Assembly: GCF_901447155.2 (NCBI RefSeq)
Contig: NZ_LR588418.1
Span: forward strand, 1 to 64,000
Origin: Peptoniphilus catoniae
Lineage (GTDB): Bacteria; Bacillota; Clostridia; Tissierellales; Peptoniphilaceae
Length of the DNA: 64,000 bases
Direction of reading: 5' to 3'
Part shown: piece after piece, positions 1 to 64,000 of the stretch
Position numbering within the stretch: position 1 is the first letter of the stretch
Layout of the letters: each line of letters opens with the position of its first letter
The notes under the pieces: generated by a model
Database searches by the model: none
What the model saw: only the letters and a program-made list of their open reading frames with translations
Told to the model about the DNA's origin: nothing
Translations under genes and position numbers: made by a program

Positions 1-9
1 TTGTAGTTG

Positions 10-128
10 GATCCGGTAAAGATAGCATGAGGGAGACACCTGTACCCATACCGAACACAGAAGTTAAGCCTCAGAGCGCCGATGGTACTCGGTTGGAGAC
101 GACCCGGGAGAGTAGGTAAGGCCGGATA
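10..128 (+). rRNA. rrf: 5S ribosomal RNA
   Basis: About 119 nt with the classic 5S core: CCGAACACAGAAGTTAAG near 52-70 and the conserved loop around GGTACT...GGGAGAGTAGG. The ends pair as a terminal helix (ATCCGG at 11-16 with CCGGAT at 122-127). It is presumably the last gene of an rRNA operon whose 16S and 23S lie upstream of the window. No tRNA follows it. Exact ends are estimated from the terminal helix. Confidence 0.95.
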
Positions 129-184
129 AAGGTTTATGAGAGTATAGAAATATCACTTGTGAACTTTTAGGAATAATATTATAA

Positions 185-212
185 AGGAGGACCTGATGGT
201 CCTCTTTTTTTA
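185..212 (+). terminator. rRNA operon intrinsic terminator
   Basis: An 8-bp GC-rich stem (186-193 with 198-205), a TGAT loop and a run of seven T. It sits about 60 nt after the 5S rRNA and ends that operon. Confidence 0.9.
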
Positions 213-696
213 TTATTTTATATTAACTTTATATTTAGCTATAAAATTGTTTTAAATAATTACATAATTTTAACGTGATATCAGACTGAATAAACGTTTT
301 CATATAAATATTAATATACTTTTATTTTCATTTAGTGAAAACTAATATTTTTAATTAGATATTTGATTTAAATTTATGTCTATGGAATTAAATTAATAAA
401 ATTTTTTATTAATTTTTACTCTTCAGAAAGCCTTGTCATAAAGGGATAAAAGAAAAATCTATTTTTAAAAACTATTTTCTAATGGATTTTATTTCTACAA
501 ATAGACAGGCTTATGTGTTTTGATTATCAATATTGACTTCTTAATATTTTGACTTATAGGATTTGTAAAAGTATAATTAAGCTAATGGTGAAAACGTATA
601 CAAATGCGTTTGAAAATTATTAAGTTTAAAGGGTATGTAACTTAAAAATTTTCTTTAATTATCCATTATTATTTATTACTTAAGGAGGGATTTCTT
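213..696. other. AT-rich intergenic region
   Basis: 484 bases between the rRNA terminator and the TRAP operon. It is very AT-rich and has no convincing ORF, tRNA or repeat. The only support I see is the sigma-A promoter at 549-577 and the ribosome site AAGGAGGGA just before 697. Confidence 0.7.
549..577 (+). promoter_or_regulatory. sigma-A promoter of TRAP operon
   Basis: TTGACT (549-554), 17-bp spacer, TATAAT (572-577). It implies a leader of roughly 110 nt before the TTG start at 697. Confidence 0.8.
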
Positions 697-1743
697 TTGA
701 AAAGAAAACTATTATGTCTTACACTTAGTTTGATGATGTTGCTTTCTGTAGCAACAGCTTGTGGAGGAAAGAATAATTCAGGAACTAACGGAGGTTCAGA
801 AAATACTGCAAGTGAAGAATCTGCAAGTTCAGATAGCGGCGGATTTGTTTCTATCGCTACAGGTGGTACTGGTGGTACATATTATCCTTTAGGTGGGGCT
901 CTTGCTACAATTCTTAATAATGCTGATATAGGAATTCAAGCTAATGCTCAATCTACAGGTGCTTCTATTGAAAATGTTCAGTTAATCCACAATGGAGATG
1001 CTGAAATTGCATTTATCCAAAATGACGTTTCTTATTATGCTGCCAATGGTAAGGAATTTTTCTCTAAGGACAATCCAGATGCTGATCCGGCAGTAGTTGG
1101 TGTTTATGATGAATTAAGAGGTATAGCTTGCGTATATCCTGAAGTTGTTCAAATAATTGTATCTAATGATTCTGGAATTAAGACTGTAAATGATCTTAAG
1201 GGTAAGAGAGTAGCAGTTGGTGCTCCCGGTTCTTCAGTTGAAGTTAATGGTAGACAAATTGTTGAAGCTTACGGATTATCTTATGATGATTTTGCTAAAA
1301 CTGACTTTTTGTCATTTACTGAATCAGCTGATGGTATTAAAAATGGTCAAATTGACGCTGCTTTCATGGTAGCTTCAGTTCCTGCTTCAGCAGTTACTGA
1401 ACTTGCAACTACTTATGATATCCATTTACTTCCAATAGAAAAGGAAGTAGCTGACAAGATAATAGAACAATATCCTTATTACACTTATTCAGATGTTGAT
1501 GTAAGTGAATATAGAGGATCTGAAGGAACTATTCCTGCACTTTCAGTTAAGGCTATGTTAGTAGTTAATAAATCAATGTCTGAAGATGAATGCTACAATA
1601 TTACAAAAGCATTATTTGAAAATCTTGATACTTTCGGAGAAGCTCACGCAAGAGGTAAAGATTTGACTCTTGAAACTGCACTTGAAGGTATGAGCCTTGA
1701 AGTTCATCCGGGCGCTCAAAAGTATTTCGATGAACAAAAGTAA
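697..1743 (+). CDS. TAXI-family TRAP transporter solute-binding lipoprotein
   Basis: 348-residue extracytoplasmic binding protein of the TAXI class of TRAP transporters, which hands a substrate (often C4-dicarboxylate or glutamate-like; not predictable here) to the fused permease encoded downstream. The N-terminus is a lipoprotein signal with lipobox ATAC and Cys at about residue 22, followed by a Ser/Gly/Glu-rich linker. The mature part starts with the typical ISIATGGTGGTYYPLGG-like motif of TAXI proteins (here FVSIATGGTGGTYYPLGG). The start is a TTG placed 6 nt after AAGGAGGGA; no ATG fits. It is first gene of a three-gene operon and overlaps the next by 14 nt. Confidence 0.93.
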   Translation: MKRKLLCLTLSLMMLLSVATACGGKNNSGTNGGSENTASEESASSDSGGFVSIATGGTGGTYYPLGGALATILNNADIGIQANAQSTGASIENVQLIHNGDAEIAFIQNDVSYYAANGKEFFSKDNPDADPAVVGVYDELRGIACVYPEVVQIIVSNDSGIKTVNDLKGKRVAVGAPGSSVEVNGRQIVEAYGLSYDDFAKTDFLSFTESADGIKNGQIDAAFMVASVPASAVTELATTYDIHLLPIEKEVADKIIEQYPYYTYSDVDVSEYRGSEGTIPALSVKAMLVVNKSMSEDECYNITKALFENLDTFGEAHARGKDLTLETALEGMSLEVHPGAQKYFDEQK

Positions 1744-2266
1744 GATTTTAAAAAGTAAGATAGTAGGTAAGGAAGGCTTAAAAGCCTTCTTTGCTATCTT
1801 ATTGGTATTAATTATAGGTTTATCTTTAGTAAATACAGATGCTCTTATTCTCAGAGATAAAATAACAGGAGATCTTTTAGCTGTAAGAAGGTTAAAAAAA
1901 GACTCCTATATCGGAATAATTTATAAGCATTCAGTTATGAAAACTCAAACAAGTGAGTGGTACCGTTTTGAAGATGGCAAGCTGATATTAATGGAGGAAA
2001 GATTCAGATCTTATGGTGCCGGATTACCGGCGCAAAGTAAATATAAGTTTAAACATGATAAGAACGGATTTAAACTTTATGATATTAATGAACCTTTTGA
2101 AGAGGTTGTTTATAGAACAGGCGCCGTAATTGCAAATCATAGATTGTCTATTGATGGAAAGGTTGAAAACTTTTTGGATTTTTCTGAGAAAAGAGAGGCA
2201 GTTGCATTTACAGTGGAAAAACTTCCTATAGTTAAATTTTTAATTTGGAGGTGTATCTATGACTGA
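1730..2266 (+). CDS. DUF1850 domain protein of TRAP operon
   Basis: 178 residues from the ATG at 1730; a longer in-frame start at 1697 lies deeper inside the upstream gene and is less likely. One hydrophobic segment near residues 15-35 predicts an N-terminal membrane anchor, followed by a small extracytoplasmic domain containing the YKHSVMKTQTSEWY-type motif of DUF1850. This family regularly sits between the TAXI binding protein and the fused TRAP permease; its role is unknown, probably accessory. It overlaps both neighbours (14 and 8 nt), so translational coupling is likely, which fits the lack of a strong ribosome site. Confidence 0.85.
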   Translation: MNKSKILKSKIVGKEGLKAFFAILLVLIIGLSLVNTDALILRDKITGDLLAVRRLKKDSYIGIIYKHSVMKTQTSEWYRFEDGKLILMEERFRSYGAGLPAQSKYKFKHDKNGFKLYDINEPFEEVVYRTGAVIANHRLSIDGKVENFLDFSEKREAVAFTVEKLPIVKFLIWRCIYD

Positions 2267-4307
2267 TAAGGATAAAAGAGATGATTTAATAAAGGATGAT
2301 TCTAGCTTACATAATGAAAATACAAAAGAAGTAGTTGAAAACGACGTGGATCATTCTAATATGAGTGTTGATGATCTTCTTGCAACTTACGATAAGGAAT
2401 CCTCAAGACTTAGAAATCTTAGTGGCTTTGCAGGTAAATTGGTTTTGTTTTTAGCAGTTGCAATGAGTATATTTCACTTATATACTGCAGCTCACGGAAC
2501 ACTACTTGCAATGAAACAAAGGTCTTTACATATGATTTTTGCTTTTGCTCTTGGATTTTTACTGTATCCTGGAAGCGAAAAATCAAAGAAAGACAAGGTA
2601 AGTATTTTAGATTGGATTTTTGTAGTAGTATCAATTGTAGTTTGGGGATATATATTCCTAAATGTGGAGGCTATAGCTCTTAAGGGAGGCAAGCTTTCAC
2701 AAATGGATATGATTCTCGGATCTATTGCAATATTAATTACCTTGGAGGTTACAAGGAGAGTTGTTGGACCTGAACTTCCTATAGTAACTATTGTATTTTT
2801 ACTTTATGCTTATTTTGGAAGGTCTATGCCGGGTATGCTTGCTCACAGAGGTTTTAATGTACAAAGAATTGTAGGTCACATGTATATGACTACTGAAGGT
2901 ATAATGGGAACTCCTCTTGGCGTATCTGCAACCTTTGTATTTATGTTTATACTTTTCGGGTCTGTTCTTGACAAAACAGGAGTAGGTCAATTTTTTATAG
3001 ATTTTGCCTATGCACTTACAGGTTCAACAAGGTCAGGTCCTGCAATGACATCAGTTCTTTCATCAGGACTTATGGGATCAATTTCAGGATCATCAGTTGC
3101 TAATACTGTAACAACTGGAGCCTTTACAATACCTTTAATGAAAAAAGTAGGATATAAGCCCTATTATGCAGGAGCTGTTGAAGCTACATCATCTACAGGA
3201 GGACAAATAATGCCTCCGGTAATGGGAGCTGCAGCATTTATCATGGCTGACTTTACAGGCTTTAAGTATGTTGACATAATAAGAGCTGCTGTTATACCGG
3301 CTGTACTTTATTATATAGCTGTAGGTACAATGGTCCATTTGGAAGCCTGCAAATTGGGACTTAAAGGGATGCCTAGAGATCAACTTCCTAAGCTTGGCAA
3401 AATTTTTAGGGAAAAGGGATATTTGGTTATTCCACTAATAGTAATAATAACTATGCTTATTATGCAAAAGACTCCTATGTATTCCGCTCTTGGAGGTATA
3501 GTTACAGCAGTAGTAGTTGCAGGAGCAATGTCTTTAATTAAAAAAGATAAATCATTCACCCTTAAAGATATAGTTTTAGCACTTGAATCAGGAGCAAAGT
3601 CATCACTGGGTGTAGCTTGTGCTTGTGCTTGTGCCGGTATGATCGTTGGAGTAGTAACTCTTACAGGATTCGGACTTAGAATAGCAGAGCTTATAGTTAA
3701 AATAGCTCAAGGTCAATTGCTACCTACCTTAATGCTGACAATGGTTGCATCACTTATACTTGGTATGGGATTGCCTACAACAGCTAAGTATATAGTTCTT
3801 GCAACTATGGCTGTTCCGGCGATTACTAAACTTAATGTAAATTTAATGGCTGCTCACTTATTTATACTTTACTTCGGAGTTGTAGCAGACGTTACTCCTC
3901 CTGTTGCACTTGCTGCCTATGCGGGAGCGGGTATTGCTGGTGCAAACTCAATGAAGACAGGGGTTCAGGCCTTTAAGCTTTCTATAGGTGCCTTTATAAT
4001 ACCTTATGTCTTCGCTATGGATTCACACTTAATAATGGTTGAATCAGTAACAGGTACAACTGTTAACTGGTTACCTTTATTCACCGCCTTGCCTACAATA
4101 GCATCAGCTCTTATAGGTACAATGTGTCTTGCAGGATTTATAGAGGGCTATCTATTTGCAAAATGTAAAGTTTGGGAAAGAGGTCTGCTTCTTGTAGCTG
4201 CACTTTCTTTACTGGTACCGGGATTGGTTTCAGACTTAATCGGTCTTGCAGTACTTGCCTTTGTATTTGTATGTCAAAAGGTATTACGTAAGAAAAGGCT
4301 AGCCTAG
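2259..4307 (+). CDS. TRAP transporter fused 4TM-12TM permease
   Basis: 682 residues with a charged ~60-residue cytoplasmic N-terminus, then many hydrophobic segments covering the DctQ-like small and DctM-like large permease domains in one chain, as is normal for TAXI systems. Gly/Ser-rich stretches (SSGLMGSISGSSVANTVTTG, near residue 270; GMGLPTTAKY, near 500) match the conserved DctM signatures. It moves the substrate with a cation gradient (family knowledge). ATG at 2259 follows TTTGGAGGTG. Last gene of the operon; a terminator follows within 30 nt. Confidence 0.95.
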   Translation: MTDKDKRDDLIKDDSSLHNENTKEVVENDVDHSNMSVDDLLATYDKESSRLRNLSGFAGKLVLFLAVAMSIFHLYTAAHGTLLAMKQRSLHMIFAFALGFLLYPGSEKSKKDKVSILDWIFVVVSIVVWGYIFLNVEAIALKGGKLSQMDMILGSIAILITLEVTRRVVGPELPIVTIVFLLYAYFGRSMPGMLAHRGFNVQRIVGHMYMTTEGIMGTPLGVSATFVFMFILFGSVLDKTGVGQFFIDFAYALTGSTRSGPAMTSVLSSGLMGSISGSSVANTVTTGAFTIPLMKKVGYKPYYAGAVEATSSTGGQIMPPVMGAAAFIMADFTGFKYVDIIRAAVIPAVLYYIAVGTMVHLEACKLGLKGMPRDQLPKLGKIFREKGYLVIPLIVIITMLIMQKTPMYSALGGIVTAVVVAGAMSLIKKDKSFTLKDIVLALESGAKSSLGVACACACAGMIVGVVTLTGFGLRIAELIVKIAQGQLLPTLMLTMVASLILGMGLPTTAKYIVLATMAVPAITKLNVNLMAAHLFILYFGVVADVTPPVALAAYAGAGIAGANSMKTGVQAFKLSIGAFIIPYVFAMDSHLIMVESVTGTTVNWLPLFTALPTIASALIGTMCLAGFIEGYLFAKCKVWERGLLLVAALSLLVPGLVSDLIGLAVLAFVFVCQKVLRKKRLA

Positions 4308-4334
4308 TGACAATTTAAGAATTAAACGTTAAAG

Positions 4335-4362
4335 CCTTCGGGTATAACCGAAGGTTTTTTAT
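4335..4362 (+). terminator. TRAP operon terminator
   Basis: CCTTCGG (4335-4341) pairs with CCGAAGG (4348-4354) across a 6-nt loop, followed by TTTTTTATTTTT. Confidence 0.92.
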
Positions 4363-4405
4363 TTTTATAAAAGCTTTTAAATAAAAGAAGATTTAAGTAA
4401 TCTAA

Positions 4406-4441
4406 AATAATAAAGAGCTGACTTTTATCATATCAGCTCCT
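4406..4441 (-). terminator. pepT terminator
   Basis: GAGCTGA (4415-4421) pairs with TCAGCTC (4433-4439); on the minus strand it is followed by TTTATTATTTT. It lies about 50 nt beyond the stop of pepT. Confidence 0.75.
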
Positions 4442-4489
4442 TATTAACTAGTTACTCAAATCCTAGAAGAAAGGGATTGAGAATTTATT

Positions 4490-5734
4490 TTATTTTTCAG
4501 GTATTTTAATTGAATCTAAGTTTTCTATTATCTTTAGCAATAAATCCTTGCACTTAAACATTGATGAGCTTGGTATTAATTCATAAATGCCGTGAAAGTT
4601 ATAGCCTCCTGTAAAAAGGTTAGGGCAGGGAAGTCCCATATAGGACAGTGTTGCTCCATCAGTACCGCCTCTTGTAGGGGAAATTTTTGCTTCTATGCCT
4701 AGGTCCTCCATGGATTTTTTAGCTAAATCTATTATATACATATGAGGTTCTATTTTTTCCTTCATATTGTAATAGGTATCTGATAAATCAAGTTCAAGAA
4801 CATTGTTGTACTTGTGATTTAAAAATTTCACAATTTTTATAAGAAGATTCTTCTTTTCTTCAAATTTTTCCTTGTCATGGTCCCTTATTATATAGGTCAT
4901 TTGACAATGGTCTACAGTTCCTTTAATTTCCATAAGCAGATAAAAACCTTCATATCCATCTGTGTGCTCCGGTCTCATATGTGAAGGAAGCATGGAGTTA
5001 AGCTCCATAGCTATTAGTTGAGAGTTAACCATAATGTCCTTTGCAGTTCCGGGATGAACGTTTTTGCCATGAATGGTAATTTTGGCAGCGGCACCGTTAA
5101 AGTTTTCATACTCCAATTCTCCTAAGGGTCCTCCGTCTACTGTGTAAGCAAAGTCCGCATCGAAGTATTTAACATCAAAGTGATTAGGGCCACGACCTAT
5201 TTCTTCGTCAGGTGTAAAAGCTATTTTTATATCTCCGTGTTTAATATCGGGGTTATTAATTAATTCTTCAATGGTGCTTACTATAATTGCAACTCCCGCC
5301 TTGTCATCTGCACCTAAAAGAGTAGTACCATCTGTTGTAATTAGCTCTTCTCCTACAAGGTCATTTAAAAATTTAAATTCCTTAGGTGAGATTACAGATC
5401 CATTTTTAAGCTTAATGTCCCCGCCCTTATAGTTTATAATTTGTGGATTTACATTTTTCCCAGGAGCGTCAGGTGATGTGTCCATATGGGCTACAAAGCC
5501 TATTTTAGGCAAGTCCTTTTCGGTATTTGAATCCAGTTGTGCATAAACATAGCCCTTATCACTTAGACTAACCTTTTCCAGTCCCAAAGCCTTAAGTTCT
5601 TCTACAAGGTATTGTGCCAATTTAAGCTGGCCCGGTGTAGAGGGTACTGTAGTTGAATCTTCATTTGACGTAGTTTCAAAGGATACATATTTTAAAAATC
5701 TTTTTATAATATTTTCTATTTTAATCGCCTCCAT
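4490..5734 (-). CDS. pepT: Peptidase T (tripeptide aminopeptidase)
   Basis: 414-residue cytoplasmic zinc aminopeptidase of family M20B that removes the N-terminal residue of tripeptides, the last steps of peptide use in a proteolytic anaerobe. Visible metal/catalytic motifs: HMDTSPDAPG (His83, Asp85), GADDKAG (Asp near 147), TPDEEIGRG (Glu pair near 180), and HGIYE near the C-terminus; length matches the family. The start is unusual: an extended -10 (TGATATAAT, TATAAT at 5740-5745 on the minus strand) would start RNA almost at the ATG, and the only Shine-Dalgarno, GGAGG, lies inside codons 1-3. Initiation is thus either leaderless at 5734 or at a non-ATG codon such as ATA at 5719. Confidence 0.93.
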   Translation of the reverse strand: MEAIKIENIIKRFLKYVSFETTSNEDSTTVPSTPGQLKLAQYLVEELKALGLEKVSLSDKGYVYAQLDSNTEKDLPKIGFVAHMDTSPDAPGKNVNPQIINYKGGDIKLKNGSVISPKEFKFLNDLVGEELITTDGTTLLGADDKAGVAIIVSTIEELINNPDIKHGDIKIAFTPDEEIGRGPNHFDVKYFDADFAYTVDGGPLGELEYENFNGAAAKITIHGKNVHPGTAKDIMVNSQLIAMELNSMLPSHMRPEHTDGYEGFYLLMEIKGTVDHCQMTYIIRDHDKEKFEEKKNLLIKIVKFLNHKYNNVLELDLSDTYYNMKEKIEPHMYIIDLAKKSMEDLGIEAKISPTRGGTDGATLSYMGLPCPNLFTGGYNFHGIYELIPSSSMFKCKDLLLKIIENLDSIKIPEK

Positions 5735-5736
5735 TA

Positions 5737-5748
5737 AGGATTATATCA
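5737..5748 (-). promoter_or_regulatory. Extended -10 promoter of pepT
   Basis: On the minus strand TG-A-TATAAT, with TATAAT at 5745-5740. No good -35 is seen at 16-18 bp. The predicted transcription start falls within a base or two of the annotated ATG. Confidence 0.55.
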
Positions 5749-5819
5749 TAATTTAATAAAGTGATTTATTACTTTTAAAAGCAGTCCAAGTTTTATATAA
5801 TTAAGACAGGGTGAGATAT

Positions 5820-5981
5820 ATGGAAATTACTGATAATATGTTTACAAATTTAATTTTTTTAATAATAATTGCAGGCTTCTCATTTTATAGCTACAAAAAA
5901 AATAAGAAACAAGATGGTACTGTCTTTGCCTTAATAGGAGTTATTTATCTTATATACATACTTAGAAAGTGGTTCAGATGA
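5820..5981 (+). CDS. Small hydrophobic membrane peptide (53 aa)
   Basis: A 53-codon ORF, MEITDNMFTNLIF... to ...ILRKWFR. It has two hydrophobic stretches (about residues 10-23 and 36-49) split by a basic hinge KKNKKQ, so it reads as a two-helix membrane peptide. A modest ribosome site AGGGTGAG precedes it. Its TGA overlaps the ATG of the flavoprotein (ATGA), a strong sign that it is really translated and coupled to it. I do not recognise a family. Confidence 0.7.
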   Translation: MEITDNMFTNLIFLIIIAGFSFYSYKKNKKQDGTVFALIGVIYLIYILRKWFR

Positions 5982-7174
5982 AGGTTGTAATAATAGGCGG
6001 AGGGATATCCGGTTGTTTTTGTGCCATTGAGCTTGCAAGATCCGGAATAGATGTAACTATTTTAGAAAGAAAGGAAAGAATTTTAAAAAAGATGCTTGCC
6101 ACAGGCAACGGCAGGTGTAATCTTACTAATAATCTTCTAAATTACAACAACTATAACAATCCCGACTTTGTAAAACCGGCTATTGATTTAAATGGCAACG
6201 ATAATTTCAGAAGCTATTTAAAAACCATAGGCTTGCTTACTGTTAAGGAAGAGCTTAATAGAATTTATCCCATAAGCTTAAAGGCACAAAGTGTTGTAAA
6301 TCTTATGCTAAAAGAAATTAAAGACTTAGGTATTAAGGTTTATCTGTCATCTCCTGTTTTAAGAATTGTTAAGGATGATAAATTTTCGGTTTATACTAAT
6401 GAGGATGAGTTTACTTGCGATGCTTTAGTTTATGCAGCCGGAGGAGCCTCTGCACCAAACTTCGGAACTGATGGTAAAAGCTTCGGACTTCTTAAAGCCC
6501 TGGGACATAATATAAGCCATATTTATCCTTCTCTTACTCAAATTAAACTTGATTCGGAGTTTTTAAAGCAATTAAGCGGAGTCAAGGTGGTGGGAGAAGC
6601 TTCCTTATACAAGGAAGATCAACTTATAAAGTCGGATTTTGGAGAAATTTTATTTACAAACTACGGATTAAGCGGTCCTCCTATTTTAAATTTATCGAAA
6701 TATGTAAATCTTAAAGGAGCCGACAAAATTACCATGCCTTTAATAAATATTTTTGATAGTATTTATGATCTTAAAGACAGCTTGTATTCACAGTTTTATA
6801 TGTTGAGTCATTTTACTCTTGAAAGATGGCTTCAAGGCTTAGTTGATAAAAAGCTTATTAATTTAATTACAAAGAGTCTTTTTATGGACAAGGATCAGGT
6901 TCTATCAACCTTTGAAGAGGAAAAAGTCAAGGAGCTTATAGAATTTATTTTGGGGGCTGAATTTAGGGTTACAGGAACAAGGGGATTTGAAAATTCTCAT
7001 GTAAGTAGCGGAGGACTCTCTCTTAAAGAGGTGGATCCTTATACTATGAGGTCGATTTATGTAGATGGTCTTTACATTATAGGAGAGGCTCTTGATATAG
7101 ATGGAGATTGCGGAGGCTATAATATTCAGTGGGCCTTTAGCTCAGCTATGATATGTGCCAAGGATATAAAATAA
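5978..7174 (+). CDS. HI0933-family FAD-dependent oxidoreductase
   Basis: 398 residues from the ATG at 5978, which overlaps the stop of the 53-residue peptide; an upstream in-frame start at 5969 adds only three residues and has no ribosome site. An N-terminal Rossmann FAD motif (VVIIGGGISGCFCAIELARSG) is followed by the family signature KKMLATGNGRCNLTNN near residue 43, and a C-terminal second FAD segment (YIIGEALDIDGDCGGYNIQWAFSSA). This matches the HI0933/YhiN/BaiN group of cytoplasmic flavoproteins, whose physiological substrate is mostly unknown; some members reduce bile-acid intermediates, which cannot be assumed here. Confidence 0.92.
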   Translation: MKVVIIGGGISGCFCAIELARSGIDVTILERKERILKKMLATGNGRCNLTNNLLNYNNYNNPDFVKPAIDLNGNDNFRSYLKTIGLLTVKEELNRIYPISLKAQSVVNLMLKEIKDLGIKVYLSSPVLRIVKDDKFSVYTNEDEFTCDALVYAAGGASAPNFGTDGKSFGLLKALGHNISHIYPSLTQIKLDSEFLKQLSGVKVVGEASLYKEDQLIKSDFGEILFTNYGLSGPPILNLSKYVNLKGADKITMPLINIFDSIYDLKDSLYSQFYMLSHFTLERWLQGLVDKKLINLITKSLFMDKDQVLSTFEEEKVKELIEFILGAEFRVTGTRGFENSHVSSGGLSLKEVDPYTMRSIYVDGLYIIGEALDIDGDCGGYNIQWAFSSAMICAKDIK

Positions 7175-7206
7175 AAGTCTTTAAAAATTTTAAAGGCTTT
7201 TTATTT
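7175..7206 (+). terminator. Terminator after flavoprotein gene
   Basis: AT-rich hairpin: AGTCTTTAAAA pairs with TTTTAAAGGCT around 7177-7198, followed by TTTTTATTT. It begins at the stop codon. Confidence 0.65.
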
Positions 7207-7304
7207 AATTTAAATCCTATATAAATTATTTTTATGGAATAACTTTATAAGTATAGTGACTGATTAACAGCTAATACTTAATTCTTTTAAAAGCTATTGG
7301 AATA

Positions 7305-7313
7305 TGTTATAAT
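7305..7313 (+). promoter_or_regulatory. Extended -10 promoter
   Basis: TGTTATAAT (TATAAT at 7308-7313) with a poor -35. RNA would start about 7320, only ~15 nt before the ATG at 7335, just enough for the GGAGGG site. Confidence 0.65.
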
Positions 7314-7334
7314 CTAGTACAATTGGAGGGTTAT

Positions 7335-8612
7335 ATGTTCTATTTAGATAATTTACTAAAGAAACATGGAACTATAGATGTGTCTGTAGCAGGTGCCGGA
7401 TTAATGGGAACTTCTTTAGTTACTCAGCTTAATCTTTTGGAAAACTTCAGACCCTCGGTGGTGACATCAAGGAATATAAATTCTGTGCTTAATGCTTATG
7501 AAAAAGCGGGGATTGACAGAGATAAAGTTAAAATCACAAATGACCTTAATGAGGCAAGAGACATTTTAGAAAAGGGCTATTATGTAGCCAGTGAAAACTT
7601 ATATATTGCTGCAAGCTTTACATCTTGTCTTGTAGACTGTACAGGAGACACTGAAGCCGGAGCAAGACTTAGCCTAATGGCAATAGAAAATGGTATAGAC
7701 ATAGTAAGTTTAAATGTTGAAATGGATGCTACTGTAGGTCCATACTTAAAACATTTAGCAGATGAAAGGGAAATAGTATATTCAGGAACTGCCGGGGATG
7801 AACCCGGATCCATAATGGAAATTTACGAATTTGCAAAGTTTACCGGCTTTGAAGTTTTGGTTTTAGGCAAGGGAAAGAATAATGCCTTAAATAAGTTTGC
7901 TACTGTAGAAGAATTGACTCATGAGGCAAAGAGCAAAAAGCTTAATCCCAGAATGTTGACATCTTTTGTAGATGGAACCAATACTATGGTTGAACTTAAT
8001 GCAGTTTGTAATGCAACGGGATTTGTTCCTGATATAAGAGGTTGTCATTTTTTCACCACCGATAAGGAAAACATTGCAAGGGACATTGACTTAAAGGAAA
8101 AATCGTCAAAACTTAATTCCTATGGTGTAGTTGACTTTGCCAAGGGAATAGCCCCCGGAGTCTTTGCTATAGTAAGGGCCAAGTCCGATGTTATAAAAGA
8201 TGAAATGAAATTTTTAACAGTAGGAGAGGGACCGAACTTTGCAATTTATAGACCCTACCATTTGACAAGTATCGAGACGCCTTTATCAATTGCAAGAGCT
8301 GTTCTTTTAAAAGACTCTACAATTGCTCCCATAGGAAAACCTGTAGCGGAAACTGTAGCCATAGCAAAAAGAGATTTAAAGGCGGGAGAGTACATAGAAG
8401 GAATAGGAAGCAATGATGTTTTCGGAGAGCTTGAAAGGGCATCTGTTCAAAAGGAAGAAAACCTTGTTCCAATAGGTCTTATAGTTGGACAGGTAAGACT
8501 AAAAAGAGATGTGAAAAAGGCTCAGGCTTTAAAATATTCAGATCTTGAATTAGATGATACTTCTCTAATTGTAAAGCTTAGAGAAAAGCAGGACAAATTT
8601 TTTGTTGACTAA
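7335..8612 (+). CDS. COG4091 homoserine-dehydrogenase-like protein with SAF domain
   Basis: 425 residues from ATG 7335, preceded by GGAGGG (7325-7330). An in-frame TTG at 7323 overlaps that site and is rejected. The N-terminal half has a dinucleotide-binding fold (VSVAGAGLMGTSLV, residues 14-28) like homoserine dehydrogenase; the C-terminal ~90 residues (IAPIGKPVAETVAIAKRDLKAGEYIEGIG...) form a SAF domain. Proteins of this architecture act on various small hydroxy- or keto-acids; the substrate is not known here. It is followed 54 nt later by an Rrf2 regulator, possibly co-transcribed. Confidence 0.82.
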   Translation: MFYLDNLLKKHGTIDVSVAGAGLMGTSLVTQLNLLENFRPSVVTSRNINSVLNAYEKAGIDRDKVKITNDLNEARDILEKGYYVASENLYIAASFTSCLVDCTGDTEAGARLSLMAIENGIDIVSLNVEMDATVGPYLKHLADEREIVYSGTAGDEPGSIMEIYEFAKFTGFEVLVLGKGKNNALNKFATVEELTHEAKSKKLNPRMLTSFVDGTNTMVELNAVCNATGFVPDIRGCHFFTTDKENIARDIDLKEKSSKLNSYGVVDFAKGIAPGVFAIVRAKSDVIKDEMKFLTVGEGPNFAIYRPYHLTSIETPLSIARAVLLKDSTIAPIGKPVAETVAIAKRDLKAGEYIEGIGSNDVFGELERASVQKEENLVPIGLIVGQVRLKRDVKKAQALKYSDLELDDTSLIVKLREKQDKFFVD

Positions 8613-8665
8613 TAGAGGACTTTCATTATAGAATGGAGTCGTTGTAATTTAAAAGAGGTTATTAA

Positions 8666-9082
8666 ATGAGAATTACACAAGAAACAGATTATGCTTTGAG
8701 AATCTGCAGACATTTAGCAAAAAACGAAGGTAAGGTAATTCGTTCACAGGCAATATCACAGGAAGAATTTATTCCTGAGAGGTTTACCCTTAGAATTTTA
8801 AGAAAACTTAACTTGGCAGGTATTACAGGAGCAAAAAGGGGATTTTCAGGTGGATATTTTTTAAAGAAGCCTAAGGAAAATGTGTCCTTATATGATGTTA
8901 TACTTGCAATTGACGGACCTATTGTAATTAATAGATGTCAGGATCCTGATGATCCGTATTGTTCAAAAAATTGCTCTTTAGGCAAGGATTTCAAGACCTG
9001 CAAGTTTCACAACAAGTTTGCTGAATTACAGCAAAATATTATAAACAACTTTAGGGAGCAAACTTTAGACAAGTTTATATAG
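8666..9082 (+). CDS. Rrf2-family transcriptional regulator
   Basis: 138 residues with an N-terminal winged helix typical of Rrf2 (MRITQETDYALRICRHLAK; the LRKLNLAGI...RGFSGGYFL wing). The C-terminal part has four cysteines, C91, C99, C103 and C112, spaced much like the Fe-S ligands of IscR, so an iron-sulfur sensing role is plausible. Target genes are unknown; the nearest candidate is the upstream COG4091 gene. The downstream T-box of ileS starts directly after its stop. Confidence 0.88.
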   Translation: MRITQETDYALRICRHLAKNEGKVIRSQAISQEEFIPERFTLRILRKLNLAGITGAKRGFSGGYFLKKPKENVSLYDVILAIDGPIVINRCQDPDDPYCSKNCSLGKDFKTCKFHNKFAELQQNIINNFREQTLDKFI

Positions 9083-9275
9083 GTGAAGACAAGGACCGGT
9101 GTTAATGAGAGTTTTTAAGAGAGTGTTCAATAGGTGAGAGGACACAAACTCAGTTAACATAGATCAGCCTTTGAGCCTAAGGTTTGTCACCTAAGACAGC
9201 TCGAGTGATTATTTATAACTAGGGTGGTACCGCGGTTAATTCGTCCCTTCATATGAGGGGACTTTTTTTATTTTA
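9083..9275 (+). promoter_or_regulatory. T-box riboswitch (isoleucine) of ileS
   Basis: Contains the T-box AGGGTGGTACCGCGG (about 9220-9234), a Stem I with AG-type element (AAGAGAG near 9117) and a specifier-loop region near 9156-9166 reading ATAGATC; either ATA or ATC is an isoleucine codon. It ends in a terminator (GTCCC...GGGGAC, about 9244-9262, followed by seven T) that would be refolded when uncharged tRNA-Ile binds. No clear promoter was found; it may lie inside the Rrf2 gene. Confidence 0.93.
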
Positions 9276-9290
9276 AAGGAGGAAAGAAGA

Positions 9291-12200
9291 ATGAAAGTAT
9301 TTGATGAACTTTCAAAGGAGTCGGTAAAAGACAGGGAGGAAAAAATCTCTGAATACTGGAGCAGTATAGACCTTTTACACAGATCCGTAACAACAAGAGA
9401 GGGTAAGAAAAATTACATCTTTTATGAAGGACCGCCAACGGCAAATGGACGTCCCGGCATTCACCATGTAATGGCAAGGACCTTAAAAGATTTAACTTGT
9501 AGATATAAAACCATGACGGGACACAAGGTAAAAAGAAAGGCCGGTTGGGATACTCATGGTCTTCCCGTTGAAATTGAGGTTGAAAAGAAATTAGGACTTA
9601 AAAATAAACAGGACATAGAAAAATATGGAGTTGCAAAATTTAATGAAATGTGCAAGGAGTCCGTATTTGAATATGAAAAAGAGTGGAGAGCCTTAACAAA
9701 AAGAATGGCTTATTTAATTGACCTTGATGACCCCTATATTACTCTTAACAATGACTATATAGAATCAGTTTGGCATATTTTAAGCTCCATGTTTAAAGAC
9801 GGTTTAATTTATGAAGGTCATAAGATACTTCCCTACTGTCCCAGATGCGGAACAGGCCTTGCTTCTCATGAGGTTGCTCAGGGCTATGAAGAAATAAAGA
9901 CTGAAACTGTAGTTGCAAGGTTTAAGCTAAAGGATAAGGATGAATATTTCCTTGCATGGACCACAACCCCTTGGACTCTACCCTCCAACGTTGCACTTAC
10001 AGTTAATCCCAATGTTGATTATATAAAAATCAAATATGAAGGAACTGTTTATTATATTGCCAAGGACCTGGCAGCTTCTGTAATAGAAGGCGAATATGAG
10101 GTTTTAAAAACCTTTAAGGGCAAGGACTTGGAATATGTTGAATATGAACAGCTTCTTCCCTTCCTTACTACCAACAAAAAGGGCTTTTATGTAACCTGCG
10201 CAGACTATGTAACAACAGAAGACGGTACAGGTATAGTCCATACTGCACCTGCCTTTGGTGAAGACGACTATCAAACAGGAAGAAGATATGACCTTCCCGT
10301 TCTACAACCTGTAGATGAAGAAGGAAAGTTCACTGCAACACCTTGGAAGGGAACCTTCGTTATGGATGCCGACCCGGATATTATTAAATATCTTGCTAAG
10401 GAAGGCAAGCTATTTAGCAAGAAGAAGATCCTTCACAACTATCCTCACTGTTGGAGATGCCATACTCCTTTAATTTATTACGGACACCCCTCATGGTATA
10501 TAGAGGTTACTAAATTTAAGGAAAAGCTTATAGAAAACAACAATGGAGTAAACTGGTTTCCTGAATTTGTAGGAGAAAAGAGATTTGGAAACTGGTTGGA
10601 AAACTTAAATGATTGGGCTATTTCAAGATCCAGATACTGGGGAACTCCCCTACCTATTTGGAAGTGCGAATGCGGTCATACAGAGATTATAGGTTCAAGA
10701 AAAGAGCTTAAAGAAAAAGCCATAGAGGAAATAGATGAAAATATAGAGCTTCACAGACCCTATGTAGACAATGTTCATATTAAATGCGAAAAGTGCGGCA
10801 AAACAATGAAAAGGGAACCTGATGTAATAGATGTCTGGTTCGACTCAGGATCCATGCCCTTTGCTCAATGGCACTATCCTTTTGAAAACAAGGACAACTT
10901 TAATGAACTTTTCCCGGCGGACTTTATTTGCGAGGGTATAGATCAAACAAGAGGCTGGTTCTATTCATTAATAGCAATATCAACCTATATGACAGGAAAA
11001 AGCCCTTATAAAAATGTACTTGTAAATGACCTTATCCTTGATAAAAACGGCAAGAAAATGTCCAAATCTTTAGGTAATACAGTTGCACCCTTTGAACTTT
11101 TCGACAAGTACGGCGCTGACGTTGTAAGATGGTATTTAATGTATGTATCACCTCCATGGGCACCTACAAAGTTTGACGAAGGTGGAGTTAGAGAAATTGA
11201 ATCCAAGTTTTTCAGATCTCTTAGAAATATTTACAATTTCTTCAGCCTTTACGCCAACACCGACTCCATTGACCCGAGAGAATTTAATGTAGACTATGAA
11301 CAAAGGGACGAAATCGACAAGTGGCTGTTGTCAAAGTTTAACAGTCTTCTTAAAGCTGTAAATGAAGATATGGAGATTTTTGAAATAACAAAGGTTGTAC
11401 GTGAAATTCAAGAATTTGTTATAGAAGATTTTTCCAACTGGTACATTAGAAGAAACAGAAGAAGATTTTGGAAAACTGAAGTAGATATGGATAAAAAAGC
11501 TGTATATAAAACTTCCTATGAAGTCCTTGTAGGCTTAACTAAACTTATAGCTCCAATAGTACCATTTATTTCAGAGGAGCTTTACAGATCCCTTACAGGG
11601 GGAGAATCAGTTCACCTTGAATATTATCCTAAGGCCGATGAAGATCTAATAGATAAAAAGCTTGAAGAGAAAATGGACCTTGTAAGAGAGCTTGTAACCT
11701 TGGGACGTGCATCAAGGGAAGAAGTTAAAATAAAGGTACGTCAACCCTTAGTTAAGGTTATAATAGACGGCAAATATAAAAAAACAATAGGAGAGCTTAC
11801 AGAGCTTATTAAAGAAGAGCTTAATGTTAAGGAAGTGGACTATAGAGATGACCTTTCAGTCTTTATGGAATATGAACTAAAACCGAACTTTAAGGTTGTA
11901 GGATCTCTCCTTGGGCCTAAGATTAAACCCTTTAGTGAATTTTTAAAGAAGGCTGATGCAAAAGACCTTGTAGCTAAGCTTGAAGAAGGGCCTATAAATC
12001 TTGAACTTAACGGAGAAGACACTGAAATTCAAAAGGACTTTATCCTTATAAATATTAAATCCAAGGAAGGCTTTGATGTTACCGCTGACAATAATCTTTT
12101 TGTAATTTTAGATACTGAGCTTACACCTGAGCTTATAGAAGAGGGAATAGTTCGTGAATTTATATCAAAGGTACAGCAGTTAAGGAAGGCTGAAGATTTA

Positions 12201-12383
12201 GATGTACTTGACAAAATTAAAATAAGCTATGAATCAGACACAGATGTAACAAAGGCTATAGAAAATGCAAATAACTTTATTAAGTCTGAAACCTTGGCAG
12301 AAGTTATTGAAAAGACAAATTTTGATACAGAAACAATTGACTTAAACGGACACGATGCTAAAATAAAAATTGAAAGAATATAA
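9291..12383 (+). CDS. ileS: Isoleucyl-tRNA synthetase, type 2-like
   Basis: 1030-residue cytoplasmic class I synthetase that charges tRNA-Ile and edits valine. The HIGH-equivalent lies in PPTANGRPGIHHV (about residues 48-60) and KMSKS is at 589-593. Two zinc-type clusters, CPRC near 184 and CECG/CEKCG near 460-500, are present. Length and the NGRPGIHH form match the eukaryote-like type 2 enzymes of many clostridia rather than the shorter type 1. Start ATG follows AAGGAGGAAAGAAG. Expression is controlled by the T-box just upstream; a terminator follows. Confidence 0.97.
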   Translation: MKVFDELSKESVKDREEKISEYWSSIDLLHRSVTTREGKKNYIFYEGPPTANGRPGIHHVMARTLKDLTCRYKTMTGHKVKRKAGWDTHGLPVEIEVEKKLGLKNKQDIEKYGVAKFNEMCKESVFEYEKEWRALTKRMAYLIDLDDPYITLNNDYIESVWHILSSMFKDGLIYEGHKILPYCPRCGTGLASHEVAQGYEEIKTETVVARFKLKDKDEYFLAWTTTPWTLPSNVALTVNPNVDYIKIKYEGTVYYIAKDLAASVIEGEYEVLKTFKGKDLEYVEYEQLLPFLTTNKKGFYVTCADYVTTEDGTGIVHTAPAFGEDDYQTGRRYDLPVLQPVDEEGKFTATPWKGTFVMDADPDIIKYLAKEGKLFSKKKILHNYPHCWRCHTPLIYYGHPSWYIEVTKFKEKLIENNNGVNWFPEFVGEKRFGNWLENLNDWAISRSRYWGTPLPIWKCECGHTEIIGSRKELKEKAIEEIDENIELHRPYVDNVHIKCEKCGKTMKREPDVIDVWFDSGSMPFAQWHYPFENKDNFNELFPADFICEGIDQTRGWFYSLIAISTYMTGKSPYKNVLVNDLILDKNGKKMSKSLGNTVAPFELFDKYGADVVRWYLMYVSPPWAPTKFDEGGVREIESKFFRSLRNIYNFFSLYANTDSIDPREFNVDYEQRDEIDKWLLSKFNSLLKAVNEDMEIFEITKVVREIQEFVIEDFSNWYIRRNRRRFWKTEVDMDKKAVYKTSYEVLVGLTKLIAPIVPFISEELYRSLTGGESVHLEYYPKADEDLIDKKLEEKMDLVRELVTLGRASREEVKIKVRQPLVKVIIDGKYKKTIGELTELIKEELNVKEVDYRDDLSVFMEYELKPNFKVVGSLLGPKIKPFSEFLKKADAKDLVAKLEEGPINLELNGEDTEIQKDFILINIKSKEGFDVTADNNLFVILDTELTPELIEEGIVREFISKVQQLRKAEDLDVLDKIKISYESDTDVTKAIENANNFIKSETLAEVIEKTNFDTETIDLNGHDAKIKIERI

Positions 12384-12386
12384 TAG

Positions 12387-12418
12387 AAAGATGCAATTTG
12401 CATCTTTTTATTTTTCTT
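12387..12418 (+). terminator. ileS terminator
   Basis: Perfect 10-bp stem AAAGATGCAA / TTGCATCTTT (12387-12407), followed by TTATTTTTC. Confidence 0.8.
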
Positions 12419-12442
12419 AAGTAAAATTTTGCGGAGGTATAA

Positions 12443-13480
12443 ATGCAGGAAAGACTTTGGAATAAAAGAACCTTTAAATATTTAAACAAGATGATAAAAG
12501 ATGCAGGTAGTAAGGGGAGTCCTTCCTATATAGTAAGTGATTGGGACAATACTGCAGCCTCCTTTGATGTAGAGGAGAATACTCTTTTATATCAGATTTT
12601 GAATTTAAGATATGAGTTTACGCCTCAAGAAATAAGGGAAGTTTTAACCTGTGAAATAGACTCGGTCCCTGAAGAAATAAATGAACTGGTTGATAAAATA
12701 GAAGAGGATTACAAAATTCTTTATCCTTATAGAAGGGACCTTAATAAGTTAAAGAAGATACCTGAGTATGAAAGCTTTGTTGCGGCAATGGCCTATTACT
12801 TTCAAAGCTATGTAAACTCCCTTGAGTATGGGCTTTCAAGTAGAAAGTTCACCCATGTTTTCTATAAGATGACTGAAGAGGAAGTTAGAGATCTTGCCGG
12901 GGATGCCCTTTCTTATTTTAAGGACTATAAGGATTACAAAATGAATTTTAAGGTAAATATGCCTAAGGGAGAAAGCTTAAGCTCAAGCTATGATGTGGGC
13001 CTAAGGGAAATAAAAGAAATGTCTGATTTATTTAAGGAGCTTTTCGAAAATAAAATAGATGTTTATATTTGCAGCGCCTCCTTTAAAATTTTAGTTGAAG
13101 AATTTGCCTCATCAAAGCTTTTTAACTATAGGCTGCCCAAGGATTCGGTAATGGGCTTGGAGCTTATAAAGGATAAGGAAGGCCGTTTTACCATGGAAGT
13201 AAAGGAAGATTCCAAAACCTACCTTCAAGGCAAGGCAGATGCAATAAAAAGGCTTGAAGAAAGATACAAGTGTCCCCCTCTTCTCTATATGGGAGATAGT
13301 AGAGGAGACTATTATGCCTTAACCTATTCCGGTTTACAATACGGCTTAATAATAGATAGAGGACCAATAGGTAAACTTGAAGATTTAAAGAAGCTTGCCT
13401 TTAAAGAAAATCCTCAAGGAACCTTCTATTTAATTCAGGAAAGAGACAACTATAAGGGAGAATTTAAAAATGGAAATTGA
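12443..13480 (+). CDS. HAD-superfamily phosphatase-like protein
   Basis: 345 residues with the haloacid-dehalogenase motifs: DWDNT (Asp33 nucleophile, Asp35, Thr37), motif II Ser in ICSAS near 214, motif III Lys in LQGKADA near 265 and motif IV GDSRGDYYAL near 290. A long helical insert between motifs I and II forms a cap domain. It looks like the phosphoserine-phosphatase-like branch, but the substrate is unknown. ATG follows GCGGAGGT. Its last 11 nt overlap the next gene, so the two form an operon. Confidence 0.82.
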   Translation: MQERLWNKRTFKYLNKMIKDAGSKGSPSYIVSDWDNTAASFDVEENTLLYQILNLRYEFTPQEIREVLTCEIDSVPEEINELVDKIEEDYKILYPYRRDLNKLKKIPEYESFVAAMAYYFQSYVNSLEYGLSSRKFTHVFYKMTEEEVRDLAGDALSYFKDYKDYKMNFKVNMPKGESLSSSYDVGLREIKEMSDLFKELFENKIDVYICSASFKILVEEFASSKLFNYRLPKDSVMGLELIKDKEGRFTMEVKEDSKTYLQGKADAIKRLEERYKCPPLLYMGDSRGDYYALTYSGLQYGLIIDRGPIGKLEDLKKLAFKENPQGTFYLIQERDNYKGEFKNGN

Positions 13481-14582
13481 AAAAATTAAAAAATTAAGAC
13501 AGGTTTTACATGCCAATCCTGAATTATCAGGAAGAGAAGTTAAAACTAAAGAGATAGTTATAAATTTTTTGGAAAAAAATACAAGCCTTAAGCTTGTAGA
13601 TATGGGCAAGTGGTTTTATGCTCTTCATTTTGAGGGAGATTCCTATAAGACTATAGCCATAAGGTCTGAAATAGATGCAATTTCAAATGGAGAGGGAGGA
13701 GCCTTTCACGGCTGCGGTCACGACGGCCATATGTCCATCCTTTGTGGATTAGCTTTAAAAATAGATAATGAAAATCTCGGTAAAAATATTCTTTTGCTTT
13801 TCCAAAATTCTGAGGAGGATGGAAAGGGAGCAATAAATATAGCACCTGAATTAAAAAACTTAAATGTTAGCAAAATTTACGGTCTTCACAATCTACCGGC
13901 AGTAGAAAAAGGCCTTGCCCTTTTAAAAGAAGGAGTGTTTTTTTGCGCATCTAAGGGAATGAATATAGACCTTATAGGCAAACAAAGTCATGCCTCAACG
14001 CCTGAGCTGGGTTTAAACCCCGGCTACTTAATGGCGGAGCTTGCCCTTGATTTAAAAGACCTGTCAATTTTTAGAGGCTACGCCCCCTACAGCTATAAGG
14101 GAGTTGAATTTTCCGATATGGTTTTAGTAAGTCTTATAAGTATGGACCTAGGTACAAGAAACAGCTACGGAGTGTCCCCGGGATATGGCAACCTCCAGCT
14201 TACACTAAGGGCTGCAAGGGATGAAGACTTAGAAAAGCTCTCTGATCTTGTAAAAAGGATTTTAGAAGAAAAGGCAAAAAAATATAAAATAGACTTTAAG
14301 CTAAGCTATGAAGATGTATTTCCTGATACATCAAATAGCAAGGAGGAGGTTGGTCTTTTAGAAGATATTTTTAAAAAGGAAGGAATTAAATATATATTTG
14401 GACAAGAGCCCTACAGAACCTCTGAAGACTTCGGTTGGTATCTTAAAAAGGTTAAGGGATGTTTTTTCGGAGTAGGTTCAGGAGAGGACCAACCACCTTT
14501 ACACTCTAAGAACTATAATTATCCTGACGATATAACAGAGGACTGTATAAATATTTTCTATAAAATTATAAAAAATAATTGA
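13470..14582 (+). CDS. M20-family amidohydrolase
   Basis: 370-residue metal-dependent amidohydrolase/peptidase of the M20D type, probably cytoplasmic, releasing an amino acid from an N-acyl or similar amide. Motifs: GCGHDGHM (Cys82, His84), NSEEDG near 114 (Glu pair), GLHNLP near 138 and HSKNYNYP near the C-terminus. It starts inside the HAD gene (11-nt overlap), suggesting translational coupling. It resembles hippurate hydrolase/aminoacylase but the substrate cannot be named. Confidence 0.87.
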   Translation: MEIEKIKKLRQVLHANPELSGREVKTKEIVINFLEKNTSLKLVDMGKWFYALHFEGDSYKTIAIRSEIDAISNGEGGAFHGCGHDGHMSILCGLALKIDNENLGKNILLLFQNSEEDGKGAINIAPELKNLNVSKIYGLHNLPAVEKGLALLKEGVFFCASKGMNIDLIGKQSHASTPELGLNPGYLMAELALDLKDLSIFRGYAPYSYKGVEFSDMVLVSLISMDLGTRNSYGVSPGYGNLQLTLRAARDEDLEKLSDLVKRILEEKAKKYKIDFKLSYEDVFPDTSNSKEEVGLLEDIFKKEGIKYIFGQEPYRTSEDFGWYLKKVKGCFFGVGSGEDQPPLHSKNYNYPDDITEDCINIFYKIIKNN

Positions 14583-14590
14583 AAAAGTGT

Positions 14591-14619
14591 TTGACAAAAA
14601 TACAATTAGATAGTATTAT
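14591..14619 (+). promoter_or_regulatory. sigma-A promoter of the methionine operon
   Basis: TTGACA (14591-14596), 17 bp, TATTAT (14614-14619). RNA would start just at the beginning of the T-box leader. Confidence 0.85.
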
Positions 14620-14623
14620 TGAA

Positions 14624-14888
14624 CCCAATAAGAAACTAGATAAAAAGAAGAGTATCTGATGTAGATGACTTTAGAGAGCTTCAGTTGGTGAAAAGAAGCG
14701 GATTTGAAATCGGAGAACATGGTCTTTTTTTAGGGAGTGCTGAATAATTAGGCACTTTCGGGTTTGCCCGTTATAGCAATAGAGTATGATAGTACTTGAA
14801 GAGGTTATCGTTGCAAGACGATAATAAATTAAGGTGGTAACACGTAAGTTCAGCTTTCGTCCTTTAGGGATGAAAGCTTTTTTTATTG
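14624..14888 (+). promoter_or_regulatory. T-box riboswitch (methionine) of metY-metA/AK
   Basis: A ~260-nt leader with AGAGAGCTTCAGTTGGTG (AG element of Stem I, about 14671-14688), a GAACATGG specifier segment (ATG, methionine) near 14716-14723, and a T-box AAGGTGGTAACACG (about 14832-14845), which differs from the canonical AGGGTGGNACCGCG but keeps the TGGT that pairs with tRNA 3' ends. A strong terminator hairpin (CAGCTTTCGTCC / GGGATGAAAGCTT..., about 14851-14878) with seven T follows. It should switch the operon on when charged tRNA-Met is scarce. Confidence 0.92.
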
Positions 14889-14903
14889 TTTAGGAGGTAA
14901 AAA

Positions 14904-16190
14904 ATGCAAGAGAAAGATATAAGAAATTTAAAGTTGGATTCAATATGCGTTCAAGGAGGATATCAACCGAAAAACGGAGAGCCGAGAATAGCACCTATAG
15001 TTCAGTCAACAACCTATAAGTATGACAATGCCGATACTGTAGGAAACCTTTTTGATTTAAAGGAGTCTGGATATTTTTATACCAGACTTGCCAATCCCAC
15101 CTTGGGATACCTGGAAGAAAAAGTCGCACAACTTGAAGGGGGAATTGCGGCAGTAGCAACATCATCAGGTCAGGCGGCAACACTTTTATCTATACTGACT
15201 ATTTGTTCTAATGGGGATCACATAATATCAATGAATAACCTTTATGGAGGAACCCACACTCTTTTAGGTTCAACTATAGGAAGGTTCGGAATTTCCACCA
15301 GCTTTGTAAATCTTAACGATATAGACGAAATAAGGGCAGCAGTAAGGGACAATACTAAACTTATTTTTGCAGAAACTATAGGAAATCCTGCAGTAGGAGT
15401 TTTGGATATAGAAAAGGTTGCAAATGTGGCTCATGAATACGGACTTCCACTAATAGTGGACAACACCCTGGCAAGTCCTGTTTTATGCAGACCTATAGAC
15501 TTCGGTGCAGATATAGTAACTCATTCATCAACTAAGTACCTTGACGGTCATGCAACATCAGTAGGAGGAATAATAGTAGATAGTGGAAAGTTTGACTGGA
15601 CAGGAGGAAGATTTGATTGCTTAACCGAGCCTGATCCCAACTATCATGGTTTAAGCTATACAAAGAGCTTCGGAAATCTATCCTATACAACTAGAGCAAG
15701 GGCGGTTTTTATGAGAGATTTCGGACCTATTATGAGCCCCTTTAACGGATTTTTGACTAATCTTGGAATAGAAACCCTGGCCCTTAGAATGGAAAGACAC
15801 AGTAAAAATGCCCTAGCCATAGCCCAGTACCTTGAAGGTCACGATAAAGTGGAATGGATAAGGTACCCCGGTTTAAAATCAAGTGAAGACAAGGATCTTG
15901 CCGACAAGTATTTAAAAAATGGAGCAAGTGGAGTAATAGCTTTTGGAGTTAAGGGAGGAATAGAGAAGACCAAGAAGTGGATAGATTCCCTTAAGCTTAT
16001 AAGCCTTGTAGTCCATGTAGCCGATGTTAGATCCCATGCCCTTCATCCTGCCAGCATGACCCACAGACAGCTATCTGAAGAGGACCTTTTAAAGGCGGGA
16101 ATAAAGCCTAACATGGTAAGACTTTCAGTAGGAATAGAAAATGTAGAAGACATAATAAATGATATAGACCAAGCATTTAAAAATATTTAA
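14904..16190 (+). CDS. metY: O-acetylhomoserine sulfhydrylase
   Basis: 428-residue PLP enzyme of the Cys/Met metabolism family that makes homocysteine from O-acetyl-L-homoserine and sulfide. Motifs: YFYTRLANPT near 52, SGQAA near 88, VDNTLASP near 180 and the PLP lysine in THSSTKYLDGH near 208. Length ~428 is typical of MetY rather than the ~380 of cystathionine synthases. ATG follows TTTAGGAGG. It is the first gene after the methionine T-box and lies 12 nt before the MetA-AK fusion; together they supply homocysteine. Confidence 0.95.
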   Translation: MQEKDIRNLKLDSICVQGGYQPKNGEPRIAPIVQSTTYKYDNADTVGNLFDLKESGYFYTRLANPTLGYLEEKVAQLEGGIAAVATSSGQAATLLSILTICSNGDHIISMNNLYGGTHTLLGSTIGRFGISTSFVNLNDIDEIRAAVRDNTKLIFAETIGNPAVGVLDIEKVANVAHEYGLPLIVDNTLASPVLCRPIDFGADIVTHSSTKYLDGHATSVGGIIVDSGKFDWTGGRFDCLTEPDPNYHGLSYTKSFGNLSYTTRARAVFMRDFGPIMSPFNGFLTNLGIETLALRMERHSKNALAIAQYLEGHDKVEWIRYPGLKSSEDKDLADKYLKNGASGVIAFGVKGGIEKTKKWIDSLKLISLVVHVADVRSHALHPASMTHRQLSEEDLLKAGIKPNMVRLSVGIENVEDIINDIDQAFKNI

Positions 16191-16202
16191 GGAGTGAGTT
16201 AA

Positions 16203-17999
16203 GTGCCTTTAATAATACCTAAAGATCTTATTAGCCAGGATATATTAAAAAAAGAAAAAATATTTACTATGGATGAGTCAAGGGCTGACACCCAAGACAT
16301 TAGACCTCTTAAAATAGCTATAGTTAATCTTATGCCTAAAAAAGAAGAAACTGAACTGCAGCTTATAAGAGTTCTTTCAAATACGGCCCTTCAAATTAAT
16401 ATAGACCTGGTAAGAATGAAAAGTCACAATCCTAAAAACACCAGTGAACATCATTTGGAAAAGTTTTATAAGACCTATGACGAAATAAAAGATTCAAAAT
16501 ATGATGCCATGATAGTAACAGGAGCACCTGTAGAAAGACTGGAGTATGAAAAAATTAAATATTGGCCGGAGCTTAAAAAAATCTTTAATTTTGCCAAGGA
16601 AAATGTCTATTCAACTATGTTTATATGCTGGTCGGCACAGGCTGCCCTCTATCACTACTACGGAATTGAAAACGAAACTGTGGAGGATAAAATCTTTGGA
16701 GTATTCGACTTTGAAAAGCTTGAGGATGATAAGCTGGTTAAGGGCTTTGATGATGTATTTTCAGTACCGCAATCAAGATACACCTATGTAAAGGAAGAAG
16801 AAGTTGCCAAGCACAAGGATCTTAAAATTATATCCTCAAGAGAAGATACGGGAGTTGGAATAGTTACCACTAAGGACAACAGATTTGTCTTTTCCTTCGG
16901 CCATTGGGAGTACGACAAGGATACCCTTCACAATGAATACATTAGAGATTTGGAAAAGAATACAAAAATTTCCTTGCCTAAAAATTATTACCTAAATGAT
17001 GATTCCAAAAATAAAATTCTTGTAAGATGGAGAGCTGTAGGAAACCTATTTTTCTCCAACTGGATTAACTACTGTGTCTACCAAGAAACACCCTACAAAA
17101 TAGAAAAAATTAAGAGAAAACAAGTGTCAAAGTTCGGTGGGTCATCACTTTCAGACTCCCATCAGTTCTCCAAGGTAAAGAACATAATAAAAGAAGACAA
17201 GAGTAGAGATGTTATAGTTGTGTCCGCTCCCGGAAAAAGGCACCTTAGAGACACAAAGGTTACTGACAAGCTTCTTGACCTATATAATAGTAAGTCCGAT
17301 CTTGAAAGATTAAAGGCTGTTTTAGAAAGAATAAGACTTGAAATAGAAGATACTGATCATAGACTTAAGGAAACGACAAAAGAGGCCAGGGAAAGATTTG
17401 AAGAAATAGCTCTTAATCTGGACCTTAAAGAAGATGCACTTATGGAAATCAATAAGGTTTTTAATAATATTGAAAATTCAAATTCCAAGGATTATATAGT
17501 CAGCAGGGGAGAGTATCTTAATGCCAAGCTAATGTCTATATACCTTAACTATAAATTCCTTGATGCCAAAGACCTTATTGTGCTTGACTCAAAGGGTCAG
17601 GTAGATTTAAAAACCAGTTACGAAAAAATCAGAAAAAATATAGGCCAAGGGGAAAAGGTTGTAGTGCCGGGATTTTATGCGGGAGATGAAAAGGGCAATG
17701 TAGTCCTTTTTGACAGAGGAGGCTCAGACTATACAGGATCAATTATAGCGGGAGCCTTAGATGTTGAGGTTTATGAAAACTGGACTGATGTAGATGGAAT
17801 TATGACTGCAGATCCAAACCTTGATAAAAATGTAAAAAAATATTCCTCCCTAAGCTACAGCGAGCTTTCAAAAATAGTAGATGGAGGAGCGGGAGTCTAT
17901 CAAAAGGAAGCCATTGAACCTGTAAGAGAAAAAAATATTACAATAAAAATATTAAACACCAATAATCCGGCCGGATCAGGAACGGAAATTAAAGATTAA
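16203..17999 (+). CDS. Fused homoserine O-acetyltransferase (MetA) and ACT-less aspartate kinase
   Basis: 598 residues in one frame. Residues 1-300 are MetA: the catalytic Cys142 (ICWSAQAALYHYYG), GHWEYD (His234, Glu236), Arg248, and Glu111 in TGAPVERLEY, the position where Glu goes with acetyl-CoA use and Gly with succinyl-CoA use. Residues 306-598 are an aspartate kinase catalytic domain: KFGGSS (310-315), VVSAPGKR (339-346), SRGEYLNAK (434-442), GGSDYTGS (506-513), WTDVDGIMTADP (527-538). The chain ends where the regulatory ACT domains normally begin, so it has none. GTG start after TAAGGAGTGAG. It thus joins the first enzyme of the aspartate pathway to the first committed methionine step, under a methionine T-box. 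Confidence 0.9.
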   Translation: MPLIIPKDLISQDILKKEKIFTMDESRADTQDIRPLKIAIVNLMPKKEETELQLIRVLSNTALQINIDLVRMKSHNPKNTSEHHLEKFYKTYDEIKDSKYDAMIVTGAPVERLEYEKIKYWPELKKIFNFAKENVYSTMFICWSAQAALYHYYGIENETVEDKIFGVFDFEKLEDDKLVKGFDDVFSVPQSRYTYVKEEEVAKHKDLKIISSREDTGVGIVTTKDNRFVFSFGHWEYDKDTLHNEYIRDLEKNTKISLPKNYYLNDDSKNKILVRWRAVGNLFFSNWINYCVYQETPYKIEKIKRKQVSKFGGSSLSDSHQFSKVKNIIKEDKSRDVIVVSAPGKRHLRDTKVTDKLLDLYNSKSDLERLKAVLERIRLEIEDTDHRLKETTKEARERFEEIALNLDLKEDALMEINKVFNNIENSNSKDYIVSRGEYLNAKLMSIYLNYKFLDAKDLIVLDSKGQVDLKTSYEKIRKNIGQGEKVVVPGFYAGDEKGNVVLFDRGGSDYTGSIIAGALDVEVYENWTDVDGIMTADPNLDKNVKKYSSLSYSELSKIVDGGAGVYQKEAIEPVREKNITIKILNTNNPAGSGTEIKD

Positions 18000-18005
18000 T
18001 ATTAA

Positions 18006-18075
18006 AATGTCCCGAAGCCTTGCTACAAAACCTATAAAGTTTCGGGATATATTTATGCCCTAATAGGGTATAAAC
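18006..18075 (+). terminator. Possible terminator or structured 3' end
   Basis: An imperfect long hairpin (TCCCGAA ... TTTCGGGA, about 18009-18047) and a short one (GCCCTAATAGGGT, about 18057-18070). Neither has a good T run, so transcription ending here is uncertain. Confidence 0.4.
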
Positions 18076-18128
18076 GTAAATATCAGTTACATATGTAAAA
18101 TTAAAGACTATAAAATTTAGGAGGATTT

Positions 18129-19073
18129 ATGAAAAAAATAAAAGTTTTATTTTTATCCCTTGCCCTTCTTTTAATTTTTAGCGGGGCGGCTCTTGCTGAA
18201 AGTGTAAATGTAAGTAGTCAAGGTCTTATAATTAAGCCTATATTTCCCACAACTATAGATCCTACAGCTAAAAGCTATAACATTGACGGGGAAAATTATT
18301 TTTCTATAAGGGCCTTGCAATTCAGTTTTTCTTCCAGCAGCTTTAAGTATATGTCTGTAAAATATAATAAGGACAAGGATGTAATTACAGTAGAAAAACC
18401 CGGCGAGGATATTTCCTATTCCATGGAGGACAGATTTATTAATGATCCTTTAAATAAGGACCCACAAGTTGTAAAAAAAGACATTAAGCTTAATATAAAT
18501 TCCAAGGATTTTGTCCTTAAGGGCTACAATATTGACGGAAGAAATTATGTAAGGTTAAAGGATTTTGCTGAAGCCATGGACTTTTCTCTAAGCTATGATT
18601 ATATAAACAAATTAATAGTAGTTGACCTGGAAAAACCCTATAAGGCGGAAAGCGAGTCGGACTTTAAGGCTCTTCATGAAAAAGAATACAGGGACTTAAG
18701 GGCATTAATAGACTCCCATGTGGAGGGGCTTGAGTCTGAAAGCACAGGATTTATAAAAGCCTTTAAGCCTAAAATGGATCTTACCTCTTATAAAACCTAC
18801 AGGGACAAGCTTCTACAGGTTAAAAAAGATTTCAGTAGAGAGAGTCTTTTAAAAGAAAATAATCTGTCTACAGACTTCAGTTACTATATTTATATCTACA
18901 GAGATCTTGAAAACTTATCCTATGCTGCCAACGAGCTTGTATATAATATAGATGTTTTTAAGGATAATGGGGATATTCTTTCAATTTACACCAAGGATTA
19001 CGCCAACTCCTTTTTAAAAACCTTAAAGGAGCTTAGGGGACATCTTGAGCCTTATGACAACTACTATAAATAA
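18129..19073 (+). CDS. Secreted protein with copper-amine-oxidase-type stalk domain
   Basis: 314 residues with a clear signal peptide (basic MKKIK, hydrophobic core, cleavage after ALA near residue 23). Residues ~30-170 carry repeats of the pattern N-I-D-G-x-N-Y-x-x-(I/L)-R-x-L/F (YNIDGENYFSIRALQFS; YNIDGRNYVRLKDFAEAM), typical of the copper amine oxidase N-terminal/stalk domain used in Gram-positive surface proteins; it is not a copper enzyme. The rest is helical and charged, without a recognised domain. TTTAGGAGGATTT precedes the ATG. It may act at the cell wall with the next gene, which also has stalk motifs. Confidence 0.8.
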   Translation: MKKIKVLFLSLALLLIFSGAALAESVNVSSQGLIIKPIFPTTIDPTAKSYNIDGENYFSIRALQFSFSSSSFKYMSVKYNKDKDVITVEKPGEDISYSMEDRFINDPLNKDPQVVKKDIKLNINSKDFVLKGYNIDGRNYVRLKDFAEAMDFSLSYDYINKLIVVDLEKPYKAESESDFKALHEKEYRDLRALIDSHVEGLESESTGFIKAFKPKMDLTSYKTYRDKLLQVKKDFSRESLLKENNLSTDFSYYIYIYRDLENLSYAANELVYNIDVFKDNGDILSIYTKDYANSFLKTLKELRGHLEPYDNYYK

Positions 19074-19149
19074 CCTTGTAAAAAATTTTGTAGATGATTT
19101 TAGAAATAATTTAGAAATTTTTTACATTTTTATGTAATACTTAAAATAG

Positions 19150-19179
19150 TTGAAAGGCTAAGTTATTCTAATATATAAT
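19150..19179 (+). promoter_or_regulatory. sigma-A promoter of lipoprotein gene
   Basis: TTGAAA (19150-19155), 18 bp, TATAAT (19174-19179). The ~80-nt leader holds an inverted repeat TTTCAATC (19190-19197) / GATTGAAA (19234-19241) just before the ribosome site. Confidence 0.75.
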
Positions 19180-19264
19180 GTATATGTTGTTTCAATCCAA
19201 TCAACTGTTAATATTTTTTGATATGATTAATATGATTGAAATTTTAAAATTTTAGGAGGTATTT

Positions 19265-20839
19265 ATGAAGAAGAAAGTATTATCACTACTATTGGCCTTT
19301 GCCATGGTATTTTCCCTTGTAGCCTGTGGACCAAACACCAAGGCATATCTAACCAAGGCACAAGAAGTAAATTCCTGGGAAGGTGCAGAATCTAAGGGCA
19401 AAATGTCCATAAACTTTGAAGTTAAGGATCCTGAAACTAAGGAAACACTTAAATTTAATATACCTGCAAGCTTTGAAGGTACACAAGAGGGCAAAAAGGT
19501 TCATGTAACTATTAACTATGACTTTAAGGCTCTTATGGAATTAGCTAAAGGTAAGGGAGAGGAAGCTCCTCTAGATATACCTGAAAACCTTAAGCTTGAC
19601 ATGTTTATGGATGGTGAAACCGGAGATATTATTATGGGCAAGGACTACTTCAGCATTGTTTCAGGCGGTAGTGAAGCTTTAAATAATATTAAAGAAAACT
19701 ATATATCAATTGGTGGAGACTCAGATCCTATGGGAATGGGACTTTCACAAAAAACTTTAGCTTATTTAGAGTCAGCTGAATACACATCAGACCTTATGAA
19801 GCTTATGGACACTGCTCTTAAGGGCTATGAAAGCAAAAACGACATGAAGGTTGAAGGAAATACCTTTACTTATGAAGCAAGCTTTGAAGACTTAACAGAC
19901 GAATTTGTAAATATTCTTGCTAATGTTGTTAAAAATTGGGGAGCAACAAAGGATGTTTTAGCTTCAATTCTTAATAAGGCTGAGGTTCCCGTAACTTCAG
20001 AACAACTTGACAAGGCAATTAAGGAAATTGACCTTAAAGAGCTAAAGGAAGGCACTTCAGAATTTAAAGATGCCTTTAAGGGTTCTAAAATCAGCTTTAA
20101 ATCTACCTTTGATGAAGGAAAGGTAAGCCAAGATGTTAAGCTTAATCTTGTAACCACTGCATTTAGTGTAGCTGAAGAAGGAAAGTCAACTGAACCTGAT
20201 AAAATTAACATTGAAATGACTTCAGTTACCAGCAAAAATTCAAAGGCTAAGGTTGAAATGCCCAAGGATGTTAAAAAGCTTACAATGAGTGAGTATTTGG
20301 AACTTGTAAATCCCGGATATAATGACACTCTTATTCTTGTAAGATATAATGGTGAGCTTGTTGAATTTGAAGACCAACAACCTGTAATTGTTGAAGGAAG
20401 AACCCTAGTACCATTTAGAGCCCTACTTGAAAAAATGGGTGCAACTGATATTAACTGGGATGAAGCAACAAGAACTGTAACTGCAAAGCATGGAGATAAA
20501 ACTATAAGTCTTGTTATTGATAACAAAACTGCAAAGGTTGCAGATAAAGACGTTGAACTTGATGTCCCTGCACAAATAATCGGCGACAGAACTATGGTTC
20601 CTTTAAGATTTGTATCTGAAAACTTCGGATATAAGGTTAAATTTGATGACAGCCTTGGAAAAATTTATATGATAGACATATATAATATTTCAGATGAAGA
20701 ACTTGAAAAAGCTTTAGAAGGAGCACCTGAAGAAGAAACTAAGGAAGAACCTGCTAAAGAAGATAAAAAGGCTGCTGCAACTGCAGTTGGAATTATAGGT
20801 GGAGCTGACGGTCCTACTGCAATAAAGGTTGTAAAATAA
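19265..20839 (+). CDS. Lipoprotein with stalk domain and GIIGGADGPT tail
   Basis: 524 residues. The lipoprotein signal ends in LVACG (Cys near 19). Residues ~25-330 are a helical/beta domain with no family I recognise (it resembles LppX/DUF-type solute lipoproteins only in layout). Residues ~345-475 are a copper-amine-oxidase-type stalk domain (VEGRTLVPFRALLEKMGA; IGDRTMVPLRFVSENFG). An Ala/Glu/Lys linker leads to the last 17 residues, AVGIIGGADGPTAIKVV, which copy the IIGGADGPT signature of the membrane beta subunit of sodium-pumping decarboxylases. Its own promoter and terminator make it monocistronic. Confidence 0.85.
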   Translation: MKKKVLSLLLAFAMVFSLVACGPNTKAYLTKAQEVNSWEGAESKGKMSINFEVKDPETKETLKFNIPASFEGTQEGKKVHVTINYDFKALMELAKGKGEEAPLDIPENLKLDMFMDGETGDIIMGKDYFSIVSGGSEALNNIKENYISIGGDSDPMGMGLSQKTLAYLESAEYTSDLMKLMDTALKGYESKNDMKVEGNTFTYEASFEDLTDEFVNILANVVKNWGATKDVLASILNKAEVPVTSEQLDKAIKEIDLKELKEGTSEFKDAFKGSKISFKSTFDEGKVSQDVKLNLVTTAFSVAEEGKSTEPDKINIEMTSVTSKNSKAKVEMPKDVKKLTMSEYLELVNPGYNDTLILVRYNGELVEFEDQQPVIVEGRTLVPFRALLEKMGATDINWDEATRTVTAKHGDKTISLVIDNKTAKVADKDVELDVPAQIIGDRTMVPLRFVSENFGYKVKFDDSLGKIYMIDIYNISDEELEKALEGAPEEETKEEPAKEDKKAAATAVGIIGGADGPTAIKVVK

Positions 20840-20854
20840 AATATAATACAGTGA

Positions 20855-20896
20855 AAAAAACCTTAACTCTCTAATGAGGGTTAGGGTTTTTCTTTT
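20855..20896 (+). terminator. Terminator after lipoprotein gene
   Basis: Hairpin AAACCTTAACTCT / GAGGGTTAGGGTTT (about 20858-20889) followed by TTTCTTTT. Confidence 0.85.
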
Positions 20897-21007
20897 ATAA
20901 TTAAGCAGATTTATAGGAAAATAAATCCTTATTGTAAAATACTTTTTAATTGACTATTATTATAAATGAAATTGTTATAGTTTTATAAATTAAGGGAGAG
21001 GATTGTT

Positions 21008-21886
21008 ATAAAAACTAAGGGTTTTCTTCAAGCTATATTAAGCGCCGCAATTTTCGGTGCCATGCCCATATTTACAAAAATAGTTTATTCTTTTGGAGCC
21101 GATGCTGTAGATGCAGCTTTTTATAGAATGAGCCTGTCTCTTATTATTATGTTTATCTTAAATAAATTTATTTATAAGGAAAGCCTTAAGCTTAACAAAT
21201 TAGAGGTTAAATTCCTTTTACTTGCCTCCCTTGGACTTTTAGTTACCAGTATATGGCTTTACAATTCCTATAACTATATGGATTCCGGCACAGCAACGGC
21301 TCTGCACTTCAGCTATCCCATTATTATTTTTGTAGCAGTAAGTCTTATTTATAAGAAAAAGCCGAGATTTATAGAACTTGCCTGTGTTTTGGGAGTAAGT
21401 GTGTCCATTCCTATGCTTACTATGGGAAATGCAAACTTTCATCCCTTAGGAATTTTTTTCTCCATAGGCTCAGCCTGTACCTTTGCCTTTTATGCAATTA
21501 TTTTGCAGGATCAGGTTTTTATGAAAATGCCTCCTATAGTAAAGCTTTTTTACATAAATGCCTTTTCCTCAATAATTATTTTCGCCTTTTCCCTGGTAAG
21601 AGGAAAACCTGTTTTATTAAGTTTAAGCCCTATGGATTTTTTAATTGCCTTTACTTATTCCTGTACAATAACTCTTGGAGCAACCTACCTTTATCAAAAT
21701 GCCATATTCCTTATAGGGGCTAAATATACCTCTATTGTAAGTGCTATAGAGCCTGTAGTCAGCAGTCTTATAGGAGTCTTTATCCTTAATGAGTCTATAG
21801 GATATGTGCAAGTTTTTGCAATTTTTTTAATTTGTCTTTCCACTATTGTTTTAGTTGTAAGTTCCAGAAATTATTTAGAAGAATAA
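21008..21886 (+). CDS. DMT/EamA-family permease (no canonical start codon)
   Basis: About 293 residues with ten hydrophobic segments and two EamA repeats, a drug/metabolite-type exporter of unknown substrate in the membrane. The first ATG in frame (21062) lies inside the first helix and would delete part of it. The coding frame clearly runs back to KTKGFLQAILSAAIFGAMP. Shine-Dalgarno AGGGAGAGG (20993-21001) points to ATA at 21008 (6-9 nt away) or GTT at 21005; no ATG, GTG or TTG exists in frame after the stop at 20978. Either initiation is non-canonical or the start codon is mutated. Confidence 0.8.
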   Translation: MKTKGFLQAILSAAIFGAMPIFTKIVYSFGADAVDAAFYRMSLSLIIMFILNKFIYKESLKLNKLEVKFLLLASLGLLVTSIWLYNSYNYMDSGTATALHFSYPIIIFVAVSLIYKKKPRFIELACVLGVSVSIPMLTMGNANFHPLGIFFSIGSACTFAFYAIILQDQVFMKMPPIVKLFYINAFSSIIIFAFSLVRGKPVLLSLSPMDFLIAFTYSCTITLGATYLYQNAIFLIGAKYTSIVSAIEPVVSSLIGVFILNESIGYVQVFAIFLICLSTIVLVVSSRNYLEE

Positions 21887-22110
21887 ATTTATTAACAGAA
21901 TATTAATAAATCTTTGTTCGCATTTATGTGGATAATGTTAATAACTTTGGTGATAAAGTATTTTATCGACTTTACAAAGATTTTATAATAGGTCTTTGAA
22001 TTTATTAGACAAATGGCTATTTTAAGGGATTTAGTTTAAGGACAAAAATCAACTTTTATTTACAATGGGTAAAACAAGCCTGTTGATGTTGTTGATAAGT
22101 CTGTGGATTA
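21887..22110. other. Intergenic region with DnaA-box-like motifs
   Basis: Convergent gap. It holds TGTGGATAA (21927-21935; exact TTATCCACA on the minus strand), TGTTGATAA (22090-22098) and TGTGGATTA (22102-22110), all in the same orientation. No ORF is seen. Function is unproven. Confidence 0.45.
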
Positions 22111-22138
22111 AAAAAAGAGCAGTTTTTTCGCTGCTCCT
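22111..22138 (-). terminator. Terminator of ABC-F gene
   Basis: GAGCAG (22117-22122) pairs with CTGCTC (22131-22136); on the minus strand the stem is followed by TTTTTTT. Confidence 0.88.
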
Positions 22139-24025
22139 TTAATCATTTATTGTGAACCATATTTTATAAAGTTTATTTAATTCTTCCTGGTAGTCTTGCA
22201 TATTTTTTGATATTTCATGTACATAATCTATATCATCGTAGGTGGCATTGTCCGCCAGTTCCTTTTCTATAAAGCTTATTTTTGCTTCAAGGCTTTCAAT
22301 TTGCTCCTCAGTATCCTTAATTTCTGCAAGTCTTTCTTTTTTTAATCTTCTCTTTTCCCTGTCCAGCCTTTTAAGGTTATCAATTTGTGTTTTACTCGTT
22401 TCCTCTTCTTCAGCCTCATCGTTAACCTTTGTTTTTTCCAAATAGTAGTCATAGTTGCCTAAGTATTCTTCCACTCCATTAGCCTTCATAAGGATAATCT
22501 TATTACAGGTGGAGTTTAAAAAGTATCTGTCGTGACTAATTGATATAATGGTGCCTTCATAGGAGTTAAGCGCATCCTCCAAGACGGATTTTGAATCTAT
22601 ATCAAGGTGATTGGTAGGTTCGTCAAGAAGAAGGAGATTGGCACCCTTAAGGATAATTTTAAGCAAGCATAGTCTAGCCTTTTCTCCACCGGAAAGCTCT
22701 TCTATACTTTTAAATATATCATCTCCTATAAACAAGAATGATGCCAGGTAAGACCTTATTTCATAGTGGTTAAGCTTGGGATACTCGTCCCAAATTTCAT
22801 CTATAACGGTTTTGTCCGAGTTGAGGTTTTCCATTTCCTGGTCAAAGTATGAAATTATAACCTTGCTGCCGAATTTAAATTCTCCCTCATCCTCTTTTAT
22901 TTTGTTGTTTAAAATTTTAAAGAGAGTGGACTTTCCTATACCGTTAGGTCCGATTATTCCCACCTTATCTCTTTTGTAAACATTAAAGGAAATATTTTCA
23001 AAAACCTTTCTATCTCCATAGGATTTAGCCAGGTCTTTTACCTCAAGGACATCCTGACCGGAATCAAAGTGAGGGACGAATTTTAACTTATATTTCTTAG
23101 ACTCTTCAGGAGCTTTTACCTCTTTCATTTTGGCAAGGAGCTTTTGCCTGGACTTGCCGGCTCTTACAAATCTGTCCCTACCCATATTAAGGTATCTTTT
23201 AATAATTTCCTGTTGCCTTTTAATTTCCTTTTCCTGATCCATATATTGTTTTTTAAGGACCTCTATTTGTTTTTTTCTTTCTTTTAAATAGACTGAGTAG
23301 TTGCCCCTAAAATGTGTAAGGGTTTTGTTTTCTAAAAGTGATATTTTATTTACCACATTGTCTAAAAAATACCTGTCATGGGAAATAATAATAGCTGCCC
23401 CTTTAAAGTCTTTTAAAAACTTTTCCAGCCAGCTTATTGCATCTATATCAAGGTGGTTGGTAGGTTCGTCAAGAAGCATAAGATCAGGTTGAGATAAGAG
23501 GAGCTTTGCCAAAGCAAGCCTTGATTTCTGTCCTCCGGAAAGCTGATTTACAGTCATGTCGAAATCCTCCTGACTAAAGCCCAAGCCTATTAAGGCTCCC
23601 CTTATTTTGGAAGGGTAGGAGTAGCCCTCAAGCTCGGTAAATTTCTCCTGAAGCTTGCCGTACCTTGCCATGTCGTTTTCAAGATTAAGGTTTTCCGGAT
23701 CTGAAATTTTTATCTCAAGATCTCTAAGGTCAGTCTCCATGAAAATAAGATCTTTAAAAATTTTTTCGCATTCCTCATAAATGGAATTGTCGGCATGAAT
23801 ATTAAGCTGTTGATGAAGATAACCTATTTTAATATCCTTTTTAATATAAATATCTCCTTCATCTTTTGATATTTCATTATTCAATATATTAAAAAGAGTG
23901 GTTTTTCCGCTGCCGTTGTTGCCTATAAGACCTATCTTGTCATAGTCCTCCACTATTAAATTTACATTTTCTAAAATTTTTTCACTTATGTAGGCTTTTG
24001 ATAAACCCTGTATACTAACTAACAT
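22139..24025 (-). CDS. ABC-F family ATPase
   Basis: 628 residues from the ATG at 24025, preceded by GAGGTG; an in-frame TTG four codons upstream overlaps that site and is rejected. Two ABC domains: Walker A GNNGSGKTT near 40 and GPNGIGKST near 355; signatures LSGGQKSRLALAK and LSGGEKARLCLLK; Walker B LMLLDEPTNHLD and LLLLDEPTNHLD. There are no membrane segments, and a charged linker and C-terminal coiled coil are present, as in the ribosome-associated ABC-F translation factors (Uup/YdiF/EttA kind). It is transcribed divergently from rex. Confidence 0.93.
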   Translation of the reverse strand: MLVSIQGLSKAYISEKILENVNLIVEDYDKIGLIGNNGSGKTTLFNILNNEISKDEGDIYIKKDIKIGYLHQQLNIHADNSIYEECEKIFKDLIFMETDLRDLEIKISDPENLNLENDMARYGKLQEKFTELEGYSYPSKIRGALIGLGFSQEDFDMTVNQLSGGQKSRLALAKLLLSQPDLMLLDEPTNHLDIDAISWLEKFLKDFKGAAIIISHDRYFLDNVVNKISLLENKTLTHFRGNYSVYLKERKKQIEVLKKQYMDQEKEIKRQQEIIKRYLNMGRDRFVRAGKSRQKLLAKMKEVKAPEESKKYKLKFVPHFDSGQDVLEVKDLAKSYGDRKVFENISFNVYKRDKVGIIGPNGIGKSTLFKILNNKIKEDEGEFKFGSKVIISYFDQEMENLNSDKTVIDEIWDEYPKLNHYEIRSYLASFLFIGDDIFKSIEELSGGEKARLCLLKIILKGANLLLLDEPTNHLDIDSKSVLEDALNSYEGTIISISHDRYFLNSTCNKIILMKANGVEEYLGNYDYYLEKTKVNDEAEEEETSKTQIDNLKRLDREKRRLKKERLAEIKDTEEQIESLEAKISFIEKELADNATYDDIDYVHEISKNMQDYQEELNKLYKIWFTIND

Positions 24026-24042
24026 TCTACACCTCAAGCTAA

Positions 24043-24060
24043 TTGTAACAAATTTTACAA
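24043..24060. promoter_or_regulatory. Rex-type operator
   Basis: An 18-bp inverted repeat, TTGTAACAAATTTTACAA, overlapping the -35 of the rex promoter. The half-sites TTGTAA/TTACAA are close to the Rex consensus TTGTTAA-N4-TTAACAA. Autoregulation by Rex is the simplest reading; the divergent ABC-F gene could also be affected. Confidence 0.5.
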
Positions 24061-24082
24061 ATTAAAAAAAGCTTGTTATAAT
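24054..24082 (+). promoter_or_regulatory. sigma-A promoter of rex
   Basis: TTTACA (24054-24059), 17 bp, TATAAT (24077-24082) with an extended TG (TGTTATAAT). Confidence 0.85.
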
Positions 24083-24114
24083 ATTGGCAAAACAATTGTT
24101 AAAAGGAGGTTCAT

Positions 24115-24759
24115 GTGAATAAAAAAGCTAAAATTTCAGAAGCTGTAATTAGAAGACTGCCTATATATCACAGATTTTTAAATGATGCGATAAACAAAGG
24201 TATAGTCAGAATGTCATCATCTGAGCTTGGAAAATTAACAGGATTTACAGCTTCACAAATAAGACAGGATTTGCATAATTTCGGCGGCTTTGGTCAACAA
24301 GGGTACGGATATAACTGTATTGAGCTTAGAGATGAACTTTCCATAATACTGGGTATGAACTATAAACATAGAGCTGTATTAATTGGAGCAGGTAGACTTG
24401 GCTCAGCCATTTCAAGATATAAGGGATTTAGGAAAAGCGGTTTTACCATTGAGGCTCTTTTTGATATATCTGAAGATCGAATAGGGTCCAATGTTGATGG
24501 GGTTCCTATTTTAGACTTAAAGGATATTAAGGACTACATAAAGGTTCATAAAATAGATGTAGTTGTAATTACAACACCTAAAGAATCTGTTCACGATATT
24601 ATTGATATAATTACAGATACAGATATTAAAGGTATATGGAACTTTGCACCGGTGGATATAGTTTTGCCTGATAGTGACATAGTAATTGAAAATGTTAAGT
24701 TTAATGATTCTTTGCTTAAATTGTCTTATTATTTAAAACAAAGAGAAGAAGGAAATTAA
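24115..24759 (+). CDS. rex: Redox-sensing transcriptional repressor Rex
   Basis: 214 residues: an N-terminal winged helix (AVIRRLPIYHRFL ... SSSELGKLTGFTASQIRQDLHNFGGFGQQGYGY) and a C-terminal NAD(H)-binding Rossmann fold (VLIGAGRLGSAISRY, about residues 85-99). Rex senses the NADH/NAD ratio and represses fermentation genes when NADH is low. Start is GTG 4 nt after AAAAGGAGGT; the ATG two bases upstream is out of frame and meets a stop at once. A palindrome matching its binding site overlaps its promoter. The two following genes may be co-transcribed. Confidence 0.96.
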   Translation: MNKKAKISEAVIRRLPIYHRFLNDAINKGIVRMSSSELGKLTGFTASQIRQDLHNFGGFGQQGYGYNCIELRDELSIILGMNYKHRAVLIGAGRLGSAISRYKGFRKSGFTIEALFDISEDRIGSNVDGVPILDLKDIKDYIKVHKIDVVVITTPKESVHDIIDIITDTDIKGIWNFAPVDIVLPDSDIVIENVKFNDSLLKLSYYLKQREEGN

Positions 24760-24796
24760 GGGGTACTTAGGTACCTCTGTTTTAATAGGAGAAGGT

Positions 24797-25678
24797 ATGG
24801 ATTTAAAGGAAATAGATGGAAATTTAGTAATTGAAGATATAGATTTTTTTAGAGTTGAAGATATATTTAACTGCGGTCAGGCCTTTAGGTGGCACAAGGA
24901 AGAGGACGGATCCTACACTAATGTAGCCTATGGAAAAATAATAAACATCTCTGATAAGGACAAGAACGTAACTATAAAAAATTCAAATATAAAGGATTTT
25001 TATAAAATATGGATAGATTATTTTGATGTCCTTAGAGATTATAAGGAGTTAAGAGAAAAATTAAGCTTTGATCCTATTTTAAAAGAAGCTATGGACTATG
25101 GCAGAGGTATAAGAATTTTAAATCAGGAACCTTTTGAAACCATTATTACCTTTATAATTAGTGCCAATAACGGAATTGCAAGGATTATGAACAGTGTAGA
25201 TATAATTTCAAGAATGTACGGCAGCGAAATAGGAAGCTATATGGGAAGATCCTATTGCGCCTTTCCATCAGCCCAGGAATTATCTCTGGCAAAGGCTGAA
25301 GACCTTAGAAAATACGCCAGAGTAGGCTTTAGAGATAAGAGAATTGTAGAGGCGGCTCAAATGATAAGGGACAAGGAAATAGACCTTGACTCCCTTTATA
25401 AAAAACCCTTGGAAGAAGCAAGAAGGGAGCTTATTAAAATCCCAGGAGTTGGACCTAAGGTTGCCGATTGCGTTTTGCTTTTCGCCTTTAAAAGATCCGA
25501 ATCCTTTCCTGTAGATGTGTGGATAAAAAGAGTAATGGAAGAATTGTATTTAAAGAAAGACACTCCCAGAAATAAAATTGCAGATGAAGGCAGAAGAATC
25601 TTTAAAGAAGAAGCGGGCTTTGCTCAGCAGTATCTATTTTATTACGGCAGAGATCACAAATTAGGTAAAGACTTATGA
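24797..25678 (+). CDS. ogg: 8-oxoguanine DNA glycosylase/AP lyase (OGG1-like)
   Basis: 293 residues with the OGG N-terminal domain (FNCGQAFRWHKEEDGSYTNVAYGKII) and a helix-hairpin-helix GPD domain (LIKIPGVGPKVADCVLLFAF). The catalytic lysine is in GFRDKRIVEA and the catalytic Asp in SFPVDVWIKRV. It removes oxidised guanine from DNA, sensible next to a redox regulator. ATG follows TAGGAGAAGGT; the gene overlaps the next by 4 nt. Confidence 0.93.
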   Translation: MDLKEIDGNLVIEDIDFFRVEDIFNCGQAFRWHKEEDGSYTNVAYGKIINISDKDKNVTIKNSNIKDFYKIWIDYFDVLRDYKELREKLSFDPILKEAMDYGRGIRILNQEPFETIITFIISANNGIARIMNSVDIISRMYGSEIGSYMGRSYCAFPSAQELSLAKAEDLRKYARVGFRDKRIVEAAQMIRDKEIDLDSLYKKPLEEARRELIKIPGVGPKVADCVLLFAFKRSESFPVDVWIKRVMEELYLKKDTPRNKIADEGRRIFKEEAGFAQQYLFYYGRDHKLGKDL

Positions 25679-26388
25679 AAGCTGTAATTATAAATGCTCT
25701 TGCCATAATTGTAGGGACCTTTGCGGGAAACCTTATAGGCAATAGGTTTAGCAAGAAGCTTGAAGAGGAAATTTTAGATATTTTAGGAATCGCCGTAATT
25801 TATATAGGCATTTCTTCCGCCCTTAAGGGAGAAAATACCCTTCTTATTGTAATATCCTTAGTAATAGGAGTTGCCCTGGGCAATCTTATTAATATAGAGG
25901 AGAAGCTTAATGGACTTGGAGATAAGGTTCTTGGTCTTGTAAGCAAAAGGTCAAAGACCTCACAAGGAAATTTTATAGAAGGATTTGTAACGGCATCTTT
26001 AATATTTAGCGTCGGCTCCATGGCTATTTTAGGTTCAATATCAGCAGGTATACTAAAGGACAACTCAATTCTTATAACAAAGTCTATTCTTGACGGAGTA
26101 ACATCAATAGTTTTAGCATCGTCCTTGGGATTTGGAGTGGGTTTTTCTTCCCTTGTTGTATTTATATATCAAGGTCTTATAGTAATTTTTTCAAGCTTTT
26201 TAAAAGATATTTTTACCCCCGGTCTTATAGCTGATTTGTCCGGAGTAGGGGGAATCCTTATTATGGCTATAGGCTTTAATATGCTTAAAATTAAAAAACT
26301 CAATACTGCAAATATGCTTCCTGCAATTTTAGTTCCTATAGTTTATGAAAGCCTTATTCGCAAGCTTATAGAAATAATATTTGGATAA
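25675..26388 (+). CDS. DUF554 family membrane protein
   Basis: 237 residues, mostly hydrophobic with about six to seven membrane segments and the family opening NALAIIVGTFAGNLIG. The conserved stretch FVTASLIFSVGSMAILGSISAG near residues 100-122 is diagnostic of DUF554 (YdfK-like). Function unknown; a transport role is possible. Its ATG overlaps the stop of the glycosylase gene (ATGA), so it is translationally coupled. Confidence 0.88.
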   Translation: MKAVIINALAIIVGTFAGNLIGNRFSKKLEEEILDILGIAVIYIGISSALKGENTLLIVISLVIGVALGNLINIEEKLNGLGDKVLGLVSKRSKTSQGNFIEGFVTASLIFSVGSMAILGSISAGILKDNSILITKSILDGVTSIVLASSLGFGVGFSSLVVFIYQGLIVIFSSFLKDIFTPGLIADLSGVGGILIMAIGFNMLKIKKLNTANMLPAILVPIVYESLIRKLIEIIFG

Positions 26389-26412
26389 AGGTAAAAAATG
26401 GTAAAAAAAGAC

Positions 26413-26473
26413 TTGAATTATCTTAAAAGATGTATTAATATAATTATTAGCACTTAAAGATGATGAGTGCTAA
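26413..26473 (+). promoter_or_regulatory. groESL promoter with CIRCE operator
   Basis: CIRCE: TTAGCACTT (26447-26455), 9 bp, GAGTGCTAA (26465-26473), one base from the perfect repeat. A TATAAT at 26439-26444 lies just upstream, with TTGAAT at 26413-26418 (20-bp spacing, longer than ideal). HrcA, encoded elsewhere, should repress groESL here until heat or protein stress. Confidence 0.92.
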
Positions 26474-26510
26474 AACTTGTAAATAATATTTTTTAAATAG
26501 GAGGGCCAGT

Positions 26511-28441
<1,931 letters not shown>

Positions 28442-28460
28442 AAAATATAAAATATAAAGA

Positions 28461-28490
28461 AAAAGCTCTCGAACTTGAGAGCTTTTTTTA
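28461..28490 (+). terminator. groESL terminator
   Basis: AAGCTCTC (28463-28470) pairs with GAGAGCTT (28477-28484), then TTTTT. Confidence 0.92.
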
Positions 28491-28502
28491 ATGACTATAT
28501 AA

Positions 28503-28541
28503 TTGAAAAAGAGCTCATAAATATTGAGCTTTTTTTTTATT
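28503..28541. terminator. Bidirectional terminator
   Basis: AGCTCA (28512-28517) and TGAGCT (28525-28530) with T runs on both strands. It separates groESL from the convergent ABC operon and probably serves the latter. Confidence 0.7.
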
Positions 28542-28543
28542 TA

Positions 28544-29317
28544 TTAGTTAACGGATATTCTGTTTTTGTGAAGATAATATACTCCGTATATAAACAAGGG
28601 TGCTTCAATTAAAATAAAAATTAAAAAACTTATACCTGTGCCCCTTATAAAGATATCTCCATTAGCCATATATAATTTTATATTGCTTAATAAATTTAAA
28701 TTGTTCATAAATGAAATAATTACAGATTCAACAAAAGATATAACTATATAGACAATTACTGTAGCCCCAAAACCGAATCTTTTTAGAATTTTGCCTCCAC
28801 CTGCACTTATGGAGAAGATTATTTTTGCAATTGATCTTATTAAGAGTACAAGGCACCAAAAGCAAAGAATAGAAATATTTAAAGTACCTACCTTATTTAT
28901 CTCACTCATAAGTTTAGTCCAATTTGCTCCTTGTATGGAAGCGAAATCCATAGCCTGACCGCTTGGAAGCATAATTAGTAGAAATAGAGCCGCCATAAAT
29001 ATTGAATAAATAAAAAACATAATTAAATAGTAAAAAAGCCTTGAGAAAGTTTTTGCAACAGGACTTAGAGAAATTGACTCATAAAAGAGCCCTTCTTCCC
29101 CGAAAAACATATTGTAATCTCCAACTATTACAGTAATAATAGCCGCCATATATCCAAAGGGTATTGATAAAACGGAAATGCTAAGACTTGTATCTGCCCA
29201 GGATATATTTATATAATTAAAAGCTAGACCCACCATAAAAAATATAAGAGGCAAAAGCGGAATAAACCAATTGTTTTTAAAGTGATTTTTGATTTGGTGT
29301 CCAAGTAATTTTCCCAT
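28544..29317 (-). CDS. ABC transporter permease (ABC-2-like)
   Basis: 257 residues with about six hydrophobic segments, opening with the cytoplasmic GKLLGHQIKNHFKNNW typical of ABC-2-type permeases. It follows its ATPase with a TAATG overlap and a GntR/YtrA-type regulator, the arrangement of the Ytr-like systems that respond to cell-envelope antibiotics in Bacillota. Substrate unknown. Last gene of the operon. Confidence 0.82.
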   Translation of the reverse strand: MGKLLGHQIKNHFKNNWFIPLLPLIFFMVGLAFNYINISWADTSLSISVLSIPFGYMAAIITVIVGDYNMFFGEEGLFYESISLSPVAKTFSRLFYYLIMFFIYSIFMAALFLLIMLPSGQAMDFASIQGANWTKLMSEINKVGTLNISILCFWCLVLLIRSIAKIIFSISAGGGKILKRFGFGATVIVYIVISFVESVIISFMNNLNLLSNIKLYMANGDIFIRGTGISFLIFILIEAPLFIYGVYYLHKNRISVN

Positions 29318-30003
29318 TAAAATACCTCCGTAAAATAGTCTTCTAAACTCATATTATTTTCCCTTCTTATTTCATCAACTGTCTTGTTTAAGTAAATTTT
29401 TCCTTCAGATAAAAACACAACTCTGTCCAACAAAGGTTCAATTTGATTAATAAGGTGAGTTGATACAATTATAAGAGAGTCTTTTTCAAAGTTATTTAAA
29501 ATCATTTTAATAATCGTCTTTCTTGCAGAAGGATCGACTCCTGAAATCGGCTCATCTAATAAAAAAATCTCGGCTTTTCTTGAAAGACTAAGAGCAATTT
29601 GTAATTTTTCTCTCGCACCCTTACTTAATTCTTTTACCTTAGCCTTAGTAGGCAGGTTAAAATCCTCTAAAAGTTTATAAAATTTATTCTCGTCAAAGTC
29701 CTTAAAGAATTTTTTATAAGTATTTACAACTCCTTTAATTGAAAGCTTGTTGCTAAGGGTAAACTTATCAGCCTGATATGATACAATTGCAGCAGTCTTA
29801 TAATTTATTTCTTTCCCGTTAATTAGGACTTTGCCCTTGTAAGTTTTTTCAAGACCGGCTAAAATTCTAAGCAAGGTTGATTTACCCGAACCGTTGGGTC
29901 CTACAAGGCCAACAATTTGTCCTCTATCCAAGTCTAAGTTCAAGTTATCTAAAACTTTTTTACCATAGGACATGGTTAAATTTTTTATTTCCAATTTGCT
30001 CAT
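29317..30003 (-). CDS. ABC transporter ATP-binding protein
   Basis: 228 residues from the ATG at 30003, preceded by TTGGAGGG; a start four codons upstream lies within that site region and is rejected. Walker A GPNGSGKST near 38, signature LSKGAREKLQIALSLSR (a noncanonical LSKGA form common in YtrB-like ATPases), Walker B IFLLDEPISGVDPSAR, H-loop STH. The start overlaps the stop of the GntR gene (ATGA), and the stop overlaps the permease start. Confidence 0.92.
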   Translation of the reverse strand: MSKLEIKNLTMSYGKKVLDNLNLDLDRGQIVGLVGPNGSGKSTLLRILAGLEKTYKGKVLINGKEINYKTAAIVSYQADKFTLSNKLSIKGVVNTYKKFFKDFDENKFYKLLEDFNLPTKAKVKELSKGAREKLQIALSLSRKAEIFLLDEPISGVDPSARKTIIKMILNNFEKDSLIIVSTHLINQIEPLLDRVVFLSEGKIYLNKTVDEIRRENNMSLEDYFTEVF

Positions 30004-30359
30004 TTTTCCCTCCAATATTCTTCCAAAAGTGTAATGGATTTTTCCTTTGATAGCTTAAGTTCTCCCGCTATGGTGATTAAGTCGTCGCAGTATTTGTAAA
30101 AAGATTCTCTTGCAATTTTTTCAATTAATTTTTCGTCACCTGTTATAAATCTTCCGGCTGTTCTGTTTGACTCTGCAAGTCCTTCTCTTTCCAGTTCTGA
30201 TAGGGCTCTTTGGACTGTGTTTGGATTAACGCCGTAGACTTTTGCCAAGTTTCTTACTGTATCCATTTTTTCGCCGCTTTTCCATTCTCCACTTGAAATT
30301 TTCAATTTAAAATCTTCAAGAAGTTGTATATATATAGGTCTATTATTATCGAATTTCAT
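30000..30359 (-). CDS. GntR/YtrA-family transcriptional regulator
   Basis: 119 residues from ATG 30359, preceded by AAGGGGGAGTGG. A longer ORF upstream runs into the promoter and is rejected. The winged helix is clear (RPIYIQLLEDFKLKISSGEWKSGEKMDTVRNLAKVYGVNPNTVQRALSELEREGL); the short C-terminus, without an effector domain, marks the YtrA subgroup, which usually represses its own ABC operon. Confidence 0.9.
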   Translation of the reverse strand: MKFDNNRPIYIQLLEDFKLKISSGEWKSGEKMDTVRNLAKVYGVNPNTVQRALSELEREGLAESNRTAGRFITGDEKLIEKIARESFYKYCDDLITIAGELKLSKEKSITLLEEYWREK

Positions 30360-30370
30360 ACCACTCCCCC

Positions 30371-30400
30371 TTGTATCATTGTACCAATTCATTAATACAA
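30371..30400. promoter_or_regulatory. Candidate GntR/YtrA operator
   Basis: Inverted repeat TTGTAT (30371-30376) and ATACAA (30395-30400), 18 bp apart, between the promoter and the start of the GntR gene. The position suits autorepression. Confidence 0.4.
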
Positions 30401-30405
30401 TAATC

Positions 30406-30434
30406 ATTATAAGATTTACCTTTACTGTATGCAA
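30406..30434 (-). promoter_or_regulatory. sigma-A promoter of GntR-ABC operon
   Basis: On the minus strand TTGCAT (30434-30429), 17 bp, TATAAT (30411-30406). Confidence 0.78.
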
Positions 30435-30464
30435 GTATTATTTTTAGAAATTTTTAATTTAAAC

Positions 30465-30495
30465 ATAAAAAGCCCAAAGTTTTTACTTTGAGCCT
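30465..30495 (-). terminator. Terminator of AbgA-like amidohydrolase gene
   Basis: GCCCAAAGT (30472-30480) pairs with ACTTTGAGC (30485-30493); on the minus strand TTTTTATG follows. Confidence 0.78.
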
Positions 30496-30607
30496 AAAAG
30501 TTTCTTATATAGTTTTGTCGTAGGAATTTTATAGAAAAAGTAGTTTAATTTTTACTTTAAAATTTGGGTGATTTGTTTAATATTAAGCTAATATATCTAT
30601 AAAATTT

Positions 30608-31888
30608 TTATTTTTCCTCTATAAGATATATATAATCAATTAATTTTGTAAACATATTAAAGCCAAGTTCAAGGGAGTCCTCGCTTATATCAAATCTACC
30701 GTTATGGTGAGAAGCTGCAAGGTCTGATCCTATTATAAAGTGCAAAGCCTTGCCTCCCTTAGCTTCAACCTCATTTAGCATATAGCAAATATCTTCAGAG
30801 GCATTAAGCCTAGGGTTCATTACAGTTTTAAAACCCGAATCCTCAAGGTACTTATTAAAGCCCGGGGCAAAGTCCTTGTACTTGCTTCTAAATACAATTG
30901 ATCCACCAACAGTTTCTATTTTTTTCTCCAAACCGTAAGCTAGGGCAGTTCCCTCTACTGCTGCAAAAAGTCCCTCCTTAAGATCCTTAACTATAAGGTC
31001 GGATTCTCCTCTTATTTCAACTTCCAGGTGGGCATCCTCAGCTATTATATTCCTTGAACTTCCCGCTCTAAGCACACCTACATTTACTCTGGCAAGGCCC
31101 TTTGAATGTTGAGGAAGAGAGTGTAGAGTAAGGGTAAGACTTGCAGCACCTAAAAGGGCGTTTCTTCCTCTCTCAGGAAGAATACCGGCATGACTTGCAC
31201 GTCCTTTAAGGTCTATGTCAAATTTTTCAGTGGCAAGAAATCCATCTGTATCAACTCCTATAACACCCCCTGGGACCCTTATACCTATATGAGCACCGAA
31301 TACATAATCAAGGCCATCTACAGCACCTGCATCCACCATGGATTTGGCTCCGTGGACTCCCTCTTCCGCCGGCTGAAAGATAAATCTGAAGGAACCCTTA
31401 AGGTCCTTTTTGTTTTTAACATAGTCGGCAAGACCAAGACCTATTGCCATATGAGCATCATGTCCACAGGCGTGCATGCACTTGTTATTTTCAGATCTGA
31501 ACTTAAGCTTGTTAGGCAGGTGGTTTTCATCCTTTGTTTCTTCGATTTTAAGGCCGTCTATTTCAAAGCGAAAGCCTATTTTAGGTCCGCTCCTACCTGT
31601 ATCATAGTCAACAATTAATCCCGTATAGCCCTGGAGAATTTCTTCAACATCAAAGTCTACATCTATTTTACCTAAGCTTTCAGCATGACTTTTAATTTCA
31701 TCTTCACTTGGTAGACCTATTCTTTTAGAGTGAATTTTTTTACCATAACTTATATTTTCAAAGCCCATAGCTTTAAGCTCTTTAATAAGCTCAATAGTTG
31801 TTTTCATTTCCAGGTAACCAGGCTCCGGAAATCTATGAAAATATCTTCTATATTCCTTAAGCTTTTCTGATTGTTTAATAGTAATCAC
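30608..31888 (-). CDS. M20 amidohydrolase, AbgA-like
   Basis: 426 residues, M20D metallohydrolase: RRYFHRFPEPGYLEMKTT, HACGHDAHMAIGLGLADY (metal-binding Cys/His near 138-142), FIFQPAEEGVHGAKSM (Glu pair), FGAHIG, and SDLAASHHNGRFDI at the end. Length and the SHHNGRFD motif resemble AbgA/AbgB, which cleave p-aminobenzoyl-glutamate, but other N-acyl amino acids are possible. The start is awkward: GTG 31888 sits inside the best Shine-Dalgarno (GAGGTGATT), which would better serve an ATT codon nine bases downstream. Confidence 0.87.
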   Translation of the reverse strand: MITIKQSEKLKEYRRYFHRFPEPGYLEMKTTIELIKELKAMGFENISYGKKIHSKRIGLPSEDEIKSHAESLGKIDVDFDVEEILQGYTGLIVDYDTGRSGPKIGFRFEIDGLKIEETKDENHLPNKLKFRSENNKCMHACGHDAHMAIGLGLADYVKNKKDLKGSFRFIFQPAEEGVHGAKSMVDAGAVDGLDYVFGAHIGIRVPGGVIGVDTDGFLATEKFDIDLKGRASHAGILPERGRNALLGAASLTLTLHSLPQHSKGLARVNVGVLRAGSSRNIIAEDAHLEVEIRGESDLIVKDLKEGLFAAVEGTALAYGLEKKIETVGGSIVFRSKYKDFAPGFNKYLEDSGFKTVMNPRLNASEDICYMLNEVEAKGGKALHFIIGSDLAASHHNGRFDISEDSLELGFNMFTKLIDYIYLIEEK

Positions 31889-31899
31889 CTCATTACAAA

Positions 31900-31928
31900 T
31901 AAAGCCCTTTAGGAAGTCTAAAGGGTTT
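31900..31928 (-). terminator. Terminator after fructose-bisphosphate aldolase gene
   Basis: CCCTTTAG (31905-31912) pairs with CTAAAGGG (31918-31925); minus-strand tail CTTTATTT is a moderate T run. Confidence 0.6.
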
Positions 31929-31940
31929 ATATTTTTCAGT

Positions 31941-32831
31941 TTATTTTTCTATTGATGCCTTATAAATTGATTCAATTGAACTGTCAAGTAAGTCGTTAAA
32001 TTCCTCATCTGTTTGATTTACATTAAGACCCTCTGTTAGAGCCCTTGAAAATGAAGCTATAAGATTTTGATTCTTTGCAAGAAGTTTATTTGACTTTTCT
32101 CTTGAGTATCCTCCTGAAAGAGCAACAAGTCTTACAGTTTGATCAAAGCTTAAAAAGTCAAGATAAAGGTCGGGCTTATTAGGTATAGTCATTTTAAAGA
32201 TAACGAGAGTATCCTTGTCCAGAGCCTTAAGCTCCTTAAGGATTTCTTCCTTTAAAAACTCCTCAATTTCACCTTTCTTTTCAGCGTGAATATCAACCTC
32301 AGGCTCAATAATAGGAACAAAACCTGCGGCTGATATTTTTTTGGCAAGCTCAAATTGTTGGCTTACAACTTTTTTAATACCCTCCTCATTAAATTCCTTA
32401 ATTACAGATCTCATTTTAGTGCCGAAGATGTTTCTTTCCTTTGCCTCTTTAAGAAGCTCGTCAAGGTGCTTCATAGGCTTCATAAGCTGAACGCCGTCTT
32501 TAACTGTATCAAGACCTTCGTCTATTTTAAGAATAGGCACCACACCCTTTTTATCCCATAAATAATCGGCAGTGTATTTACCGTCAATTTTAGAATTCAT
32601 AGTTACCTTAAAAAGAATGGCTCCTAAAATTCTGTCGGAGTTAAAGGCAGGTGATGTAATAATTCTGCTTCTCATTTTATGGACAAGGTCAAACATTTCT
32701 TTGTCATTTGAATAACCGTCTTCATCTATACCGTAAAGCTTAAGAGCTTTGGGAGTTGAACCTCCACTTTGGTCAAGGGCGGCAATAAAACCCTTGCCTG
32801 ATTTCATACGTTTAAGTTGTTCTATATTCAT
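31941..32831 (-). CDS. fda: Fructose-bisphosphate aldolase, class I
   Basis: 296 residues from ATG 32831. The ribosome site GGAGG lies at 8 nt before it, inside a four-codon longer ORF that is rejected. Motifs: [17 protein letters not shown], the Schiff-base region [14 protein letters not shown] (Lys), and the SGGYSR phosphate-binding segment. This is the fda-type single-domain class I enzyme (fructose 1,6-bisphosphate to DHAP and GAP) found in Staphylococcus and many anaerobes. An extended -10 (TGATATACT, TATACT at 32867-32862) precedes it. Confidence 0.94.
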
Positions 32832-32861
32832 TATAACCTCCATTGTTCCATAGATAAGTAA

Positions 32862-32870
32862 AGTATATCA
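32862..32870 (-). promoter_or_regulatory. Extended -10 promoter of aldolase gene
   Basis: Minus strand TG-A-TATACT, TATACT at 32867-32862. No strong -35 was found. Confidence 0.5.
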
Positions 32871-32943
32871 CAAATAGGAGATATAAGGGATTTTTCTTGT
32901 ATAATTTTAAGCCATGGGGTAAAATTCAAAAGTAGGTGATTAA

Positions 32944-33537
32944 GTGTATTATGCAGTAAAAAAAGGAAAACAGGCCGGCATATATCAAAGCTGGGATGAA
33001 GCAAAAAAACAGGTTATAGGATATAGCGGAGCCATTTATAAAAAATTTAAAAGCTATGAAGAGGCCTCAGACTTTATAAAAGGCGAAAGTAAGAAGGCTG
33101 AAATTCATTCTGAAGACAAGCTTAAAGAAGGAGAAATTATAGCTTATGTAGACGGATCCTATAATATTAAGGATAAGTCCTTTTCCTATGGAGCCCTTCT
33201 TTTTGACAATTCAGGTATCTATGAGGAGCATTCTCAGAGATTTTTTACCGGCAACAATGAAATGCGTAATGTTGCAGGAGAAATTAAAGGAGCCGAGTAT
33301 GCCATGAAAAGAGCCTTGGAGCTTGGGAAGAATAAGCTCTACCTTCACTTTGACTACTCAGGTATTGAACACTGGGCAAAGGGAGAGTGGAAGACCAACA
33401 AGGAAGGGACAATTAATTACAAAAACTTTTATGACTCTATAAGGTCGAATCTTAAAGTTGAATTTATAAAGGTTAAGGCTCATAGCGGTGTAGAATATAA
33501 TGAAATAGTTGATAAACTTGCAAAGGAAGCGGAATAA
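32944..33537 (+). CDS. rnhA: Ribonuclease H with viroplasmin-type N-terminal domain
   Basis: 197 residues. Residues 1-50 (YYAVKKGKQAGIYQSWDEAKKQVIGYSGAIYKKFKSYEEA) form the caulimovirus-viroplasmin/hybrid-binding domain known from eukaryote-like RNase H1. Residues 60-197 are RNase HI with catalytic Asp70, Glu113, Asp137 and Asp190, plus His180. It cuts the RNA strand of RNA-DNA hybrids. GTG start 4 nt after AAAGTAGGTGATTAA. Its stop overlaps the ATG of the next gene (TAATG), opening a five-gene overlapping operon. Confidence 0.93.
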   Translation: MYYAVKKGKQAGIYQSWDEAKKQVIGYSGAIYKKFKSYEEASDFIKGESKKAEIHSEDKLKEGEIIAYVDGSYNIKDKSFSYGALLFDNSGIYEEHSQRFFTGNNEMRNVAGEIKGAEYAMKRALELGKNKLYLHFDYSGIEHWAKGEWKTNKEGTINYKNFYDSIRSNLKVEFIKVKAHSGVEYNEIVDKLAKEAE

Positions 33538-33971
33538 TGAGAAAATCTTGGGACGAATATTTTATGAAAATTACTCAAATGGTGGCGACAAGGTCCACCT
33601 GTGACAGGGCATTTGTAGGTTGCGTTTTGGTAAATGAGGACAACAGAATAATATCTACAGGCTACAACGGATCCATTACCGGCAACAAGCACTGTGATGA
33701 AGTGGGACATACCATGAGGGACGGACATTGTATAGCTACTATACACGCTGAAATGAACGCCCTTTTATACTGTGCCAAGGAGGGAATATCAGTAAAAGGA
33801 GCCAAGTGCTATGTTACTCACTTCCCCTGTTTAAATTGCACCAAGGCATTGATACAGGCAGGTATTAAATATATAATATATCAGGAAGCTTACAGAATTG
33901 ATGATTATGCCCTTGAATTAATTAATAAAAACAAAATAGGACTTAAACAAATCAAAGGGGTGGAAGAATGA
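33537..33971 (+). CDS. dCMP deaminase family protein
   Basis: 144-residue zinc deaminase: HAE motif His70/Glu72 and PCLNC (Cys98, Cys101). Length and the opening [21 protein letters not shown] identify the ComEB/dCMP-deaminase type, which makes dUMP for thymidylate synthesis; in competent species the same family is called ComEB. Overlaps rnhA by 1 nt and mscL by 4 nt. Confidence 0.92.
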
Positions 33972-34417
33972 AGAAATTTATAGACGAATTTAAAGAATTT
34001 ATCTCCAGAGGCAACGTTGTGGATATGGCGGTAGGTGTTATTATAGGTGGTGCCTTCGGTAAAATTGTAAGCTCCCTTGTAGAAGACATTGTTATGCCTA
34101 TGATAGGAATGTTACTTGGAAATATTGATTTCAACAATATTTTTATAGCCCTTGACGGATCCGACTACAGCACTTACGAACAAGCCAAGGAAGCAGGAGC
34201 AGCAATAGGAATAGGAGCATTTATAAATAATGTTGTAAACTTTTTAGTTATAGCACTTGTAATATTTATAGTAATTAAACAGTTTAATAATATGAAAGAC
34301 AAATTAAAAAAACCCGAAGAAGCAGAAGCACCATCAACAAAAATTTGTCCTTATTGTAAGAGTGAAGTTAACATAGAAGCAAGTAGATGCCCACATTGTA
34401 CAAGTGAACTTGAATAA
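33968..34417 (+). CDS. mscL: Large-conductance mechanosensitive channel with zinc-ribbon tail
   Basis: 149 residues. MscL core: [31 protein letters not shown] (first pore helix) and the second membrane segment near residues 86-104 ([19 protein letters not shown]). The protein opens under membrane tension to release solutes on osmotic downshock. Beyond the usual C-terminal helix it has an extra zinc ribbon: Cys127, Cys130, Cys141, Cys144 (CPYC...CPHC). Overlaps both neighbours (4 and 14 nt). Confidence 0.94.
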
Positions 34418-35555
34418 AAAATACGGCCTCGTATTAGAAGGAGGCGGAGCAAGGGGAGCCTATCATATAGGTTCCTATTTTGCTTTAAAAGAATTGGGAT
34501 TTGAATTTGAAACAGTTGTAGGCACATCTATAGGTGCAATTAATGCAGCTATGATAGCTATGGGCGAGCCGGAAAAGTGTGCTAAACTGTGGAGAAGTGT
34601 AACTATGGAGGATTACCTTAAAGACTCCTCTAAGGAAGTTACAACAAAAAAAGACGAAGATAAAAATCAGGACCTTAAAGATGAGCTTATAGACTCTATA
34701 AAAAATGTTATAAATGACACCATTAACAACATAACCTTACCTGTAGAACCTTTAAAAAATTTGGTAGATGAAAATATAGACGAAGACAAGGTCAGAAGAT
34801 CCAAAATCAGATTCGGACTTGTTACTGTAAATGTTACAGACAAAAAAGCAGAAGAACTCTATATAGAAGATATACCTAGGGGAGAACTTAAAAAATATTT
34901 AGTTGCCAGCTGCTATCTTCCTATATTTAAAATGGAACCCCTTGACGGAAAATACTATTTAGACGGGGGATTCTACAACAATATCCCCTATGACATGGTG
35001 GAAAAATTAGGGCAGACTCCCGTAATTATAAGATGCAAAAAAAGCAAGGTAAACAATATTTACATGCCTAAGGATGCACTTATAATAGAACCGGCGAAAA
35101 AATATGCCTCATCTGTGGATTTCGACCCTATAAGGGCAGATGAAATTATTAGAATAGGCTACTTTGACACCTACAAAAAAATCAAAGGCCTTATGGGAAA
35201 TAAATACTACATTAAACCATTTGAAGAAGAAAAAGCCGCTAAAATACTTTCAGAAATTTATTTTGATATTTTAGATTCCTATATTGACCATAACAAATAT
35301 AAAATAAGCTCAAACTACAGAAGGTTCTTTGAAGAGGTTTTGCCCGACATAGCATCCAAGCACGACCTAAAAGGAGACTACACCTATGCAAAGCTCTTAG
35401 TTTTAATAGTGGAAAAGCTTGCAAAGGAGCTTAATATAGACTACCTTAACATATACGATATAGACTCACTTTTAGAGAAGATAAAAAATAAAGAAGAAAT
35501 TGAGTCCGGTAAAGATAAAATGATAGAGAAGCTTGCAAAAAGGATTATGAAGTGA
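34404..35555 (+). CDS. Patatin-like phospholipase
   Basis: 383 residues. Patatin fold with oxyanion motif [11 protein letters not shown] (residues 13-23), nucleophile Ser42 in GTSIGA and catalytic Asp187 in LDGGF. It is a cytoplasmic or membrane-associated acyl hydrolase of unknown lipid target. A charged Lys/Asp/Glu insert lies at 75-105. The start is GTG (or TTG two codons later) inside mscL, without a visible ribosome site, so it relies on coupling. Confidence 0.9.
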
Positions 35556-36169
35556 AACTGGAAAAAATTAGAAATACAATAGAAAACTCCATACCAGAAC
35601 CTATAGACATTTTTAGAAAATATTCCGTTTTAATTCCCATAATAGAAGTTGAAGGAGAACTCCATCTTCTATATGAAATAAGGTCAAAAAAACTAAAAAC
35701 CCAACCCGGAGAAATTTGCTTTCCCGGTGGCGGTATAGAAAAAGGCGAAGACCCAATAAGCGCAGCCCTAAGAGAAACAAGTGAAGAGCTTTTAATTTCT
35801 AAAAGTGAAATTGAAGTTTACGGAGAAGGAGACTATTTAGTAAACCCCTACAACAGAGTTATTTATTCAGTAGTCGCTAAAATAAATAAGGATCTCTCTG
35901 AAATAAATCCCAACAGGTCAGAAGTGGACCAGGTATTTACTGTGCCCCTTTCATTTTTTTTAAAGGACCCGCCTAAAAGCTACGAAGTAGAATTTCAGGC
36001 AAAGAGAAACAAACTCTTCCCCTATGAACTCATCCCCAACGGAAAAAATTACAAATTCGGGAAGAACAGGGACAGAGTCCTCTTTTATAACTATAAAGGT
36101 TTAATAATTTGGGGATTTACCGCTAAAATGACCTACAATTTCCTAAAAAAAGTGGGAGTACAATTGTAA
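35552..36169 (+). CDS. Nudix hydrolase, CoA-pyrophosphatase-like
   Basis: 205 residues. Nudix box at about 59-81: GGGIEKGEDPISAALRETSEELLI with Arg74, Glu75, Glu78, Glu79. The preceding segment LLYEIRSKKLKTQPGEICFPGG matches the CoA/acyl-CoA pyrophosphatase subgroup (YeaB/NudL-like), cutting CoA to phosphopantetheine and ADP. GTG start overlapping the patatin stop. Last gene of the operon; a WalR-like site overlaps its stop codon. Confidence 0.9.
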   Translation: MKLEKIRNTIENSIPEPIDIFRKYSVLIPIIEVEGELHLLYEIRSKKLKTQPGEICFPGGGIEKGEDPISAALRETSEELLISKSEIEVYGEGDYLVNPYNRVIYSVVAKINKDLSEINPNRSEVDQVFTVPLSFFLKDPPKSYEVEFQAKRNKLFPYELIPNGKNYKFGKNRDRVLFYNYKGLIIWGFTAKMTYNFLKKVGVQL

Positions 36170-36181
36170 CAAAATTGTAAC
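36165..36181 (+). promoter_or_regulatory. WalR-type tandem hexamer site
   Basis: TGTAACAAAATTGTAAC: TGTAAC, 5 bp, TGTAAC, an exact match to the WalR consensus TGTWAH-N5-TGTWAH. It lies about 140 bp upstream of the -35 of the 3D protein gene. Confidence 0.45.
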
Positions 36182-36191
36182 AATTAACAGA

Positions 36192-36218
36192 AAAGGGCTA
36201 TTTTTAGCCCTTATTTTT
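36192..36218 (+). terminator. Terminator after Nudix gene
   Basis: AAGGGCTA (36193-36200) pairs with TAGCCCTT (36205-36212), then ATTTTT. Confidence 0.85.
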
Positions 36219-36318
36219 GACCATTTAATTAATAAAAAGCAAAAACAGCTCTGACCACCCTAAACAAAAGGCTAAAATCAGCGGTTTTAAGAAAAAATTA
36301 AGAAATTAAGCTAAAAAT

Positions 36319-36347
36319 TTGACAAGACTCATTTTAATAGATATACT
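36319..36347 (+). promoter_or_regulatory. sigma-A promoter of 3D protein gene
   Basis: TTGACA (36319-36324), 17 bp, TATACT (36342-36347): near consensus. Confidence 0.88.
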
Positions 36348-36364
36348 ACCAAAGTAGTTAAATG

Positions 36365-36381
36365 GTTACAAAATAGTTACA
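36365..36381 (-). promoter_or_regulatory. WalR-type tandem hexamer site (minus orientation)
   Basis: On the minus strand TGTAAC, 5 bp, TGTAAC. It lies 18 nt past the -10, inside the early transcribed leader, a place that would suit repression. Confidence 0.5.
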
Positions 36382-36422
36382 TTAGTGACAAAATTGTAAT
36401 CATCAGCTTAGGAGGTTATAAA

Positions 36423-37421
36423 ATGGGTTTAAAAACAAGTACATTTAAAAGAAAGAAACTTCTTGTTGTGGCAATTATAATAGTTGCAGTATCAGCTATT
36501 ATGATGGGTTTCTCAACAGCACTTGCTAAAAATGTTAATTTAATTATAGATGGTAAGGTAAAAGAAGTTACAACATATTCAGAAACGGTAGGAGACTTTT
36601 TAAAAACACAAAACATAAAATTACATAGCGATAACCTTGTAATCCCTGGAGAAGAAGAAAAAATTACCGAGGATATGGACATTATTGTCGCAGAATACAA
36701 ATATTACGTAATTATAGACGGAAAGCAAATATATAGCGGTAAATCTATAAACGAAAGCGTAAAAGATATACTTAAAGATCTTAAAATTGAACTTGACGAG
36801 GACGATGTAGTAACACCCGGCTTACTTGAAAAAGTTAAAGAAAGAGATACCATAAAAATAGAAAGAGTAGAAAGACAAAGCTACCAAACCAAGACAGAAA
36901 TCCCTTACGAAAGCGAAATCGTTGAAAACGCCGATATGTATAACGGAGAAAGCAAAATAATACAAAAAGGCGTTGTCGGAGAAAAAGTAGATACATTTGA
37001 AAATGTTTTTGTAAACGGAGAATTGGTATCCATAGAGCCTGTAGACTCACAAATTACCATTGAACCGGTTAAAGAAATAGTTGAAAAAGGAACAAAAGAA
37101 ATCGACGTAGCAAACCTGGAAGGCAAAAAAGTAAAAAAAGTTATAGTAATGCAGGCAACAGCCTATGACCCTACAGCAGGTTCAAAAACCGCTATGGGAA
37201 CAAAAGCAAGAGTCGGAGCTGTAGCCGTAGACCCTAGAGTTATACCCCTAGGAAGCAAACTATATATAGAATCAATGGACGGATTCCCAACCTACGGCTA
37301 TGCTACCGCCGAAGATACAGGAGGAGCAATTAAAGGAAACAGAATAGACCTGTTTTACTCAACAAATGCTCAAGCCTTAAAATTCGGTAGAAGAAACGTA
37401 AAAGTATACGTTTTAGAATAA
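36423..37421 (+). CDS. YabE-like cell-wall protein with DUF348, G5 and 3D domains
   Basis: 332 residues. A signal/anchor helix at 12-34 is followed by two DUF348 repeats (NLIIDGKVKEVTTYSETVGDFLKTQNI; YVIIDGKQIYSGKSINESVKDIL), a G5 domain near 150-225 and a C-terminal 3D domain (TAYDPTAG ... GAVAVDPRVIPLGSKLYIE ... AEDTGGAIKGNRIDLF) with its three Asp residues. The family (YabE, YuiC, RpfB-like) cleaves or remodels peptidoglycan outside the membrane. TTAGGAGGT precedes the ATG. Two WalR-type sites nearby fit control by the cell-wall kinase system WalRK. Confidence 0.92.
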   Translation: MGLKTSTFKRKKLLVVAIIIVAVSAIMMGFSTALAKNVNLIIDGKVKEVTTYSETVGDFLKTQNIKLHSDNLVIPGEEEKITEDMDIIVAEYKYYVIIDGKQIYSGKSINESVKDILKDLKIELDEDDVVTPGLLEKVKERDTIKIERVERQSYQTKTEIPYESEIVENADMYNGESKIIQKGVVGEKVDTFENVFVNGELVSIEPVDSQITIEPVKEIVEKGTKEIDVANLEGKKVKKVIVMQATAYDPTAGSKTAMGTKARVGAVAVDPRVIPLGSKLYIESMDGFPTYGYATAEDTGGAIKGNRIDLFYSTNAQALKFGRRNVKVYVLE

Positions 37422-37480
37422 AATCGATTAATTTTAATTAAAAACATTATAAAAATATAAATAAAATTTAAACTTGCAAA

Positions 37481-37523
37481 ATAAAAGGCTAGGAGAATTA
37501 ACCCTCTAGCCTTTTTATTTTAG
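37481..37523 (+). terminator. Terminator of 3D protein gene
   Basis: AAAGGCTAG pairs with CTAGCCTTT (about 37484-37514) around a 12-nt loop, followed by TTTATTTT. Confidence 0.88.
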
Positions 37524-37691
37524 TCATTTCGACCGAGCGCAGCGAGCGGAGAAATCTCTACCCCATACCACCCAGTCATTTCGACTGAAGCGAATGAAAT
37601 GAGCGGAACGGAGAAATCTTATTACAATTCCGAGATCTCTCCATGCGTTCGCTGTCGCTCCCTTAGCGAGATGACAGACTTTATAATACCG

Positions 37692-38028
37692 CAATTAATA
37701 TGACGAATCCTCCCAAACCTTTATATCCAAACAGCCTAAAAGCGTTTTAAGGGGTAAGAAGGGGGAGCGCGAGGGGGACGTTAAGTGTAGCCCTAACCCG
37801 ATTTTTGAAAAAAATCGTAGGTAGGTCTCATGCAATCATTTGTCTGAAGCTTGCTTCAGTAACAAATGTCTGCTGAGAATCGCAACTCCCTTAGTCCCCC
37901 TCGTATAAAAACAATTAAATATAATAAAAAAGAGAGATTTCTCCATGCGTTCGCTATCGTTCACTTAGTCGAGATGACAGACTAAAAAAGTCCGTTCACT
38001 TAGTCGAGATGACAGACTTCAAAATCCC
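37692..38028 (+). repeat. Structured repeat unit, copy A
   Basis: First of two tandem ~337-bp units. Its core has a closing stem CGAGGGGGAC (37770-37779) / GTCCCCCTCG (37894-37903), a hairpin CGATTTTT / AAAAATCG (37799-37817), and a two-part hairpin CATTTGT-CTGAAGC / GCTTCAG-ACAAATG (37837-37868). No ORF. It ends in Q-type REP units. Confidence 0.82.
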
Positions 38029-38367
38029 CAATTAATATTATGAATCATTTAAAACCTTTATATCCAAACAGCTTAAAAGCGTTTTAAGGGGTAAGAAGGG
38101 GGAGCGCGAGGGGGACGTTAAGTGTAGCCCTAACCCGATTTTTGAAAAAAATCGTAGGTAGGTCTCATGCAATCATTTGTCTGAAGCTTGCTTCAGTAAC
38201 AAATGTCTGCTGAGAATCGCAACTCCATTAGTCCCCCTCGTATAAAAAACAATTATATATAATAAAAAAGAGAGATCTCTCCATGCAGTCGCTATTGCTC
38301 ACTTAGTCGAGATGACAGACTTAAAAAGTCCGCTCCCTTAGTCGAGATGATAGACTTCAAAATCCCC
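38029..38367 (+). repeat. Structured repeat unit, copy B
   Basis: Second tandem copy, offset 337-338 bp from copy A; the core is almost base-for-base the same, and all three stems are kept. Confidence 0.82.
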
Positions 38368-38590
38368 AGTCATTTCCACCGAGCGAAGCACCCCATCCCA
38401 CCCAGTCATTTCGACCGAGCGTCAGCGAGCGGAGAAATCTCTTTTTAATTCCAGCCTCTCTCCCCTATATGTCAAATAAATAAATAATAGCAAAATCCGC
38501 CGCTAAACAAGCCCCGCAACAAAGAAAGAAACCTTGATTTTTCAAGGCCTCCCACCAATATTTCTCCAATATTTCATTAAACTTACATTT

Positions 38591-38607
38591 TGTAATACAA
38601 CTGTAAT
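38591..38607 (+). promoter_or_regulatory. WalR-type site upstream of S-layer gene
   Basis: TGTAAT, 5 bp, TGTAAT, matching TGTWAH-N5-TGTWAH. It abuts the -35 at 38608, a usual place for an activator. Confidence 0.45.
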
Positions 38608-38635
38608 TTTACAACCGGCCCTTTTAGTGTATAAT
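38608..38635 (+). promoter_or_regulatory. sigma-A promoter of S-layer gene
   Basis: TTTACA (38608-38613), 16 bp, TATAAT (38630-38635). It gives a leader of about 140 nt. Confidence 0.72.
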
Positions 38636-38680
38636 AATAACACAAGAGGAACAATGACAATTAAATATTATTTTAGTAAT

Positions 38681-38760
38681 GAGGTAATGTTTAACTTGTC
38701 ACCTCTAGCTGTTTAAATAAACAGCGACAGAAGTTTAAGACTTTTGTAGGTCTACAAAAA
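38681..38760 (+). promoter_or_regulatory. Hairpin-rich 5' leader of S-layer mRNA
   Basis: Three stems in a row: GAGGT/ACCTC (38681-38705), GCTGTTT/AAACAGC (38708-38725), TTTTGTAG/CTACAAAA (38742-38759), then AAGGAGGT at 38765-38772. Such leaders often stabilise abundant surface-protein messages. Confidence 0.55.
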
Positions 38761-38783
38761 TTTTAAGGAGGTCGTAAGACAAG

Positions 38784-41609
38784 ATGAACAAAAAACTTTT
38801 ATCCCTTGTACTTGCACTAGTGATGGTACTGGGAACATTCACAACTGTCTTCGCCGAAGAAGCTAAAGCAGAAAAAGTTGAAAAAGTAGTTGGAAAAGAA
38901 AACAAAATCCAATACATTATCGACAAAAAATTTGTTGAAGGCTACGGCAATGGAGACTACGGATATGATAAGAATATCAAGAGATCCGAAATTACTAAGC
39001 TATTAGTTTATGCTAACGGTAACAAAGAACTTGCAGACAAAATCCAAGGTTCAATGCAATTGTACACAGACGTTGATACAAAGCACTGGGCAAACGGAGT
39101 TATCTCAGTAGGTTCAACAGTGCCTTCAAAGGCAAACAATCTACCTATGCTAAACGGTTATCCTGATGGATCTTTCAAACCTGAAAACGACGTAACATAT
39201 GCAGAACTTGCAAAAATGTTAGTTGTTCTTGTTAAGAAAGATTTAACAAAGGATATGTACGATGAAGCTAACGCTCATTGGGCATCTCAATGGATGACTT
39301 GGGCAGCACAACTAGGTATCCTAGATGACGTAACTGTAACTGATTCAAGTGCACCTGCAAACAGAGCAGACGCATTTACAATGGTTTACAACGCACTTTA
39401 TAGCATGGAATATTTCCACAGAACACCAGTTGGTGAAAACATGGGAATCATTTCTCAATTAAAGAATAGCGAACTTACTCTAAACCAAGGCGAAAAAGCT
39501 AAAACTTATAAGATTACTGAAAACACAGTATTTGTACTTTACAATCAACACAATACACTTGATGTAAATGCAAACGTAAAAGATGCAAAGACACACGTAT
39601 CAACAGCAGTTAAGGCAAGAGCAATTTCTAACCCTGAATACTACTATGGTTCTCTAGTAAGAGTTCTATCTAACGATAAGGGCGAAGTTACTCACATTCT
39701 TGAACTTGGTAACCCAAGATACCTTGCATTAGGTCATACAGACACTGCAAAATGGACTCACACATCAATTGAAGATAATGTAATTGATACTAACCAACGT
39801 TGGAGAGGCGTTGCAGATGCAACAGTAGAAACTTCAATATCAGAAGAATTAGGCAAAACCTCTGACTACAGATATGGTGTTGGCGCTAAGCTAAACTATA
39901 AGAACGGCGCTGCAAAAACTATTTCTTTCCATCAAGGATATTTCGCTAGAAAGCCTATCAATGAAACAGGAACAGAAAGATATAAAAACAACTACAACTA
40001 TATAGATGAACAATATCAAGGCAAAGATGTTAAGCTTGTTAAAGAAGTAAAATTAACTTCAGCAACAAGATACTATGTAGCTGACGTTTATAGAAACCAA
40101 TTAACAGAAGTTAAAAATGCTGACGAAGCAATTAGAATTCTTGGCAATACAACAGCTTCTAACTGGTTCTTTGATGTATATGTAGGATATGACGGATTTG
40201 GCAACAGAGAAGCTCATGAAACAGCAGGTCACACAAATCTTGTAGGATACAATGAAGCTAAGGTTGTAGTATTTAACGCAGTTCAAAGAGATAACAACGG
40301 TTCAGTTACACTAAGAGTTAAAAACGAAACTAATAACGTTTACGGTATTACTTTAGAAGATACTAAGGGTAATGTTATCGATAAGAACGTAGAAGCTTAT
40401 AGAAACTACTTCCCATACAACTTCAATACAAGAAACGACTCAGCTAAGCTTGATGTTATAACATTTAGCCTAAACAACGCTTTAGGTTTTGAAGCAGAAA
40501 TGCTAATTGACCACAGCAAAACAGACAAATACCCAATTGTTGAAATTACTGACATTCAAGACAGAGCTCTTATCGTAAGAGACAAATGGGGCGCAACTGC
40601 AGTACTTTACATGGATAGCGAAACTGATGTATTCCTAGAAGGACAAATCAAGAGGGGTGCACTAATTCAATTCCACACTGAAAAAGACAATAAGCTAGTT
40701 AAAGATGGTAAAGTTAACGAACTTAACTATGTTGACGTAGTATCTGTAATGCCTGAAGGAAAGGGAATAGTTCCAGCAGGTTCACTACAAGGCGTTGTTG
40801 AATTTAACCATGGCAACCAAGTAGCAGGTAGCGTAAGAGTAGTTAACGATGTTACTGAATACGGCAACCAATATCACAAGGTAATTGTTGATGTAGACAG
40901 AAACCTATATGATGGAAAAGACTATTCAGACAGATCTTACTTCGTTCTTGACAACACTGAAGCTTACAGACTAATCAAATGGCTACAAGATGGTCATACA
41001 AATACAAAATTCAGATTCAAGGTTAAGGCAAGCAGAATCGCTGAAGTAAAAGACGAAATGTATGATATCGAAGTACTAGTTGGAGACACTTGGTACAAGA
41101 TTAATGACAAATATGACTATGTAACCTTAGCACAAGTTAAGGCTATGTATGATCAACTAGCTGCAAAGTACAATGCTGATGGTAGCGGAGTTACTTTTGC
41201 TAACTACAAAGATGCTGAAAAAGATTTAAAAGCAATTGCTGACAAAGTAAAGGAATTAAGTCTTGAAGATCAAGCAGTACTTGACAGCACACCTTATAAG
41301 CCTGTAAAGGACGCTGTTGAAAAGAAAGTTAAAGATGCTACAGAACTTGAAACAGAACTTGCAAAGGTAACAGACGCAGATATCGAAAATCTTGATAATA
41401 CTCTAACAAATCCTGCAGATGTAAAAACAGCAGTAGAAGGAAAAGTAAATGCAAAAGTTAATCCTAATGCAACTGCAACAGCTACATTAACAGATGGAGC
41501 TACAGTTTACGCTCCTGAAAAGCCTGTAAAAGCTAAAGTTACTTTAACATCAGCAGCTGATGCTACTTTAACAGCAGAAAAAGAAATAACAGGTAACATT
41601 GCTAAATAA
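38784..41609 (+). CDS. S-layer protein with N-terminal SLH domains
   Basis: 941 residues. Signal peptide ends near TVFAEE (residue 24). Residues ~35-210 hold SLH-type modules (IIDKKFVEGYGNGDYGYDKNIKRSEITKLLVY; HWANGVISVGS...NGYPDGSFKPENDVTYAELAKMLVVL; HWASQWMTWAAQLGILDD...NRADAFTMVYNAL), which bind pyruvylated wall polymer. The ~700-residue rest is Asp/Asn/Lys/Thr-rich beta-type sequence with no enzymatic motif. The very strong ribosome site, structured leader and own terminator indicate high expression: probably the main S-layer subunit. The gene is flanked on both sides by REP repeats and copies of the same structured unit. Confidence 0.9.
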   Translation: MNKKLLSLVLALVMVLGTFTTVFAEEAKAEKVEKVVGKENKIQYIIDKKFVEGYGNGDYGYDKNIKRSEITKLLVYANGNKELADKIQGSMQLYTDVDTKHWANGVISVGSTVPSKANNLPMLNGYPDGSFKPENDVTYAELAKMLVVLVKKDLTKDMYDEANAHWASQWMTWAAQLGILDDVTVTDSSAPANRADAFTMVYNALYSMEYFHRTPVGENMGIISQLKNSELTLNQGEKAKTYKITENTVFVLYNQHNTLDVNANVKDAKTHVSTAVKARAISNPEYYYGSLVRVLSNDKGEVTHILELGNPRYLALGHTDTAKWTHTSIEDNVIDTNQRWRGVADATVETSISEELGKTSDYRYGVGAKLNYKNGAAKTISFHQGYFARKPINETGTERYKNNYNYIDEQYQGKDVKLVKEVKLTSATRYYVADVYRNQLTEVKNADEAIRILGNTTASNWFFDVYVGYDGFGNREAHETAGHTNLVGYNEAKVVVFNAVQRDNNGSVTLRVKNETNNVYGITLEDTKGNVIDKNVEAYRNYFPYNFNTRNDSAKLDVITFSLNNALGFEAEMLIDHSKTDKYPIVEITDIQDRALIVRDKWGATAVLYMDSETDVFLEGQIKRGALIQFHTEKDNKLVKDGKVNELNYVDVVSVMPEGKGIVPAGSLQGVVEFNHGNQVAGSVRVVNDVTEYGNQYHKVIVDVDRNLYDGKDYSDRSYFVLDNTEAYRLIKWLQDGHTNTKFRFKVKASRIAEVKDEMYDIEVLVGDTWYKINDKYDYVTLAQVKAMYDQLAAKYNADGSGVTFANYKDAEKDLKAIADKVKELSLEDQAVLDSTPYKPVKDAVEKKVKDATELETELAKVTDADIENLDNTLTNPADVKTAVEGKVNAKVNPNATATATLTDGATVYAPEKPVKAKVTLTSAADATLTAEKEITGNIAK

Positions 41610-41648
41610 CTTAAAATAAACTTAGTTTATTAAAGTTAAATAAAAGAT

Positions 41649-41682
41649 TAACCCGAGAGGAAACTCCCGGGTTTCTTTTTTT
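41649..41682 (+). terminator. S-layer gene terminator
   Basis: Stem AACCCG.GAG / CTC.CGGGTT (about 41649-41672) with a GAAA loop, followed by TTCTTTTTTT. Confidence 0.9.
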
Positions 41683-41709
41683 GCCCTTTTTTAACATCCC
41701 CACACCCCC

Positions 41710-42240
41710 AGTCATTTCGACCGAACGAAGTGAGCGGAGAAATCTCCACCCCACCCCCAGTCATTTCGACCGAGCGCTTTATATACCCCAGTCATCTTGA
41801 GCGAGCGCAGCGAGTCGAAAGATCTCTCTTTCCAGTCATTTCCACTGGAGCGAATGAAATGAGCGAAACGGAGAAATCTCTCTTTTTATTGTGAGATCTC
41901 TCCATGCTTTCCCTTAGTCGAGATGACAGACTTAAAAAAGTCCGCTCCCTTAGTCGAGATGACAGACTTCAAAATCCTCAATTAATATGATGAATCATTT
42001 AAAACCTTTATATCCAAACAACCCAAAAGCGTTTTAAGGGGTAAGAAGGGGGAGCGCGAGGGGGACGATAGGGAGAATCGCAACTCCCTTAGTCCCCCTC
42101 GTATAAAAACAATTAAATATAATAAAAAAAGAGAGATCTCTCCATGCGTTCGTTACACTCACTTAGTCGAAATGACAGGCTTAAAAAAGTCCGCTCCCTT
42201 AGTCGAGGTGACGGTCTTTATAATCCTTCGGTCGAGATAA
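41710..42240. repeat. REP-like repeat array downstream of S-layer gene
   Basis: P-type units at about 41710-41747, 41759-41785 (partial), 41790-41830 and 41836-41882; Q-type units at about 41890-41970 and 42131-42235. Between the Q units lies copy C of the structured unit. The apparent 93-codon ORF across 42144-42425 reads through repeat sequence and is not a gene. Confidence 0.85.
41979..42130 (+). repeat. Structured repeat unit, copy C (internally deleted)
   Basis: Matches copies A/B at both ends, including the closing stem CGAGGGGGAC (42057-42066) / GTCCCCCTCG (42092-42101), but about 100 bp holding the two inner hairpins are gone; GGGAG/CTCCC forms a small inner stem instead. Confidence 0.8.
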
Positions 42241-42266
42241 CAGGATCCCACACCAAAAAAGAACAC

Positions 42267-42295
42267 TTGTTTTATTTCCTCTCTTATATTATAAT
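42267..42295 (+). promoter_or_regulatory. Promoter of sigma-amidase cassette
   Basis: TTGTTT (42267-42272), 17 bp, TATAAT (42290-42295). An inverted repeat AAGAAC-ATAA-GTTCTT (42301-42316) lies right at the predicted RNA start and could be an operator. Confidence 0.65.
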
Positions 42296-42340
42296 CTTAA
42301 AAGAACATAAGTTCTTAATTTATATAAAGGAGGTTTTAAA

Positions 42341-42892
42341 ATGGACTACAAGGACTTTAATTCGCTTTTGGATAGGTGTCTTAATGGGGACAATGAGGCC
42401 AGGCTTGATTTGCTTAATGCTTTGACTCCTCTTATTGCTTCTTCTATTAAGTCTTATTGTCCTATTTGGCAGGAGTATGAGGATTTATTTCAGGACGGGG
42501 TTTTGCTGGTGCTGGAGTGTCTTGAAATTTATAATCCTTCTAAGGGAAGGTTTTTAAATTTTGTGAAGAATTATTTAAGGTTTTATTTTCTTGATACTTT
42601 TAAATATCTTATTGTTGGAGAGTATTTTGAGGATATTGACGGAAAGGAGGATTTTGCTAATTTTTTAAGGGATACTGCTAATGTTGAGGAGGAGGTTTTG
42701 TCAAGAATGGACTCTGATGATTTGAAAAGGGCTCTTGGTCTTTTGACTAAAAGGCAAAGGGATGTAATTGTCATGTATTATTTTCTTGATATGAGACTTG
42801 ATAGGATTGGCGAGGCTCTTGACATTAAAAGGTGGACTGTTGTTAATACTAAGAGGAGGGCTATTGAAATTTTAAGGGGGTTTTTATGTTAG
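42341..42892 (+). CDS. Sigma-70-family RNA polymerase sigma factor
   Basis: 183 residues. Region 2 spans about 25-90 (SYCPIWQEYEDLFQDGVLLVLECLEIYNPSKGRFLNFVKNYLRFYFLDTF), region 4 about 125-180 (ALGLLTKRQRDVIVMYYFLDMRLDRIGEALDIKRWTVVNTKRRAIEILRG). No region 1 or 3 and no anti-sigma gene beside it. It is like the small alternative sigma factors that drive phage, bacteriocin or toxin genes. AAAGGAGGT precedes the ATG. Its end overlaps the amidase gene by 7 nt; it likely controls the cassette or itself. Confidence 0.85.
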   Translation: MDYKDFNSLLDRCLNGDNEARLDLLNALTPLIASSIKSYCPIWQEYEDLFQDGVLLVLECLEIYNPSKGRFLNFVKNYLRFYFLDTFKYLIVGEYFEDIDGKEDFANFLRDTANVEEEVLSRMDSDDLKRALGLLTKRQRDVIVMYYFLDMRLDRIGEALDIKRWTVVNTKRRAIEILRGFLC

Positions 42893-43356
42893 TTAATAAG
42901 CTGCCTATTGGCTTTAATTTTTCTAAAAGGGCTTCTGAGCCTAGGTTTATCGTGGTTCATGATACGGGTAATCCTGCAAGGGGTGCTGATGCACAGGCGC
43001 ATTTCAGGTATTTTAACGGTGGCTATAGAGGGGCTTCGGCTCATTATTTTGTTGATGATAAGGAAATTGTTGAAACTGTTGAGGTGTCAAGGTCTGCTTG
43101 GCATTGTGGCGACGGCAGGGGCAAGTACGGCATTTGGAATTATAATTCTATCGGAGTTGAGCTTTGTATTAATGAGGATGGTGATTGGGAGAAGACCAAG
43201 GCTAATGCTCTTGTTTTAATTAGATTTTTGTGCAGGTTTTATAAAATCAGCAAGTCTAATGTTGTAAGGCATTATGATGCAAGTAGAAAGATCTGCCCGG
43301 GGAGGATGTCAAAGGACAATTGGAAGGAGTGGTGGATTTTTAGGGAAATGATTTAA
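42886..43356 (+). CDS. N-acetylmuramoyl-L-alanine amidase (endolysin-like)
   Basis: 156-residue single Amidase_2 (T7-lysozyme/PGRP fold) domain that cuts the amide between muramic acid and the stem peptide. Zinc ligands are His in FIVVHDTGN (near residue 24), His in VVRHYDAS and Cys in KICPG. GASAHYFVDDKEIVETV and NYNSIGVELCIN are typical. There is no signal peptide and no wall-binding domain, so it would need a holin or lysis to reach the wall, as phage endolysins do. Overlaps the sigma gene. Confidence 0.92.
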   Translation: MLVNKLPIGFNFSKRASEPRFIVVHDTGNPARGADAQAHFRYFNGGYRGASAHYFVDDKEIVETVEVSRSAWHCGDGRGKYGIWNYNSIGVELCINEDGDWEKTKANALVLIRFLCRFYKISKSNVVRHYDASRKICPGRMSKDNWKEWWIFREMI

Positions 43357-43403
43357 TAGCAACTTAGGGATATTTTTTCTATATATATAGTGGAGGTGAT
43401 AAT

Positions 43404-43628
43404 ATGGCATATACTGATAGACTTGACAAGGTTACTTTAAAAATCGGCATTGTTAACGGCACCAATAAGAATGGAGAGACTATTGTTTCTTATAAGTCTT
43501 TTAAAAGTGTAAACCCGACTTGCAGCAGCGATGTTTTGGCTGAGGGTGCTAAACAAATTGCGGCTCTTTTTCCGAGTCAAATGGCAGATATGAAAAAGGT
43601 TGTAGAGTATAGTTTAATTAATGGTTAA
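43404..43628 (+). CDS. DUF1659 family small protein
   Basis: 74 residues; the pattern DKVTLKIGIVNGTNKNGETIVSYKSFKSVNP matches DUF1659, a small Bacillota family of unknown function nearly always found next to DUF2922 and YvrJ genes. No signal peptide or membrane helix. GTGGAGGTGATA precedes the ATG. Third gene of the cassette. Confidence 0.82.
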   Translation: MAYTDRLDKVTLKIGIVNGTNKNGETIVSYKSFKSVNPTCSSDVLAEGAKQIAALFPSQMADMKKVVEYSLING

Positions 43629-43653
43629 TGATTAATAGTTAAGGAGGTGTATT

Positions 43654-43872
43654 ATGGGTAAAAAAACTTTGGAGCTTAATTTTCTTGATGAGAATGATAA
43701 GTCTTTAAGATTTTCCATTGCCAACCCTAAGGAAGGGATTAACAAGGCGCAGCTTGTGGGTATTGAAGACTATATTGTTAAGAATGAAATGTTTGTAGGT
43801 CCCAGCGGAAAGCTAAAAGGTTTCGGTACTGCAAAGTACAGAGAAGTTACAGAAACTGATTTATTGGCATAG
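43654..43872 (+). CDS. DUF2922 family small protein
   Basis: 72 residues, KKTLELNFLDENDKSLRFSIANPKEGINKAQLVGIEDYIVKNEMF: the DUF2922 pattern, unknown function. No export signal. TAAGGAGGTG lies ahead of the ATG. It is 25 nt after DUF1659 and 16 nt before the YvrJ-like gene. Confidence 0.82.
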   Translation: MGKKTLELNFLDENDKSLRFSIANPKEGINKAQLVGIEDYIVKNEMFVGPSGKLKGFGTAKYREVTETDLLA

Positions 43873-43888
43873 TTCGGGAGGTGATTTC

Positions 43889-44041
43889 TTGAATATTAAT
43901 GAACTTTTTGCAAATATTGCAAATATCGGTTTTCCAATTGCCATTTCTTGTTATTTGCTAACGAGGCTTGAGGGGAAAATGTCTGATCTTTCTAATTGCA
44001 TAAATGAACTTAATAGAAATATTGAGAAATTTATCAACTGA
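43889..44041 (+). CDS. YvrJ-like small membrane protein (50 aa)
   Basis: A 50-codon ORF with TTG start, 6 nt after CGGGAGGTG. It reads MNINELFANIANIGFPIAIS... One hydrophobic segment (about residues 12-26, GFPIAISCYLLTRLE) is followed by an amphipathic charged helix (KMSDLSNCINELNRNIEKF). This is the YvrJ family layout and also that of short BhlA/UviB-type holin-like proteins. It could give the leaderless amidase access to the wall (inference). Confidence 0.75.
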   Translation: MNINELFANIANIGFPIAISCYLLTRLEGKMSDLSNCINELNRNIEKFIN

Positions 44042-44057
44042 CACTTATGTGCCGGAT

Positions 44058-44082
44058 TTGGAGCTTAGGCTCTTTTTTTTAT
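44058..44082 (+). terminator. Cassette terminator
   Basis: GAGC-TTAG-GCTC (44061-44072) followed by eight T; short but GC-rich. Confidence 0.75.
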
Positions 44083-44098
44083 GCCCTTTTTTATTTTC

Positions 44099-44280
44099 CA
44101 GTCATTTCCACCGACCAACCCCACACCCCAGTCATTTCGACCGAACGCAGCATCCCACCCTTCCAGTCATTTCGACCGAGCGCCAGCAAGCGGAGAAATC
44201 TCTCTTTTCATACATAGAAATCTCTCTTTTCATACATAGAAATCTCTCTTTTCATACATAGAAACCTCCCTTTTCATAAA
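44099..44280. repeat. REP units and 22-bp tandem repeat
   Basis: P-type fragments at about 44100, 44129 and 44164, then the tail of the last unit is repeated in tandem: a 22-bp unit (AGAAATCTCTCTTTTCATACAT) starts at 44194, 44216 and 44238, with a fourth, degenerate copy from 44260. Together with 44281-44370 this fills the gap before whiA. Confidence 0.88.
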
Positions 44281-44301
44281 AAATTAAATAATACATTGTT
44301 G

Positions 44302-44330
44302 TGGAAACAATTGCATGAATGATGTATAAT
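44302..44330 (+). promoter_or_regulatory. Promoter of whiA operon
   Basis: TGGAAA (44302-44307), 17 bp, TATAAT (44325-44330). An inverted repeat ATTGTT/AACAAT (44295-44311) overlaps the -35. Confidence 0.6.
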
Positions 44331-44370
44331 GATTCTATGCTAGATTTATGTGTGCATAAGGGGTGGGAGT

Positions 44371-45321
44371 ATGAGTTTTTCATCCTATGTGAAAAGTGAA
44401 TTGGCAAAGATTCCTATTGAGAATAATTGCGATATTATTGCTGAGCTTGCTGCTTTTGTACCTATGTGTGCCTCTTTAAGCCTTGCTGAAGGAGGGCTTA
44501 GAATAGGCTTTAATACTGAAAGTGCGGCTGTGGCAAGAAGGATTTTTACTTTTTTAAAGGGTTATTATTCTGAGGATGTTGTCGTCAAGGTATCCAAGTC
44601 CAGACAGCTTAAAAAGAATAATATTTATTCTGTTATGCTTGAAGATTCGGGGGCCACTAATTTACTTTTAGATGATGTTAATTATATAAGAAATGAAAAC
44701 GTATTTATGCCTAATTATGCTCCTGAATTTTTATTAAGGGACAGGTGTTGCAGGAGGGCTTACATAAGGGGGTCTTTTTTGGGAGCGGGTTCTATATCTG
44801 ATCCTAAAAAGTACTACCACTTGGAATTTGTTTGTAACAGGGCTGAGCATGCGGAGTTTTTGTCTAATTTGATTAATTCTTTCGGCTTCAGGTCCAAGTT
44901 TATTGCAAGAAAGGATAGTTACATAGTCTACCTTAAGGAGGCTGAACAGATTTCTGATTTGCTCAGTTTAACGGGGGCTTACAGGTCTACTCTTGAGTTT
45001 GAGAATGTCAGAGTTTTTAAGGATATTAACAACAGGGTCAACAGAATTGTAAATCTTGAGAGTGCTAATTTGAATAAAATAGTTGATACTAACATAAGGC
45101 AGGTAAGGGATATAGAGTTAATTGACAAGGTTATTGGTCTTGATAATCTGCCTGATAATTTAAGACAGGTGGCGCAGCTTCGACTTGAGGACAGATCTTT
45201 AAGCTTAAGGGAGCTTGGCAAAAGGCTAAGTCCTCCTATAGGAAAGTCGGGGGTCAACCACAGATTAAAAAGGATTAAGGATATTGCGGATAGCATAAGG
45301 AGTGAGAGAGATGGTGGTTAA
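44371..45321 (+). CDS. whiA: DNA-binding protein WhiA
   Basis: 316 residues from ATG 44371, preceded by GGTGGGAG; a start seven codons upstream is rejected. It has a degenerate LAGLIDADG homing-endonuclease-like N-terminal domain (CCRRAYIRGSFLGAGSISDPKKYYHLEF) and a C-terminal helix-turn-helix (LRLEDRSLSLRELGKRLSPPIGKSGVNHRLKRI). WhiA affects cell division and growth in Gram-positives. Usually found with rapZ and yvcK upstream and ptsH/crh downstream; here only the downstream side is kept. Its end overlaps ptsH by 11 nt. Confidence 0.95.
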   Translation: MSFSSYVKSELAKIPIENNCDIIAELAAFVPMCASLSLAEGGLRIGFNTESAAVARRIFTFLKGYYSEDVVVKVSKSRQLKKNNIYSVMLEDSGATNLLLDDVNYIRNENVFMPNYAPEFLLRDRCCRRAYIRGSFLGAGSISDPKKYYHLEFVCNRAEHAEFLSNLINSFGFRSKFIARKDSYIVYLKEAEQISDLLSLTGAYRSTLEFENVRVFKDINNRVNRIVNLESANLNKIVDTNIRQVRDIELIDKVIGLDNLPDNLRQVAQLRLEDRSLSLRELGKRLSPPIGKSGVNHRLKRIKDIADSIRSERDGG

Positions 45322-45577
45322 GACAGTAGAATTAAAGCATGAGAATGGCTTACATGCAAGGGCGGCGGCTTTATTTGTAAGGTGCGCCAACAAGCATAAG
45401 TCTGAAATTACTTTAACTGCTCACGGAGAAAGTGTAAACGGTAAGAGTATAATAGGTATCATGTCTCTTGGTGTAAAGTGTAATGAGTCTATTGAGATAA
45501 GTGCTCAGGGTGTTGATGAGAAAGAGGCAATTGACAATTTATCTAAATTGGTGGAGAATAATTTTATAGATGTGTAG
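45311..45577 (+). CDS. ptsH: Phosphocarrier protein HPr
   Basis: 88 residues from ATG 45311. His15 (NGLHARAAA) is present, so it is true HPr rather than Crh, and Ser46 (NGKSIIGIMSL) is the HPr-kinase site. Transfers phosphate from enzyme I to sugar PTS proteins, and as Ser46-P serves carbon catabolite control. An in-frame GTG at 45302 overlaps the ribosome site and is rejected. Confidence 0.93.
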   Translation: MVVKTVELKHENGLHARAAALFVRCANKHKSEITLTAHGESVNGKSIIGIMSLGVKCNESIEISAQGVDEKEAIDNLSKLVENNFIDV

Positions 45578-45582
45578 ATTAG

Positions 45583-45622
45583 GAAGAGTTTTAATAATTT
45601 ATTATTAAGGCTCTTTTCATTT
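45583..45622 (+). terminator. Terminator/attenuator between ptsH and dnaE
   Basis: Long AT-rich stem AGAG-TTTTAATAAT / ATTATTAAGG-CTCT (about 45589-45614) with a 2-nt loop and TTTTCATTT tail. It may cut dnaE expression relative to ptsH. Confidence 0.6.
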
Positions 45623-45637
45623 AAGTGGTGATATATA

Positions 45638-48600
45638 GTGAAGGATTTTGTAAATTTACATGTGCATAGTGAGTATTCTCTCCTTGACGGATCGGCTCGT
45701 ATAGAGGAGCTTGCCGAGAGAACTAAGGAGCTGGGTATGGATGCTGTAGCCTTAACGGATCATGGAAATATGTATGGTGCCATAGCTTTTTATAAGGCTT
45801 GTAAAAAAGTAGGTGTAAAGCCTATTTTAGGTTGCGAGGTTTATATAAGTGATGGTGATTATACTAAGTTTGACAAGGACATGCAAAGGTTTCATTTGAT
45901 TCTTCTTGCTGAAAACAATGAGGGTTTTTTAAATCTAATGAAAATTGTGTCTGAGGGTTTTGTTAAGGGCTACTACTACAAGCCCAGAGTTGACAAGGAT
46001 GTCCTTAGAAGGTACTCCAAGGGTATTATTGCAAGCTCAGCCTGTCTTGGGGGAGAGGTGCAGAGAAAGCTTTTATATAATGATTATGAGGGGGCAAAGC
46101 GTGCCGCCTTATCCTATAGGGAAATTTTCGGACCTAACAACTTTTTCTTAGAACTCCAGGATCATGGCATCCTGGACCAAAAAAGGGTAAACAAGCAGCT
46201 TGTTATTTTATCTGATCAGCTTGGGATTGATCTTATTGCAACTAATGATGTTCACTATTTAAAAAGGGAAGATGCCAAGGCTCATGATGTGCTTTTGTGT
46301 ATTCAGACAGGGACTATTGTAAATGCAAGTAAGAGGATGAGATTTCCCAGTGATGAGTTTTATTTAAAGGGCCCTGATGAAATGTATGAGATTTTTTCGG
46401 CTAATCCTGAGGCTTTGGAAAACACCAAAATAATTGCCGACAGATGTAATGTGGATATAGAGTTTCACAACTTGCACCTGCCTCACTTTAAGCTTCAAGA
46501 GGGTTATACTAATGTAAGCTATTTAAGGCATTTAGTTGAGGAGGGTTTAAAGCAAAGGTATAAAGAGGTTAGCGGCAAAATAAGGGAAAGGGTTGAGTTT
46601 GAACTTAACACCATTATAACCATGGGTTACACTGACTACTTTTTAATTGTTTGGGATTTTATAAATTATGCTAAAAGTAAGGGTATTATGGTGGGACCGG
46701 GACGTGGATCTGCAGCGGGCTCTATTGTGTCTTATGCTCTTAGGATAACTGATGTTGACCCTATGGAATTTAATTTGCTTTTTGAAAGGTTTTTGAATCC
46801 TGAAAGGGTCTCCATGCCGGATATAGATATAGATTTTTGCTATGAAAGACGTGAAGAGGTAATTGATTATGTTATAGACAAGTACGGCAAGGACAATGTT
46901 GCACAAATTGTTACCTTTGGAACCTTGGGAGCAAGGGGAGCCATAAGGGATGTAGGAAGGGCTTTGGATATAGGCTACGGAAAGGTTGACTATATTGCCA
47001 AGCAGGTACCTAATGAGCTTAATATGACTATAGAAAAGGCTCTTGATGTAAGCAGCAATTTAAAAAAGGAATATGAAAGTAACGATGAAATTAGGGAGCT
47101 TATAGATACGGCTATAAAGGTTGAAGGTCTACCAAGACACACATCAACTCATGCTGCCGGTGTTGTAATATCAAAGGACGCTCTTACTAATTATGTACCC
47201 TTAACTAGAAACAAGGATATAATAGCAACTCAGTTTAATATGACGGAGCTTGAGGAGCTGGGCCTTCTTAAAATGGACTTTTTAGGTTTAAGGACTCTTA
47301 CTGTAATTAGAGATGCGCTTTTTCTTATAAAAAAAATCCATGGAAAGGAAATAGATTTTTCTTCCATGAAGCTTAATGATAAAAAGGTTCTTGAAATGTT
47401 TGCCAAGGCGGAAACTCTCGGGGTATTTCAATTTGAATCTGCAGGTATGAGGGCTTTTTTAAAGGAGCTTAAGCCTGACGCCTTTGAAGATTTAGTTGCG
47501 GCAAATGCACTTTTTAGACCGGGGCCTATGAATCAGATACCTAAGTTTGTAGAGTCGAAGCATAATCCTAAAAAAATCAGTTATATTCATCCTGCCTTAG
47601 AGGAAATACTGGCTTCAACCTACGGCTGCATAGTTTACCAAGAGCAGGTAATGCAAATTGTTCAAAAAATCGGAGGCTACTCTCTTGGTAGAGCGGACCT
47701 TGTAAGACGTGCCATGTCCAAGAAAAAAATGTCCGTTATGGAAGAGGAAAGGCAAAACTTTATTTATGGCAAGAGGGAAAATGGCAAGCTGATTTGCAAG
47801 GGTGCCATAGCTAATGGTGTTGATGAAAAAAGCGCCGGGGAAATTTATGATTTAATGATAGATTTCGCCAACTACGCCTTTAATAAGAGCCACTCCGTTG
47901 CCTATTCAGTAGTGGCATATTGGACAGCTTACTTAAAATACTACTACCCTAAGGAGTTTATGGCGGCACAGATTTCTTCTCAAATGGGCAATGTTTCTCA
48001 AGTGTCCCTTTATATTGAAGAGTGTGCAAGATTGGGTATAGGTATTTTACCTCCCGATATTAACAAAAGTTATGAAAAGTTTACTGTAGAAGATGGTAAA
48101 ATCAGATTTGGACTAAAGGGTGTAAAGAATTTAAGTTCAAATTTAATTTCCGCCATAGTTGAAGTTAGAAAAAATGGAAGGTTTAAAAGCCTAAGTGATT
48201 TTATTGAAAGAGTTGCCAAAAATGATGCCAGGGCTCTTAACAAGAGATCTATTGAGTATTTAATAAAGTCGGGGGCCTTAGATGGACTTGGAGGCAACAG
48301 GGCACAGTATTTGGCGGCTTATGAAAAGATAATTGACAACTGTCTATCTAATGCAAGAAACAATATTCAGGGACAATTTTCTCTTTTTGACACTATAGAA
48401 AATAAAAACGAAATTTTGCCTGAGCTTAAGGATTTTAATCAAAGGGCAAAGCTTGAAATGGAAAGGGAAATTTTAGGTATATATGTATCGGGGCATCCTC
48501 TTGACAGTTACAGGGACTTTATTGCATCCTCAGGTGGAGACAATATTAATGAAATTAACGAAAGATACAGAGAGGGCGGATTTAATCGAGATTATTATGT

Positions 48601-49084
48601 AAAAATAGTCGGCATTTTAAAAAATAAAAAGACTATGATTACAAAGAATAAAAAAATAATGGCCTTTGCAAAGTTGGAGGACCTTTATGGTGAAATAGAA
48701 CTGATAATTTTCCCCAACACCTATGAAAAAGCCTTTGACAAGCTAGTTGATGACTCAATAGTTTTAATTGAGGGTCACATTCAACACTCTGAGGTGGAGG
48801 AGCCTAAAATTATAGTGGATGATATAAAGTCCGTTAAGGAGCCTTCCAGCAAAAGACTGTATATTTCAGTAAAAAGTCAAAAAAGCACCGCCATTATTAA
48901 GTTGATTAAAAATGTACTTGTTAACTACAAGGGTGAGACTCCCAGTGTTTTGTATTTTGAAGACAGTAAAAAAGCTTACGGCTTGGACAAGGATTTTTGG
49001 ATAGATGAAGAAAGATTTGAGGATCTTAGACCTGAGGTCTTGACTTTTTTAGGCAACGATTCCTCTAAGATAATTTTAAAGTAG
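45638..49084 (+). CDS. dnaE: DNA polymerase III alpha subunit (DnaE)
   Basis: 1148 residues. Order: PHP domain with intact metal motifs (FVNLHVHSEYSLLDG, LTDHGNMYGA), polymerase palm with PDIDIDFCYERR (catalytic Asp), fingers (FRPGPMNQIPKFVESKH), helix-hairpin-helix DNA-binding segment near 800-860 and an OB fold near 970-1050. It is the DnaE type, which in PolC-containing Bacillota extends primers on the lagging strand. GTG start 6 nt after AAGTGGTGA. pfkA follows after 7 nt. Confidence 0.97.
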   Translation: MKDFVNLHVHSEYSLLDGSARIEELAERTKELGMDAVALTDHGNMYGAIAFYKACKKVGVKPILGCEVYISDGDYTKFDKDMQRFHLILLAENNEGFLNLMKIVSEGFVKGYYYKPRVDKDVLRRYSKGIIASSACLGGEVQRKLLYNDYEGAKRAALSYREIFGPNNFFLELQDHGILDQKRVNKQLVILSDQLGIDLIATNDVHYLKREDAKAHDVLLCIQTGTIVNASKRMRFPSDEFYLKGPDEMYEIFSANPEALENTKIIADRCNVDIEFHNLHLPHFKLQEGYTNVSYLRHLVEEGLKQRYKEVSGKIRERVEFELNTIITMGYTDYFLIVWDFINYAKSKGIMVGPGRGSAAGSIVSYALRITDVDPMEFNLLFERFLNPERVSMPDIDIDFCYERREEVIDYVIDKYGKDNVAQIVTFGTLGARGAIRDVGRALDIGYGKVDYIAKQVPNELNMTIEKALDVSSNLKKEYESNDEIRELIDTAIKVEGLPRHTSTHAAGVVISKDALTNYVPLTRNKDIIATQFNMTELEELGLLKMDFLGLRTLTVIRDALFLIKKIHGKEIDFSSMKLNDKKVLEMFAKAETLGVFQFESAGMRAFLKELKPDAFEDLVAANALFRPGPMNQIPKFVESKHNPKKISYIHPALEEILASTYGCIVYQEQVMQIVQKIGGYSLGRADLVRRAMSKKKMSVMEEERQNFIYGKRENGKLICKGAIANGVDEKSAGEIYDLMIDFANYAFNKSHSVAYSVVAYWTAYLKYYYPKEFMAAQISSQMGNVSQVSLYIEECARLGIGILPPDINKSYEKFTVEDGKIRFGLKGVKNLSSNLISAIVEVRKNGRFKSLSDFIERVAKNDARALNKRSIEYLIKSGALDGLGGNRAQYLAAYEKIIDNCLSNARNNIQGQFSLFDTIENKNEILPELKDFNQRAKLEMEREILGIYVSGHPLDSYRDFIASSGGDNINEINERYREGGFNRDYYVKIVGILKNKKTMITKNKKIMAFAKLEDLYGEIELIIFPNTYEKAFDKLVDDSIVLIEGHIQHSEVEEPKIIVDDIKSVKEPSSKRLYISVKSQKSTAIIKLIKNVLVNYKGETPSVLYFEDSKKAYGLDKDFWIDEERFEDLRPEVLTFLGNDSSKIILK

Positions 49085-49091
49085 GTGTTTT

Positions 49092-50051
49092 ATGGAAAAA
49101 ATAGGAATTTTAACAAGTGGGGGAGACGCCCCGGGTATGAACGCCTTTATCCGTTCCGTAGTAAGGACTTCAATTTATAGAGGGGCGGAGGTATATGGTA
49201 TTAAAAACGGTTATAAGGGACTTTTAGAAGGTAAGGTAGACAGAATGGTTGAGTCCTCAGTTGGGGATATTATACAAAGAGGAGGAACCATTTTAGGTAC
49301 ATCAAGGTCCGACAAGTTTATGACGGAGGAAGGAATCAGAAGGGCTTTAAGTATTCTTGAAGTTTTCGGTATAACAAAGCTTATAGTTGCAGGAGGAGAC
49401 GGTTCCTTAAAGGGGGCCTTGGAACTTGGCAAAAGAGGTGTTGATGTAATAGGAGCACCCTTAAGTATAGACAATGATTTAGGCTATACTGATTATTCTA
49501 TAGGATTTTTCACTGCCGTTAACACAGTTACCTCTGCCATATCTAAAATAAGAGATACGACGGAATCTCACGGAAGGGCCCATGTAGTTGAGGTTATGGG
49601 AAGAAACTGCGGAGACATTGCCCTATACAGCGGCTTGGCATCAGGTGCCGAATCTATAATAGTACCTGAAAGAAAGCTTAACTTGGATGACATTGTAAAG
49701 AGAGCCATAAAGACTAAGGAAAGAGGCAAAAGGCATCACATTATAATTATGGCTGAGGGAGCGGGAAGCTCCTATGACCTGGCGGAAAAATTCAGCGACC
49801 TGACTCAAATTGAAACTAAGGTTACAGTGCTGGGTTATCTTCAAAGAGGTGGAGAACCTAATGTTATAGACAGGATAATGGGTTCCACCATGGGAGAAAT
49901 GAGTGTAAATCATATTATGGATAACTTAGGTTCCTATGCTATAGGAAACAAAAAGGGCGAGATAAAAATCTATGATCTTGAAGAAGCCCTTAGTGTGAAA
50001 AAAGAATTCAAGGATAATTTAGCAGATATAATGAAGGTTATATCAATATAG
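49092..50051 (+). CDS. pfkA: ATP-dependent 6-phosphofructokinase
   Basis: 319 residues, standard PfkA length. ATP site ILTSGGDAPGMNA and AGGDGSLKGA; catalytic IDND (SIDNDLGYTDY) with both Asp kept; EVMGRNCGDIAL. Phosphorylates fructose 6-phosphate, committing step of glycolysis. The stretch APLSIDNDLGYTDYSIGFF departs from the usual VPGTIDNDIPGTDFTIGFD at several positions around the active site. Next to pyk, as in many Bacillota. Confidence 0.95.
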   Translation: MEKIGILTSGGDAPGMNAFIRSVVRTSIYRGAEVYGIKNGYKGLLEGKVDRMVESSVGDIIQRGGTILGTSRSDKFMTEEGIRRALSILEVFGITKLIVAGGDGSLKGALELGKRGVDVIGAPLSIDNDLGYTDYSIGFFTAVNTVTSAISKIRDTTESHGRAHVVEVMGRNCGDIALYSGLASGAESIIVPERKLNLDDIVKRAIKTKERGKRHHIIIMAEGAGSSYDLAEKFSDLTQIETKVTVLGYLQRGGEPNVIDRIMGSTMGEMSVNHIMDNLGSYAIGNKKGEIKIYDLEEALSVKKEFKDNLADIMKVISI

Positions 50052-50059
50052 GGGGATTT

Positions 50060-51808
50060 ATGAAAAGGACTAAAATAGTAGCTACTATAGGACCTGCATC
50101 AGACAGTGAAGAAATGCTTGAGCTTCTTTTAAAGGAGGGTGTTGATGTTTGCAGACTTAACTTTTCCCATGGAACAAGACAGGAGCACCTTGAAAGAATA
50201 AAAAAGATAAAAAAATTAAGAGATAAGCTTAATTTGCCTGTCGCCCTTATGCTGGACACTAAGGGGCCTGAAATAAGACTTGGCACCTTTAGGGATATGA
50301 AAGAGTTTTACCTGGAAAGTGGAGATAAATACATTCTTACTACAAGGGAAATTGAGGGGGAAGAGGGTATATCCTCAGTCTCCTATAAGAATTTACCTGA
50401 AGATTTAAATGAAGGTTCAAGAATTTTAATAGATGACGGACTTATAAGCATGATAGTTAACAAGGTGGAAGGAAGCGAAATTTACTGCACAGTTGAAAAC
50501 GGAGGTATGATTTCTTCAAGAAAGGGCCTTAATTTGCCAGGAGTCAAGGTAAATCTTCCGGCTATCACAGAAAAGGACATTGAGGATATAGAGTTCGGTA
50601 TAGAAAATGATATTGATTTTATAGCGGCTTCCTTTGTAAGAAGCAGGCAGGACGTGCTTAACATCAGAAAAATCCTTGAAGACAGAGGCAACTATGATAT
50701 AAGAATTATAGCTAAGGTTGAATCTAAACAGGGCCTTGATAATCTTGATGAGATTCTTGAGGTATCAGACGGTATTATGGTAGCAAGAGGGGACCTTGGA
50801 GTTGAAATTATGACAGAAGAAGTTCCCCTGGCACAAAAGCTTATGATAAAAAAATGTAATTTGGCAGGTAAACCTGTTATAACTGCAACTCAAATGCTTG
50901 ACTCCATGATGAGAAATCCAAGACCTACAAGGGCTGAAGCTAATGATGTTGCAAATGCGGTTTTAGATGGAAGCTCCGCCGTTATGCTTTCAGGAGAGAC
51001 GGCAAGTGGCAAGTATCCTCTGTTGGCAGTAAAAACAATGAGAAAAATAATAGAGGTAACGGAAAGATCCATTGACTTTAAGGAGCTTTTAAAGAAAAAA
51101 ATAGATCAAAACTCAGACACTATAGTCAATGCTATAGGTAAAAGCGCCTGTACCATAGCGGGGGATTTAAATGCCAAGGCTATAATTACTGCAACTACAT
51201 CAGGAAGCACAACAAGAGCAATAGCAAAGTTTATGCCTAAGGCTGATATTATAGCTGTAACGGTTAATGAAAAAATAAGAAGACAGCTTAACCTTGAATG
51301 GGGAACTGTTGCAATTACAGGAGAACCCTTAACAAACACCGATGATGTTTTGGAGAACTCCGTAAAGAGAAGTATTGAAGAGGGATTAATAGGTCCGGGA
51401 GATACACTTGTTTTAACTGCAGGAGTCCCTGTAGGCCTTTCAGGTTCCACTAACCTTATAAAGGTTCAGACAGTTTCAGAAATTATAGGCAGAGGTGTTG
51501 GTTTCGGTCTTAGTAATGTAACAGGATCAGCCCTTGTGGTAAACTCCATTGATGATTTGATTTACAAGTTTAAAGCCGGAGACATTTTAATTTTAAATAA
51601 CACTGATAAGGAAATAATGGAGTATGTGAAAAAAGCTTCAGCTATAGTTGCAGAAGTGGAGGGCTATACCTCCCATGCTGCCATTACAGGCCTATCCCTT
51701 AATCTTCCTACAGTTGTAGGAGTAAAAAATGCAAGAAAACTTATTAAAACCGGGGACATAGTCAGTCTTAATCCTCTAGAGGGTTTGGTAAAAAAGGGTA
51801 TGTCTTAA
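50060..51808 (+). CDS. pyk: Pyruvate kinase with C-terminal PEP-utilising domain
   Basis: 582 residues: catalytic barrel (RTKIVATIGPASDS; MVARGDLGVEI; GKPVITATQMLDSM), allosteric domain (ITATTSGSTTRAIAKFMP) and the extra ~100-residue C-terminal domain (ADVEGYTSHAAITG-type; here EVEGYTSHAAITGLSLNLPTVVG) resembling the mobile His domain of PEP synthase, seen in Bacillus and clostridial enzymes. Makes pyruvate and ATP. Last gene of the block. Confidence 0.97.
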   Translation: MKRTKIVATIGPASDSEEMLELLLKEGVDVCRLNFSHGTRQEHLERIKKIKKLRDKLNLPVALMLDTKGPEIRLGTFRDMKEFYLESGDKYILTTREIEGEEGISSVSYKNLPEDLNEGSRILIDDGLISMIVNKVEGSEIYCTVENGGMISSRKGLNLPGVKVNLPAITEKDIEDIEFGIENDIDFIAASFVRSRQDVLNIRKILEDRGNYDIRIIAKVESKQGLDNLDEILEVSDGIMVARGDLGVEIMTEEVPLAQKLMIKKCNLAGKPVITATQMLDSMMRNPRPTRAEANDVANAVLDGSSAVMLSGETASGKYPLLAVKTMRKIIEVTERSIDFKELLKKKIDQNSDTIVNAIGKSACTIAGDLNAKAIITATTSGSTTRAIAKFMPKADIIAVTVNEKIRRQLNLEWGTVAITGEPLTNTDDVLENSVKRSIEEGLIGPGDTLVLTAGVPVGLSGSTNLIKVQTVSEIIGRGVGFGLSNVTGSALVVNSIDDLIYKFKAGDILILNNTDKEIMEYVKKASAIVAEVEGYTSHAAITGLSLNLPTVVGVKNARKLIKTGDIVSLNPLEGLVKKGMS

Positions 51809-51828
51809 GATTATAAATAATAAAAGAG

Positions 51829-51858
51829 AGGAGCCTTTAATATAGGCTTCTTTTTTAT
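51829..51858 (+). terminator. pyk terminator
   Basis: GGAGCCT (51830-51836) pairs with AGGCTTC (51844-51850), followed by TTTTTTAT. Confidence 0.8.
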
Positions 51859-52138
51859 GGAGAAAATAATCTTATAGGATAAATGTAAATAAAATTTTAA
51901 AATAGCTATATTTTTTATTAAAAGTAAACTAAAATATAGGATATAGGTGTAACTTAAAAATAAGAGGACAATTTTTAATAAATAGAGATAAAAGGCAATT
52001 TTATTTTATTAGGATAAGTATATTTTTAATGAGAATAATCCCTTATAAGTATATACTATGTATAATGTGTGTGTAATAAAAGTCTATTGCTTTTATTATG
52101 CAGTTTGGTTTTAACTCCATTTTTTCAAGGAGGGTGTA
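51859..52138. promoter_or_regulatory. rbs operon regulatory region
   Basis: 280 bases without a gene. A -10-like TATAAT lies at 52061-52066 (no good -35). Directly after it is a perfect 9-bp inverted repeat, TAATAAAAG (52074-52082) / CTTTTATTA (52090-52098), then AAGGAGGGTGTA and the rbsK ATG. The repeat may be an operator or a leader hairpin. Confidence 0.5.
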
Positions 52139-53050
52139 ATGAAAATAATAGTGGCAGGCAGTATAAACATGGACCTGGTTGTAAGGTCGGAGGAAATTCC
52201 AAAGCCCGGCGAAACTGTTCCCGGAAAAGATTTTACTACTATACCTGGAGGCAAGGGAGCCAATCAAGCGGCTGCTATAGCAAAGCTTGGAGGAAGCTGT
52301 GTTTTTTTAGGTAAGGTTGGAAATGACGACTTCGGCACAAGTGTCCTTGAATCAATGAAGGCCTCGGGAATTAACGTTGACCTTGTGGAAAAGGAAAAGA
52401 CTTCAACAGGAGTTTCAATTATAAATGTAGATGCAAGAGGCAACAACAATATAGTTTTTGTTGCAGGGGCAAATGCCTTAGTTGATGAGGCCTATATTAA
52501 CAGGCACATAAATGCCTTTAAAGATGCTTCTATGGTTGTTATGCAAAATGAAATTCCCAAGGAAACTATAAGACACATTTTAAAGGTCACAAGGGACATG
52601 AATATTATCAGACTTCTTAATCCGGCTCCGGCTATGGACATAGAAGATGATATGTTAAAAGAGATAGATATACTTATACCTAATGAGCACGAACTTGCAA
52701 GGCTTTCAAAGGTAACAATAGATTCTAAGGAGTCAGTAAGGGCTGCGGCAGGTCTGCTTTTAGACAGGGGACTTGGAAGAATAATAGTTACCCTTGGTGA
52801 ACATGGAGCCTTTTATAAGGATAAGGAAAAGGAAAAGTTTTACACAGCCTATAAGGCGAATATAGTTGACACTACAGCTGCAGGGGACAGTTTTATAGGA
52901 GGATTTTGCAATAGCTTTGTTGAATCCGGGGACATAGATAAGTCTATAGATTTCGGACAAAAAACCGCAGCTATAGCTATAGGAAGATTCGGAGCTCAAA
53001 CATCAATCCCTAGCAGGGAAGAAGTGCTTAATTTTAAACCGGAGGACTGA
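52139..53050 (+). CDS. rbsK: Ribokinase
   Basis: 303 residues, PfkB family. Motifs: SINMDLVVRSEEIPKPGETVPG, GGKGANQAAAIAKLGG and the catalytic DTTAAGDSFIGGF near the C-terminus (general base Asp). Phosphorylates ribose to ribose 5-phosphate in the cytoplasm, the step after uptake by the rbsACB transporter that follows. One base separates it from rbsA. Confidence 0.96.
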   Translation: MKIIVAGSINMDLVVRSEEIPKPGETVPGKDFTTIPGGKGANQAAAIAKLGGSCVFLGKVGNDDFGTSVLESMKASGINVDLVEKEKTSTGVSIINVDARGNNNIVFVAGANALVDEAYINRHINAFKDASMVVMQNEIPKETIRHILKVTRDMNIIRLLNPAPAMDIEDDMLKEIDILIPNEHELARLSKVTIDSKESVRAAAGLLLDRGLGRIIVTLGEHGAFYKDKEKEKFYTAYKANIVDTTAAGDSFIGGFCNSFVESGDIDKSIDFGQKTAAIAIGRFGAQTSIPSREEVLNFKPED

Positions 53051-53051
53051 T

Positions 53052-54572
53052 ATGGAAGCTAAATTAAAAGAACCTCTTTTAAAAATGGAAAACATCAGTA
53101 AAAGTTTTCCGGGAGTCAAGGCTCTGGACAAGGTAAGCCTAAATGTCTATGCCGGTGAAGTAATGGCTCTTTTGGGAGAGAACGGAGCAGGTAAAAGCAC
53201 CCTTATGAAAATTCTTTCAGGGTCTTATAAGGCTGATGAAGGCAAAATCATTTTAAGGGGAGAGGAAATAAATGTAGACTCACCCTTAGACGCCACTAAA
53301 AAAGGCATATCAATTATTCATCAGGAGTTAAATTTGCTTCCCCACATGTCGGTATATGAAAATGTATTTTTAGGCAGGGAGCTTACAGGCTCCATGGGAA
53401 TGCTTAAAAAGTCCCAAATGATTAAAGAAACTGAAAAGGTCATTAAAAGGCTTAATATTAATATAGACCCTAAGATAGATGCCGGACTTTTGTCCATTGC
53501 TCAACAACAAATGGTTGAAATTGCCAAGGCTTTGTCTATAAATGCAGATATAATAATTTTAGATGAACCTACCGACACCCTTACAACTAAGGAGTCGGAT
53601 GTGCTTTTTAATATAATTAGAGAGCTGAAGGCTCAGGGCAAGGGACTAATTTTTATTTCCCACAAGCTTGAAGAGGTTTTTGAAATATGCGACAGGGTAA
53701 CGGTATTTCGTGACGGAAAGCTTATAGGAGAGGAAGAAGTCAGTCAAGTAGATGAGGATAAAATAATTACCATGATGGTAGGCAGAAGCCTTGATGAACA
53801 ATTTCCTCATATAGATGTGCCGGGAGAAGAAGTCTTTCGCGTGGAGGGCTTAAATAACAAATATATTAAAAATATTTCCTTTGGAGTTAACAGGGGAGAG
53901 ATTTTAGGTATATCAGGCTTAGTAGGGGCAGGTCGTACTGAACTTGCCAAGACTATTTTCGGGCATTATCCCTTGGATTCAGGTAGAATTTACCTTGAAG
54001 GCGAAGAAATAAGGGTCAAATCTCCAAGAGAGGCTTTAAGTAAGGGAATAGTTTATGTATCAGAGGACAGAAAGGGAGAAAGCCTTGTAATTCAAATGAA
54101 TGTTATGGAAAACATCACTCTTTCCGCCTTGGATAAATTTAAAAGAGTTCTGGCTATAAACAAAAAGCTTGAAAAAGAAGCAAGTGAAGACTATGTAAAA
54201 AAAATCAGAATAAAAACTCCTACAGTTAGGCAAAGGGTAAAGAATTTAAGTGGAGGCAATCAACAAAAGGTTGCCATTGCAAAATCCCTTTTAACAGATC
54301 CCAAGATTCTTATTCTCGATGAGCCTACAAGGGGAATAGATGTAGGGGCCAAAAAAGAAATTTACGAGCTTTTAAATACTATAAAAGAAGAAGGCAAGGC
54401 AATTATCATTATTTCCTCAGACATGCAGGAAATTTTAGGAATGAGTGACAGGGTAATAGTTATGAACGAAGGTAGACAAAAGGCAATAATTAAAAGAGAA
54501 GAGGTTACCCAGGAAAAGATTATGAGCTATATTATGAAAGTGGAGGAAACAGAAAATGAATTTGAAAAATAA
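53052..54572 (+). CDS. rbsA: Ribose ABC transporter ATP-binding protein
   Basis: 506 residues with two fused ABC domains: Walker A GENGAGKST near 40 and a degenerate second one GLVGAGRTE near 290, as normal for sugar ATPases of this group; signatures LSIAQQQMVEIAKAL and LSGGNQQKVAIAKSL; Walker B IIILDEPTDTLT and ILILDEPTRGID. Energises ribose import. Its last 17 nt overlap rbsC. Confidence 0.95.
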   Translation: MEAKLKEPLLKMENISKSFPGVKALDKVSLNVYAGEVMALLGENGAGKSTLMKILSGSYKADEGKIILRGEEINVDSPLDATKKGISIIHQELNLLPHMSVYENVFLGRELTGSMGMLKKSQMIKETEKVIKRLNINIDPKIDAGLLSIAQQQMVEIAKALSINADIIILDEPTDTLTTKESDVLFNIIRELKAQGKGLIFISHKLEEVFEICDRVTVFRDGKLIGEEEVSQVDEDKIITMMVGRSLDEQFPHIDVPGEEVFRVEGLNNKYIKNISFGVNRGEILGISGLVGAGRTELAKTIFGHYPLDSGRIYLEGEEIRVKSPREALSKGIVYVSEDRKGESLVIQMNVMENITLSALDKFKRVLAINKKLEKEASEDYVKKIRIKTPTVRQRVKNLSGGNQQKVAIAKSLLTDPKILILDEPTRGIDVGAKKEIYELLNTIKEEGKAIIIISSDMQEILGMSDRVIVMNEGRQKAIIKREEVTQEKIMSYIMKVEETENEFEK

Positions 54573-55500
54573 GGATTTATTAAATAAAGCCCGCCCTGTA
54601 ATAGGACTTATAATTTTTTCAATAGCTATAAGTTTTATAAGCGACAGATTTTTAACAGTAAATAACTTGTTTAACGTCTTTAGACAAACCTCTATTAATG
54701 CAATAATAGCAATAGGTATGACCTTTGTAATCCTTACATCGGGAATAGATTTGTCAGTAGGATCTATACTTGCCTTTTCAAGTGCAGTGGCAGCCTATAT
54801 GCTTTCAAGCGGCTATAATATATGGCTGGTTATATTTGTAGCTTTAGGCATAGGACTTTTAGCCGGTACAATTAACGGACTTTTTATAACTAAGGGAAAT
54901 ATACAACCCTTTATAGCTACTCTTGCCATGATGCAGCTTTTAAGAGGAGCGACTCTTGTTTTTCTAAATGGAAAGCCTATAGCAGTACCTGCCAAGAATG
55001 TATCACCGGTTTTTAAATTTATAGGAAGGGGAAATCTTTTCGGTATTCACGTTCCTATACTTATTACAATTATAGTCTTTATAATAGCTTATTTGCTTCT
55101 TAACTTTACCAAATTCGGAAGATATATATATGCAGTTGGAGGCAATGAAGAATCCTCCATGCTTTCAGGAATTAATACCCACAAGGTAAAAATAAGCGCC
55201 TATGCCATAAGCGGACTTATGTCAGCCCTTGTAGGACTAATAGTAATATCAAGACTTTCATCAGCCCAACCTACAGCAGGAGAAGGTTATGAAATGGATG
55301 CCATAGCAGCAGTGGTACTTGGAGGAACAACTCTTTCAGGAGGCCAAGGTTCAATAATAGGTACCCTTATAGGTGCCTTGATAATAGGAATTTTAAACAA
55401 TGCTCTAAACCTTATGAACGTTCAATCCTACTACCAAATGATTGCCAAAGCAATAGTAATAATTATTGCAGTATTACTTGACAGAAAGAAGTCAAACTAG
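54556..55500 (+). CDS. rbsC: Ribose ABC transporter permease
   Basis: 314 residues, about eight to ten membrane helices, BPD_transp_2 family. Conserved TFVILTSGIDLSVGSILAFSSA, GTINGLFITKGNIQPFIATLA and DAIAAVVLGGTTLSGGQGS match RbsC/XylH. Membrane partner of rbsA and rbsB. It starts inside rbsA. Confidence 0.95.
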   Translation: MNLKNKDLLNKARPVIGLIIFSIAISFISDRFLTVNNLFNVFRQTSINAIIAIGMTFVILTSGIDLSVGSILAFSSAVAAYMLSSGYNIWLVIFVALGIGLLAGTINGLFITKGNIQPFIATLAMMQLLRGATLVFLNGKPIAVPAKNVSPVFKFIGRGNLFGIHVPILITIIVFIIAYLLLNFTKFGRYIYAVGGNEESSMLSGINTHKVKISAYAISGLMSALVGLIVISRLSSAQPTAGEGYEMDAIAAVVLGGTTLSGGQGSIIGTLIGALIIGILNNALNLMNVQSYYQMIAKAIVIIIAVLLDRKKSN

Positions 55501-55509
55501 GAGGTAATT

Positions 55510-55908
55510 ATGAAAAAACAGGGAATTTTGCAAGGGGAAATATCAAAAATCATAGCTGAATCAGCACACACCGATTTAATAATGATAGGTGATGCAGGTA
55601 TGCCTGTACCTGAAGGTGTTAAATTTATAGATTTAGCCGTAAAAGAAGGTGTACCGGGATTTTTAGATGTTCTTGAAAAAGTTCTTGAAGAGTTATACAT
55701 AGAAGAAGCAGTTATAGATGTGGAGCTTAAAGACTTAAATCCGGATTATAGAAAAAAAATTTTAAGTCTTATAGATGAAAAGGTTCCGGTAAAGGAAATT
55801 CCTCATGAGGATCTTAAAAAAATGTCAAAATCCTGTATAGCTGCAATTAGAACAGGGGAGTTTACACCCTATTCAAATATTATTTTAAAATCCGGAGTTG
55901 TGTTTTAG
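55510..55908 (+). CDS. rbsD: D-ribose pyranase
   Basis: 132 residues. GILQGEISKIIAESAHTDLIMIGDAGMPVPEGVKFIDLAV carries the catalytic His and Asp of RbsD. Converts beta-pyranose ribose to the furanose form used by ribokinase. CTAGGAGGTAATT precedes the ATG. Confidence 0.96.
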   Translation: MKKQGILQGEISKIIAESAHTDLIMIGDAGMPVPEGVKFIDLAVKEGVPGFLDVLEKVLEELYIEEAVIDVELKDLNPDYRKKILSLIDEKVPVKEIPHEDLKKMSKSCIAAIRTGEFTPYSNIILKSGVVF

Positions 55909-55955
55909 TTATTAACCCGGCAAAGTCGGGAGAAATAAAAGGAGGAATATATTAA

Positions 55956-56900
55956 ATGAAGAAGATTATTGCAACATTATTAGTGGTAGTTTTAGGACTT
56001 TCACTTGTAGCTTGCGGGGGCGACAAAAAAGCAAATGCTCCTAGCGAAAACACAGGAGAAAAAGAAACCACAGAAGCATCAGCAGAAGGTAAGACAGTAG
56101 GTTTTGTTATTTCAACTCAAACAAATCCTTTCTTTGTAACTCTTAAAGAAGGCGCTGAAAAGAAAGCTAAGGAACTTGGAGTTGAACTTATAGTTTTGGA
56201 TTCACAAGACGATTCAGCTAAGGCTGCATCAAATATGGAAGACTTAATTACAAGAGGAGTTGACCTTATTATAGTTAACCCTACAGACTCAGATGCCATT
56301 GTACCAAGTGTTGAAGCTGCAAACGAAGCAGGTATTCCTGTAATAACAGTAGACAGAGTTTCCAACGGCGGAGAGGTTGTAACATCAGTTGCATCAGATA
56401 ACGTTGCAGGCGGAAAAATGGCAGGACAATTTATAATTGATAAGCTTGGCGGAAAAGGTAAAGTTGTTGAACTTGAAGGTATTTCAGGAGCCAATTCAGC
56501 TATAGAAAGAGGCCAAGGATTTAACGAAGCTATAGAAGGTAGCGACATAGAAGTAGTTGCAAAACAAACAGCAGACTATGATAGAGTAAAGGGTCTTGAA
56601 GTAATGGAAAACATTCTTCAATCACAAGCTGAAATAGACGCTGTATTTGCTCACAACGACGAAATGGCATTAGGTGCTCTTGAAGCTATTAAAGCCAGCG
56701 GTAGAGATATGATTGTAGTAGGCTTTGACGCTACAGATGATGCAGTAGCATCAGTAGAAGCGGGAGAACTTGCAGCAACAATAGCTCAACAACCGGGACT
56801 TATGGGAGAAAAGGCAATAGAAGCAGCAATTTCAGTTATTAATGGAGAAACTGTTGAATCAAGTATCCCTGTAGACTTACAACTAGTTGAAAAGAAATAA
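55956..56900 (+). CDS. rbsB: Ribose-binding lipoprotein
   Basis: 314 residues. Lipoprotein signal with lipobox LVACG (Cys near 20), a Thr/Glu/Ala-rich linker, and a periplasmic-binding type 1 fold (TVGFVISTQTNPFFVTLKEGAEKKAKELG; ISGANSAIERGQGFNEAI; VFAHNDEMALGALEAIKASG). Extracellular ribose receptor for rbsAC. Last gene of the operon, with AAAGGAGG ahead of it. Confidence 0.95.
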   Translation: MKKIIATLLVVVLGLSLVACGGDKKANAPSENTGEKETTEASAEGKTVGFVISTQTNPFFVTLKEGAEKKAKELGVELIVLDSQDDSAKAASNMEDLITRGVDLIIVNPTDSDAIVPSVEAANEAGIPVITVDRVSNGGEVVTSVASDNVAGGKMAGQFIIDKLGGKGKVVELEGISGANSAIERGQGFNEAIEGSDIEVVAKQTADYDRVKGLEVMENILQSQAEIDAVFAHNDEMALGALEAIKASGRDMIVVGFDATDDAVASVEAGELAATIAQQPGLMGEKAIEAAISVINGETVESSIPVDLQLVEKK

Positions 56901-56905
56901 ATTTT

Positions 56906-56937
56906 TAGGCAGGCTGACTATCAACCTGCCTTTTAAA
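56906..56937 (+). terminator. rbs operon terminator
   Basis: AGGCAGG (56907-56913) pairs with CCTGCCT (56925-56931), then TTT. Confidence 0.82.
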
Positions 56938-57067
56938 TTAGAAACCTATTTTAGAAGAAGAAAAGCACGGATTATTAAGGTACAAACTTATTAAATGTGA
57001 TATACTTATTTAAGTTTAAGTATGAATTTTGCCACAGTAAATTACTTTGTGAAATAATAAATTCATA

Positions 57068-57096
57068 TTGAAAACCTATCTTGCTTGAGATACAAT
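57068..57096 (+). promoter_or_regulatory. sigma-A promoter of dehydrogenase gene
   Basis: TTGAAA (57068-57073), 17 bp, TACAAT (57091-57096). Confidence 0.78.
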
Positions 57097-57145
57097 AATC
57101 CATGGAAAATTATAAATTATATAAAATTTACAAGGAGAGATATTA

Positions 57146-58090
57146 ATGAAAGCTTTAATAGTAGATTATGTTTCCGACATTATTGAAAAGGAACTTAAGG
57201 AACTTGGATTTGAAGTAGACAAGGAAATGCTTCCTACATCTGAAAAACTAGCTGAAATTATTGAACCCTATGACCTATTGGTTATGAGAGTTGACCCATT
57301 TATTGATAAAAAAGTACTTGATGCAGCTAAGAATCTAAAAATGATTGCTGTAGGTTCAACAGGAACAAACCATATTGACCTTGACTATGCAAAAGAAAAG
57401 GGAATTGAAGTTCACAACTCACCTGGACAAAATGCAAACGCAGTTGCAGAGCTTGTATTTTGTAAAGCCCTTGACCTTTACAGAAACTCCTACCAAGCAC
57501 AATATGAAATTAAGGAAAAAGGAATTTGGAACAAGTATAGATGGATAGGTAGAGAACTTAGAAATAAGACTATGGGTATTTTGGGATATGGTGCAATTGG
57601 AAGACGTGTTGCTGAAATAGCTCATGTATTCCACATGGACGTTATTTCTTACGACCCCTACTTTGACCCTGCAAAGAACCCATTTGATTATGTGAAGTTA
57701 ACAAGCTTTGAAGAAGTAATAAAGAATTCAGACGTTATTACTCTACATCTACCACTAACTCCTGACACTAAGGATATGATTTCAGATAAAGAAATGGAAT
57801 CAATGAGAGATGGAGCAGTTTTAATTAATGCAGCTCGTGGCGGCGTTATCAACGAAGAAGCTCTTTATAAGTACATTAAAAATGGAAAACTTGGCGGAGC
57901 AAACCTTGATACCCTTGCAGACGAATTAGGAACAGGCGGACTTGATACTCAAGACGTACCTATTTCTTCACCTCTATTTGAACTTGACAGAGTTTATGTT
58001 ACTCCTCACATTGGTGGATCAACACAAGATGCTCAAGATGATATAGGTAGAGTTGTGATAGAAAACGTTAAAAAAGTTTTTAGCCTATAA
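57146..58090 (+). CDS. D-2-hydroxyacid dehydrogenase (SerA-like, no ACT domain)
   Basis: 314-residue NAD-dependent dehydrogenase. NAD motif GILGYGAIGRRVAEIA near 145; catalytic Arg in LINAARGGVIN, a Glu in the DTLADE stretch and His in VTPHIGGST. The N-terminal AVGSTGTNHIDLDYAKEKGIEVHNSPGQNANAVAEL resembles 3-phosphoglycerate dehydrogenase, but without ACT or ASB domains; the substrate could be another 2-hydroxy acid. Its own promoter, and no serine genes nearby, leave the role open. Confidence 0.85.
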   Translation: MKALIVDYVSDIIEKELKELGFEVDKEMLPTSEKLAEIIEPYDLLVMRVDPFIDKKVLDAAKNLKMIAVGSTGTNHIDLDYAKEKGIEVHNSPGQNANAVAELVFCKALDLYRNSYQAQYEIKEKGIWNKYRWIGRELRNKTMGILGYGAIGRRVAEIAHVFHMDVISYDPYFDPAKNPFDYVKLTSFEEVIKNSDVITLHLPLTPDTKDMISDKEMESMRDGAVLINAARGGVINEEALYKYIKNGKLGGANLDTLADELGTGGLDTQDVPISSPLFELDRVYVTPHIGGSTQDAQDDIGRVVIENVKKVFSL

Positions 58091-58119
58091 GAAAAAATAA
58101 TATAAAAATTAAAAAGAGA

Positions 58120-58510
58120 TTTCTCCTTAGTCATTTCGACAAGCTTATTATCACACCAGCAGTCATTTCGACTTGAGCGAAGCGAGCGGAGAAATCTCTT
58201 TTTTTAATGTGAGATCTCTTTCTGCAGTTGCTTCGCTCCTTTAGTCGAGATGACGGGATTAAATAGACTATGTTCACTTAGTCGAGATGACAGGACTTTT
58301 TAATACCCAGTCATTTGGACGGAGGTTAGTATCACATAAGCAGTCATTTCGACCGAGCGAAGCGAGCGGAGAAATCTCTTTTTTTAATGTGAGATCTCTT
58401 TCTGCAGTCGCTCCGCTCCTTTAGTCGAGATGACAGGCTTAAAAAGTTCATTCACTTAGTCGAGATGACGAGATTAAATAGACTAGGTTGGCTTAGTCGA
58501 GATGACTTGA
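58120..58510. repeat. REP-like repeat array, third site
   Basis: P-type units at about 58160-58202 and 58341-58382, each followed by a Q-type unit (58209-58255 and 58389-58436); the P+Q pair is itself tandemly repeated with a period of 180 bp. Extra half-units of the Q tail (CTTAGTCGAGATGAC) lie near 58276, 58457 and 58491. No gene is seen in the 500-base gap. It ends shortly before the convergent minus-strand cluster. Confidence 0.85.
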
Positions 58511-58591
58511 TTGGTCAGTATGGATAAAAGGCATAATTTTTTAAAAGCCTCGTATGTGGAAATACATCTGTAGATGCTAACTTAAAATTAG

Positions 58592-59083
58592 TTATTTTTT
58601 TCTAATCCATGGTATTATTCTATTTACTTCATTTAAATATATTGCATACTCTTTTCCAAATTCATTTTTTAACCATTTTTCTTCTGTGTTTTTCATTAAT
58701 ATTGTTAAGAAAGCCCAGTAAATAAATGGTAATATTAATAAAATATAGTTTGCTGTAAGTAATAAAATACCTGTAAATAAAAATATAAATGCTGAATAAA
58801 CAGGATTTCTCACAATGCTGTAGGCTCCTGTTGTAATAAGTTTATTCTCTTTAACTTTCTTGTTTATTTTCTGAACTATAACTGCTTGTACCCATAAATA
58901 TATGCCTAAAAGTATTAATAATATCCCCGTTATTATAAAGAATATTTTCCCTTTACTTAGTTCTCCTTTATATAGGTATCCTTTAAAATGAAGGCATAAC
59001 GCTACTATTGTAAGAATTAAACAAGTAATTACATATAACGGACCAATTCCAAAAACAGGCATTCTAAATTCTTTAGATTTCAT
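58592..59083 (-). CDS. Isoprenylcysteine carboxyl methyltransferase-like membrane protein
   Basis: 163 residues with about four hydrophobic segments. The C-terminal half has the ICMT/PEMT pattern: TTGAYSIVRNPVYSAFIFLFTG, then EEKWLKNEFGKEYAIYLNEVNRIIPW. Such proteins methylate carboxyl or lipid groups using S-adenosylmethionine in the membrane; the bacterial substrates are mostly unknown. Last gene of a four-gene minus-strand cluster, 13 nt after the hydrolase gene. Confidence 0.82.
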   Translation of the reverse strand: MKSKEFRMPVFGIGPLYVITCLILTIVALCLHFKGYLYKGELSKGKIFFIITGILLILLGIYLWVQAVIVQKINKKVKENKLITTGAYSIVRNPVYSAFIFLFTGILLLTANYILLILPFIYWAFLTILMKNTEEKWLKNEFGKEYAIYLNEVNRIIPWIRKK

Positions 59084-59096
59084 TTTATGTCCTTAA

Positions 59097-60035
59097 CTAT
59101 TTTTTTAACAATTCAATAATTTCATCTTGTGCCTTTCTTCCTTCTCTAAAAAATCTCATCAATGGATAACAGTGGCACATTCCCTTGCCAACAATAATTT
59201 CATATGGAACATGGTACTTTTCCATTGTTTTTTTAAATTCTTCCGCAAAGGCATAAAGACATTCATTTCCCCCATAATAAAAGTAAGTTTTTGGAAAGTC
59301 TGAAAAATCTCCATTTGTTCCATCTAACATATATTCAGGTAAGTCTTCATCTTTCTTTAAGATTTCTCTTGCAGTTTTAAAATAGGTAGGTTCTATCATT
59401 ATGTCTTTATGGTTAAGGGCATTTAATTTTTCCCATACTTCTTTATTTTCATCAAGATTTATATCTGGAAGTCCGCCAGGAGATACTGAAATTATTTTCC
59501 CAGCCATTGGTAAAGGTCTGCCTAATGCATTATTATGTAAAAAAATTCCAAGAGATAAACAGGCTCCTGATGAAAATCCAAGGACACTTATCTTTTCTGC
59601 CTTATAAGTTTCGGTCATTAGCCTATAGGTTTCAAAACAAACTTCATAGGTCTTATCCACCTTTACATCTTCTGAACAAAGAGGATAAAATAAAAGCCAT
59701 ACGTCTTTTCCAGTTTTTTCCATTATTCTTTCTGATAGGGAAAAGTCTAACCTATCAGGTCCTGTAATCATTCCTCCGCCGAAGAAATATAGCACCGCTC
59801 CCTCTGCATGGCTCTTATTTTTTTGATATGAAAGGAGCCTGTAACCCATTACGTCTCTTACAATGAGATAGTAATTTTTTCTATTGGCTCTTTTCTTCGC
59901 CTTATCTAAATCAAATACCGCCTTGGCATTTTCTTTCTTTGCATACTCTAGCATCTCTTCTTTATTCTTTAAAAACATTTTTTTAACATTTAAAAGTCTT
60001 ACTATTCCTGATGCAATTTTATAAATTAAACTCAT
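59097..60035 (-). CDS. Alpha/beta-hydrolase fold esterase
   Basis: 312 residues. Oxyanion loop YFFGGGMITGP near 85 (the HGGG family, here with Phe for His), nucleophile Ser in VLGFSSGACLSLG near 155, a DFPKTYFYYGGNECLY strand carrying the probable acid and a final His in GKGMCHCYPL near 285. An N-terminal hydrophobic stretch is weak, so it is likely cytoplasmic or membrane-bound. Steryl-acetyl-hydrolase/lipase-like; substrate unknown. Co-directional with its neighbours. Confidence 0.82.
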   Translation of the reverse strand: MSLIYKIASGIVRLLNVKKMFLKNKEEMLEYAKKENAKAVFDLDKAKKRANRKNYYLIVRDVMGYRLLSYQKNKSHAEGAVLYFFGGGMITGPDRLDFSLSERIMEKTGKDVWLLFYPLCSEDVKVDKTYEVCFETYRLMTETYKAEKISVLGFSSGACLSLGIFLHNNALGRPLPMAGKIISVSPGGLPDINLDENKEVWEKLNALNHKDIMIEPTYFKTAREILKKDEDLPEYMLDGTNGDFSDFPKTYFYYGGNECLYAFAEEFKKTMEKYHVPYEIIVGKGMCHCYPLMRFFREGRKAQDEIIELLKK

Positions 60036-60112
60036 TTTGTTTTACTCCATTAAATAACTTATCAATTTCAATTTCTTAAATTAACTCCTAAACCCTATTC
60101 TTATAACTTTTT

Positions 60113-60739
60113 TCATTCTCTATCGCCTGTAATAAAATAATCACAATAATCTGCTCCATTTGCTATGGTACCTTTTCTGTGAAGTACTCCATGTTGAAGA
60201 CTTATCATAAGCTCATCAAGTTCACAAAATAGCGGCATTAATTCAGCTACACCCAGCTTCTTTGTGTAAGCACAAATCGGGCAACGAGTAATTCTGTAAT
60301 AACAAGCACCCTCATAGGGTTCTCCCACAAAATCAATCTTAAAGGATGTGGGATAGAGCTTTTCTTTTTCCTCTGTATACCACTTGTAATACTTAAGAAT
60401 ATTTTTCTTATTGGCCTCTTTTCCCCTTTTAGTATTGAGATTAATCAAGGAAAAATACCAGCTGACAAAATAAAGAGAGCGACGCATCATTTCTTGCACT
60501 ATTTCAGGAGGAATTTTTTTCTCACTTGCTAAATATGGAGCAACAAAGGCAAGGGCGAACATCTCATTGTATGCCATGGGATTATCATTGCCGATATCGT
60601 CTGCTTCTTCTATTAGTTTTCGATAAATTATTTTGCTTTTTTTGATTATTTCTCTAGCATAGTCATGTCCATAATTTTCCAGCAAAACTTTTTTCATAGG
60701 ATGCTTAAATAAATTGAAATAAAAACTGTGATATTTCAT
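60113..60739 (-). CDS. L-2-amino-thiazoline-4-carboxylate hydrolase family protein
   Basis: 208 residues. The family hallmark is the C-terminal Cys-rich part: RITRCPICAYTKKLGVAELMPLFCELDE followed by ANGADYCDYF, as in the ATC hydrolase family (PF14196). The founding enzyme opens a thiazoline ring to S- or N-carbamoyl cysteine, but most members in gut anaerobes are uncharacterised. The preceding helical domain is typical. Between a methyltransferase and a hydrolase gene, it may belong to a small-molecule modification route. Confidence 0.82.
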   Translation of the reverse strand: MKYHSFYFNLFKHPMKKVLLENYGHDYAREIIKKSKIIYRKLIEEADDIGNDNPMAYNEMFALAFVAPYLASEKKIPPEIVQEMMRRSLYFVSWYFSLINLNTKRGKEANKKNILKYYKWYTEEKEKLYPTSFKIDFVGEPYEGACYYRITRCPICAYTKKLGVAELMPLFCELDELMISLQHGVLHRKGTIANGADYCDYFITGDRE

Positions 60740-60759
60740 ATTTTATCCCTTGCCTTTCC

Positions 60760-61377
60760 TTATCTTATATATTTTTTAGCAATGAAAACCAGTTGTTTTT
60801 TTCTGTCCAAATTATAGTCACAGCAAAAACCTAATTCTGTAAGCATTTTTGTCAAGTCCTCAGGTGTGTATACTTCCATACCTATCATATCCACTATTTT
60901 TTTTACATCTCTTCTTTTCTTAGATGATGCTTCATTGCATATTAAAAATTGTCCGCCTTTTTTTAACACGCGATAAATTTCTTTAAAGCATTCCTCTATG
61001 TCATCCCAAAAATAAATAGTTTCAAAAGCTGTGACAATATCCATGGATTCATCTTTAAAAGGAAGGCTCTTAACATCTCCCACTGAGATTTCGCATCTTC
61101 CGGACTCAATTGCTTCCTTGTTTATCTCACTTGCCATTTTTACACTTGCCTCCGAGTGATCAATGCCATAAACTTTATTGGCTTTAGTTAAAAAATATTC
61201 TATGTTCCGACCACCACCGCAGCCCAAATCTAAGACAATATATTCTTTATCAATATTTATGTAAGACCTTCCCCACTTGGCTAGTTTTTCATGGCCTTTA
61301 TTCATACTCTTTAACATGAATCTACCGCCAAAATTGTCTTTTGGATTTCTAAAATTTTCAAAAAAACGCTTAAACAT
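60760..61377 (-). CDS. Class I SAM-dependent methyltransferase
   Basis: 205 residues. Motif I VLDLGCGGGRNIEYF near 50, motif II GIDHSEASVKMA, then VGDVKSLPFKDESMDIVTAFETIYFW and YRVLKKGGQFLICNE: a Methyltransf_11-type fold for a small molecule. First gene of the cluster; TGGGAGGAGTAT lies ahead of the ATG, and a Fur-like box is 14-28 nt upstream. Confidence 0.9.
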   Translation of the reverse strand: MFKRFFENFRNPKDNFGGRFMLKSMNKGHEKLAKWGRSYINIDKEYIVLDLGCGGGRNIEYFLTKANKVYGIDHSEASVKMASEINKEAIESGRCEISVGDVKSLPFKDESMDIVTAFETIYFWDDIEECFKEIYRVLKKGGQFLICNEASSKKRRDVKKIVDMIGMEVYTPEDLTKMLTELGFCCDYNLDRKKQLVFIAKKYIR

Positions 61378-61390
61378 ATACTCCTCCCAT

Positions 61391-61405
61391 TGATACTAAT
61401 TATCA
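61391..61405. promoter_or_regulatory. Fur-type box
   Basis: TGATACTAATTATCA (minus: TGATAATTAGTATCA), a 7-1-7 palindrome with one mismatch from TGATAATNATTATCA. It lies just downstream of a minus-strand TATAAT (61416-61411), overlapping the predicted RNA start, so iron-bound Fur or a relative would block the cluster. Confidence 0.55.
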
Positions 61406-61410
61406 TTTAT

Positions 61411-61416
61411 ATTATA
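61411..61416 (-). promoter_or_regulatory. -10 element of methyltransferase cluster
   Basis: Minus-strand TATAAT; no convincing -35 at 16-18 bp. Supported mainly by its position just before the Fur-type box. Confidence 0.4.
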
Positions 61417-61439
61417 TCATGTTTTCTTAGTTAAGATTT

Positions 61440-61688
61440 AATGTTTTACTAAAAAGGGAATTTTTAATTATAAGCCCTATATCATCATAGGCAGATTAAC
61501 TTGAATCATTACCACATTTCATTACTCTGTAAATAGCCATTATTGCAGTCATAACTTCCTCTATTTTTTTTGTAGATTTTTCTTTATCAGTACTTATATT
61601 TCCTCATTTGTTTCAAGTCGATTAACTGCGTTAATCTTGTGAAAGCAGGGTTAGGGCTTAAATGTATCTTGCTTGGGTAAACAAGTAA
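61440..61688. other. Intergenic region with possible gene remnant
   Basis: Part of a 413-base gap. On the minus strand, codons from about 61597 to 61497 read TDKEKSTKKIEEVMTAI... to ...KCGNDSS then stop, protein-like but without a start codon or ribosome site. No family recognised. Nothing else coding is seen. Confidence 0.3.
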
Positions 61689-61722
61689 CTGAAGGTAAAA
61701 AAGCCTTCGGTTTTCTTTTGTT
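61689..61722 (+). terminator. Orphan terminator before ispE
   Basis: CTGAAGG (61689-61695) pairs with CCTTCGG (61704-61710), then TTTTCTTTTG. No plus-strand gene precedes it, so it may end a small RNA or relic transcript. Confidence 0.7.
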
Positions 61723-61763
61723 TTAATATTGAAAATCAAAAAACTTAATAATTTTACAATTTA

Positions 61764-61772
61764 TGTTATAAT
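61764..61772 (+). promoter_or_regulatory. Extended -10 promoter of ispE operon
   Basis: TGTTATAAT (TATAAT 61767-61772), about 18 nt before the ATG. Confidence 0.65.
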
Positions 61773-61790
61773 TTCTCCTAGAGGTGGATT

Positions 61791-62639
61791 ATGAAAGTAA
61801 GGTCTTATGGAAAAATTAATCTTTCTTTAGATGTTATTTCAAAAAGAGATGACGGCTATCACAATATAAAGACAATTATGCAAAAGATATCTCTCTATGA
61901 TGAACTTACTTTTAAAAGAAGCTCTAAGAAATTTATTCTTGACTCAAATATAAAGAGCCTTTGTAACGAAGATAATTTAATTTTTAAAGCTTATAGACTT
62001 TTAGAGTCCTATTGCAAAAAAAGCCTTCCCATAGAAGTGTTTTTGCAAAAAAATCTTCCTATAGCCGCTGGTATAGCGGGAGGTACGGGGAATGGGGCAG
62101 CTTGCCTTAAGGCTTTAAATAAAATTTATAATTTAGAAATTGCTCCTTCTGATTTGGAAAAGATTTCTTTAAAACTTGGTGCGGACTTTCCTTATATGCT
62201 AAGGGGAGGGACTGTTCTTGCCCAGGGGATAGGAGAAAGGCTTATGGACTTAAAAGACTTTAGCGGTGTTCCGCTTCTTATAATTAATCCAGGCTACCCT
62301 GTATCAACGCCTGAGGTTTATAAAAATATAAGTCTTAATAATAAAAGAATAGATTTTGATAAAATTATAGAACTAATGGAGAAAAGGGACATAGAGGCTT
62401 TAACCTTTGCCCTTGAAAATAAAATGGAAGCTTATGTTTTTAAGAAGCACAAGGAGTTAAGGGAGCTTAAAGACAGTCTTAATAAAATGAATGGTGCCGC
62501 CTTAATGAGCGGATCGGGTCCGACTTTATTTTGCCTTTTTAATAATGAAGAGGATCTTAACAGGGCTTATAATATGTTTGAGGGTAGGTATAAATACGTC
62601 TTAAAGGCTGTAACTATAGGTGGAGATAATGAGATATAG
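61791..62639 (+). CDS. ispE: 4-diphosphocytidyl-2-C-methyl-D-erythritol kinase
   Basis: 282-residue GHMP kinase of the MEP isoprenoid pathway. The opening SYGKINLSLDVISKRDDGYHNI carries the catalytic Lys; the ATP loop is LPIAAGIAGGTGNGAACLKALN; LGADFPYMLRGGTVLAQGIGE holds the catalytic Asp; MSGSGPTLFCLF near the end. AGAGGTGG precedes the ATG. Overlaps the next gene by 11 nt. The cell therefore uses the MEP route. Confidence 0.95.
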   Translation: MKVRSYGKINLSLDVISKRDDGYHNIKTIMQKISLYDELTFKRSSKKFILDSNIKSLCNEDNLIFKAYRLLESYCKKSLPIEVFLQKNLPIAAGIAGGTGNGAACLKALNKIYNLEIAPSDLEKISLKLGADFPYMLRGGTVLAQGIGERLMDLKDFSGVPLLIINPGYPVSTPEVYKNISLNNKRIDFDKIIELMEKRDIEALTFALENKMEAYVFKKHKELRELKDSLNKMNGAALMSGSGPTLFCLFNNEEDLNRAYNMFEGRYKYVLKAVTIGGDNEI

Positions 62640-63303
62640 AATTGCCATGATTGATGACTCTTTAGGGTCTGTTGATTTGTTCAGATTAATAACAAATAGC
62701 TACTCGGGTCATTATAAACTTTTTATAGATAATAGAAACTTTCCCTATTCTATAAGGACAAATAGACCTTTAACTGAAGAGGGAAGGCTTGATAAAATTC
62801 CCGGGGATTTTTATATTTGTTCTAATCCATCTATGGCTATAAATATAAAAAAGCCGGGGCTTATAGATGGCCTGGAAAGATTTTACGATGACTTTAAAGG
62901 GGGCAGCATAATTACAAATAAGCTTTTTAAGTCTTATTTGGAAAATAAGTTTAAAAATGCTCGAGTAATTGACGGTCAGCTTTTAGATAATCAAGTGCAA
63001 ATATTTAATATTGACAGATATATTATTTCCAATATACTTAACAACTATATAGGAGAAGGTGAAAATGTATACTTTTTAACCTCAAACTCCTATGTTTTAA
63101 AAAATTATATTTTACATAGATATAAGGACAAAAATATTAAGTTTTTAGGAGACTATATTCTTAAAGACCTTGAAGACTTGGGACTTAAAAAAGGAAGTTC
63201 TGATTCTTTAAGATATTATGTTACCGGAAACAGAATCGGTGTTTACACAGCTCTTGAAGATTACTACAAGGAAAGTATAAAAGTCAAAACCTTCAATGTT
63301 TAG
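62629..63303 (+). CDS. Uncharacterised protein (possible Asp/Glu racemase-like fold)
   Basis: 224 residues from ATG 62629, preceded by AGGTGGAG; a start three codons upstream is rejected. The opening RYRIAMIDDSLGSVDLFRLI resembles the first strand-loop of glutamate racemase (FDSGxGGL-like) and a mid-protein VYFLTSNSYVLKNYIL stretch recalls a second such loop, but the catalytic cysteines are missing. I cannot assign a function. Coupled to ispE by overlap. Confidence 0.7.
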   Translation: MRYRIAMIDDSLGSVDLFRLITNSYSGHYKLFIDNRNFPYSIRTNRPLTEEGRLDKIPGDFYICSNPSMAINIKKPGLIDGLERFYDDFKGGSIITNKLFKSYLENKFKNARVIDGQLLDNQVQIFNIDRYIISNILNNYIGEGENVYFLTSNSYVLKNYILHRYKDKNIKFLGDYILKDLEDLGLKKGSSDSLRYYVTGNRIGVYTALEDYYKESIKVKTFNV

Positions 63304-63316
63304 GGGTTGTTAGGAG

Positions 63317-63341
63317 GGGCGGCGAAAGCTGCTTTTTTTAT
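63317..63341 (+). terminator. Terminator-like hairpin before metallopeptidase gene
   Basis: GCGGC-GAAA-GCTGC followed by seven T, right before the ATG at 63343. The only good ribosome site, AGGAGGGG (63312-63319), is partly inside the hairpin. Confidence 0.6.
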
Positions 63342-63342
63342 C

Positions 63343-63708
63343 ATGATTACTATAGATGAATTTTGTAAAATTTTAGATGAGCTTTATGATGAGTTTGATC
63401 CAAGGGTCTTTGAGGGCTTAAATGGTGGCGTAATTGTGGAAGATAGGACTGAGTACCACCCTGAAGCGGAAAATAAGGACTTAGTTGTTCTTGGAGCCTA
63501 TAAAAGGGATCTTTTAGGTAAAAGTATCCTTATTTATTATGGATCCTTTATGGAGCTTTACGGATATATGGATACCCAGGACCTTAAGGTTGAAATGAGA
63601 AAGACCTTTAGACATGAGATAACTCATCACCTGGAGTACCTTGCAGGAGAAAATGATTTGGAAATTGAAGATATGAAATTTATAGAGAGTTATAAGGAGA
63701 AGGAATGA
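63343..63708 (+). CDS. Metallopeptidase family protein (zincin-like)
   Basis: 121 residues from ATG 63343; the longer reading from 63307 translates the hairpin sequence and is rejected. The zinc motif HEITHHLEYLAGENDLE near residue 95 (HExxH) and the start MITIDEFCKILDELYDEFD match the small possibly-secreted-free zincin_1 family (PF06262). Substrate unknown. ATGA overlap with the next gene. Confidence 0.85.
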   Translation: MITIDEFCKILDELYDEFDPRVFEGLNGGVIVEDRTEYHPEAENKDLVVLGAYKRDLLGKSILIYYGSFMELYGYMDTQDLKVEMRKTFRHEITHHLEYLAGENDLEIEDMKFIESYKEKE

Positions 63709-64000
63709 ATAAAATTTCAGGATATTTTTATAAGCTTGTAGGTCTTATTATAGATTATTTTTTGTCGGGAGTAATTTTTATAGTAAATGCTTTAGTAAGT
63801 GTATTTTCATCAGTAAGGCAACTTTTCGGACTGATTTTGTCAATGGGCGGTTGCCTCTTTATGCTACTCTTATTTAATCCTCTTTTACTTTATGCAATAA
63901 TCGGAAACCCGGCCCTTTTAACTCTAATAGTTTTATCTATTGTGATTCCTATACTGGGAAAAATTACAGTAAGTTATTTAAAGTACATTCACTATATAGG
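63705..64000 (+). CDS. Membrane protein, cut by window end
   Basis: At least 98 codons from ATG 63705, open to the last base. AAGGAGAAGGA precedes it and ATG overlaps the previous stop. It reads MNKISGYFYKLVGLIIDYFL... with about three long hydrophobic segments (12-33, 40-66, 70-86). No family recognised. Confidence 0.7.
   Translation, partial: MNKISGYFYKLVGLIIDYFLSGVIFIVNALVSVFSSVRQLFGLILSMGGCLFMLLLFNPLLLYAIIGNPALLTLIVLSIVIPILGKITVSYLKYIHYI

Follow-up and report, generated by a model that had tools for sequence, protein, structure and literature searches.

A putative DNA-damage-gated lysis module built around a conserved DUF1659–DUF2922 pair in Peptoniphilus catoniae

Organization of the five-gene unit

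The window analysed here is a stretch of 64,000 nucleotides from Peptoniphilus catoniae, whose genome comprises 1.73 Mb in 15 contigs and contains a single copy of DUF1659. Five co-directional ORFs were found on the forward strand between positions 42341 and 44041, encoding a sigma factor, an Amidase_2 enzyme, a DUF1659 protein, a DUF2922 protein and a YvrJ-family peptide (Table 1). Each product scores above the cut-off of its own Pfam family, in agreement with the five co-directional genes described in a first-pass annotation made from the sequence alone. That annotation also gave the unit its own promoter and terminator. The promoter is indeed legible in the sequence, and it is missing from the list of the promoter scan because its -35 element matches at 3 of 6 positions; a terminator-like hairpin is present as well, but such sites are no commoner than in shuffled sequences (4 found versus 3.8 expected).

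Table 1. Features of the five-gene unit in the 64,000-nt window
Feature	Position	Strand	Evidence or remark
LexA-type box 1, GAACACTTGTTT	42261..42272	+	Overlaps the -35 element; fits clostridial LexA motifs (PMC4234289)
Sigma-A-like promoter, TTGTTT-17-TATAAT	42267..42295	+	Read from the sequence
LexA-type box 2, GAACATAAGTTC	42303..42314	+	7 nt past the -10 element; exact GAACN4GTTC
Sigma-70 family sigma factor, 183 aa	42341..42892	+	Sigma70_r2, 7.5e-7; Sigma70_r4, 4.2e-8; TIGR02937, 1.3e-20
Amidase_2 endolysin-type enzyme, 156 aa	42886..43356	+	Pfam, 2.3e-25
Candidate promoter for the dedicated sigma factor, TAGCAACTT-N14-TATATA	43357..43385	+	Pattern search
DUF1659 protein, 74 aa	43404..43628	+	Pfam, 1.2e-11; AlphaFold2 pLDDT 86.2
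DUF2922 protein, 72 aa	43654..43872	+	Pfam, 8.8e-16; AlphaFold2 pLDDT 89.5
YvrJ-family holin-like peptide, 50 aa, TTG start	43889..44041	+	Pfam, 1.1e-14
Terminator-like hairpin with a T run after it	44060..44073	+	Terminator scan

The sigma factor carries regions 2 and 4 within one protein (Pfam), and of the 25 NCBIfam matches listed, none but the general sigma-70 model scores above its threshold. Its gene overlaps the amidase gene by 7 bases. In the amidase, the Amidase_2 domain extends from residue 17 to residue 140 and thus leaves no space for a wall-binding domain. As judged by eye, the enzyme is also leaderless, so that it lacks both a signal peptide and a wall-binding domain, as first annotated. 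Its nearest solved chain is XlyA (3hmb, E 5.7e-30), it matches phage endolysin families in PHROGs, and it retains the motifs VVHDTG and HYDASRKIC, which have metal-ligand roles.

The YvrJ peptide consists of one hydrophobic stretch and a charged tail; the most hydrophobic 17-mer, sampled at every third residue, begins at residue 7 and has a mean of 1.42, which bears out the single membrane helix noted before. It has no Pfam match to Holin_BhlA and belongs instead to the YvrJ family. Its similarity to holins is weak, both to a PHROG holin (E 0.0043) and in a profile comparison with BhlA (probability 58, E 1e-4; 1.1 for the reversed control).

The AlphaFold2 models of the DUF1659 and DUF2922 proteins are confident, and both have the element order strand-strand-helix-strand. 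A fold search with these models gave no significant match, and no homology between the two families was evident from their sequence profiles. Both proteins are leaderless by eye. All five ORFs of the unit are assigned by Pfam to families other than that of a Bcn5-type bacteriocin, a gene for which is thus absent, and no immunity gene was seen with the module.

Distribution of the module and exchange of its parts

DUF1659 was found in 195 of the 398 genomes of a phylum sample and DUF2922 in 56 of the 245 genomes of a class sample; among six further genomes of the family to which Pep. catoniae belongs, two gave no match to DUF2922. We fetched 129 DUF1659 loci, from which the second locus of one genome (L049) and a locus without DUF1659 by profile (L288) were excluded. 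The 127 remaining loci were taken by score from the top of the match list instead of at random, and counts from them take no account of kinship. They represent 126 distinct loci, since L245 and L030 coincide (neither DUF2922 nor YvrJ nor a hydrolase is present there); in L002–L031, only about 1.5 kb was available on each side.

In the gene run around DUF1659, DUF2922 is present at 125 of the 127 loci and YvrJ at 95, a slightly low count because L034 and L060 carry YvrJ in another scan. A ComK-like gene occurs in 40 runs and a sigma gene in 16. A wall hydrolase is found in 40 runs (Amidase_2 in 35, M15 in 5), and the remaining 87 (86 of the 126 distinct loci), about two-thirds, contain neither type, although two of these have Amidase_3. 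As an internal control, at the 80 loci for which at least 9 kb was available, 27 Amidase_2 and M15 genes lie within 2 kb (320 kb in total), compared with two beyond 3 kb (341 kb). The corresponding near and far counts are 59 and 0 for YvrJ, 23 and 4 for ComK-like genes and 8 and 3 for sigma genes.

These data show that both a sigma factor and an amidase accompany the DUF1659–DUF2922–YvrJ trio in other genomes; the first-pass annotation had named a lack of such co-occurrence as evidence against its reading, and co-occurrence beyond this genome is what was found. Its view of sigma factor, amidase and trio as one unit holds in part, since each accompanies the trio but both are rarely found together. 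Among 80 named loci (L084–L163), in which YvrJ is present by construction because the set was retrieved with it, 66 contain DUF2922; 28 of these have a sigma gene only, 18 a hydrolase only and 20 neither, and none has both. In the phylum set, the combination occurs at one of 126 loci with DUF2922. The five-gene set is therefore a lineage variant, belonging to the family of Pep. catoniae. The same five genes in the same order are present in another genus of this family (L222, genome G634), and this recurrence indicates that the arrangement is not due to chance. In L219 (G504), the five genes are ordered DUF1659-DUF2922-YvrJ-sigma-amidase, and in L220 and L221 some of the five parts were not found.

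The DUF1659–DUF2922 pair is the constant part of the module, around which the regulator, the holin and the wall enzyme are exchanged. At six loci, a known holin family (Pfam) lies beside the pair in a gene run without YvrJ: Phage_holin_4_1 in L045 (9e-40), L230 (1.1e-38) and L282 (6.6e-38), Holin_BhlA in L227 (3e-36) and L238 (7.6e-31), and Phage_holin_Dp1 in Aerococcus tenax (9.5e-30). Phage_holin_4_1 is the family of TcdE. The substitute precedes the pair in L227, L230 and L282 and follows it in L045, L238 and A. tenax. For instance, the gene order is holin, M15, DUF1659, DUF2922 and sigma in L230, and sigma, DUF1659, DUF2922, a 94-aa protein, holin and a CHAP protein in A. tenax. A Pfam scan of the 32 runs without YvrJ found a holin only in L045 and L282; rarer holins may be hidden, because the scan covered 117 of the 249 unlabelled neighbours and its listing gives 25 of 84 families. 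The wall enzymes are similarly diverse, comprising Amidase_2, M15_3, Amidase_3 (2 of the 117 scanned neighbours; L067), M15_4/VanY (L340) and CHAP (from the annotation of Aerococcus).

Relatives of YvrJ were also identified on 12 viral contigs. In two of these (L072 and L079), YvrJ is followed by a protein of 118 or 113 aa that is, by eye, of membrane type, then by another small gene and an Amidase_2 gene, and a third (L076) has a peptidase M23 match just below the cut-off two genes past YvrJ. On the 10 contigs other than L072 and L079, no Amidase_2 was detected near YvrJ by profile, and the nine besides L076 gave no such enzyme by profile. A role of YvrJ as a putative holin is thus supported by the six substitutions and by its context in 2 of the 12 viral contigs, and weakly by its sequence.

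The two small proteins of the window are 32% (DUF1659) and 35% (DUF2922) identical to those of L222, compared with 70% for the amidase and 60% for YvrJ. Over 304 amidase pairs, however, the small proteins average 51 and 50% against 60% for the amidase, a small gap, and where the regulator is of the sigma or ComK type, it is on average no better conserved than the pair. The pair is therefore not unusually fast-evolving.

LexA-type boxes and regulators

Two LexA-type boxes, which are absent from the first-pass annotation, bracket the promoter of the sigma gene. Both agree with the LexA motifs GAACnnnnGTTT and GAACnnnnGTTC given for clostridia (PMC4234289). Three exact GAACN4GTTC sites exist in the 1.73-Mb genome, versus 46 for the reversed control pattern; one is box 2, and the other two fall within reading frames 524 and 461 aa long. 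The genome encodes LexA (E 4e-22), and in the 118 bases examined upstream of lexA, one box has a single mismatch and five have two. Among relatives, the sigma genes of L219 and L230 each have an exact box, and L222 has boxes with one mismatch.

The commoner regulator is a protein family of about 200 aa (F3), which resembles ComK in a profile comparison (probability 94.7, E 1.3e-8; 0.6 for the reversed control). A ComK gene recognized by Pfam also precedes DUF1659 on Geobacillus and Peribacillus plasmids. In 74 upstream regions of ComK-like genes, the exact palindrome was found in 32 and ranks top of 256 gapped palindromes, the next being found in 5, and the clostridial LexA consensus fits 51 of the 74 genes versus 4 of 322 control genes. 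Boxes are rarer at sigma genes (4 of 54) and DUF1659 genes (17 of 202). In five plasmid loci, neither the ComK-like nor the DUF1659 promoter has a box, and the sigma gene of Aerococcus has none either; all six plasmid-borne loci examined lack one at the regulator and ahead of DUF1659. In L244, an exact site is located inside an integrase gene, and L241 and L242 have 1-mismatch sites within DUF1659. These counts indicate that the SOS link is strong for the chromosomal ComK-like genes and for the sigma type of the window, but not universal. The predicted trigger of the module thus seems to be LexA/SOS, with a ComK-like protein as the commoner regulator elsewhere.

The target of the dedicated sigma factor may be the candidate promoter ahead of DUF1659. 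The genome contains a single match to TAGCAACTT-N14-TATATA, but this pattern was itself written from that site. In L222, AATAGCAACTT is conserved ahead of DUF1659, and in L230, GGCATGTTTT and GTRTAAC are common to the holin and DUF1659 operons. These similarities are suggestive only.

Interpretation and relation to known systems

We consider it somewhat probable (roughly 60% for the account as a whole) that the unit is a module, gated by DNA damage, which lyses or permeabilises the cell, the pair being its likely payload. In growing cells, LexA bound to the two boxes over the sigma promoter would keep this promoter off. Upon DNA damage, LexA would be cleaved and the sigma factor would be made, together with the amidase through the overlap of their genes, and the sigma factor would in turn activate the DUF1659–DUF2922–YvrJ promoter just downstream. 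YvrJ would enter the membrane as a one-helix holin, the leaderless amidase would get to the wall, and the cell would open, DUF1659 and DUF2922 being most likely the proteins let out. The part of the LexA-controlled sigma factor would be played in many relatives by a ComK-like protein whose gene has a LexA box. The payload reading is favoured by the failure of the queries used to find DUF2922 in phage records or viral contigs and by the lower identity of the pair than of the lysis parts between the window and L222. Points against the account are the two-thirds or so of surveyed loci with neither Amidase_2 nor M15 in the run, the few holins among the runs lacking YvrJ, the low frequency of boxes at sigma and DUF1659 genes, the plasmid loci without a box, the 10 viral contigs with no Amidase_2 near YvrJ by profile, the weak phage relatives of the small proteins, the small overall gap in conservation and the lack of a visible immunity gene. 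The earlier proposal of a sigma-gated, lysis-type release is partly supported by the gene content and the holin context; the trigger seems to be LexA/SOS, and ComK-like regulators are commoner elsewhere. A more far-reaching version, which we offer tentatively, is that DUF1659 and DUF2922 constitute a released two-protein factor that is neither phage nor bacteriocin, and that many Clostridia and their relatives possess a chromosomal SOS-gated suicide-release system for this factor, with either a ComK-like protein or a dedicated sigma factor controlled by LexA and with exchangeable holin and endolysin.

A role of the small proteins inside the cell, as cytoplasmic partners of the holin or the regulator in timing or as an anti-holin, appears rather doubtful but has several points in its favour. 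The module would then lyse the cell or release DNA, and the ComK-like genes in the surveyed runs and on the Geobacillus and Peribacillus plasmids hint at a competence-linked DNA release. The pair is also present where no wall enzyme is close, both proteins are leaderless with one common element order in their models, and the DUF1659 protein of the window is basic (pI 8.8; 6.2 for its DUF2922 protein). However, the families are acidic (median pI 5.3 for DUF1659, n = 198, and 4.8 for DUF2922, n = 194), contrary to DNA binding, and the pair persists across changes of holin family, as a holin-specific partner should not. We regard it as unlikely that the trio is an envelope-stress set controlled by a sigma factor or ComK without lysis, with YvrJ as a small membrane protein and the amidase as a wall-remodelling enzyme. 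The many loci without a wall enzyme, the polysaccharide deacetylases among the module neighbours (6 of 117 scanned), the presence of YvrJ in 59 of the 61 genomes of the family of G357, which we read as Bacillus-like, and the transcription of yvrJ by SigO-RsoA in Bacillus subtilis (PMC8103513) fit such a set, but the replacement of YvrJ by three unrelated holin families, the phage-type leaderless enzymes and the LexA boxes suit lysis better.

The phage endolysin families and XlyA matched by the amidase, together with the viral relatives of YvrJ, would also suit a decaying prophage lysis cassette. This origin is nevertheless highly improbable, given the wide occurrence of DUF1659 in the phylum sample, the identical five-gene order in another genus and the absence, by eye, of phage structural genes among the ORFs at 38–48 kb, where an SLH protein, WhiA, HPr and DnaE are encoded. 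The queries used detected no DUF2922 in the phage collection or on viral contigs, and a single search of the phage collection detected no DUF1659. Both families have distant relatives in PHROGs at E about 0.001, and the DUF2922 model also gives non-significant matches, from E 0.013 upwards, to uncharacterised proteins of phages, so that some phages may carry kin of the small proteins.

If lysis gated by DNA damage is the correct reading, programmed cell opening triggered by DNA damage would be commonplace on the chromosomes of many anaerobes instead of being confined to prophages and bacteriocin plasmids, and a ComK-like factor could be wired to SOS and lysis. Two families without assigned function, DUF1659 and DUF2922, thereby gain a concrete, testable setting of DNA damage, lysis and release. 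New here are the LexA boxes at the sigma and ComK-like regulators, the constant pair with exchanged holins and wall enzymes, and YvrJ near endolysin genes in 2 of the 12 viral contigs. Among open-licence papers, searched by title and the start of the abstract, none was about DUF1659, DUF2922 or YvrJ and none linking LexA, ComK and a holin was found.

The UviA-UviB-Bcn5 system of Clostridium perfringens (pIP404 and pBCNF5603) is described (PMC4459074 and PMC9527704) as SOS-induced, with a putative LexA site, the sigma factor UviA, the holin UviB, an amidase and a product without a signal peptide. The window likewise has a LexA-type site (by sequence match), a dedicated sigma factor, an adjoining amidase and small proteins that are leaderless by eye. 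However, it is not a member of this system, because the bacteriocin gene is absent, its place being occupied by DUF1659 and DUF2922, and because the holin candidate is YvrJ instead of BhlA, which is present in the relatives L227 and L238. In addition, the LexA site of that system is attributed to bcn, whereas the boxes of the window lie at the sigma gene, and the present module is chromosomal and widespread, with a ComK-like factor in many relatives.

Loci of the TcdR/TcdE type, which release large clostridial toxins, combine a sigma factor, a holin and an endolysin or its remnant (PMC9527704 and PMC4885068). The window resembles them in uniting a sigma factor, a holin-like gene and an endolysin, but it differs in having no toxin gene in the unit and LexA boxes at the regulator. 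With regard to holin-endolysin (type 10-like) export, Amidase_2 and YvrJ are encoded in one unit, YvrJ being a holin candidate from its context. XlyA of PBSX, the nearest solved structure to the amidase, serves a phage-tail-like particle, and no tail genes were seen by eye at 38–48 kb of the window. SigO-RsoA of B. subtilis is a dedicated sigma factor that controls yvrJ (PMC8103513); it is split into two proteins and also serves oxdC, whereas the sigma factor of the window is a single protein and its unit includes the amidase, DUF1659 and DUF2922. In the window, yvrJ lies in one cluster with a sigma gene, and a candidate promoter is located upstream of DUF1659.

Chromosomal setting of the module

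In three of the fetched relatives' loci (L088, L091 and L098), the module lies upstream of a gene of ~740 amino acids whose product looks by eye like a RecD2-type helicase; a gene judged by length only to correspond to it is found downstream of the module in many of L093–L126. This arrangement suggests that the module has a conserved chromosomal place. In the window, the module is flanked on either side by copies of the same dispersed repeats.

Features located by coordinates (window positions unless a locus is named)
Feature	Position	Context
Dispersed repeat copies, CCAGTCATTTCGACCGA and AGAAATCTCTCTTTT types	41699-41890 and 44096-44278	Both sides of the module
Six LexA-type boxes (1 or 2 mismatches each)	L308:1334-1451	Upstream of lexA, P. 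catoniae genome
Second DUF1659-DUF2922 pair, in tandem with the first	L226:4779-5697	Genome G172

Sites upstream of the regulator genes

The boxes preceding lexA in P. catoniae are packed into 118 bases. Two palindromes, one of ~6–8 bases and the other of ~14, precede the sigma gene in Tissierella-like loci (L095, L102, L123, L140, L153 and others; 170 bases upstream of sigma). Judged by eye, their letters vary between species and the symmetry is kept.

Variation around the DUF1659–DUF2922 pair and YvrJ

A protein of ~75 amino acids with CxxC pairs (family F7) is situated between DUF2922 and YvrJ in seven loci (L005, L008, L018, L031, L040, L047 and L050), and a profile detected it in 14 of the 127 gene runs surveyed around DUF1659 (126 distinct loci). 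One member scanned against Pfam matched no family above the cut-off. The second DUF2922 of the tandem arrangement in G172 scores below its cut-off.

In Clostridium species and Hathewaya, YvrJ occurs without adjoining DUF1659/DUF2922 (L131, L132, L146 and L148–L150) and is preceded by a protein of ~200 amino acids; the four that were read are alike and DUF1836-like by eye. In the viral contigs L073, L075, L077 and L078, YvrJ is followed by a membrane-type protein of ~105 amino acids, alike by eye among the four, which is perhaps a second holin or an anti-holin. A Pfam scan of two such proteins (L072 and L077) yielded no family above the cut-off.
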